From a virus, in the IMG/VR virus record IMGVR_UViG_3300009285_005279, positions 1-29,161 of that record: 29,161 nucleotides of DNA; one strand, written 5' to 3'. The notes beneath the pieces are model-generated. The model was given only the letters and a program-made list of their open reading frames with translations. It made no database searches and was not told the DNA's origin. A program made the translations under genes and the position numbers. Below, piece after piece: positions 1 to 29,161 of the stretch (the first letter of the stretch is position 1; every line of letters starts with the position of its first letter).

Positions 1-340
1 GATCAGGATCGGGATAGAACGTGCTTACCGTTAAGCCAAATTGTAAAACTGGCTGCCACTCCAATTGTCTGTAATAATTACGCTCGAAGCGTACAAATGG
101 GAAATATTTTAGAAGCGTATTCATGCGCTTTGAAAAACGCGCATGTGTACGAAACTCGGTCATTACTTGTCCTTTTTTGTTCTTCCACCTTATCGCATTA
201 GGGAAGACTGCTGTTATAATGTGTTTTCCGACAGAGCTGTAATTTTCATTGTGTATGCGAAAAAACCAACGACCAAAAGATGTGTTGAAAATCCAAACAA
301 TGTATTTCTGATATTTCTTGAAAAAATACCTATCCAACAT
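1..340 (-). CDS. Hypothetical protein, C-terminus cut by window edge
   Basis: An open frame of 113 codons begins at the ATG at 340 and runs off the left edge without a stop. It overlaps the end of the preceding gene by 11 bases, as is common in phage late operons. The visible part is aromatic and basic, with many Trp, Phe, Tyr and Arg residues (for example RWFFRIHNENY near residues 24-34 and RFERNYYRQLEW near 84-95). There is no signal peptide or clear membrane helix. I do not recognise the family. Its place after the capsid and glycan genes on the same strand suggests a virion or late gene, which is inference. Confidence 0.6.
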   Translation of the reverse strand, partial: MLDRYFFKKYQKYIVWIFNTSFGRWFFRIHNENYSSVGKHIITAVFPNAIRWKNKKGQVMTEFRTHARFSKRMNTLLKYFPFVRFERNYYRQLEWQPVLQFGLTVSTFYPDPD

Positions 341-575
341 ATTTCTGGTCGTCTATCGGCGGATGAGAGAAGCGAGATAGTGATTTATTGAGATATATTC
401 GTATGGCTGACAATGGAGTACCAAAATCAAAAATATAGGTCTTTTCTGACACCTTCTTCATTCTCTTATATTTTTTCTTTTCTTCTTCAATGACAAAATC
501 TCCGTGATAAAATCTCACAAGAACAGATATTTTGAAATCTTCAATAATACGGGATATTTTATAATCTACATACAT
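330..575 (-). CDS. Small hypothetical late protein (81 aa)
   Basis: An 81-residue frame from an ATG at 575 to a TAG at 330. It has a central lysine-rich stretch (EEEKKKYKRMKK, about residues 30-41) and no Cys motif, signal peptide or membrane segment. It lies 18 bases downstream of the cupin gene and overlaps the next gene by 11 bases, so it is probably co-transcribed with both. A plus-strand frame covering 143-391 overlaps this junction and looks like a shadow. The function is unknown; a minor virion or late protein is the simplest guess from position. Confidence 0.55.
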   Translation of the reverse strand: MYVDYKISRIIEDFKISVLVRFYHGDFVIEEEKKKYKRMKKVSEKTYIFDFGTPLSAIRIYLNKSLSRFSHPPIDDQKYVG

Positions 576-593
576 AGTGATAAAAAGCGAGCT

Positions 594-929
594 TTATGCC
601 CGCTTTATTTCATCTTTCGGATCGAACTTCTTTGTACAACACCCCAAAAGAATTGACCCCTGCTCAAGATCAAAAAGATGATAGGCTCCTTTTTTAACGA
701 TCCATTTCCTTAGCGCGGGTATGTCATGCTCCTCACTATTCCCTATGATAACTCTTTTTGCCTTGCCAATCAATAAAAGAAAAATCTCATCCTTTTTTTT
801 ATGGTAATGATCGCCGACAATACAATTATCTTTTGCAATAACTACTTTTGATGTGACAAACTTAGAATCCTCTATCCACTCAATAAGTACCCTTCGATTG
901 TCTTCGTGGGTATAAATCTCCTCTGTCAT
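594..929 (-). CDS. Cupin-fold protein, sugar-modification type
   Basis: A 111-residue protein with the first cupin motif at about residues 40-60 (GDHYHKKKDEIFLLLIGKA: G-x-H-x-H then E and G), giving the His-His-Glu set that usually binds a metal or shapes the pocket. Small single-domain cupins of this kind are common among nucleotide-sugar isomerases and epimerases (FdtA/WxcM-like) in glycan clusters. Its ATG overlaps the stop of the dehydratase gene by 4 bases (ATGA), so translation is probably coupled. A role in modifying the sugar made by the neighbouring enzymes is inferred from fold and context; the exact reaction cannot be read. Confidence 0.7.
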   Translation of the reverse strand: MTEEIYTHEDNRRVLIEWIEDSKFVTSKVVIAKDNCIVGDHYHKKKDEIFLLLIGKAKRVIIGNSEEHDIPALRKWIVKKGAYHLFDLEQGSILLGCCTKKFDPKDEIKRA

Positions 930-1936
930 ATTTTTCCAGTTAATTCACTGTCAACCATAATCTTTATGAGATCATTAAAACGAGTATCTACTTTATAACC
1001 AAGTACTTTTTCAGCTTTTGAATAGTCTCCTTTAAGTAAGTCAACCTCTGCCGGACGCATGAAGTTCTTATCTATTTCGACATATTTCTTCCAATCTAGC
1101 CCTAGATATTCAAACGTAGAAGAAACAAACTCTTCCACAGTGTGGGTTTCTCCTGTTGCTATAACAAAATCATCTGGTTCATCGAGTTGTACCATTTTCC
1201 ATATCCAATAAACATAGCTTTTCGCGTAGCCCCAGTCTCGTATCGCATCAAGATTGCCAAGATAGAGTTTATCTTGTTTCCCCTGCTTAATGGCTACGGC
1301 AGCTTTCACAACCTTCTTTGAGAGGAAATTATCGCCCCTACGAGGGCTTTCATGATTGAATAGTATCCCACAATATATCTTCATCCCATACCCCTCTCGG
1401 TATGCTCTAGCAAGATAATAGGTATATGCCTTTGCACAACCATAGGGACTGCGAGGATAGAATGGTGTCGTTTCCTTTTGCGGCACTTCTTGAACCTTTC
1501 CAAACATTTCTGATGAACACGCTTGGTATATTTTTATAGTAGGATTGACCACGCGAACTGCCTCAATGATACGCGCGAAGCCAATGCCAGTCACTTCTCC
1601 TGTATAGACAGGGATATCGTATGATATGCGAACTTGGCTCATTGCCGCAAAGTTATATATCTCGTCAGGCATTACTTCTTTAATAATCTTTTGAATGTTA
1701 TTGCCATCAAACAAATCCCCATAATGAAGAAAAAAACGCCTGTTAAAAAGAGCTTCCTGATTGATGAGGTGATCTATCCTATAAGTATTTAAGGAACTGG
1801 AACGGCGTAAAACCCCGTGCACTTCGTAATTTTTCTCAAGAAGAAGTTCGGAAAGATAACTTCCGTCCATTCCTGTTACTCCAAAAATAAGAGCTTTCTT
1901 ATTTTGCAAATCTTCCTTTTTTATCTCTTTTTGCAT
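926..1936 (-). CDS. gmd: GDP-mannose 4,6-dehydratase
   Basis: A 336-residue extended short-chain dehydrogenase/reductase. The N-terminal NADP-binding motif GVTGMDGSY is at about residues 19-27, followed by RRSSSLNTYRIDHL, a signature of this dehydratase. The catalytic set is visible as SSEMFG (about 141-146) and Y165-x3-K169 in YGCAK. Length matches the family (about 320-370). It converts GDP-mannose to GDP-4-keto-6-deoxymannose, the branch point to fucose, rhamnose and related deoxy sugars; no GDP-fucose synthase is seen nearby. The start used lies inside the end of the upstream HNH gene (38-base overlap). The enzyme core only begins near residue 13, so a slightly later start is possible. 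Confidence 0.93.
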   Translation of the reverse strand: MQKEIKKEDLQNKKALIFGVTGMDGSYLSELLLEKNYEVHGVLRRSSSLNTYRIDHLINQEALFNRRFFLHYGDLFDGNNIQKIIKEVMPDEIYNFAAMSQVRISYDIPVYTGEVTGIGFARIIEAVRVVNPTIKIYQACSSEMFGKVQEVPQKETTPFYPRSPYGCAKAYTYYLARAYREGYGMKIYCGILFNHESPRRGDNFLSKKVVKAAVAIKQGKQDKLYLGNLDAIRDWGYAKSYVYWIWKMVQLDEPDDFVIATGETHTVEEFVSSTFEYLGLDWKKYVEIDKNFMRPAEVDLLKGDYSKAEKVLGYKVDTRFNDLIKIMVDSELTGKI

Positions 1937-2303
1937 ATTGCATTTCGAGTTTTCTATGCTCGCTATTAGTAAGAATTATTAAATTTTTTATATCATTATT
2001 TTTTGGATTACCATCTATATGATGAATGTGTTCTGATGAATTCAATAATCTTTTTAGATATTTTTCCATTATAAGACGATGAATATACTTATCCGTTTTA
2101 CTATCTCTTAAATATCCATCTGGCCTTGTTTTTATACCACCTTTCCATAAATGATTGTTTTTACCAATGTTCCATTTTGAATAACATTTTCTATTACAAA
2201 ATTCTCTTCTATCCCAATCCCTGTTTCCTTCTGTCTTTCTTGGAATTATTATTTTCGAACATAATTTACAATTTTTCTTTTCATAAAAAACAATCTTAGC
2301 CAT
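1899..2303 (-). CDS. HNH endonuclease with NUMOD3-like motif
   Basis: A 134-residue protein. An N-terminal Cys-rich part (CKLCSK near residues 12-17 and FCNRKCYSKW near 35-44) resembles a small zinc finger. It is followed by a NUMOD3-like DNA-binding stretch (GKNNHLWKGG, about 47-56) and an HNH core with HIHHIDGNPKNNDIKNL (about 92-108) and a late HRK. It sits 6 bases after the stop of a glycosyltransferase gene and runs 38 bases into the dehydratase gene, so it is wedged into a metabolic operon without visibly breaking it. This is typical of free-standing homing endonucleases. The local DNA is notably AT-rich, consistent with recent arrival. Confidence 0.87.
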   Translation of the reverse strand: MAKIVFYEKKNCKLCSKIIIPRKTEGNRDWDRREFCNRKCYSKWNIGKNNHLWKGGIKTRPDGYLRDSKTDKYIHRLIMEKYLKRLLNSSEHIHHIDGNPKNNDIKNLIILTNSEHRKLEMQYAKRDKKGRFAK

Positions 2304-2309
2304 ATAATT

Positions 2310-2969
2310 TTAAATAATAAATTCATTCTCAAGGCGGCCAGGTATGCCAATATGGTAATTATACTTCTTTTTTGCCCAATCTTCTTGCCTAAAAGAATGG
2401 TTTTTAAGCAGAGCAAGATGATAAAACTTATAAGGAAGTATTTTGACTTTCTTATGTGTTTTCCAATAGAGTGCATTACCTTCATCATCGCAAGGCAAAT
2501 CACGAGGCCAATCGCCCTCATAATGAAGGCGTTCCGTCCTTTTAAGAAACTTTGAAAACGACTTATTATACCATGATGTATCATAGTGCCATGAGTCTAT
2601 GAGTTGATAGGGACTGACTGAATAGGCAAGCGTTCCGTCGTCTTTTTCAATCTCTTTAAGGCATAATTCTAGTTGGTCTTGCGGCCACCAGTCATCATCA
2701 TCCAAAAAGAGTATCCAATCCTGCACGGTTCTATCTACCTGAAATTGTCTTAGTTGGGTGAGTTGTCCTGGTATCGTATATCCATCCTGCATGAATTCTA
2801 CCTTACCAGGATTGTCGCCTATGAATTCCATCACTTCTTGCAAGGTCCCATCATCGCTTAATTGAGATACAGAAATGAACATTTTATCCATGAGCGATGC
2901 CACTTGTCGCAAAACTTTACCGATAAATGGCATTCCTTGTTTTACGATAGTATGTGAACAAATTTTCAT
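2310..2969 (-). CDS. Glycosyltransferase family 2-like protein
   Basis: A protein of about 219 residues beginning MKICSHTIVK (an ATG three codons upstream, at 2978, is also possible). The acidic metal- and nucleotide-binding motif is visible as ILFLDDDDWWP at about residues 86-96, the usual place for the DxD of GT-A fold enzymes. The C-terminal half has many Trp, Tyr and His residues and no membrane segment, so a soluble transferase is likely. It starts within the last bases of the FkbM-type gene upstream (4-base overlap). Acceptor and donor sugars cannot be read from sequence. Confidence 0.72.
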   Translation of the reverse strand: MKICSHTIVKQGMPFIGKVLRQVASLMDKMFISVSQLSDDGTLQEVMEFIGDNPGKVEFMQDGYTIPGQLTQLRQFQVDRTVQDWILFLDDDDWWPQDQLELCLKEIEKDDGTLAYSVSPYQLIDSWHYDTSWYNKSFSKFLKRTERLHYEGDWPRDLPCDDEGNALYWKTHKKVKILPYKFYHLALLKNHSFRQEDWAKKKYNYHIGIPGRLENEFII

Positions 2970-3598
2970 ATTCCGCAAATTACATTTTCTTTCGTTGTCG
3001 CTATATGCCTATATCCATGTTCTAATAGATACGATAAAAACTTATCACTGTTTTTTATATATTCAACACAGACAAGTTTTGTTTTTAGTTTCTCAAGGTC
3101 TATTTGTGAAAGTATTTCATAATCCATACCTTCCGCGTCTATTGTTATAAAATCTATCTCCTTAAACTCCTCATCAAGTGAATTGTAAAAACTTTCAAAT
3201 GTCCTCCCAACTACTAATACGCGAGTCCAAAATATTCTTCCCTCCCACTTTCTCCAGCGATAAAGTTCTTCTTCTTTTATCGTTGAGATGAGAGCAATGT
3301 CTTTTTTCTTTAATTTCTTTGAACAGAGCGGGCCTGATTCATGAAGTATGACATTCCCGTCCTTCTCTGTTATGGCGATATTATGAAGTGACACGTTATC
3401 ATTTCCTTTATAAAGATTCGACAATCTTAAAAAGGCTAATATAGACGGCTCAACCATAATCCCTTTCCATCCAAGTTCTGTGAGTTTTCTTGAATTGCTA
3501 AATGTCTTCCCATCATTCGCTCCAATATCCAAAACAGTACCGATATGTCCGTTAAAATAATTGAGGATTATTTCTTCTTCGTTATTTTGGCTATACAT
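2966..3598 (-). CDS. FkbM-family methyltransferase
   Basis: A 210-residue S-adenosylmethionine-dependent methyltransferase. Motif I is VLDIGANDGKTFSN (about residues 22-35) and the acidic ribose-binding motif follows as GIMVEPS. Further on, EIDFITIDAEGMDYEIL (about 145-161) is the IDxEGxExxIL signature of the FkbM family, which usually O-methylates sugars or polyketides. It overlaps the preceding methyltransferase gene by 31 bases. One of two FkbM-type genes in this operon, it probably caps or decorates a glycan; the acceptor is unknown. Confidence 0.85.
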   Translation of the reverse strand: MYSQNNEEEIILNYFNGHIGTVLDIGANDGKTFSNSRKLTELGWKGIMVEPSILAFLRLSNLYKGNDNVSLHNIAITEKDGNVILHESGPLCSKKLKKKDIALISTIKEEELYRWRKWEGRIFWTRVLVVGRTFESFYNSLDEEFKEIDFITIDAEGMDYEILSQIDLEKLKTKLVCVEYIKNSDKFLSYLLEHGYRHIATTKENVICGI

Positions 3599-4242
3599 AA
3601 TAAATAGATTGATATTTTTTCAATATCATATTCAGGAATAAGCGGATTAAGAATGGAACGCACAGAATCTTCATTGTAATTCCTTAGATGTTCTTTTGTC
3701 TCATCATTCCCCATGCACCCATTAAGAAATGTCATATAGAGCAAGCCGCCATTTTTTGTTTTTTCACTACATTTTTTTATGAGCCAAGAATCATCTTCGA
3801 CGTGTTCCAAAACATCATTGACGATGACCATATCAAACTCATCTTGAATAATGTTTATATTTTTTATGTCATCCGCAATGCCATAGATGCCATATTCGTT
3901 TTTCATTCTTTCAATGGCAATTTTTGACAAGTCTATCCCAAAGAATCGTGATTCAGGTAATATCGTTTTTATGCCATACAAGAGCCGTCCATTGCCGGAA
4001 CCAATATCAAGAACTGATTTTGGTTTATACATATTCGCGTACCAAAAAGCCCTGTTGACTGAATGTTTATCATGAGGTCGCAAGCCGTAAAATGCTTCAT
4101 CCCAATACTCTTTCTTTATGACATTTTGGACCGTAGCAGCTATGAAAGACTTTTTATCATCATGCCGCCATTTCGACCAAACAGTATCCCAGTATTCAGG
4201 TGTATTGCAGTGTTCTATAATTTCCTTCTCCATAATTGCCAT
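3568..4242 (-). CDS. Class I SAM-dependent methyltransferase
   Basis: A 224-residue protein with a Rossmann-type motif I, SVLDIGSGNGRLLYG, at about residues 75-89. The adenosine-binding acidic loop is FFGIDLS, and the post-motif FDMVIVNDVLEHVEDD (about 135-150) is typical of the Methyltransf_11/23 families. The N-terminal 70 residues contain several Trp and Asp residues and may bind the substrate. It overlaps both neighbours by about 30 bases, so it is part of one translationally coupled chain. Sugar methylation is inferred from context only. Confidence 0.82.
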   Translation of the reverse strand: MAIMEKEIIEHCNTPEYWDTVWSKWRHDDKKSFIAATVQNVIKKEYWDEAFYGLRPHDKHSVNRAFWYANMYKPKSVLDIGSGNGRLLYGIKTILPESRFFGIDLSKIAIERMKNEYGIYGIADDIKNINIIQDEFDMVIVNDVLEHVEDDSWLIKKCSEKTKNGGLLYMTFLNGCMGNDETKEHLRNYNEDSVRSILNPLIPEYDIEKISIYLLCIAKITKKK

Positions 4243-4796
4243 TTATCGTTTAATATCCGTTCATGATTCAATGAGAGGATATGTTGACACTCACTGTAAT
4301 ATCCTAAAAGTTCAGGAACTTTGTGAAATTGTACGAGTATCTCACCTATACCGTTTATCATATCGTTCTCATAGAGGTCTTTTATAATGTCATACTCACA
4401 ACCCTCACAATTCAATTTCAATACATCGATTTTATATCCATCGAGCCGTTTTGACGCTTTGACGCTTTTCACTTCTATTGGCACACACACTGTTTTTTTA
4501 TTTTTTTTATACCATGATTCATAAATAGTCGAACCGTCTTCATTGAGATAAAGCAATGGACTTTCAATGTTTGAGAGTGCGCATTCCTCCACAAAAATAC
4601 GTTCTTCCTTCTTAAATCTTTTTTTAATAACGTCACAATAGACGGGATGTGGTTCAAATATAAGAATTGAACATTTGAACATATCAAACATTCTTTTTGC
4701 GTATTCGCCATTATACCCACCAACATCGACAATAAAGGAATTATAATTAAGATTTCTATCATGATGGGCGATAATCGTATCAAGAGACATCTTCAT
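4215..4796 (-). CDS. FkbM-family methyltransferase, second copy
   Basis: A 193-residue methyltransferase with motif I IVDVGGYNGEYAKR at about residues 22-35 and the binding loop LIFEPHPV. The FkbM signature is VLKLNCEGCEYDII at about residues 124-137. It is shorter at the N-terminus than the other FkbM-type gene (2966-3598), and the two differ in sequence, so they are not a recent duplication. Its ATG overlaps the previous stop by 4 bases. It probably methylates a second position on the same glycan, which is inference. Confidence 0.83.
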   Translation of the reverse strand: MKMSLDTIIAHHDRNLNYNSFIVDVGGYNGEYAKRMFDMFKCSILIFEPHPVYCDVIKKRFKKEERIFVEECALSNIESPLLYLNEDGSTIYESWYKKNKKTVCVPIEVKSVKASKRLDGYKIDVLKLNCEGCEYDIIKDLYENDMINGIGEILVQFHKVPELLGYYSECQHILSLNHERILNDKWQLWRRKL

Positions 4797-5371
4797 ATAA
4801 TTCTTTTTGCTATAACGAGTATATTGGGGAATCTGTATCGTGTCCTTTTTTCTCCATAGCGTATATAGCTGTGTTTTTGTTTTATAAGTTCAATATAAAA
4901 TCCAATCTTGGGTAGTATGTCTTGAAACTTTTCCTTGTACCACGCGCTCTTATGATATGCCCAATCAGCTTCTTGTGAACCATAGGCGTGTTTTGCAAGA
5001 TGCTCCTTGTCAGCCCAGTATTTCTTTTCATTCCATACCTCACAGATTCTTCCAAAATCAGGTGTTTCTACTGTTAATCTTCCGCCAATCATCAGCCATG
5101 ATTTCCAAAGTTTCAAAACTTCTATTGATTCATCATATCCAAAGTGTTCAAGAAGATGATGAGAGCGCACTTCCTCAAGATTGCTAAATGTCATCGTTCT
5201 GAAATCACCAACAATATCAACAAATTGATGCGGCTCTATGTCAATGCGCGTATATCCAGGTACGGGCTTATTTCCACTTCCAATTTCAAGTCTTGTAACA
5301 TTGGAAATATCTATGCCATTTTTTGTATTCACCCCTGATGTTCCGGTAGGAGCGATAGCCGTGCTTGTCAT
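4793..5371 (-). CDS. Small SAM-dependent methyltransferase
   Basis: A 192-residue protein with the motif RLEIGSGNKPVPGYTRIDI (about residues 27-45). This LxIGSGxxPxxGYxxxD pattern belongs to a methyltransferase group common in glycan clusters. It is followed by HHLLEHFGYDE, the usual late motif, and VETPDFGRI. The first 25 residues are low in hydrophobics and rich in Thr, Gly and Ser. The chosen ATG at 5371 makes an 86-base overlap with the upstream glycosyltransferase, which is unusually long, so the true start may lie closer to residue 22. Its target is unknown. Confidence 0.72.
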   Translation of the reverse strand: MTSTAIAPTGTSGVNTKNGIDISNVTRLEIGSGNKPVPGYTRIDIEPHQFVDIVGDFRTMTFSNLEEVRSHHLLEHFGYDESIEVLKLWKSWLMIGGRLTVETPDFGRICEVWNEKKYWADKEHLAKHAYGSQEADWAYHKSAWYKEKFQDILPKIGFYIELIKQKHSYIRYGEKRTRYRFPNILVIAKRII

Positions 5372-5972
5372 AAAACTTTTCCTTGTTAAGAGTAGAAATA
5401 TAATTCCATTGTTTCATATTATGTTCTCGTGTCTTTCCGAAAAGATGGCACGTTCGTATCCGTTTCAGCGTAATTGACGAGAGACCGTTGAGTTTAATAC
5501 GCCATGCAAAATCCAAATCATCAACACTCCATTCGAATCTCTCATCAAAAATGCCTATCGATTGAAATATATCCATTCTAAATACGGCATTCGGCCCATA
5601 AAGCAACGGGACGAATCCTTCATCGTCTTTTGTCATATCAACCGCTTTTTTGAAGACATCCATATCATCCGTTTCAACATATCCACCAGAAACACAATGA
5701 TTACTTTTCAATGCTTCGCAAACATCTTCGAGCCAACCTTCTGAAAATACGAGATCGTCATTAAACACGCCAAACGCATATCCCTCCCTCTTTGATAAAA
5801 GAGGGCGCAATATCTTGTTTATCTCAATAGCTCCGTACGAACTTCCATCGATAATATGAAGAGTAAGTTTTGAGAAATTCTTTGTTGTTTCAAAAAAACT
5901 CTTCTTAAAGTTTTCAAGAATATGCGGATATTTTGATTGAACGACAATATGAATGTCAGAATTGATAGTCAT
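5286..5972 (-). CDS. Glycosyltransferase family 2-like protein
   Basis: About 228 residues from the ATG at 5972 (MTINSDIHIVV); an ATG at 6005 would add 11 residues but lengthen the overlap with the gene before. The donor-binding acidic motif is FGVFNDDLVFSEGWL near the middle, and the later WSVDDLDFAWRIK corresponds to the ED-type catalytic region of GT2 enzymes. No membrane helix is present. It is the third of three consecutive GT2-type genes here, so the operon could build a short oligosaccharide. Specificity is not readable. Confidence 0.72.
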   Translation of the reverse strand: MTINSDIHIVVQSKYPHILENFKKSFFETTKNFSKLTLHIIDGSSYGAIEINKILRPLLSKREGYAFGVFNDDLVFSEGWLEDVCEALKSNHCVSGGYVETDDMDVFKKAVDMTKDDEGFVPLLYGPNAVFRMDIFQSIGIFDERFEWSVDDLDFAWRIKLNGLSSITLKRIRTCHLFGKTREHNMKQWNYISTLNKEKFYDKHGYRSYRNIRGEYKKWHRYFQCYKT

Positions 5973-6555
5973 GTTTTCTGTTATTATCTTTTCGCAATTC
6001 TCCAAGATGATAAAAGTGATTGCTCAATGTATAGCATTTATGAGACCTAATACGGCTTCCGCAAAGAGCAAGTGTTTCAGTACCATAAATACCGCTCCAT
6101 GAAACAGCATCCGTATTTCTAAAAAGACGTTTGATAATAAGTCCTGATTGGGATGTTTTCTTGCTTATATGAATGAATGGGATTGAAACGATATTGTCGC
6201 CCCCGTTTTTTATTACATCGCATATTTCTTCCATTAGTACATCTGGGAATAGTTCGTCATCATCTATTTTGAGAATCCACTCTGATTTTGTTTCTTTCTT
6301 CATTTGATTAAGAAGTCGCGTCAATTCCCTGTCTTTCTCTGAACCAGTCCATATTTCACCAAGATGTTGAATATCGAATTGCTTGATGATGGCTTTTGGG
6401 AATCGATCCTTTACAAATTCAACCGTTCCGTCAGTCGATCCCGTATCATAAACGATTATTTCATTTGAATAGTCATATACGGAGTCAAGCGTCTCTTTTA
6501 TAAACGCCGTCTTTCCATTAAGTGTCATCATGTTTATAGCGAGATTCATAATCAA
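5956..6555 (-). CDS. Glycosyltransferase family 2
   Basis: A 199-residue GT-A fold protein. The nucleotide-binding start is LAINMMTLNGKTAFIKETLDS; EIIVYDTGSTDGTVEFV (about residues 32-48) is the classical GT2 DxGSxDGT motif, and WILKIDDDELFPD (about 93-105) holds the metal-binding DDD. It is short compared with full GT2 enzymes and has no C-terminal membrane segment. Its ATG overlaps the previous stop by 4 bases. Clear family assignment; acceptor unknown. Confidence 0.85.
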   Translation of the reverse strand: MIMNLAINMMTLNGKTAFIKETLDSVYDYSNEIIVYDTGSTDGTVEFVKDRFPKAIIKQFDIQHLGEIWTGSEKDRELTRLLNQMKKETKSEWILKIDDDELFPDVLMEEICDVIKNGGDNIVSIPFIHISKKTSQSGLIIKRLFRNTDAVSWSGIYGTETLALCGSRIRSHKCYTLSNHFYHLGELRKDNNRKHDYQF

Positions 6556-7253
6556 TTATTGATGCAAAGTTCCGAACCGTCCGAAAAAATCTTTTTTATT
6601 GAAACGCGTTCTTTATGATTGTACCCTTTTTTGAACCCAATATCATGAGCTTTCGGCTCATGTTCCATGGTCGCCATCAAATATCCGCAACGGACAAAAA
6701 CATCGTTCCACAAACTTCCTGCAATGCTATGATTACGAAACAACCCTATTTTGAAAAAATCTTCTCTCCTCATAACCCATGAATTGCTTCCCGCTCTCAT
6801 ATTGAGAAGATATTTTTTACCGTTTACTTCAATCTCTCCCATCCAATGTCTATGATTTCTATGTTCTCTATCTGTGCGCAATGGAGTCATAAGAATCTTC
6901 CTATCAGGATTCTGCTCAAGAACAGAGATACATTCTTCCAGCCATCCTTGCTTATACTCAATATCGTTATCGGTGAAAACAAGATACTCCCCGACAGAAA
7001 GATGAACGCCGATATTTCTTCCATAGCCAAAATATAAATTTTCAGAATTGCGAATATAGTGATGAATCTTTTTTTCATTACATAATCCAAGAAGATACTG
7101 TGAATCTTCTAATGAACCCCCATTGTCACACACGATAATTTCCACCTGAAGATGCTTTGTTGTTTCAATCAATGATTGATAACAACGTCGCATTACTTCT
7201 GATCGTTGTTCGTTCATTGACCAATGGGTTGAGATAATTGAAATTTTCTCCAT
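6552..7253 (-). CDS. Glycosyltransferase family 2
   Basis: A 233-residue GT2 protein. IEIIVCDNGG-like donor-binding sequence lies at about residues 38-46. YGRNIGVHLSVGEYLVFTDNDIEYKQ follows near 75-100, giving the R-N-x-G element and the DND metal site. Later VMRREDFFKIGLF and the LWNDVFVRC region fit the acceptor side of the fold. It overlaps the amidotransferase gene by 40 bases at its start. Together with the next two genes it forms a run of three GT2-type genes. Confidence 0.85.
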   Translation of the reverse strand: MEKISIISTHWSMNEQRSEVMRRCYQSLIETTKHLQVEIIVCDNGGSLEDSQYLLGLCNEKKIHHYIRNSENLYFGYGRNIGVHLSVGEYLVFTDNDIEYKQGWLEECISVLEQNPDRKILMTPLRTDREHRNHRHWMGEIEVNGKKYLLNMRAGSNSWVMRREDFFKIGLFRNHSIAGSLWNDVFVRCGYLMATMEHEPKAHDIGFKKGYNHKERVSIKKIFSDGSELCINN

Positions 7254-8551
7254 ATCTTATATTGAAAATCAAGATATTTATCCTTTGAGTATTTATCGCT
7301 TTCGCCAAGAAACTCATTGACACGGCAATAGAGCCCTTTCTTCTCGATATGTTTATAATCGGGATTTCTCTTTTCTAAAATCCTGCGCAGAATAACCTTT
7401 GTTTCAAGTCCATTGATTTTAAGCTCATCAGGCAATGAGTAGGCAAATTCTATGATTCGTTTATCAAGAAACGGACAACGATTCTCAATACCAAACGCAC
7501 TACTCATCCTGTCTCCCATGCGAAGAAGTTCTTGCATGTTTCCGTTAAACTCATTCCATCCATATTCACTTACTGACATGGCTGGCTCAAACATTTTTTT
7601 GTATGACGGAAACTCCTTTTGCGCCAAATGATTGAAGTGAGGAGCGACATACCTTACATACCCGCCAAAGAGTTCGTCAGCTCCCTCTCCCGACAGAACG
7701 ACTTTCACTTTTTTTGATGCTTCTTTGGCAAGTTTCCACAAACCAAATGGCGAAAAACTTGAGGCAGGATAATCGAGGTGGTAGATGATGTCTTCTGCTT
7801 TTTCGAGAAATTCTTCTTTGTAATCATATCTGTCTTCATAGGAATAGGTATATTCAAAATCATGAAATGTCTTGATAAGTGAGGAATCAATGCCACCTGA
7901 ATAATAGAGGGCGTATGGAACGTCAGATTTCGTCCTTAGACGCACGGAATCATCAAGGAGATACTCTAGCTCTTCTTGGGCGTCAAAAATGCTTATATCG
8001 CGTTTTATTGGCTCCCAGTAGCGCTTTATATCAAGAAAACCTGTCTTTATATCATAAATGCCGTAATGAGCAGGTTTTAATTCCTTACAATCCCAAAAAA
8101 GAGCTTTTGCCTCTGATGCGAAACAAAATGGATTTTCTTTATAATAAAGTGGCTTCTCTCCCGCACTATCGCGCGCGAAAAATATCTTCTCACCATCATA
8201 AATGGCAAAGGCAAACATCCCGTTGAAACGGTCGAGGCATCCAACGCTCCATTCCTTCCATGCCTTGAATAGAACTTCAGTATCAGACTTTGTTTTGAAC
8301 TCATGTTTCTCTCTGAGTTCATTTTTAAGTTCTTCATAGTTATATATTTCACCATTGAAAGAAAGATACGAGCCATCTTCTTCGTAAAGGCAAAGATTGT
8401 CTGATTCTAAATCAAGGATTGAGAGACGCCCCATCCCTATTGCGAATCCGTTTTTTTCAGCAGTTCTCGTTCCGTCAGGCGAGCGATGAATCATCGCCTG
8501 AAGCATCGAATCGACTTTCTCTATTGAATACGCGCCAGCTATACTGCACAT
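7214..8551 (-). CDS. Asparagine synthase-like glutamine amidotransferase
   Basis: I start at the ATG at 8551 because glutamine-hydrolysing enzymes of this family need Cys directly after Met (MCSIAGAYS); a longer frame starting at 8566 would block that residue. The glutaminase half shows HRSPDGTRT, GRLSILDL and NGEIYNYEEL. The synthetase half has the ATP pyrophosphatase loop YYSGGIDSS (about residues 216-224) and SGEGADELFGGY. At 445 residues it is shorter than AsnB (about 550). Within a sugar operon beside a nucleotide-sugar dehydrogenase, amidation of a uronic acid is more likely than asparagine supply. That is inference, with precedent in O-antigen clusters. Confidence 0.88.
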   Translation of the reverse strand: MCSIAGAYSIEKVDSMLQAMIHRSPDGTRTAEKNGFAIGMGRLSILDLESDNLCLYEEDGSYLSFNGEIYNYEELKNELREKHEFKTKSDTEVLFKAWKEWSVGCLDRFNGMFAFAIYDGEKIFFARDSAGEKPLYYKENPFCFASEAKALFWDCKELKPAHYGIYDIKTGFLDIKRYWEPIKRDISIFDAQEELEYLLDDSVRLRTKSDVPYALYYSGGIDSSLIKTFHDFEYTYSYEDRYDYKEEFLEKAEDIIYHLDYPASSFSPFGLWKLAKEASKKVKVVLSGEGADELFGGYVRYVAPHFNHLAQKEFPSYKKMFEPAMSVSEYGWNEFNGNMQELLRMGDRMSSAFGIENRCPFLDKRIIEFAYSLPDELKINGLETKVILRRILEKRNPDYKHIEKKGLYCRVNEFLGESDKYSKDKYLDFQYKIWRKFQLSQPIGQ

Positions 8552-9390
8552 ACCGATTCGAGCCATTTCATAAAATCAGTTTTTGGCAGCCATTTGAGAA
8601 TACTATGCGCTTTTTTTATATTTGCCCTTGAATGCATCGGCTCGTTATCTCTCTGTTGATAATATAATATGTCATCACTTATCTTGCGCGCAACATCATC
8701 TATCACCGTACTTATGCTCGAACCTATGTTTATCGGTTCTCCATTCAAAGGAAATGGATATGACATGGCGGAAATATTCGCATTAACCACATCATCGACA
8801 GAAACAAAATCTCTCGTCTGTTTTCCGCCGAATACAGGAAGGGGCATACCATTTTTTTTCTTATCCAAAAAAATAGCGACAGCCGCGCTATACGGTGAAT
8901 CACATTTCATCCCATCTCCATAAACATTGAAGTACCGAAGACATACGGTATCGAGTCCATAGGTTGTGGAATACATTTTACAAAGTTCTTCTCCTATAAG
9001 TTTTGAAAAGCCATACGGAGAAAGCGGTTTCTTCTCGTCAAATTCTTCATACGCCTTTCCTGTCCTGTCATTTTTTGCGTTTATGCCATAGATTGCCGCC
9101 GATGATGAGAAAATAACGCGCTTAACAGATTCGGAGTGTATTGCGCACTCTAAGACATTCATCGTCCCAGATACATTCGTTCTAAATGTTTCTATGGGAT
9201 TTTCAACGGATTTTTGAACATTTACTTCTGCGGCGAGGTGAAAAACATAATCAATTCCCGCAAAGTCTTTAGGTTTCATTTCCAATATATCTTTCCCGTC
9301 TACAATATCATATCCGACACTATCGGCATCAATTTTCTTCTGAAGATGAGAACCTATAAACCCCCTATTTCCCGTGATAAGAACTTTCAT
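8539..9390 (-). CDS. NAD-dependent nucleotide-sugar epimerase/dehydratase
   Basis: A 283-residue extended short-chain dehydrogenase/reductase with the Rossmann motif GNRGFIGSHL at about residues 7-16. Also visible are VFHLAAEVNVQKSVENP, a catalytic Ser region VIFSSSAAIYG (about 93-103) and Y125-x3-K (SPYGFSK). LRYFNVYG and GKQTRDFVSVDD complete the GalE/UDP-sugar epimerase pattern. It is somewhat shorter than bacterial GalE (about 330). It probably epimerises or otherwise converts a UDP-sugar, possibly the product of the adjacent dehydrogenase. It overlaps its neighbours by 13 and 26 bases. Confidence 0.88.
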   Translation of the reverse strand: MKVLITGNRGFIGSHLQKKIDADSVGYDIVDGKDILEMKPKDFAGIDYVFHLAAEVNVQKSVENPIETFRTNVSGTMNVLECAIHSESVKRVIFSSSAAIYGINAKNDRTGKAYEEFDEKKPLSPYGFSKLIGEELCKMYSTTYGLDTVCLRYFNVYGDGMKCDSPYSAAVAIFLDKKKNGMPLPVFGGKQTRDFVSVDDVVNANISAMSYPFPLNGEPINIGSSISTVIDDVARKISDDILYYQQRDNEPMHSRANIKKAHSILKWLPKTDFMKWLESVCAV

Positions 9391-10162
9391 AGCCCGAATT
9401 TTTATCTAACATTGCCTTAATAAGTTTTGGTTCAAAACCGTTTTTTTGGCATACTTTGAAAAAAGCCCATGTATCTTTTGGAAAACATTTACCGCCATAT
9501 CCTCTTTTATTTTTGAAAACAGCGGTATGCATTGGCTCAACACGAGGATCATCAATCCACCCCTCACGAACCTTGTGCCAATTTGCTCCCAGTATTTCGC
9601 ATATCTCCCTAAGTTCGTTCGCAAACGTCACCTTCATTGCGCCCCATGTATTTTCCGCATATTTGATAACCTCGGCTTCCAGTGGTGTCACAAAACGGAA
9701 CCGTGTTGTCGGGCCGAGAACAGGGACAAGTATATCGGCAACTTCAGAGCAATCCTCATCAGTTCCTCCAAGGATAACAAATCCATGTGATAGTGGATTC
9801 TGTGGGTCTGGGTATTTCGGTGGTGTATAATACTTCCCTTCGCCGAGATATTCTGGGGAAACGACAATCCTCTTATCGTATTTCTCTTTGAGGAGGTCAA
9901 CTGTACCTGGTTCAAGGGCTGATTTTATCAAAATGAGTGGCGTTTCAATCCATGAAACAACATCTTCTACGATTGAGGTATCGCAACTTTTATCATCGGC
10001 TGATGGAGTTGGAACACATAGTATTGAAAGTTCGCATTGATTGACATCATTTCGCGTCCCAATTTTTAACGGTTCATCATACTGAATGGCATCAGGAAAA
10101 ATCTTTAACATCCCTTTACCGACATAACCCATGCCTACAATCGCAATGCAATTTTTATTCAT
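9365..10162 (-). CDS. UDP-glucose/GDP-mannose dehydrogenase family, short form
   Basis: A 265-residue nucleotide-sugar dehydrogenase, first gene of the operon. It has the NAD-binding GMGYVGKGM (about residues 10-18), CVPTPS, ALEPGTV and SPEYLGEG. The central helix EVIKYAENTWGAMKVTFANEL and the catalytic-cysteine motif GYGGKCFPKD (Cys226) follow. The family oxidises the C6 hydroxyl of UDP-glucose or GDP-mannose to a carboxylate. The protein stops about 40 residues after the cysteine motif, so the C-terminal nucleotide-sugar-binding domain of the standard enzyme (about 400-440 residues) is missing. The ORF has no frameshift sign, so this looks like a genuine short form. Confidence 0.9.
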   Translation of the reverse strand: MNKNCIAIVGMGYVGKGMLKIFPDAIQYDEPLKIGTRNDVNQCELSILCVPTPSADDKSCDTSIVEDVVSWIETPLILIKSALEPGTVDLLKEKYDKRIVVSPEYLGEGKYYTPPKYPDPQNPLSHGFVILGGTDEDCSEVADILVPVLGPTTRFRFVTPLEAEVIKYAENTWGAMKVTFANELREICEILGANWHKVREGWIDDPRVEPMHTAVFKNKRGYGGKCFPKDTWAFFKVCQKNGFEPKLIKAMLDKNSGYESSYHGK

Positions 10163-10186
10163 ATTCTATTTTTAAGTCTTTATTTT

Positions 10187-10215
10187 ACTATAACAAAATC
10201 CATAAAATAGGTAAA
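10187..10215 (-). promoter_or_regulatory. Candidate promoter of the glycan operon
   Basis: On the minus strand TTTACC (10215-10210) and TATAGT (10192-10187) are separated by exactly 17 bases, ending 25 bases before the dehydrogenase ATG. It lies directly after the terminator that closes the capsid genes. The -10 element continues as TATAGTAAAAT, resembling sequence at two other transcription starts in the window (20501 and 27514). The -35 match is moderate. Confidence 0.45.
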
Positions 10216-10253
10216 GAAAAAGGAATATGTATTTTAACCATATTCCTTTTTCT
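10215..10253 (-). terminator. Strong intrinsic terminator between capsid and glycan genes
   Basis: A perfect 15-base-pair stem joins 10215-10229 to 10239-10253 around a 9-base loop. Its A-rich and T-rich ends mean it could stop transcription from either side. It lies between the last capsid-region gene (ends 10268) and the glycan operon, so the glycan genes probably need their own promoter or read-through. Confidence 0.8.
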
Positions 10254-10267
10254 CATTTTTCACTACG

Positions 10268-10546
10268 CTACGCCGACGTTGTTGTTGATGAACTTGATGT
10301 TGTTGTAGATGACGTGGTAGTCGTCGTTGACGTCGTTGTACTTGTCGACGTGGATGTCGAAGATGTAGAGGTAGATGTAGAGGATGTACTTGTCGACGTG
10401 GATGTCGTACTCGTAGATGTTGACGACGTGGAAGTTGAACTCGACGTCGACGATGTAGTTGTAGTTGTGGATGTGGACGTTGATGTTGAGGTTGTTGTCC
10501 ATGTGAAACCGCTTACACCAGATGTCCCAAATTCAAATTCAGCCAT
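10268..10546 (-). CDS. Small protein with long Ser/Thr repeat tail
   Basis: A 92-residue protein with a short ordered start (MAEFEFGTSGVSGFTW) followed by about 75 residues that are almost only Ser and Thr. The DNA is a degenerate three-base repeat, so other frames are open too, including a plus-strand frame of alternating Val and Asp. The minus frame is preferred because it is codirectional with the head genes, starts 5 bases after the upstream stop and has a sensible N-terminus. Such tails are flexible and are classical acceptors for O-linked sugars. The glycan operon begins just downstream, so a glycosylated virion surface protein is an attractive but unproven idea. Confidence 0.65.
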   Translation of the reverse strand: MAEFEFGTSGVSGFTWTTTSTSTSTSTTTTTSSTSSSTSTSSTSTSTTSTSTSTSSTSTSTSSTSTSTSTTTSTTTTTSSTTTSSSSTTTSA

Positions 10547-10551
10547 AGTAT

Positions 10552-10899
10552 TTAGTGGCCGTATTCAGTCACGACGACGCGAATATGATTTATTCCAGAC
10601 GCCAACTTTGCTCGACCATACAAAGTCAGTCCCGTTGAAGCAGGTTCTACAATAAATTGTCCAGAACCGACATAATGGGATGCTGATTTTATCCCTATAT
10701 CATTCCTATACGACAACGCAACGCGGCTTGCTCCGGCTGTACCGACATTGAACCCCTTTATCGCAAAGCGACGCGGTAGCGCGCTTGTCTCTCCGCCGTT
10801 TCCGCTCCATGTACTTGACGCTTCAAGCGCAGTCCATGTATCCGTGAGACGTATAAGCGTCTCTTGTGTTCGCAGCGCAGTTTGCTGTGCGTATGCCAT
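10552..10899 (-). CDS. Hypothetical virion-associated protein (115 aa)
   Basis: A 115-residue protein with a soluble, beta-rich look: alternating hydrophobic and small residues, several Trp, and many Gly, Ala, Ser and Thr. It has no Cys motif, signal peptide or membrane helix. It lies 11 bases after the coiled-coil gene and 5 bases before the Ser/Thr-rich gene, inside the head-gene run. A decoration, head-completion or fibre-associated role fits composition and place, but I do not recognise a family. Confidence 0.6.
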   Translation of the reverse strand: MAYAQQTALRTQETLIRLTDTWTALEASSTWSGNGGETSALPRRFAIKGFNVGTAGASRVALSYRNDIGIKSASHYVGSGQFIVEPASTGLTLYGRAKLASGINHIRVVVTEYGH

Positions 10900-10910
10900 A
10901 GAATGGCCAT

Positions 10911-11420
10911 TTATGAATCAATGGGTTCCTGTTCGACATCATCACCTTCTTGTTTTTCCACTTTTGGCGGACGGCCGAGACGTTTCTTTTCTTGGCCAAT
11001 CAATCTATTCAATTCTTCTATTTTCGTCTCAAGTTTAAGAATTTTATCATCCTTTTCCTTTGTTTTACCGGCCAAGGCGCCAATAAGGTCATTTTGCCTC
11101 TTTAATTCTTCCTCAACTTTACTGTTAAAGTCATTTTCAGAGAGCGGTTTAATATCGCGGTCCTCCGCCATTTCAGGAAGAATCTGCGCGAAGAGCGATT
11201 TTCTCAAATCACTATCTCGCAATGTATCTTTTACATTGTGCTTTTCTTGCAATATGCGATCAACGAGATGTTTCGCTCCTATTTGAGCAACATAAACAGG
11301 CATGACCTTTTCTTCTCCCGCTTCAATCTCACGCGGTTGTTTATTGATGTGGAAAACAAACTTCTTATCGTCAATATTGACGAATTTTGTCGTGTCGATT
11401 TCAGGATTAAGTTCTTTCAT
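10911..11420 (-). CDS. Hypothetical coiled-coil protein of the head region
   Basis: A 169-residue protein. The N-terminal part (about residues 1-75) is mixed and includes FVFHINKQPREIEAGEEKVMPVYVAQIGAKHL in two segments that look folded. Residues about 95-150 are strongly heptad-like and charged, predicting a coiled coil. A basic patch (KKRLGRPPK) and an acidic end follow. The gene follows a structured intergenic element at 11427-11497 that ends 7 bases before the ATG. A head-assembly or neck role is possible; no named family is claimed. Confidence 0.6.
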   Translation of the reverse strand: MKELNPEIDTTKFVNIDDKKFVFHINKQPREIEAGEEKVMPVYVAQIGAKHLVDRILQEKHNVKDTLRDSDLRKSLFAQILPEMAEDRDIKPLSENDFNSKVEEELKRQNDLIGALAGKTKEKDDKILKLETKIEELNRLIGQEKKRLGRPPKVEKQEGDDVEQEPIDS

Positions 11421-11426
11421 ATCTTT

Positions 11427-11497
11427 GGATAAGGGCTTCCTTCGTCATAAAGACCCCGCTTTCACGGCTGGACTCGAACTAATGTTCCCCCTTATCC
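11427..11497. ncRNA. tRNA-like structured element (tRNA-Glu resemblance on plus strand)
   Basis: A 71-base block is closed by a perfect 9-base-pair stem (11427-11435 with 11489-11497). Read on the plus strand it contains, in tRNA order, a GTC/GAC D-arm-like hairpin, CGCTTTCACGG, and GGAC...GTTCC. The TTCGTC and CTTTCACGGC strings match tRNA-Glu (anticodon UUC) as I remember it. Against a working tRNA: the D-loop is only five bases and lacks GG, the anticodon stem is weak, the T-arm is non-canonical and no CCA follows. On the minus strand it forms the leader of the coiled-coil gene, so a regulatory structure is an alternative. Confidence 0.35.
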
Positions 11498-11513
11498 GAT
11501 TAATGGTTAATAA

Positions 11514-12221
11514 CTAATCAATGGTGAGGAAGATTGCGCCATTTTCGCCAGTGGCGATTCCTGTGGCCGCCATTCCAATAACTGGTCGTGTGGTACTTGC
11601 CTCGTCAATAATCGCACCTGCGGCAGTATCCGCAACGACACTCTGGCCAACAGCAGTTACACCAGTTGATAAAACGCCGAAAATACCACCCGTTCCAATC
11701 CATCCGTAATCTGTATCTGGAATTGCTGAAACAGCTACACCAATAGGACAAGAAGTCGCTGTTGCTGGATGCTGAATAACATCCACATATGGATTCGCAA
11801 CTAAATCAGCACGAGTATCGGTCGTCCATGCTGTTACGATTGGGTCGTAGAGTGTGATAACCAGTGTTGCCGCTGAAGCGGCCGGATGGCTCTTGATGCG
11901 ATATGTCCGCCCAAGATCAGGTGTGACAGTTACAACAAGGTACCCATTCGCATATTCATTGGCGTCAACCGTAACGGTAGTTGTAGTCGTAACGCTTGTT
12001 GCTCCAACTGCCGCGGCGGCAAAAGCAAGTCCCTGATCTGACGTATTTTCTGCTTTTGACTGCAAAAGGTTACCAACAACAAGTGCTGTGCCACCGGCAC
12101 GAACATAGCGAAACTTTCTTCCAGTTCCATCAATTCCTAGCGCACCAAGTTCATGTGACGGAACTGTTTCTGTTTCGTGGGGCTTAATCCCGTAAATAAC
12201 GGGCAATCCGAATAAAGACAT
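11514..12221 (-). CDS. Capsid decoration/structural-type protein (235 aa)
   Basis: A 235-residue protein rich in Ala, Thr, Val and Gly, with long beta-type stretches and a repeat-like Thr run (VTTTTTVTVDANEYANGY near residues 77-94). The first 45 residues include GRKFRYVRAGGTALVVGNLLQ, a pattern seen in small capsid-associated or decoration proteins of tailed phages. It has no Cys, signal peptide or membrane segment. It lies two genes after the capsid gene, where decoration or head-fibre genes usually sit. The family assignment is from pattern and context only. Confidence 0.65.
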   Translation of the reverse strand: MSLFGLPVIYGIKPHETETVPSHELGALGIDGTGRKFRYVRAGGTALVVGNLLQSKAENTSDQGLAFAAAAVGATSVTTTTTVTVDANEYANGYLVVTVTPDLGRTYRIKSHPAASAATLVITLYDPIVTAWTTDTRADLVANPYVDVIQHPATATSCPIGVAVSAIPDTDYGWIGTGGIFGVLSTGVTAVGQSVVADTAAGAIIDEASTTRPVIGMAATGIATGENGAIFLTID

Positions 12222-12291
12222 ATAAATTCTCCCTGTTCAGCAAGGCCTTTAAGGGTATCACCCATAGACACGAGCCGAACTTAATACTTAA
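12222..12291 (-). promoter_or_regulatory. Structured leader of the decoration-type gene
   Basis: This 70-base gap between two structural genes holds, on the minus strand, GTTCGG and CTGAAC segments that can pair over six positions (one G-U). They enclose a short hairpin GGGTGATACCC and the palindrome AAGGCCTT. A candidate SD (GGGAG) precedes the ATG. It shares ATTA(A)GTTCG-TC with the leader at 11427-11497. Stability or translation control of an abundant virion protein is plausible but unproven. Confidence 0.3.
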
Positions 12292-12708
12292 TTAAGGTAT
12301 CCAGTGAAGACCAACGGTACAAACAAGATCAGTAAGCGAAGTAAGTGTTCCTCCGTCTTCAAGAGCGAGACGGTCACCAGATGCAAGCTCAAGTGTCGCT
12401 GCTGTTGCGGAAAGTGTTGCTGCTTGATTGGTGTTCGCGCCAGTTGATAAGTCAACTGTTGCCGTTTGAAGATTCGTACCAGAACCCTGTGCCGTACCTG
12501 AAGGAACTTTTTCAACTTCTACAGTACCTGATGTTGAATTCGCGCTAAATGAATAGGTGATACTATCAACTACACACTTCGCTGGCGCAATCCAAAAACT
12601 TCCGAAGTTTGCCGCTGTTGCAGATGTTGCTCCAGGCAAAACAACTGATACTGTAAATCCTTTCACTGGAGATTCCTGATCGAACAATGCCGGATTTTTG
12701 AATGGCAT
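12292..12708 (-). CDS. Capsid-associated protein, decoration or head-fibre type
   Basis: A 138-residue protein with predicted beta structure: GFTVSVVLPGATSATAANFG near residues 17-36, then alternating Thr, Ala, Ser and Leu, and ending DLVCTVGLHWIP. The composition and the short, soluble, Gly/Ala/Thr-rich sequence resemble trimeric decoration or receptor-type virion proteins. It lies 23 bases after the capsid stop, the classical place for a decoration protein. No catalytic motif is present. The specific family is not recognised. Confidence 0.62.
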   Translation of the reverse strand: MPFKNPALFDQESPVKGFTVSVVLPGATSATAANFGSFWIAPAKCVVDSITYSFSANSTSGTVEVEKVPSGTAQGSGTNLQTATVDLSTGANTNQAATLSATAATLELASGDRLALEDGGTLTSLTDLVCTVGLHWIP

Positions 12709-12731
12709 AAGTTTTCCAGTTAAGGATTATA

Positions 12732-13286
12732 TCAACTCGTGACACCCGTTCTTCGCGCATGAGTGCGAGGTGCGTCAGTGATAAGCTGTCCGTACCACAG
12801 AAGATGGCCCACAACGACATCCTGATTAGCCGGTTCTTTCCATCCAGTCCACGCAAAACCATTCTTCACTTCACGTTCCGGATTTGGGATCGTATAGAAA
12901 AACAAATGTTTTTCATTGAGCGTGAAGATATTTTCTGCGGTACATTTCTCATCAGCAACAAAGGGGATGCCACGGAATGTAAGAGCGCGGAATCCCTGAT
13001 TCGCAGCCAATGTCCCGCCAACGCGCACCATGCCTGTTTCCGTCATGCGGAAATCATTCATACTGAATTGGTGAGAAACGGTTGGCGTAAGAAGTGCTTC
13101 AAAGATAGTGAATACCGCCGGCGTTGAAACCTTCAATGTCGGAGCATCATCTCCACGCTGTGCCGCGTCAAAATCCGCTGCAAGGTTTGCTAATGACAAT
13201 GAACCTGACTGCGCCGTTCGCGTTCCGCGCCAATTCGTATAGGTCGCACGGGATAGTCCGCCGTATGTTGTGACATCAGTTGAATC
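12732..13286 (-). CDS. Major capsid protein, 3' exon
   Basis: This frame encodes the C-terminal 184 residues of the capsid protein. It opens with DSTDVTTYGGLSRATYTNW, a stretch that in related HK97-fold capsid proteins directly follows a segment like the end of the other exon. It continues with VSTPAVFTIFEALL and ends in a conserved-looking FAWTGWKEPANQDVVVGHLLWYGQL. A stop lies three codons upstream, so it cannot stand alone without a poor TTG start at 13289. Joined in frame to 14687-14217, with residue 157 (Tyr) followed by Asp, it gives a 341-residue protein of normal capsid size. The exact junction is inferred. Confidence 0.87.
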   Translation of the reverse strand, partial: DSTDVTTYGGLSRATYTNWRGTRTAQSGSLSLANLAADFDAAQRGDDAPTLKVSTPAVFTIFEALLTPTVSHQFSMNDFRMTETGMVRVGGTLAANQGFRALTFRGIPFVADEKCTAENIFTLNEKHLFFYTIPNPEREVKNGFAWTGWKEPANQDVVVGHLLWYGQLITDAPRTHARRTGVTS

Positions 13287-14216
13287 CAAGTGTTATCGTA
13301 AAGGCTCTTTATCCTTTACTTCTCTATGTTTCCATAGAGGTCAGACTATATCATCCCTTTCGGGCAGCGTTTTCGTGGGAGTATTACTGGCGTTTTTTAG
13401 AGTTATATTCTTCATTATAACAAGGCATACACCTACCCCTGCCATAATGTGGTTTATCTTTTTCCCCACAAATGACACAGGATAAGAATTTTTTTGTCCA
13501 TTTTCCATTGAGATATGGTTTTAATTTTTTCTTTAATCCATTTTTATACTCGTATCTCAACTGGCATGTGTTGGTGCAGTATTTTTTCTCTCTATGTTTA
13601 TACGTTGGAGTTTGAGTTTTCTTTCCACAATATAAACATTTATAGATTTTTGGCTTCTTATAGTTTGGGTTATTCTCACCAGATTGGTTTTTCTTAACCC
13701 ACGAACTATTACAAGCCTTACTACACCAAAATCTTTTAGACCTTTTTATTCGATAATAATGTCTAATCAATTTTGCATCACACTCTGAACATTGTACTTC
13801 CTTGTTAATGAACTGCTCTAAACGGTAGCCTCGACTCCTAGTCGTTACACCTTCCGAGAAGTTTCCATCTCGGCTTGGCTCGGTATTGTCCTTTTGGATG
13901 TCCACCGAATTTACGCCGTTTATATTTATCAAGCCTAGTAGCCATCTTGCTACTAAAAGTTCTTTTCCGAATATCAGCCTATGACATCCGAAGCAAAGAG
14001 TGATCCCATTATTCACATCAACTCTTTTTTCGTAATGGCTTCTTAGTGGGAATATATGGTGCGCTTCTATTCTCCCATTCTTCCCACATACTTTACACTT
14101 CCATCTATCTCTTCGATAAATGGTTGATCGCCATAGTTTATATTCTGGTGACTGTTTTAGTGCATAGTGTTTATCCATGCACTAATTATATCAAAGAACT
14201 TCTAGGGTTACAAGCT
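13287..14216 (-). mobile_element. Group I intron (930 bases) in the capsid gene, carrying an HNH ORF
   Basis: The insertion separates two in-frame halves of the capsid gene. Group I hallmarks on the minus strand: a P4/P5 region around 13881-13907; GAGCCAAGCC (13881-13872); a perfect P6-like hairpin CCGAGA/TCTCGG (13873-13854); P7 halves GACTA (13843-13839) and TAGTC (13348-13344); a P8-like CCC-GAAA-GGG hairpin (13364-13355); the string GATATAGTCTGA; and a P9-like hairpin CTCTATG-GAAA-CATAGAG (13339-13322). P3 could be the 7-base match 13922-13916 with 13825-13819. The proposed ends follow group I rules: the exon ends in U and the intron ends in G. The ends are inferred, and another placement by a few bases is possible. 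Confidence 0.85.
13384..14178 (-). CDS. Intron-encoded HNH homing endonuclease
   Basis: A 264-residue protein. The HNH domain is at about residues 18-70: C28-x2-C31, EAHHIFPL with H40 and H41, N57, and C62-x2-C65-H66. A linker (about 71-120) follows. The C-terminal half carries three Cys-pair zinc-finger-like units (CSEC and CSKAC; CLYC and CTNTC; CVIC and CMPC) and a NUMOD3-like SGENNPNYK. These features belong to homing endonucleases that cut intronless alleles and spread the intron. Residues about 91-113 are encoded by the predicted ribozyme core, so one DNA segment appears to serve as both protein code and catalytic RNA. Confidence 0.88.
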   Translation of the reverse strand: MDKHYALKQSPEYKLWRSTIYRRDRWKCKVCGKNGRIEAHHIFPLRSHYEKRVDVNNGITLCFGCHRLIFGKELLVARWLLGLININGVNSVDIQKDNTEPSRDGNFSEGVTTRSRGYRLEQFINKEVQCSECDAKLIRHYYRIKRSKRFWCSKACNSSWVKKNQSGENNPNYKKPKIYKCLYCGKKTQTPTYKHREKKYCTNTCQLRYEYKNGLKKKLKPYLNGKWTKKFLSCVICGEKDKPHYGRGRCMPCYNEEYNSKKRQ

Positions 14217-14687
14217 ATAAGCAAGTGTGGACAATGTTTTATCCACGGCGGCATGAATACCGAGAATGTCCTTCGAACTATTTCCTGTACCATCAGAGTA
14301 TACCTGTGTACCAATCTCATCCTTGAGGCGTTTTGTGCGCCATTCTATTTCTGTTGCGACAAGATTAAGAACTGCGGCATCACCCTGATTAACTGCTTTC
14401 TGAATGCCCGAAATAGGGATTGCGACATATACCTGCGACGGCGTGAAAGATGCGCGCTGGCGCGTATTCTCCTGTGTCGTCGAAAGTGTATCGAATCCAG
14501 AGTATGACCCAACTGCGGTAATATCCGACAAATGGACGGGCTGTTCGATAGAAACGCCGCCATTCCATGTGCGCGAATTGCGTAAAAGGCGCATTGAAAG
14601 GACATTGCCATTCAATACGCTATCAATCGCAGCCGGAATAAACCGATCCTGGGTCACACTCGTTACGATCGTTCCGAGTGCTGGCAT
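14217..14687 (-). CDS. Major capsid protein, 5' exon
   Basis: The N-terminal 157 residues of the HK97-fold-type major capsid protein. The beginning, MPALGTIVTSVTQDRFIP, is followed by SMRLLRNSRTWNGG. A region near residues 55-100 includes YSGFDTLSTT and RASFTPSQVYVAIPISGIQ, and KRLKDEIGTQVYSDGTG then ILGIHAAVDKTL follows near the exon end. Without splicing the frame reads only two more codons before TAA at 14208-14210. The start lies 9 bases after the scaffold stop. The capsid gene follows portal and scaffold in the usual head-gene order. Confidence 0.87.
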
Positions 14688-14696
14688 AATAGTATG

Positions 14697-15284
14697 TTAT
14701 TTTTTAGATAGCTCCGTTGCCGCTTCTTGGGCTATCTGCCATAAACTTTTTCCTTTGTCTGATTCGGAATAATCTTGCCTTCCTCCTCCGCCTTCATGGG
14801 CTGGAAGTTTCGGTTTTTTTTGAAGTTCTTGCTTCGCTTTCCCGATAGCTTCCTTCTCGACATTGGAAAGACGTTTATACGCTTTCATAGCGGCCTGTAT
14901 GGATGAGTAGTCGTCTCCTTCTTTTTCAAGAAAAGAAAGGAAATCGTCTTTTTTCACATCCGTATGGATTGAGAGGATATTTTCGACTTCATCATTGAAT
15001 TTTTTAAGTTCTTCCGTCTTTTTATCCTCCTCAATTTTCTTCTCTTCTGAAAGCGTCTCTTTGAGAAGACTCTTGAGATACTCTTTTGCCTGGAGTTCCT
15101 TTTGTTGTTCCTCTGTGAGGCCACTCCCTGATTCCTTACTTTTTAACGTGGTTATTTCACGTTCAAGATTCTTCATTTGCCCGTACACTTCCTTGAATCT
15201 CGATTCAGGAATCATTTTTTCTCCAGATTGAGTATCTTCTATTTCTGACGATGATGAATCGCCATTGTTAAATTCTTCGTCCAT
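14697..15284 (-). CDS. Scaffold-like assembly protein
   Basis: A 195-residue, highly charged, mainly helical protein: a Ser/Glu/Asp-rich start, a Glu/Lys coiled coil at about residues 30-130, and a Gly-rich hinge (HEGGGGRQDYSES) before a short C-terminal helix. Composition, size and place immediately before the capsid gene match phage scaffolding proteins, which guide capsid assembly and are then removed. A protease function is not visible in it or next to it. The 93-base gap upstream contains a GC hairpin (15314-15318 with 15326-15330) followed by a T-run on the minus strand, possibly a weak terminator or leader structure. Confidence 0.75.
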   Translation of the reverse strand: MDEEFNNGDSSSSEIEDTQSGEKMIPESRFKEVYGQMKNLEREITTLKSKESGSGLTEEQQKELQAKEYLKSLLKETLSEEKKIEEDKKTEELKKFNDEVENILSIHTDVKKDDFLSFLEKEGDDYSSIQAAMKAYKRLSNVEKEAIGKAKQELQKKPKLPAHEGGGGRQDYSESDKGKSLWQIAQEAATELSKK

Positions 15285-15377
15285 ATTGCGCTCTTTTCCT
15301 AAAAATTAGGTTGCGGGCGAGTGAAGCCCGTGATGCATTTTTTTACGAGGTTCTGTCCTCACGTTGAGTATGTCATT

Positions 15378-15548
15378 TTACTGTTTTTTCCGCAAGAGGG
15401 ATGCCATTTTTTTCATTGAGGGACGCTTACCCGATGCAATCAAACCGAAAAACCCTTTTTGTTTTTCCGTGAGTGAATGTGAACCGCGTACTTCCCCGTG
15501 GCGTAAAATCTTTTTCGCCTTCTCACGTGTAAGATAATGGGACGGCAT
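15378..15548 (-). CDS. Small basic phage protein (56 aa)
   Basis: I start at the ATG at 15548, five bases after the portal stop region, giving MPSHYLTREKAKKILRHGEV at the N-terminus. A longer frame reaching back to 15680 would run inside the portal gene and is less likely. The protein is strongly basic, with a conserved-looking core GEVRGSHSLTEKQKGFFGLI and a C-terminal helix RPSMKKMASLLRKKQ. Short proteins with an EVRG...LTEKQKGFF core are familiar from phage head regions, but no function is known to me. Confidence 0.7.
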   Translation of the reverse strand: MPSHYLTREKAKKILRHGEVRGSHSLTEKQKGFFGLIASGKRPSMKKMASLLRKKQ

Positions 15549-15552
15549 ACGT

Positions 15553-17211
15553 TTATAAAATAGTTCCAGGAGGTTCTTGAGGGCCGGATTGCGCTTGTTC
15601 CTGCGGGATAGAATCAGAAGTAAAAGGGACTGCCGGTTGTTGCCCTCCCTGGAGTATAGCACCACTCTTTGTTTGCACAAAATCGTCTATTGCTTCTTGC
15701 ATATTGGAAAATTTTAACATTTTATACAATGTTTTAAGGCCTATTGCTCCAGATTGCCAGAGCATAATCCCTGTTTGCTTGATACTGAAATCATCCTCTT
15801 TCAATGTCGAACCGCTCTTTACCATTGGTTTCATCATTTTTCCGACACGCGAACCGGTAAAATTACGGACAAACCTCACACCATCCCCGCCAAGGATGGC
15901 GAATGAGCGTTCTTCTGTATAAAAAAGAGAAATGAGTTGTGTCCAATACTCCGCTATTTCGTCAAGCGCGCGCTCAAGTGTTCTTCCGACTAAATCAACG
16001 CGGCCTAAATCCGCTTCTCGCAGTATTTGGCGGCCTCCGAGTGTTTCCTTCCCCTGCCTTTCTCCTCGTGTTGTACTGTGGATACCCCAAATATTGTCAA
16101 ACTCATTTCGTGAAAGTTGTAAATCTTCAAAGAGTGCGTTTGAAACTTGTCCAGGTGATTCAAAGCGTATCTTTGTCCCTGACGCCGCTTCTCTTCCGTA
16201 AAGAATAGCGCCAGGTTCATTTGTGATATTAGCTGCTTTTTCTTCACTCATCACATCGGAATCTATGAGGAGATAGGGATTTGAAACTTTCCCGACGATA
16301 TCTTCTATTTGCCGTTTCCGTATATTGATATTATCCTGGATTGATTTTACTTGCTGGATGTAGTCGGTGTCGCCGATAATGCATTCTTCCGTTTCAAAAA
16401 GAGATTTTATGACATAGGGCTTTTTCGGAGCATCAAAGAAACCGTTTTTTTTGAAATAGGGATTTGATTCCTTTTTCAAAATCTCACTTCCAGCTTTCCA
16501 GACAACAAAATCATTCGTCCACACTTCTTTCACAAGATATGTTTTTTTTCTTACTTTTGTGTTTGAATCAACTTTTTGAGATTTTATTTTCTCCGCTTTT
16601 TCTTTTCCAAAAAAATCTTCAATTTGTCCGTAAGAAAGTTCAAGTTCCTCGATGACGTAGGCAAGCTCATCAACGGTTTTCCCATACTTCGGAATGCGTA
16701 TCCTGCGCGGATCGATAACTTGAACGCCTACATCATCAATTTTTTCATCCCATACAACCTTAAAAACGCTGTAGCGTTTAATAATCATGTCACGTATCCA
16801 TCGTTCGGCAAGTTCTTGAATATGAACGCGTTCAAATTGATATTCGAGAATGTCTTCGAGGTCAAGCGCGTCTATGATGCTTTGTTCGTCTTCCTGCGCT
16901 GGTTTTACAACAGCGTCAGGAAGGCGGCCAGTAACAAGCGGTATCTCTGTTTCAACGGCCATGAAAATTCGATTCTCGACCGACTTGGAATGCTTCCCCC
17001 GTATCTTTTGGACATCGGTTTGAATACCCTTGTAGTAAAGGAGATTTTCTTCCCAGATACGTTCAAGATTTCCGTAAAATTCTTGCGATTCTTGTTCCCA
17101 TCCTTCGATAATGTGAAGAATGGTTGCATCGTCAAGAGTGTCGTTGAACTCTTCTTGCTCACTTTTTTCGGTATCCTCTACAGACGTATTTTCCGCAGCT
17201 ACTTCAGGCAT
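15553..17211 (-). CDS. Portal protein
   Basis: A 552-residue protein between terminase and capsid genes. The order helical N-terminus, beta-rich stem region (VFKVVWDEKIDDVGVQVIDPRRIRIP near residues 150-180), zinc-free central region and C-terminal acidic/Gln-rich tail fits phage portals. Also typical are the polar helix QQVKSIQDNINIRKRQIEDI (about 285-304) and SRNEFDNIWGIHSTTRGERQ near 365-385. The portal forms the dodecameric ring through which DNA enters. Size, position and sequence character all agree. Its start overlaps the previous small gene by 8 bases. Confidence 0.88.
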   Translation of the reverse strand: MPEVAAENTSVEDTEKSEQEEFNDTLDDATILHIIEGWEQESQEFYGNLERIWEENLLYYKGIQTDVQKIRGKHSKSVENRIFMAVETEIPLVTGRLPDAVVKPAQEDEQSIIDALDLEDILEYQFERVHIQELAERWIRDMIIKRYSVFKVVWDEKIDDVGVQVIDPRRIRIPKYGKTVDELAYVIEELELSYGQIEDFFGKEKAEKIKSQKVDSNTKVRKKTYLVKEVWTNDFVVWKAGSEILKKESNPYFKKNGFFDAPKKPYVIKSLFETEECIIGDTDYIQQVKSIQDNINIRKRQIEDIVGKVSNPYLLIDSDVMSEEKAANITNEPGAILYGREAASGTKIRFESPGQVSNALFEDLQLSRNEFDNIWGIHSTTRGERQGKETLGGRQILREADLGRVDLVGRTLERALDEIAEYWTQLISLFYTEERSFAILGGDGVRFVRNFTGSRVGKMMKPMVKSGSTLKEDDFSIKQTGIMLWQSGAIGLKTLYKMLKFSNMQEAIDDFVQTKSGAILQGGQQPAVPFTSDSIPQEQAQSGPQEPPGTIL

Positions 17212-17635
17212 AGTGGCCTCTTTCTGCTTCCATTGCCCGATTTATGATTTTAGAATCAACCTGTTGTTCTTTGAGTTTTTTATAGTATGCTTCCGCCTCT
17301 CTTTTTCTTTGCATCATCTTTTTCTCATACGCTTCTCTTGCCTTCTCGATTTTATCATACTCCTTTTTATATAATGTCTCAAATCCGTCTTGTCCAGGTT
17401 GTATAATATCTTTACGAAATTCATACCGCTGGCGTTTCATTTTTTCTGATTTGAAAAAATACGGATCATCCTCTTTTCCTGTAATATAGCGTACCACTTC
17501 ATGATTTTTTGGACAATGCGAAATAAAATACTCATCTTCGTAATAGGTCTTTTTCACGCGCGATGGCGTATCAAAATCCTCATGGCATTTATCACACCAA
17601 AAACTCACGATTTCTCTATCTTCATTCTTTATCAT
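17204..17635 (-). CDS. Hypothetical protein with zinc-binding motif
   Basis: A 143-residue protein from the ATG at 17635 (MIKNEDREIVSFWCDKC), overlapping the terminase end by 14 bases; an upstream start at 17683 lies deep in the terminase gene and is less likely. C-x2-C in FWCDKCHEDF and a later SHCPKNHEV suggest a small zinc finger. Residues about 70-135 form a very charged coiled coil rich in Lys, Glu, Arg and Tyr. Its position between terminase and portal suggests a packaging or head-assembly helper. No family is recognised. Confidence 0.65.
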   Translation of the reverse strand: MIKNEDREIVSFWCDKCHEDFDTPSRVKKTYYEDEYFISHCPKNHEVVRYITGKEDDPYFFKSEKMKRQRYEFRKDIIQPGQDGFETLYKKEYDKIEKAREAYEKKMMQRKREAEAYYKKLKEQQVDSKIINRAMEAERGHYA

Positions 17636-19175
17636 AATTGAAAATATGCGTTTCTGAAAGTAGGGGGGCTTTTGCCGGTTCACCGATTTTGGCCATAAAC
17701 ACGCCAGGCCTCACCTCTTCAACATAGAATGAATCCTTGACTCCTTCAAGGGGGACTGATTCGTCTTGTCGTTTCTTCATGACATTGCCATCCCTGTTTT
17801 GCATGAGCCAATAGAGAGCGAAGACAGTCGCGTCAACAAGGTCGTCATGTTCTCCATGGGGAAATGTAAGAAGTTCTTCTCGAAGATCGGGATTCTTTAT
17901 CTGCACGAGACGCTGTTCAAAAAGATGAATGACGGAAAGGAGGCGCGTATATTTATCCTTTGGCCTTTTGTTGTACCCCACGCCGAGTTCAGCTGCTGTG
18001 ACGGGAAGAAAAAGTTTGCGCTTCCTGCTTTTTTCCAAAAGTATGTGTTTGAAAACTTTTTGAAAAGCGACTTCTTCTATGATAATTCTATCCGGCCTGT
18101 AATGCTCGTAAAGATTGATGACACGCTCGATCTGTTCATCAATCCCCCATCTTCCTTTTTCAGAATAAACTTCTCTGAATCCTTCATCGGTTCTTTCAAA
18201 GAGAGAGAACCCGCGATAATCGGAAGATTCCTTCTCTGATATTGCCGGATCGATCGCAAGCGCCGAATACACTTTTTCTCCGCGCACAATGACATTGTCC
18301 AGCATATCCGGCTTTACCGGCTGCTCTTCAAGAGATATCGGATTATTTTGATATTCCGCCTCAAATGCATACGCTCCAAGTTCTCTCCGTAATTTCGTAA
18401 GGCGTTCCAAACTCCACAATTCTTCCCAGATACTTTTCTCTTCATTATCGATTGATACGATCGCCTTGTATTGTCGAACGATAAATTCTTCTTTGTTTTG
18501 CAATTTTGCTATGAGAGAAAATTGATGGAGCTTTGTGCCGACATATACGACATTCTGTCCAGGTTTGAGAGCGGGGAGTAGCGTTCTGAAAAACCAATGC
18601 TCCAATTTATCTCTTTGTTCTTTGCTATAGATGACTTCTTCATCTTCCAAGTCGTCACAGATGATAATGTCTGGACGAAAACCACGAATCTGAAATCCTC
18701 TGCCCTTCGCGCGAATCACACATCCGTTTTTCAAAGCAAGAATATCTTCCGTCCATTTATCCGATTTCATTTCTCCGAAGTCCTGCACTATCGTTGTATT
18801 ATTTTCAAGTTCATTTCGCACTTTACGAAGAAGTTCTTTTGCCAATGATATAGTCGCGGAAACAAGAAAAATATCTTTCTTAATGCCATAGAGCGCAAGA
18901 TAGAGAGGATAAACGATTGAACATATCGTAGACTTAGCAAAACCGCGCGGCGCGATAAAAAGAAGCCGTTCAATGTTTTGAGTTTTATCTTTAAGCGGAA
19001 CTGCATCATACAAAAGATTCATCATCTCATAATGAAACGGCGGAGTCTTTGTGGTACGCAATGTTTTGAGATACGCAGAAAAAAAAGAAGAGACTGATTT
19101 CTCTCCTTCAATCCTTCTCTTAAACGAGAGAAGATTATTTAGTTTTATGTAAAGCTCCTCCTTTGTATTCTCCAT
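17622..19175 (-). CDS. terL: Terminase large subunit
   Basis: A 517-residue packaging motor. The ATPase half has Walker A APRGFAKST (about residues 75-83), Walker B with acidic pair PDIIICDDLEDEE (Asp174/Asp175 then Glu) and the coupling-type VGTKLHQFS (about 212-220). The nuclease half is RNase H-like: ALAIDPA with Asp309, IIIEEVAFQK with Glu368, and HDDLVDA (about 443-449). Length and order are normal. It cuts phage DNA and drives it through the portal. It is preceded by 524 non-coding bases, so it may have its own promoter. Confidence 0.95.
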   Translation of the reverse strand: MENTKEELYIKLNNLLSFKRRIEGEKSVSSFFSAYLKTLRTTKTPPFHYEMMNLLYDAVPLKDKTQNIERLLFIAPRGFAKSTICSIVYPLYLALYGIKKDIFLVSATISLAKELLRKVRNELENNTTIVQDFGEMKSDKWTEDILALKNGCVIRAKGRGFQIRGFRPDIIICDDLEDEEVIYSKEQRDKLEHWFFRTLLPALKPGQNVVYVGTKLHQFSLIAKLQNKEEFIVRQYKAIVSIDNEEKSIWEELWSLERLTKLRRELGAYAFEAEYQNNPISLEEQPVKPDMLDNVIVRGEKVYSALAIDPAISEKESSDYRGFSLFERTDEGFREVYSEKGRWGIDEQIERVINLYEHYRPDRIIIEEVAFQKVFKHILLEKSRKRKLFLPVTAAELGVGYNKRPKDKYTRLLSVIHLFEQRLVQIKNPDLREELLTFPHGEHDDLVDATVFALYWLMQNRDGNVMKKRQDESVPLEGVKDSFYVEEVRPGVFMAKIGEPAKAPLLSETHIFNYDKE

Positions 19176-19699
19176 AAGGCATAGAGACGCCCTTTACCTC
19201 TGATACCCCTTACGGGGCGATGATTTTCTTTTTGGGCCCTTCGAATCATTGAGATTTACTTGACAGTTTAAACATCCTCATGTACTATCAAGTAGTATAG
19301 CATATCCGATACACGTCAGATGGCTGGGAGAGGGGCGTCTCGCAAAACTCTTTTTTCCAGCTTTCGCACGTGTACCTGATATGCTTTTACGTTTCATGGA
19401 GTGGTTTTACAAGCGTACCCCAAAAGCTTGGTTTTCAATGATTTTTTGTAGAACTTCATTCAGCATATCTTTTTTTAAAAAAAAATACAAACCATTATAT
19501 CTAAACACTCATGTTGATACCTGTGGATAACTTTTAGATGGTCATTTGAAAAACTGTGGAAAAAATATGGGGGGACTTGATGAATTTTTTTGATACCCCC
19601 TTGGGGGTCATGGGTGGGGTAGTCTGTTCTAAAATGTAATTGCGTATAATCTTAATTATACTCTATAACTATACCCTATTTATCTTATAACCATACGTA
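19176..19699. other. Long AT-rich non-coding region, candidate replication origin/control region
   Basis: No convincing gene is seen. Contents: a 9-base inverted repeat (19184-19192 with 19333-19341) enclosing the TerL leader; a CCCC-TTA-CGGGG hairpin at 19206-19217; an 11-base imperfect inverted repeat (19257-19267 with 19284-19294) whose plus strand reads TTGACA-17-TACTAT like a promoter; an A/T homopolymer block near 19470-19487; DnaA-box-like sites at 19522 and 19555; a C6/G6-type hairpin near 19592-19608; and several TATAAT-like strings at 19640-19690. This density of repeats in a non-coding gap fits an origin or a regulatory hub. Confidence 0.5.
19522..19563 (+). promoter_or_regulatory. 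DnaA-box pair
   Basis: TGTGGATAA at 19522-19530 is an exact match to the bacterial DnaA box (TTATCCACA on the other strand). TGTGGAAAA at 19555-19563 differs at one position. The two lie 33 bases apart in the same orientation, about three helical turns, inside AT-rich DNA. Use of host DnaA is inferred. Confidence 0.4.
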
Positions 19700-20155
19700 T
19701 TATTGAGATACCCCCTCTATTACCACGGTATCACTTTGACCTAGCATCTTGATCTCATTCAACACCTCTTCTATCTTTTCATCGATATTATCAGCATTTA
19801 TGCCATGGAGATGAAGATTCTGCACACTTGTATCCTTAGGATACCTGTTCTTCATTTTGTTAGCTTCTACGATTGCATTGAGCTTAGTTGGGAGCACTTT
19901 ATTCTGTCTTACAATCTTACACAATTCCACGTCTAACACCTCATCAGTAAGCCCTACTTTCTCTAATTGTTCCCTTATCGCAATTTGCACATTTGTTTTT
20001 TGGAGGTCTTGTTTCATTGACACTACAGCTATTTCAGGTCTTTGCTTTGGCCATATTCTCCTCCCTGCTTCTGTAAGCGTACCGCCTTCCTTAACAACCG
20101 TATTTACAAATATCTTCGCCTTCCTCCTCAATTTTATTTCTGATCCAAATCCCAT
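19700..20155 (-). CDS. Probable terminase small subunit
   Basis: A 151-residue protein with a basic N-terminus (EIKLRRKAKIF) and a helix-turn-helix-like stretch GTLTEAGRRIWPKQRPEIAVVSMKQDLQ (about residues 23-50, here in two parts: GTLTEAGRRIWPKQ and RPEIAVVSMKQDLQ). This resembles small terminases, where an Ala-rich helix pair is followed by VQIAIREQLEKVGLTDE. The C-terminal half is helical. Small terminases recognise the packaging site. It precedes the large subunit on the same strand, though separated by 524 bases, so the gap could also hold the packaging site. Assignment is by pattern and context. Confidence 0.68.
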   Translation of the reverse strand: MGFGSEIKLRRKAKIFVNTVVKEGGTLTEAGRRIWPKQRPEIAVVSMKQDLQKTNVQIAIREQLEKVGLTDEVLDVELCKIVRQNKVLPTKLNAIVEANKMKNRYPKDTSVQNLHLHGINADNIDEKIEEVLNEIKMLGQSDTVVIEGVSQ

Positions 20156-20158
20156 ACA

Positions 20159-20416
20159 TTACTCTTTATAATTTTTTCTCTCAAACACTCTTATCTCATC
20201 GTGCGATGTCGCGTTATCTTGTATCCTAGCCTCGCGTGGTGAGCCATGTAATGCGTTCCTAGGCGTTTTCTTTTCATAATTGAGGGCACCTGCCTTATCC
20301 GCTATACAATCGCTTATAAACGCATATAAACGCCATATCCAATACGCAAGTAATACAATGGCGAAAAAACTTAATGTCATACTTAGCGTCATAATCCACA
20401 GTGCCATATCCAACAT
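20159..20416 (-). CDS. Small membrane protein (85 aa)
   Basis: The N-terminal 35 residues form one long hydrophobic segment (about residues 5-32, ALWIMTLSMTLSFFAIVLLA then YWIWRLYAF). A polar, charged tail of about 50 residues follows (KKTPRNALHGSPREARIQD). Topology N-out with a cytoplasmic tail is likely from the positive charges after the helix. It is the first gene of the minus-strand unit leaving the divergent control region and is followed 3 bases later by the small terminase gene. Function unknown; a holin-like or superinfection-related role cannot be excluded. Confidence 0.6.
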   Translation of the reverse strand: MLDMALWIMTLSMTLSFFAIVLLAYWIWRLYAFISDCIADKAGALNYEKKTPRNALHGSPREARIQDNATSHDEIRVFERKNYKE

Positions 20417-20462
20417 ACATTTTAAGTATACAACATGTTAATAAGTTTGAAATACCTTATGA

Positions 20463-20511
20463 TATTACCATAACCACACTACTTGACAAGGTAATGGGGT
20501 TATAGTAATAT
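20463..20511. promoter_or_regulatory. Divergent control region: promoter within inverted-repeat operator
   Basis: On the plus strand TTGACA (20483-20488) and TAATAT (20506-20511) are spaced by 17 bases, 31 bases before the first plus-strand gene. The half-sites TATTACCATAACC (20463-20475) and GGTTATAGTAATA (20498-20510) form a 13-base inverted repeat with one mismatch that straddles this promoter. A further GGTAAT lies at 20490-20495. A repressor bound here would block the promoter. A weaker minus-strand -10 (TATACT, plus 20423-20428) could drive the other side. Confidence 0.6.
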
Positions 20512-20541
20512 AAATGTATAAGAAAATAAATAACATAATCT

Positions 20542-20691
20542 ATGAGTGAACCTTCATACATGGATGAATGGCATCGCGATCACGAGTCTCATTTGATTGA
20601 AGACACACAACGATGGGCCGAAGAAGAAGGTTGCCCATTTTGCCAAGAAATCTGCGGGTCTGCCGAACATTCGGGCGAGGCAGTTAAATAA
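20542..20691 (+). CDS. Small Cys-rich acidic protein (49 aa)
   Basis: An ATG at 20542, 31 bases downstream of the consensus-like promoter, opens a 49-codon frame ending in TAA. The protein is acidic and His/Trp-rich at the start (MDEWHRDHESH) and carries EGCPFCQEIC (residues about 30-38), a C-x2-C with a third Cys, suggesting a metal site. There is no SD sequence. It is the first gene of the rightward early-type unit. Function unknown. Confidence 0.55.
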   Translation: MSEPSYMDEWHRDHESHLIEDTQRWAEEEGCPFCQEICGSAEHSGEAVK

Positions 20692-20758
20692 AACGCTCAA
20701 CGCGCATGCGATGGCCACGCGGCGCGCCACAAAAGCCCACGACACATAAAACAATTTT

Positions 20759-21019
20759 ATGGAATGTCCTCATATTTGTCTTGAGTGTCAGCGTAAAAAC
20801 AAAGAGCATGATATTACAGAAGTTGCGAAGGCGCAGGCATGGAAGTTTAACAAAGCTTCAGCTATGGTTTCAGGATTTGTCCTTGAGAAATTGAAAAATG
20901 AATTGACCGATACAATGAAGTCCTATATTGAAAACGATCTGGATGAATGGACGGGGCTTTCTCTTCTCAATATGGACAATGACCTCGCCATAGCACAGCT
21001 TAATCATTTAATAAAATAA
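20759..21019 (+). CDS. Hypothetical early protein (86 aa)
   Basis: An 86-residue protein with an N-terminal Cys cluster (MECPHICLECQRKNKEHD: C3, C7, C10) suggestive of a zinc site. A helical body follows (ASAMVSGFVLEKLKNELTD then MKSYIENDLDEWTGL). Its stop is 3 bases before the Erf-like gene, so the two are probably one unit. A longer reading frame starting at 20706 in a different phase is not supported. No family recognised. Confidence 0.6.
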   Translation: MECPHICLECQRKNKEHDITEVAKAQAWKFNKASAMVSGFVLEKLKNELTDTMKSYIENDLDEWTGLSLLNMDNDLAIAQLNHLIK

Positions 21020-21022
21020 TAT

Positions 21023-21694
21023 ATGTCATTCAAGGAAAAGCTCCTCGAACTCCAAAAGCGCGTAAAACCAATAAAAAAAGAAGAGAAAAATCCTTACTTT
21101 AACAGCACTTATTTCAATATAAACGGCTTACTGGCCGAAATAAAACCACTTCTCTCCGAACTTGGCCTCATTCTCTCCCAACCAATTTCTATCCTTGATG
21201 GAAGAAATATCATCAAGACAATAATAAGAGATGCTGAAACAAAAGAAGGAGATGACCCTACTTACATAGAATCAAACATTGTCATACCGGAAGTGGCTGA
21301 CGCTCAAAAACTCGGATCAGCCATAACCTATCTCCGTCGCTATTCTATCCAATCGCTCCTCGCCTTAGAAGCGGAGGTAGACGATGACGGTAATTTGGCT
21401 TCAGGACACGTTTGGAGTACAAATAAAGACACTACCTCTATTTTTGACGAAAAACCCCCCATATCTCATCCTGTGCCATCACAGGGGCAACGTATACACG
21501 GAGCTGGCATCTATTTTGAGGGGAAATCTAAAAAAGAAGGTAATAAGTGCTCCAAGTGCGAGGATGGCACTTATGTAACGAGTCCTAAATCCGGCAAAGT
21601 TTTCTGCGACAAGAAATGCTGGCTGCGCCAACCCCCGATACAACAGAAAACAGGAGTAGTAGTAGTGAACGATTCGGATGAAATACCTTTTTAG
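21023..21694 (+). CDS. erf: ERF-family single-strand annealing protein with SSB-like C-terminal tip
   Basis: A 223-residue protein. Residues about 1-125 match the Erf pattern: NPYFNSTYFNINGLLAEIKP, LLSELGLILSQPI, then DAQKLGSAITYLRRYSIQSL and ALEAEVDDDGN. Erf proteins anneal complementary strands in phage recombination. A Cys set follows at about residues 174-198 (CSKC...CDKKC), likely a zinc ribbon. The last residues, VVVNDSDEIPF, look like the acidic tip by which bacterial SSB recruits partner proteins (DDDIPF type). The start has no SD sequence. Neighbours and family make an early recombination role likely. Confidence 0.86.
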   Translation: MSFKEKLLELQKRVKPIKKEEKNPYFNSTYFNINGLLAEIKPLLSELGLILSQPISILDGRNIIKTIIRDAETKEGDDPTYIESNIVIPEVADAQKLGSAITYLRRYSIQSLLALEAEVDDDGNLASGHVWSTNKDTTSIFDEKPPISHPVPSQGQRIHGAGIYFEGKSKKEGNKCSKCEDGTYVTSPKSGKVFCDKKCWLRQPPIQQKTGVVVVNDSDEIPF

Positions 21695-21701
21695 ATAAGT
21701 T

Positions 21702-22166
21702 ATGCTCCACCTTCACACCGCTCTTTTCACAACCTTTCTTGCCTTTATACTCGCTCTATCTGCCGCTATCGCCGATTCAGGCATTATCACGTTAAGTGGT
21801 GAAAATCTCACCAGTACGGAAAATGGACAAAACAGTTCAGGTGCCGGTTTCGGCGACGCGGTGGAAATAGTAACAGCAATAAAACCGCCCGACCCCTGCT
21901 ATCTCTCAAACGTTTTTTGCGATAATAAGAGATGGATGAGAATAACTGAATATGGTTGGACTGGTAACAAAACAGCGAGCGGAAAATATCCTTACATTGG
22001 AGCAGTTGCCACATCTGATAGAACAATCCCATTTGGTACAGAAATAATAATTGATGGAAAGAAATATATAGTTGAGGATAGAACAAACAAACGAATACAA
22101 AATACAATAGATATATTTAGTAATAACCCAAAAGGGCTTTCCTATAAAACTGTTTACTTCAAATAA
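21702..22166 (+). CDS. Secreted 3D-domain protein (probable peptidoglycan-active enzyme)
   Basis: A 154-residue protein. Residues about 1-24 form a signal peptide (HTALFTTFLAFILALSAAIA), with an Ala-rich end for cleavage. After a Ser/Gly/Asn linker, residues about 78-145 make a 3D domain: ITEYGWTGNKTASGKYPYIG, then ATSDRTIPFGTEI (Asp106), YIVEDRTN (Asp126) and NTIDIFS (Asp137). These are the three aspartates that name the domain, a double-psi beta-barrel related to the MltA lytic-transglycosylase core. It probably acts on cell wall outside the membrane, for entry, exit or exclusion. Placement among early genes is unusual for a lysis enzyme. Confidence 0.8.
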   Translation: MLHLHTALFTTFLAFILALSAAIADSGIITLSGENLTSTENGQNSSGAGFGDAVEIVTAIKPPDPCYLSNVFCDNKRWMRITEYGWTGNKTASGKYPYIGAVATSDRTIPFGTEIIIDGKKYIVEDRTNKRIQNTIDIFSNNPKGLSYKTVYFK

Positions 22167-22169
22167 AAT

Positions 22170-22352
22170 ATGAATAATAATTTCACTTCAACTAAAAAAT
22201 GTAAATGCTATAGTACGCACACTTCGATAAGTCATGCTGGCGATAATGGAACTGAAAAAACATGGACTCTGTGGAGTGTTGAATGCTTATACGGCAAGAT
22301 GAGTAAGAAAGAATACAGTAAACTTCAAACCATAAAAAAAGAGAATGTATGA
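22170..22352 (+). CDS. Hypothetical small protein (60 aa)
   Basis: A 60-residue basic protein starting 3 bases after the 3D-domain gene, with CKCYSTHTSISHAG near the start and VECLYGKMSKKEY in the second half. Cys10 and Cys12 plus a later Cys may bind metal. Its stop overlaps the next start by 4 bases (ATGA), indicating translational coupling. No family recognised. Confidence 0.5.
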   Translation: MNNNFTSTKKCKCYSTHTSISHAGDNGTEKTWTLWSVECLYGKMSKKEYSKLQTIKKENV

Positions 22353-22615
22353 ATGAAACACATGATTTTAATTGTCCGGCGTTTAGCTTTGATGCTACTA
22401 ATTGCAGGTGTGGCTTTTCAAGAACAAAAGAGATTGGAACGCTGAAAATTGATAAATATATACAACCAGAAAGTGGCTTTGAACATCTACAAGAACCAAA
22501 AGGAACGGGAATGTCTGAATGGGAATGTCCTCGATGCCGAAGAATCAATCATATACTAAAGCTTACTTGTGACTGTCCGCCAAGCGTACAATCATCATCA
22601 ACGATATGCCCATAG
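22349..22615 (+). CDS. Small zinc-ribbon-like protein (88 aa)
   Basis: An 88-residue protein coupled to the preceding gene by an ATGA overlap. It has two Cys-rich areas: NCPAFSFDATNCRCGF (about residues 8-23) and WECPRCRRINHILKLTCDCPP (about 57-77, C-x2-C then C-x-C), the latter typical of a zinc ribbon. It ends in ICP, and its stop overlaps the next gene's ATGCCC start, so the two are coupled. Possibly nucleic-acid-binding or regulatory; function unknown. Confidence 0.6.
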   Translation: MNETHDFNCPAFSFDATNCRCGFSRTKEIGTLKIDKYIQPESGFEHLQEPKGTGMSEWECPRCRRINHILKLTCDCPPSVQSSSTICP

Positions 22616-22660
22616 AAACCAACAACACCGCAGGAGAGTCTTTTGGGATGGAGGAGATTT
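22604..22660 (+). repeat. Direct repeat copy A (57 bases)
   Basis: This block, ATATGCCCATAGAA to the GGAGGAGAT stretch, is repeated at 23157-23213 with few differences. It includes the overlap junction where one gene ends (...ATA TGC CCA TAG) and the next begins (ATG CCC ATA GAA), so the duplication carried a whole translational-coupling junction. Confidence 0.8.
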
Positions 22661-22986
22661 TAGAGGAGTTTAAAAAATTACTTTCAATCTATATCAGTGG
22701 ATGGGGTGAGTGCCACGAAGAAAATGATCAACTTTATACAGAATTAAGAGCAAAAAGAGACACCGATGCCATGTATGACTTCATCCGCAAAGCCTACCTC
22801 GCAGGCGCACTCGCTCACCAGGAAGCAACGAGGGTGGAGAAGAAAGATTGTATGTATTCGCCAGATGCTTCAACAATAGAGAATCATATTAAGGTTTTGA
22901 AAGACGAAGAGTATAACAAAGCAATCGAAGAAATAACCACATTGAGTGAGCGTTTCCTTAAGTCGCTTGGGGAGGGGAAGGTATGA
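22606..22986 (+). CDS. Hypothetical helical protein (126 aa)
   Basis: A 126-residue, mainly helical acidic protein. The N-terminal MPIETNNTAGESFGMEEILE is repeated, in shortened form, 554 bases downstream at 23159. The middle part (YDFIRKAYLAGALAHQEATR, about residues 60-79) looks like a packed helix, and the C-terminus is Glu-rich. It overlaps both neighbours (10 and 4 bases). I do not recognise a family. The duplicated N-terminus suggests local tandem duplication of this gene pair in the past. Confidence 0.6.
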   Translation: MPIETNNTAGESFGMEEILEEFKKLLSIYISGWGECHEENDQLYTELRAKRDTDAMYDFIRKAYLAGALAHQEATRVEKKDCMYSPDASTIENHIKVLKDEEYNKAIEEITTLSERFLKSLGEGKV

Positions 22987-23168
22987 GCTTATTTACTCAA
23001 GAACAAATTGATGCATACGATAGAATGGTAGATGCGGAAAAGGAAAGTGAAAAAGTGCGTGAGTTATTTGAGAATGGAACAAAAAAAGAGAAATTTATCT
23101 ACGCGGCAGAACGGGCAGGATTCACAAAAGAACAATCTCAATTTTTATTTGATTTTATATGCCCATAG
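22983..23168 (+). CDS. Hypothetical small protein (61 aa)
   Basis: A 61-residue charged helical protein (MSLFTQEQIDAYDRMVDAEK at the start, then AAERAGFTKEQSQFLFDFICP). It is coupled by an ATGA overlap to the gene before. It ends in ICP exactly like the 22349 gene, and in both cases the stop overlaps an ATGCCC start, because the junction is duplicated. Function unknown. Confidence 0.55.
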   Translation: MSLFTQEQIDAYDRMVDAEKESEKVRELFENGTKKEKFIYAAERAGFTKEQSQFLFDFICP

Positions 23169-23213
23169 AAAACCACGACACCGCAGGAGAGTCTTTGGGC
23201 TTGGAGGAGATAT
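23157..23213 (+). repeat. Direct repeat copy B (57 bases)
   Basis: Second copy of the 57-base block at 22604-22660. Here the reading frame it opens stops after only 23 codons, overlapping the methyltransferase start. Small differences, including the lost T in the TCTTT(T)GGG run compensated later in frame, show that it is not a very recent copy. Confidence 0.8.
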
Positions 23214-23230
23214 TGAAGTCGCTCACATGA
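23159..23230 (+). CDS. Short leader peptide, truncated paralogue (23 aa)
   Basis: ATG at 23159 opens MPIENHDTAGESLGLEEILK and stops three codons later at a TGA (23228-23230) that overlaps the methyltransferase ATG (ATGA). It is the N-terminal remnant of the 22606 gene. GGAGGAGAT inside it lies about 15 bases before the methyltransferase start and could act as its ribosome-binding site. It is probably a remnant now working as a coupling leader. Confidence 0.5.
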   Translation: MPIENHDTAGESLGLEEILKSLT

Positions 23231-24240
23231 AATACTTATCATTATTCAGTGGCATCGGAGGTTTTGAACTAGGAATACAACAAGCGTATGAGAATAGCTG
23301 GATGGTCGATAAGAGAAGATCGCCTGATTCCATATCGAGCGGACAAGAAGAGGAGTACGGTTCAGGAGTGGGTGATCCATCTTCAAGGATCAGTTTGCAT
23401 GAGCTTAACAAATCAGAGGCGACTTGTATTGGTTACTCCGAAATTGATAAATATGCCATCAAAATCTATGAACGACACTTCCCGGACCACCGAAACTACG
23501 GAGACATTAAAGCAATCAGTACCGATAATATCGACCAATTTGACCTGCTCGTTGGAGGATTCCCTTGCCAAAGTTTTTCAATCGCTGGAAAGCGCGGAGG
23601 GTTCGATGACACTCGCGGGACGCTCTTCTTTGAAATTGCGCGAATACTGCACGATAAACAACCTACCCGACTCCTACTGGAAAACGTTAAAGGACTGCTT
23701 TCTCACGACAACGGATTCACTTTCAAAACAATCATCTCCACGCTTGATGAACTGGGGTACGACCTCCAATGGCAAGTGCTTAACAGCAAGAATCACGGAG
23801 TCCCCCAGAACAGGGAGCGCGTGTTCATTGTCGGACATCTTAGAGGAACACCCCGACCCGAAGTATTTCCTTTCGGAGTCAGTAACGCAGTCAATTCTAA
23901 GCAGAATGCACAAGGGAACGACATTGCACACACCCTCCAGTGCGGCGATAAGCACCGAGGAAGCTACATTCAGAACCCAAAATTGATGAATTATAAAAAG
24001 GATTATGAAAACAGCGTAGCAATAACAGCAACAAGTTATAAAGAACCGCCTACAGTTAATGCCATCCGTCGTCTTACCCCAACCGAGTGTGAGAGACTTC
24101 AAGGATTACCAGACGGATGGACAGAGGGAGTCAGTGACACCCAGCGATATAAGTGTCTTGGAAACGCTGTTACAGTGAACGTGGTACGAGAAATAATGCG
24201 CGAGATAATCCCGAAGGATACTAATAAGCGTAATGTTTAG
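23227..24240 (+). CDS. DNA (cytosine-5) methyltransferase
   Basis: A 337-residue enzyme from the ATG at 23227 (MKYLSLFSGIGGFELG); an open frame upstream is not coding. Motifs in order: I FSGIGG (about residues 7-12), IV GGFPCQSFSIAGKRGG with nucleophile Cys114, VI LLENVKGL (151-158), VIII QNRERVFIVG (194-203), IX RRLTPTECERLQGLPDGW (281-298) and X LGNAVTVNVV (311-320). It methylates C5 of cytosine in DNA, probably for protection from host restriction; no partner nuclease is seen. Between motifs I and II about 45 extra residues (about 22-66) are inserted compared with related enzymes as I remember them. An unusually long open frame overlaps it in another phase. Confidence 0.93.
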   Translation: MKYLSLFSGIGGFELGIQQAYENSWMVDKRRSPDSISSGQEEEYGSGVGDPSSRISLHELNKSEATCIGYSEIDKYAIKIYERHFPDHRNYGDIKAISTDNIDQFDLLVGGFPCQSFSIAGKRGGFDDTRGTLFFEIARILHDKQPTRLLLENVKGLLSHDNGFTFKTIISTLDELGYDLQWQVLNSKNHGVPQNRERVFIVGHLRGTPRPEVFPFGVSNAVNSKQNAQGNDIAHTLQCGDKHRGSYIQNPKLMNYKKDYENSVAITATSYKEPPTVNAIRRLTPTECERLQGLPDGWTEGVSDTQRYKCLGNAVTVNVVREIMREIIPKDTNKRNV

Positions 24241-24253
24241 AAAAGAATAACCT

Positions 24254-24451
24254 ATGCCAATCCTAATAGACGTAAAAGCGAGATGTGAGAAATGCGAGAA
24301 AGAGATTATGGTTGAAGATGTTCCTCTTAATACCACTACATCAATAGTATGGACGGGAATAGCGGATAAAATATCTACTCATTCATGGAAGATGTTGCCA
24401 GCGCCTAGTAAGAGAAATTGGCATATTGTATGTAATAAATGTAAGTGGTAA
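24254..24451 (+). CDS. Small zinc-ribbon-like protein (65 aa)
   Basis: A 65-residue protein with CEKCEKEI at about residues 11-18 and CNKCKW at the very C-terminus, giving two C-x2-C pairs about 45 residues apart that could bind one zinc. The middle is short and mixed (TSIVWTGIADKISTHSWKML). It begins 13 bases after the methyltransferase stop. Function unknown. Confidence 0.6.
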   Translation: MPILIDVKARCEKCEKEIMVEDVPLNTTTSIVWTGIADKISTHSWKMLPAPSKRNWHIVCNKCKW

Positions 24452-24460
24452 TATGAAGAC

Positions 24461-24589
24461 ATGGAAACGATGTGGACACAACCGAAAACAACGTGCGACT
24501 TACTTAACAATACGGGATTTGTTCTTACCGTTATTTTTCTTATTATATGGTCGATTCTTTGTATAGGTCTTTTTATTAAAATGGATTAG
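24461..24589 (+). CDS. Very small membrane protein (42 aa)
   Basis: An ATG at 24461 opens a 42-codon frame whose second half is one strong membrane helix (residues about 20-39, FVLTVIFLIIWSILCIGLFI) followed by KMD. The N-terminus is polar. An overlapping ATG at 24454 in another phase gives a less sensible basic peptide. No SD sequence. Function unknown. Confidence 0.45.
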   Translation: METMWTQPKTTCDLLNNTGFVLTVIFLIIWSILCIGLFIKMD

Positions 24590-24607
24590 CGCTGCAAGCG
24601 TACCGTA

Positions 24608-24838
24608 TGAACTTGTCCGTCATGCGGTATGCTTGGAGGGATAATCGCGGATGTTTCAAAGCATGGTTTCATTCGCGTATCCCCCAAATATGGAGGGCGG
24701 CAAAATGTTTGTGGGTCAACGACAAGGTTCTCCCATAAAATGAGCTGGGAGGAATCAGAAGTGAGCCAGTCGCATAATGATTCCTCGGTGTTCAAATCAC
24801 CAGCCCTCCGTATATCAGTAATCGGTCACAAATTGTGA
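24608..24838 (+). pseudogene. Probable frameshifted zinc-ribbon gene
   Basis: A frame with CPSCGMLGGIIADVSKHGF begins directly after a TGA, yet one base removed from the ATG at 24608 (ATGAAC-T-TGTCCG) would give the natural start MNCPSCGMLGG. The body then reads about 75 residues to 24838. This suggests a one-base insertion, real or a sequencing error; alternatively translation starts at the internal ATG at 24629 and lacks the Cys pair. Recoding of TGA is unlikely, as TGA ends other genes here. Confidence 0.4.
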
Positions 24839-24840
24839 CC
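24824..24840. promoter_or_regulatory. Perfect palindrome, possible operator
   Basis: GGTCACA-AAT-TGTGACC is a perfect 7-base inverted repeat with a 3-base centre, 33 bases upstream of the GTG start at 24874 that follows a strong SD. It has no T-run, so it is not a terminator. A dimeric repressor or activator site for the cassette is plausible. Confidence 0.45.
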
Positions 24841-24873
24841 AACTCGTACCTTTACAGAAAGGAGGTCGGTACA

Positions 24874-25086
24874 GTGTCTAAAGCGAAAAGAACTCGCGGC
24901 CGTGCTATCGTTCTCCTTTTCAAGGATGGCGAGCAGCACGAGACTCTGTGGAAAACGATGTGGAACAACTTGTTTTTCCACTTCGCTTCCCAAGACAATG
25001 GAATCATACTCAAAGTGAGGCGCGATCTAATCTTGAAAGGAGATGAGCCATGTTCTTGCGGGCGGCACTCATTGGATTCACGGTAG
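24874..25086 (+). CDS. Hypothetical protein (70 aa) with GTG start
   Basis: The start is set by a textbook SD, AAAGGAGGT at 24859-24867, 6 bases before a GTG. The 70-residue protein has a basic N-terminus (MSKAKRTRGR), a central WKTMWNNLFFHF and a Cys pair near the end (CSCGRHS). Its last 37 bases overlap the next gene. SD strength and G+C content differ from most of the window. Function unknown. Confidence 0.6.
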   Translation: MSKAKRTRGRAIVLLFKDGEQHETLWKTMWNNLFFHFASQDNGIILKVRRDLILKGDEPCSCGRHSLDSR

Positions 25087-25139
25087 CGTTTCTATTGGTG
25101 CAGGGCTACCGAATCATTTATCCAGAATGGAGGTTGTGA
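25050..25139 (+). CDS. Tiny membrane peptide (29 aa)
   Basis: SD GAAAGGAGATGAGCC precedes the ATG at 25050. The 29-residue product has a membrane-length hydrophobic stretch at about residues 2-18 (FLRAALIGFTVAFLLVQ) and a short polar end. Its TGA overlaps the next ATG (TGATG), and GGAGGTTGTG inside its end is the next gene's SD. Too short for most gene finders, but the two SD sequences support translation. Confidence 0.5.
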   Translation: MFLRAALIGFTVAFLLVQGYRIIYPEWRL

Positions 25140-25345
25140 TGCCTTCATGTGTCATCTGCAACCATACAGATGCGTTCGCCTACATTCAGACACCGATAAC
25201 AAAGAAGCACATCTGTGTTCCCTGCGCGGGTGTCATCAAGGACCTTCATTCACACTATATCCTCGATGTAGCGCACAAAGGAAGACGCGAAGGACATATC
25301 CACACTCATCGCAAGATACAAGATCCTGATGGGAGTATGCCATGA
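25139..25345 (+). CDS. Zinc-ribbon protein (68 aa)
   Basis: The SD GGAGGTTGTG lies directly upstream of the ATG at 25139, which is used because it coincides with the end of the previous gene; an earlier ATG at 25043 belongs to another overlap. The N-terminal half is a zinc ribbon, C-x2-C (CVIC, about residues 4-7), 18 residues, then C-x2-C (CVPC). The rest is His/Arg-rich. It is coupled by ATGA to the next gene, which has the same fold twice. Confidence 0.65.
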   Translation: MPSCVICNHTDAFAYIQTPITKKHICVPCAGVIKDLHSHYILDVAHKGRREGHIHTHRKIQDPDGSMP

Positions 25346-25659
25346 AATGCAGCGATTGCGACTTCGAGGCGGATAATGCGTTCCTATTCGCCTACGCGGA
25401 CATCGACAAGCAAGATGAGCCATCCTGCATGAACTGCATACTTGGAGCAATCGAGAGGAGAATGAGAAAAGTGGAGAATACACTTCACAAAAAGTCATGT
25501 ATCCTCTGTGGGGGCAAGGAGTACGCGAATAACCTATTTTCAATCATGTCCGCACCTACGAAGTTGATATGCCGCTCATGCGTCACTATCCTTGCAATGA
25601 ATGTGGATAAGGAAAAGAAGGTTGAAGTCATTGAACGTGATGACAGGACAAGAAAATAG
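25342..25659 (+). CDS. Double zinc-ribbon protein (105 aa)
   Basis: Two zinc ribbons in tandem: CSDC...CMNC (about residues 3-33) and CILC...CRSC (about 53-79), each with about 20-22 residues between Cys pairs, then a Lys/Glu-rich tail. The spacing matches the ribbon in the preceding 68-residue protein, so the three units look related. Such small ribbons often bind nucleic acid or RNA polymerase. The gene ends 19 bases before a strong terminator. Confidence 0.65.
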   Translation: MKCSDCDFEADNAFLFAYADIDKQDEPSCMNCILGAIERRMRKVENTLHKKSCILCGGKEYANNLFSIMSAPTKLICRSCVTILAMNVDKEKKVEVIERDDRTRK

Positions 25660-25677
25660 CCGACCGAAACCGCCGAC

Positions 25678-25729
25678 AGGGGAACTGTAAGACGCCCCAC
25701 GTCGTCGAAGCAGTTCCCCTCATTTTTTT
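25678..25729 (+). terminator. Strong intrinsic terminator closing the zinc-ribbon cassette
   Basis: AGGGGAACTG (25678-25687) pairs perfectly with CAGTTCCCCT (25711-25720) and is followed by a T7 run at 25723-25729. The 23-base loop contains a further CGTCGTCG repeat. Textbook plus-strand terminator. Confidence 0.9.
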
Positions 25730-25733
25730 GAAT

Positions 25734-25913
25734 ATGCCAAAATTAAGTAGTTATAAAACAAGAGAAGAATATAACCAGTATTATAGAGAGTATCGAAAAA
25801 GGAATAATGACAAGATGCGCCTCTATTGGAAAAAGTATTATAAAATAAGGAAATTAAAGAAATTACATGACGAAGAAAGGTTGGGGGAACGCGGCCAAGA
25901 AGACAATATATAA
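25734..25913 (+). CDS. Small Tyr/Arg/Lys-rich protein (59 aa)
   Basis: Starts at the ATG at 25734, immediately after the terminator. The 59 residues are dominated by Tyr, Arg, Lys and Asn (EEYNQYYREYRKRNNDK, about residues 12-28), giving a very basic helix that probably binds nucleic acid. Its end overlaps the DUF1064-type gene by 47 bases, so the two are likely coupled. No specific family claimed. Confidence 0.55.
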   Translation: MPKLSSYKTREEYNQYYREYRKRNNDKMRLYWKKYYKIRKLKKLHDEERLGERGQEDNI

Positions 25914-26223
25914 AGGAAAAGTTTATGATTCAAAATTTGAATCTGAATATGCGATGATTCTTGATTCAATGCTTCGTTCAAAAAAGATAAAGTCATGGGA
26001 TAGGCAAATCAAGATTCCAGTAATAATCAATGGCGTAAAAGTTTTCTCCTACACAATAGACTTCTCTATTATCCACAATGACGGGAGTATCGAATATGTC
26101 GAAACAAAAGGGTACGCAACTTATGTATGGCGAATAAAATGGAAAATACTTAATGCCATCCATTCAAAGATAAAGGGCATTAAGTTTACGCTTATTTCTC
26201 AAAATAAAATATCATTCAAATAG
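25867..26223 (+). CDS. DUF1064-type endonuclease-like protein
   Basis: A 118-residue protein. YDSKFESEYAMILDSMLRSK (about residues 18-37) and IKIPVIINGVKVFSYTIDFS (about 48-67) match DUF1064, with the PD-(D/E)xK core visible as Asp65 and the E-x-K of EYVETKG (about 75-81). Members are found in phages and are thought to be endonucleases, possibly Holliday-junction resolving. Length matches the family. It is the last gene of the rightward run and faces the lysis-like cassette tail to tail. Confidence 0.8.
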   Translation: MTKKGWGNAAKKTIYKGKVYDSKFESEYAMILDSMLRSKKIKSWDRQIKIPVIINGVKVFSYTIDFSIIHNDGSIEYVETKGYATYVWRIKWKILNAIHSKIKGIKFTLISQNKISFK

Positions 26224-26236
26224 CTACTTTATTTTG
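26200..26236. terminator. Possible bidirectional AT-rich terminator
   Basis: CAAAATAAA (26200-26208) is perfectly complementary to TTTATTTTG (26228-26236) between convergent genes. The stem contains almost no G or C, so stability is low and the call is weak. Confidence 0.35.
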
Positions 26237-26247
26237 TCGGTTATCAC

Positions 26248-26403
26248 TTACTTCAATTCAGCGAGAACCTTCGTAAGTTCTGTCATTGCTAAAGCTGAGT
26301 GATTGATATGATTTCCTATCAATTTATAATTGACCCACAGTGAAAAAACCGCAACTCCGGCAAGCCCTCCCTGCACCAACGCCTCAACTATTTTTTCCTG
26401 CAT
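26248..26403 (-). CDS. Tiny single-helix membrane protein (51 aa)
   Basis: ATG at 26403 opens a 51-codon frame: MQEKIVEALVQGGLAGVAVF then SLWVNYKLIGN. A membrane helix spans about residues 7-24, followed by a helical polar end. It overlaps the upstream two-helix gene by 20 bases and is the last gene before the convergent junction. Small one-helix proteins after a holin-like gene are common in phage lysis cassettes; the role here is inferred from context. Confidence 0.6.
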   Translation of the reverse strand: MQEKIVEALVQGGLAGVAVFSLWVNYKLIGNHINHSALAMTELTKVLAELK

Positions 26404-26566
26404 ATTTCCTTTTCAGATAATCGACAATGATAATAAGCGCGCCGCCTATAGTAAGCTGTGCGACATTCGGAACATTGACAATGAATTGGTCAACGAGAAA
26501 AGGCAAAAGAAAAATAAGAAATGCCTTTGCCGCCTTTATTAATGATTGTTTGAAAGAAAATTGCAT
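26384..26566 (-). CDS. Two-helix membrane protein, holin-like
   Basis: A 60-residue protein with two hydrophobic segments (about residues 13-32, AKAFLIFLLPFLVDQFIVNV, and 36-51, AQLTIGGALIIIVDYL), a basic start and a basic end (KRKYAGKNS). Size, two helices and charged C-terminus fit class II holins, which make membrane holes at lysis. The gene lies 3 bases after the papain-like peptidase and 20 bases into the next tiny membrane gene. Holin identity is inferred. Confidence 0.62.
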   Translation of the reverse strand: MQFSFKQSLIKAAKAFLIFLLPFLVDQFIVNVPNVAQLTIGGALIIIVDYLKRKYAGKNS

Positions 26567-26569
26567 AGA

Positions 26570-27496
26570 TTAATATTTAGTTTTATAAAGCCATTGGTCT
26601 TCTACGCGCCCTTCAAAAATCGCTTCATAGTCCCATGATCCATACACAAGCCCCTTTATTTCCCTGTTTGTTGGGAGGCGCACTATCTTTTTTAAGAGCC
26701 ATGGATTGAAAGCTGTTTTCTTTTCCAAAAAATAATTCCTTTTCTTATTATATCTCATATCAACAGGCAATTCTTTTGGAATATCCCTACTTACCCATGC
26801 GTCCCATATCGGGTATGATTTGTGAAAATAACAATAACCATTCAATCCCCATTTCTCACCCCAGCTGTTTTTCACAAGCAACCATCCGTTTGCTTTCCAT
26901 CCACACACAGCAACTGCATGACCATATTTCCACCCATCCTCTTTCTTCCATTCAAGATTCCCACTCTCTTTATCAGGCGTGTTGTAAGAATTGTACCAAG
27001 GCACGGAAATGACGACAATGCTTCTATTTTTATATAGTGCTGACGCAATCTCGTTAAAAGAAACGCCTACGCGCCAATATGACTCTGATTTATGCTGTGT
27101 TGCATCAAGATAATTCGGTATGTTGTTCCAATCGAGATATTCACGTTCCGTAACATCATGCCGCTCTGGATAATCGATTTCATCTACTGCCCCGTAATCA
27201 GTAAGAACTTTGAAAGCATTTCTCGTGTGAGCCCCCCATGACGTGTTTCCCTCAATTTGTTTTGTTCTCGCATAAATATACCGAGCAGAAAGCTCTTTTC
27301 CCTCTTGGATTTGTTTATGGTATGAGGTTGCCTGTGCTGTGCAAGAGCCGAAACCATTCTGATTTTTGAGTGGGAAAGGGTCATTGAGGCGGAAAGAATC
27401 CGGCAAATCATCCTCTGCAAATTGGATACCGCCAAGACGATAATCTCTCCAATCACGCCTATCCTTTTTAGCCCCTAATCTTTTATCCACTTGCAT
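26570..27496 (-). CDS. Papain-like (C1A) cysteine peptidase
   Basis: A 308-residue protein. All four catalytic elements of papain peptidases are in order: Gln46 in NQNGFG, Cys52 in GSCTAQA, His193 in YGHAVAVCGW and Asn210 in VKNSWGEKWGLNGY. The spacing gives one complete C1 domain from about residue 30 to 235; a C-terminal extension of about 70 residues, rich in Lys, Trp and Tyr, follows. There is no signal peptide or long propeptide. It heads a minus-strand unit with two tiny membrane proteins, so it may act in release or on virion or host proteins. This placement of a C1 peptidase is unusual for a phage. Confidence 0.88.
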   Translation of the reverse strand: MQVDKRLGAKKDRRDWRDYRLGGIQFAEDDLPDSFRLNDPFPLKNQNGFGSCTAQATSYHKQIQEGKELSARYIYARTKQIEGNTSWGAHTRNAFKVLTDYGAVDEIDYPERHDVTEREYLDWNNIPNYLDATQHKSESYWRVGVSFNEIASALYKNRSIVVISVPWYNSYNTPDKESGNLEWKKEDGWKYGHAVAVCGWKANGWLLVKNSWGEKWGLNGYCYFHKSYPIWDAWVSRDIPKELPVDMRYNKKRNYFLEKKTAFNPWLLKKIVRLPTNREIKGLVYGSWDYEAIFEGRVEDQWLYKTKY

Positions 27497-27519
27497 AAAA
27501 TCTATTATTCATTTATAGT
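27491..27519 (+). promoter_or_regulatory. Candidate promoter of the rightmost glycosyltransferase unit
   Basis: TTGCAT (27491-27496) and TATAGT (27514-27519) are spaced by 17 bases. Transcription would start near 27526, just before a leader with two alternative hairpins. The TATAGTAATATA string also occurs near 20501 and, in minus-strand form, as TATAGTAAAATA near 10187. Confidence 0.45.
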
Positions 27520-27529
27520 AATATAGTGG

Positions 27530-27594
27530 TTTCGGGCAACATTATGGTACTATAGTGACGAGTCCCTGTTCGCCCGAAACAGGGGCTTATTTTT
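27530..27594 (+). promoter_or_regulatory. Attenuator-like leader with competing hairpins
   Basis: Stem 1: TTTCGGGC (27530-27537) with GCCCGAAA (27572-27579). Stem 2: CCCTGTT (27564-27570) with AACAGGG (27578-27584), followed by GCTTATTTTT. Stem 2 with the T-run is a terminator. Stem 1 uses its loop and left part of the right arm, so both cannot form together. No gene lies upstream on this strand, so a simple end-of-gene terminator is unlikely. Confidence 0.55.
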
Positions 27595-27609
27595 ATATCA
27601 TATCACACT

Positions 27610-28881
27610 ATGGAAAAGCGGAACAAGAAGATAGGGGTTTTAACAACATTCTATGAGTTCAATTCTTCTTATTCTCTTTGCTCTGTTGTCGAAGCTCAAC
27701 TTTACGCGCTTGTGGAAAACGGTTATGAAACCGTTCTTTTTGTCCATGATAACTTCAATGATGACAACCTTGTTCCAAATGGAGTTGAGATACGAAAGGT
27801 AGTTCCACGATTTTTACTTGTGGATTATTCTGCGAATCAAGAGATGTCACCGGACCTTGAAAACCAAGCAAAAACGGCTTATGAAGCATTAAAAGAACAT
27901 TGTTCTGATATTGATATTATTCTTGAACACGACCTGATATTCCAAGCGTGGTTCTTGCCATATTGCATGGCAATCCATAAATACGCTGAAGAATCAAATA
28001 TAAAATGGCTTCATTGGATACATTCTAATCCTTCATCACGTCCAAATGAGATGAAGTACCCACATAATTTGCGGTATACATTACCTAAAAACTCAAAACT
28101 TGTATATCTCAATAATCATTATCTCGTCAATGCGGCCGAAAGCTACGGTGTTTTTCCGAAAGATGTGCGAATAGTATATAATCCTCTCGATCCGCAACTT
28201 TTTCTCAATCTTCACAAGCTCATCAAAGAACTTATCCACAAATACGATATTTTATCAACAGATTATCTACAGATTTATCCTGTTTCAACGCCGAGAATGA
28301 TGTCTGGAAAACAGCTTGGTATAGTCATTGAGATAATGGCGGCTCTGAAAAAACAAGGTAAGAAAATTGCACTCATTGTATGTAATGCTCATGCAAACGA
28401 TAAAAGAGAAAAACAACTTATCGGTGAAACGATAGCATGGGCGAGTACAAAAGGAATTACACGCAACGAGCTTATTTTCACATCGCTTGAAGATGAGCCG
28501 AATTACCAACATGGAGTGCCGCGTGAAGTGGTATCGCAATTATTCCAGCTTTCTAATCTTTTCATTTTTCCAAGCACGTCAGAAAACTGTTCCCTCATTC
28601 TTTTAGAGGCAATGCTTTCTCATAATCTCCTCATTCTCAATAACCATGTTCCGCCAATGAGAGAATTTGCGAAAGAAAATGCTCTCTACTTTGATTTTGG
28701 AGGGATAGGAACAAATGTTGAATACAAAGATAGGGATAGCTTCATGAACGATGTCGCAAAGATCATCAATTCGGAGTTCTCACAAAATAAAGTGCTAAAG
28801 GCAAGTAACGACATAAAAAAGAATTATTCGTATAGCCATATATTCAAGCAGTCAATAGAACCTCTCTTTTTTGAATGTTAA
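27610..28881 (+). CDS. GT4-type glycosyltransferase (GT-B fold)
   Basis: A 423-residue protein. The N-terminal half starts KKIGVLTTFYEFNSSYSLCS with an acceptor-side look. The C-terminal half has the donor-binding pattern LSNLFIFPSTSENCSLILLE (E-x7-E-type, about residues 317-336), then AMLSHNLLILNNHVPPMREF. Retaining glycosyltransferase group 1 enzymes share this layout. It is in its own unit, opposite to the main glycan operon, with an attenuator-like leader. It has no membrane helix. A link to the 0.6-10 kb module is possible but unproven. Confidence 0.75.
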   Translation: MEKRNKKIGVLTTFYEFNSSYSLCSVVEAQLYALVENGYETVLFVHDNFNDDNLVPNGVEIRKVVPRFLLVDYSANQEMSPDLENQAKTAYEALKEHCSDIDIILEHDLIFQAWFLPYCMAIHKYAEESNIKWLHWIHSNPSSRPNEMKYPHNLRYTLPKNSKLVYLNNHYLVNAAESYGVFPKDVRIVYNPLDPQLFLNLHKLIKELIHKYDILSTDYLQIYPVSTPRMMSGKQLGIVIEIMAALKKQGKKIALIVCNAHANDKREKQLIGETIAWASTKGITRNELIFTSLEDEPNYQHGVPREVVSQLFQLSNLFIFPSTSENCSLILLEAMLSHNLLILNNHVPPMREFAKENALYFDFGGIGTNVEYKDRDSFMNDVAKIINSEFSQNKVLKASNDIKKNYSYSHIFKQSIEPLFFEC

Positions 28882-28907
28882 TCCATTGCCTTAATAGGTC
28901 TGGAGTA

Positions 28908-29161
28908 ATGAAGCCAGTAAAAATATTTGGGAATAAAAATAAAGCATGGAAAGGAGATAGGGCAAGTTACAGCGCAATACATCATTGGATGAAAAATAAC
29001 TTCGGTAAACCAAATAAGTGTGAAAAATGTAACATTAAAAATCCTAAAAGATATGAGTGGGCGAACCTTAGTGGAAAGTATAAAAGGGTGAGAAGTGACT
29101 GGCTTATGTTGTGTACGAGTTGTCATAAAAAAATGGATTATGGAAACCCCGAAAATTGTTT
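28908..29161 (+). CDS. HNH-type endonuclease-like protein, C-terminus cut by window edge
   Basis: ATG at 28908 opens 84 codons that run off the window. The product shows NKAWKGDRASYSAIHHWMKN near the start, then CEKCNIKN and later LCTSCHKKMDYG. This Cys-pair pattern with YEWANLSGKYKR between belongs to a group of small HNH-type phage proteins as I remember it. It follows the GT gene by 26 bases and has a likely SD (TGGAG) five bases before the ATG. Confidence 0.6.
   Translation, partial: MKPVKIFGNKNKAWKGDRASYSAIHHWMKNNFGKPNKCEKCNIKNPKRYEWANLSGKYKRVRSDWLMLCTSCHKKMDYGNPENC

Follow-up and report, generated by a model that had tools for sequence, protein, structure and literature searches.

Phage group I introns are described in a review as targeting polymerases, ribonucleotide reductases and terminases, and the same review notes that some intron ORFs reach into the ribozyme core (PMC3984707). 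A study of 136 huge-phage genomes counted 2,513 group I introns and names terL and nrdD among the split genes (PMC12363816), and a term search of the main text of the group I database paper did not return the word 'capsid' (PMC11835236). Capsid genes were reported in 31% of T5orf172 endonuclease neighbourhoods (PMC10448857). For the major capsid gene of mycobacteriophage LittleE, splicing was proven by RT-PCR and N-terminal sequencing, with the intron type given by the authors as unclear and most likely group I, and the same paper names an intron in a capsid subunit gene of the lactococcal phage Tuc2009 (PMC3706429). As to overlaps between ORF and core, Table 1 of Edgell et al. (2011) gives lengths of up to 81 nt, located at the 5' or 3' end of the ORF, together with the warning that some of them are possibly misread ORF ends, and the ribosome site of I-TevI is described there as hidden by an RNA hairpin (PMC3073962).

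The locus analyzed here belongs to IMG/VR record IMGVR_UViG_3300009285_005279; the whole stretch of 29,161 nt is called the window, and all coordinates are window positions unless another locus (L followed by a number) is named. On the evidence of its sequence, a group I intron almost certainly interrupts the major capsid gene. The LittleE case is similar in that an insertion of about 819 bp lies in an HK97-type major capsid gene, the exon ending in U and the intron in G, and it differs in that its LAGLIDADG-like frame lies on the opposite strand, whereas the window has an HNH frame on the same strand and through the core (PMC3706429). Tuc2009 shares the location in a capsid gene (PMC3706429). 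Overlap between an endonuclease ORF and core elements is likewise found in T4 td/I-TevI and the other cases of Edgell et al., unlike which about 85 nt of core (P3 to P7.1) stand in the middle of the ORF in the window (PMC3073962). In the literature searched, mostly other than subscription papers and in part seen only as excerpts, we saw neither an intron lineage described as favoring capsid genes nor an ORF whose domains flank the core on either side. I-TevI has its nuclease in front and its zinc finger behind, the same order as in the window ORF, and fungal mitochondrial introns with ORFs continuing from exon 1 may be precedents for reading through parts of the core. The element is of a known kind, in a host gene that is known but little described for it, and its gene layout is unusual.

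Capsid gene and boundaries of the insertion

Two minus-strand ORFs, 14687-14208 (159 aa) and 13289-12732 (185 aa), encode parts of a single protein, which confirms the initial annotation of two in-frame capsid-protein parts separated by a stop-containing insertion. When the 341-residue protein joined in that annotation was aligned to capsid families, it matched phrog_9953 ('major head protein') in a single stretch (E = 6.9e-52; residues 6-335 of the join against positions 11-325 of the 329 in the profile), and a Pfam search of the capsid protein gave nothing at E 0.1. Upstream of the capsid gene are a portal gene (phrog_156, P22_portal) and a terminase gene (phrog_38). The uninterrupted homologue L002 has 72% identity to the spliced window protein, and its predicted structure, which is of modest confidence (mean pLDDT 59.8, pTM 0.63), matched HK97-type capsids in Foldseek (best 6j3q_A, E = 7.8e-11) as well as predicted viral capsids. 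By both family match (phrog_9953) and fold (the L002 model), the product of the interrupted gene is a major capsid protein of the HK97 type. The nearest capsids of named phages have about 30% identity (TM7 phage DolZOral124_53_65, a Manatee Spring record), the capsid matches among phages comprised 14 records, every one in one piece, and a search of cellular genomes for relatives of the capsid gene gave 233 pattern stretches, none of them a relative.

The first homologue search returned 18 loci: the window's own virus in another record (L011), 14 uninterrupted genes (L001-L010, L012, L014, L017 and L018, with L001, L014 and L017 cut further on by contig ends) and three interrupted ones (L013, L015 and L016). 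A further search added L020-L024, with L020-L022 uninterrupted, L023 interrupted twice, and L024 a distant partial match only. The eight residues KTLSTLAY, which the earlier join had placed between ..AAVD and DSTDV.., are absent from all 14 uninterrupted homologues of the first search, and because of this the 5' splice site was placed after 14241 (GTGGAT followed by AAAACATTG), the intron running from 14240 to 13287. By the same 14 homologues, the 930-base extent given initially is wrong at its 5' end, the site being 24 nt further upstream, and the real join has 333 residues and not 341; the 3' boundary at 13287/13286 was right. The U...G rule stands in that U ends the exon and G ends the intron, but the exon end is GTGGAT, 24 nt from the TAT that had been claimed. 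Exact removal of the insertion, with the junction set in this way, restores the host gene. The exon-1 frame reads 10 codons into the intron and then meets a stop. A second record of the same virus (IMGVR_UViG_3300002460_000071, 41356 b) carries the same intron, with 99.985% identity over 6552 b. The features are collected in Table 1.

Table 1. Positions of the capsid exons, intron, ribozyme helices and intron ORF in the window
Feature	Position	Strand	Remark
Exon 1, major capsid gene	14241..14687	-	149 codons, ends GTGGAT; stops where 14 uninterrupted homologues continue
Exon 2, major capsid gene	12732..13286	-	184 codons + stop
Group I intron (almost certain)	13287..14240	-	954 nt
P1 5' strand	14241..14246	-	GUGGAU; exon ends at its final U
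P1 3' strand / internal guide sequence	14227..14232	-	GUCCAC
P3 5' strand	13914..13918	-	CGGCG
P4-P5	13879..13909	-	UUCGGU / UCC..GGA / ACCGAG
P6-P6a	13850..13878	-	CC..GG with CCGAGA/UCUCGG
P7 5' strand	13839..13843	-	GACUA
P7.1 5' strand (proposed)	13834..13838	-	GGAGU
P7.1 3' strand (proposed)	13378..13382	-	ACUCC; one base past ORF stop
P3 3' strand	13365..13369	-	CGCUG
P8	13355..13364	-	CCC-GAAA-GGG
P7 3' strand	13344..13348	-	UAGUC
P9	13322..13339	-	CUCUAUG-GAAA-CAUAGAG
P9.1	13298..13319	-	GUAAAGG..CCUUUAC
Omega-G, final intron base	13287..13287	-	G
264-aa ORF, predicted HNH homing-type endonuclease	13384..14178	-	reads through ribozyme core
HNH domain	13975..14097	-	ORF residues 28-68
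Zinc-ribbon-like part of ORF	13387..13800	-	within proposed P7.1 loop; cysteine pairs by eye
11-pair hairpin, ORF ATG in stem	14157..14185	-	-13.2 kcal/mol for 32 nt around

Elsewhere in the neighborhood, a Ser/Thr-rich low-complexity repeat frame was seen downstream of the capsid genes in both the window (10268-10546, minus strand) and L023 (5858-6373). The minus strand of the window at 594-10162 holds a long run of genes whose functions, judged by eye, may be in sugar and glycosyl transfer (dehydratase, epimerase, asparagine synthase-like, glycosyltransferases and methyltransferases), a large sugar-gene load given the 41 kb of this virus's second record.

Group I identity and helices of the ribozyme

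The covariance search with Rfam gave a match in one setting only. At its gathering score (50), RF00028 returned nothing in the insertion and nothing in a search of the whole record, while the permissive search gave 28.4 bits (E = 5.2e-5, below the gathering score) over 13484-13322 and a second piece of 16.0 bits (E = 0.27) over 13914-13834. A second model, R1, was built from 27 introns of other loci (A4 alignment) with the window excluded, these being 27 of 32 extracted introns, five of which were left out for unalignable 5' parts or a P9 ORF. With E-values that are rough by the tool's own statement, R1 matched the window at 13465-13295 (59.7 bits, E = 1.9e-15) and at 13897-13773 (34.9 bits, E = 1.4e-8), which are the two core halves in order, and the next best match in the window had 8.1 bits (E = 0.35). 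Across ten other loci, R1 found L015, both L023 introns (35.9 and 38.2 bits), L013 (31.1 bits), L059 and L120; it gave nothing at E 1 in L003, L004, L009 and L018, whose capsid genes are whole, and one weak match in L002 (E = 0.12), outside the capsid gene. RF00028 scored 65.6 bits (E = 1.1e-14) on L015 and L016, missed L013 in the wider search and found it in a narrow one (36.4 bits, E = 1.7e-7), and had no match on L023 at E 1. The idea that the middle core is part of a second intron was dropped, as R1 finds two ordered halves in the window, L059 and L120 alike.

The helices were assigned by eye, and P3 (5 pairs), P5 (3), P7.1 (5) and P8 (3) are short. P1 (GUGGAU/GUCCAC) closes with U·G at the splice site; taken alone it is weak evidence, as one also forms in 1589 of 20000 shuffled versions of the intron's first 30 bases. 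The conserved core from P3 to P9, including P7 and P3, was found, and the P7 halves GACTA and TAGTC and the GAAA-capped P8 and P9 pointed out initially are indeed present. For P3', CCGUU about 20 nt behind P7 was set aside for CGCUG adjoining P8, because P3' adjoins P8 in L013 and L015 and the relatives read CACGAG before P8. The proposed P7.1 (GGAGU/ACUCC) fits between P7 and P3' and lines up, as assigned by eye, with the hairpins of relatives, its position matching that of the hairpin behind P7 in L037, L051 and L132 and in the A4 introns. The presence of P7.1/P7.2 is a mark of subgroup IA.

When helices were set in four introns (the window, L015, the first of L023, and L013), 175 of 187 opposed positions pair, in comparison to 259 of 501 in a control in which 3' arms were swapped between introns; P7 was left out and P1 of L013 was not scored, and the control favors our helices because the arms were chosen by us. 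Poorly pairing as set are P5 of L023 (1/5), P5 of L013 (4/7) and P6a of L015 (5/8). The assignment to group I draws on the agreement of the 14 empty-site homologues, the Rfam match below cut-off, the R1 scores well beyond chance, the terminal U and G, and helices P1-P9.1, and it supports the group I intron in the major capsid gene that had been proposed.

Introns in related capsid genes

L015/L016, L023 and L013 carry introns in capsid genes of the same family as that of the window. The insertion sites are after codon 149 in the window, after codon 150 for the first intron of L023 and after codon 151 in L015, three sites within 6 nt, and each of these introns follows a U that closes P1 with G. 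The target stretch codes for D149 and D150, which are invariant in two alignments. The other sites are after codon 64 in L013 and near codon 310 for the second intron of L023. As to coding content, no ORF was seen in L015, the first L023 intron has its ORF in P6, and that of the window runs through the core.

The L023 capsid gene holds two group I introns (2171-3000 and about 3490-4210), each with an HNH ORF, the first in P6 and the second behind P9. Between window 13384-14178 and L023:2322-2918, the order of HNH and ribbons is reversed, in introns 3 nt apart in related capsid genes.

A putative endonuclease ORF through the ribozyme core

The initial annotation is silent on the 264-aa HNH ORF that fills most of the insertion. 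Its HNH domain, the mark of an HNH homing endonuclease, scored above the cut-offs of two Pfam families (PF13391, E = 1.1e-6; PF01844, E = 7.2e-6) and also matched PHROG HNH families, and residues 173-209 weakly matched Polyhomeotic-like protein 1 (E = 0.0075). The HNH part lies between P1 and P3, the core from P3 to P7 (13918-13839) is read through, and the ribbons follow in the P7.1 loop, with the 5' arm of the proposed P7.1 inside the ORF and the stop codon one base before the 3' arm. In 5000 mononucleotide shuffles, 11 pairs around the ATG arose 8 times. The AlphaFold model of the ORF is poor outside the HNH part (mean pLDDT 53.5, below 50 for residues 72-176). Among viral contigs, a whole-length relative was found in none but the same virus, and 40 phage records match the HNH part only, covering at most about one quarter of the query in the best 30 of 40. 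The endonuclease gene is a more unusual part of this locus than the capsid location.

A second, free-standing HNH ORF lies at 1899-2303 on the minus strand (HNH_3, E = 4.1e-10), with a ribbon-like N-terminal part, and overlaps ORF 926-1936 by 38 bases.

Among 162 distinct cores collected by a J6/7-P7 pattern (without the duplicates L011, L019 and L264), three, namely those of the window, L059 and L120, are flanked on each side by 50 or more open codons, all in the same frame. If 30 open codons upstream and 25 downstream are enough, the count is 13 of the 162 in that frame and 3 and 1 in the other frames, which means that an open frame by itself is no great rarity. Both L059 and L120, which are from IMG/VR, resemble the window in that P3-P7 is read through in an identical register and a ribbon-like part occupies the place of P7.1. 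In L059 a single frame of 295 codons contains two ribbon-like stretches, the HNH, the core and another ribbon-like stretch; it differs from the window in the two ribbon-like parts before the HNH, in having no ATG before the core (TTG or GTG are the starts) and in its exon 2, which is a major head protein of another PHROG (1328). In L120 the ribbon-like part follows the core and, unlike in the window, there is no HNH.

The core-coded residues read NGVNS..NTEPS..EGVTT in the window and NGVNS..NPEPS..EGVTT in L059, in the same frame. The likeness of the core-coded residues (Z 8.0 and 10.1) may stem from RNA conservation alone. Between L059 and L120, dS is 0.04 and dN 0.18 in the core (31 codons), dS 1.47 and dN 0.48 in the part behind it (47 codons; dN/dS about 0.3), and dS 0.96 and dN 0.78, near neutral, in the last 18 codons; the substitution pattern is one of RNA constraint in the core, protein constraint behind it, and little thereafter. 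The window ribbons, which stand behind the core, match best the ribbons before the HNH in L059 (Z 10.1, residues 39-98) and L023 (Z 8.5) and only weakly the ribbon of L120 (Z 3.0), and the window HNH gave Z 19.1 against L059 and 28.1 against L023. Because the window ribbons resemble pre-HNH ribbons, what unites the window, L059 and L120 is the frame and the position, and HNH and ribbon modules seem, from these comparisons, to have been shuffled.

Several of these data would also fit a ribozyme that splices and an ORF that is a decaying composite, in which an HNH remnant (P1-P3) and a zinc-ribbon remnant (P7.1) share a frame by chance: the order in L023 differs (ribbons and then HNH, all inside P6), the threaded frame of L120 lacks an HNH, the window ribbons match best those before the HNH in L059 and L023, and 13 of 162 cores are open in this frame by the milder count. 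We consider such decay rather unlikely, since 264 codons run without a stop, the HNH part passes two Pfam cut-offs, HNH, core and ribbon-like part share one frame in L059 as well, and the dN/dS ratio behind the core of L059 and L120 is low.

Further ORFs in or near cores were seen. At L120:5444-5812, a 123-aa ORF without an HNH runs through the core with ribbon-like parts around, perhaps as a remnant or as a binding protein in its own right. In L035, L070, L141, L040, L117, L125 and L225, ORFs of about 234-357 codons stand behind P7 in the place of P7.1 and all share the window's core frame, with a LAGLIDADG-like look by eye in L035, L070 and L141; in some of this set the first start codon is inside or after the core.

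Distribution of the intron lineage

The motif GATATAGTCYGACCT (P7'-P9) was scanned in IMG/VR and gave at least 119 stretches (L025-L143), with at least 121 sites, at least 104 downstream-exon candidates and at least 58 clusters; the 40 cluster representatives tested stand for 85 of the at least 104 candidates. Among the matches listed, 'major head protein' was found for 57 of the 85 candidates and 15 of the 40 clusters. The capsid hits fall in 12 PHROGs (10, 1357, 1328, 247, 267, 3437, 1005, 11589, 283 and 9953, and weakly 371 and 752). The other 25 clusters (28 candidates) were DNA polymerase (4), endonucleases (4), tape measure (2), terminase (2), NrdA, ATPase, sheath, Sak4 and peptidase (1 each), and unknown or no hit (8). 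Some sites (L096, L098) look by eye like chance matches in coding DNA. When exon 1 was sought in the 15 capsid representatives, six (L134, L058, L059, L062, L122 and L051) had by eye a capsid-like N-terminal frame that stops within or ahead of the intron.

The control motif AAGATATAGTCTAAWC gave at least 123 sites, at least 108 candidates and at least 57 clusters, of which 20 clusters (68 candidates) were tested. Among the matches listed, capsid genes made up 7 of 68 candidates and 3 of 20 clusters for this motif, and tape measure, NrdA and DNA polymerase together 37 of 68. The thresholds were unequal, at 1e-4 for GATATAGTCYGACCT and 1e-8 and 1e-5 for AAGATATAGTCTAAWC. Among the matches listed, the capsid excess has a Fisher p of 3e-13 by sites (57/85 in comparison to 7/68), the sites being related, and a p of 0.08 by clusters (15/40 in comparison to 3/20). 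Because of this relatedness and the cluster-level value, the capsid preference of this intron lineage, as seen in its sequences, is suggestive and not proven. The initial view of a capsid location as less usual fails for this lineage, given the share of candidates above, and the capsid intron of LittleE is published (PMC3706429).

Proposed mechanism and implications

The explanation that appears likely as a whole, judging from sequence, is that the ribozyme splices the capsid RNA and the core-threaded ORF is a homing endonuclease. The ribozyme, with GUGGAU held by P1, would cut the transcript behind its U, and GUGGAU would then be joined to GATTCA after omega-G, giving the 333-residue capsid protein. 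The ORF product would cut intron-free capsid genes near codon 149, its zinc ribbons reading the target and its core-coded stretch serving as a linker, and repair of the cut would copy the intron into the empty gene. Because a translating ribosome would unfold the core, splicing and endonuclease synthesis would be mutually exclusive on one RNA. Splicing, homing and this exclusion are what we infer for the locus; by analogy we also infer that the start-codon hairpin acts as a translation control, which would hold down translation of the ORF from the long capsid transcript.

A dead capsid gene, in which no splicing takes place and the virus is defective or makes two separate products from the halves, is very improbable: the records come from metagenomes only, P5 and P8 have three pairs each and RF00028 stays below threshold, but both exons are open and align end to end with homologues, the named core helices pair, and the same intron is present in two records. 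HNH domains occur in inteins too. The chance that the insertion is an intein or another in-frame protein insertion, to which its HNH domain could also belong, is practically nil, since the stop after 10 intron codons makes it untranslatable with exon 1, which refutes that reading for this insert, and covariance models of group I match.

These data tentatively raise a wider possibility, one that we hold with limited confidence: a group I lineage may be specialized on major capsid genes across many phage families, and in some of its members the core may double as linker code, with the exclusion between translation and splicing acting as a switch between mobility and capsid production. The frame through the whole core offers a natural case for 'core creep' (PMC3073962), one RNA stretch serving as ribozyme and as protein code. 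On the practical side, gene calling in metagenomes may split a capsid gene into two fragments. Capsid genes are late and highly expressed, and unspliced RNA should therefore be costly; with a lineage found largely in capsid genes, in this sample of uncultivated viruses, the cost of the intron and the reason why homing still wins become testable.
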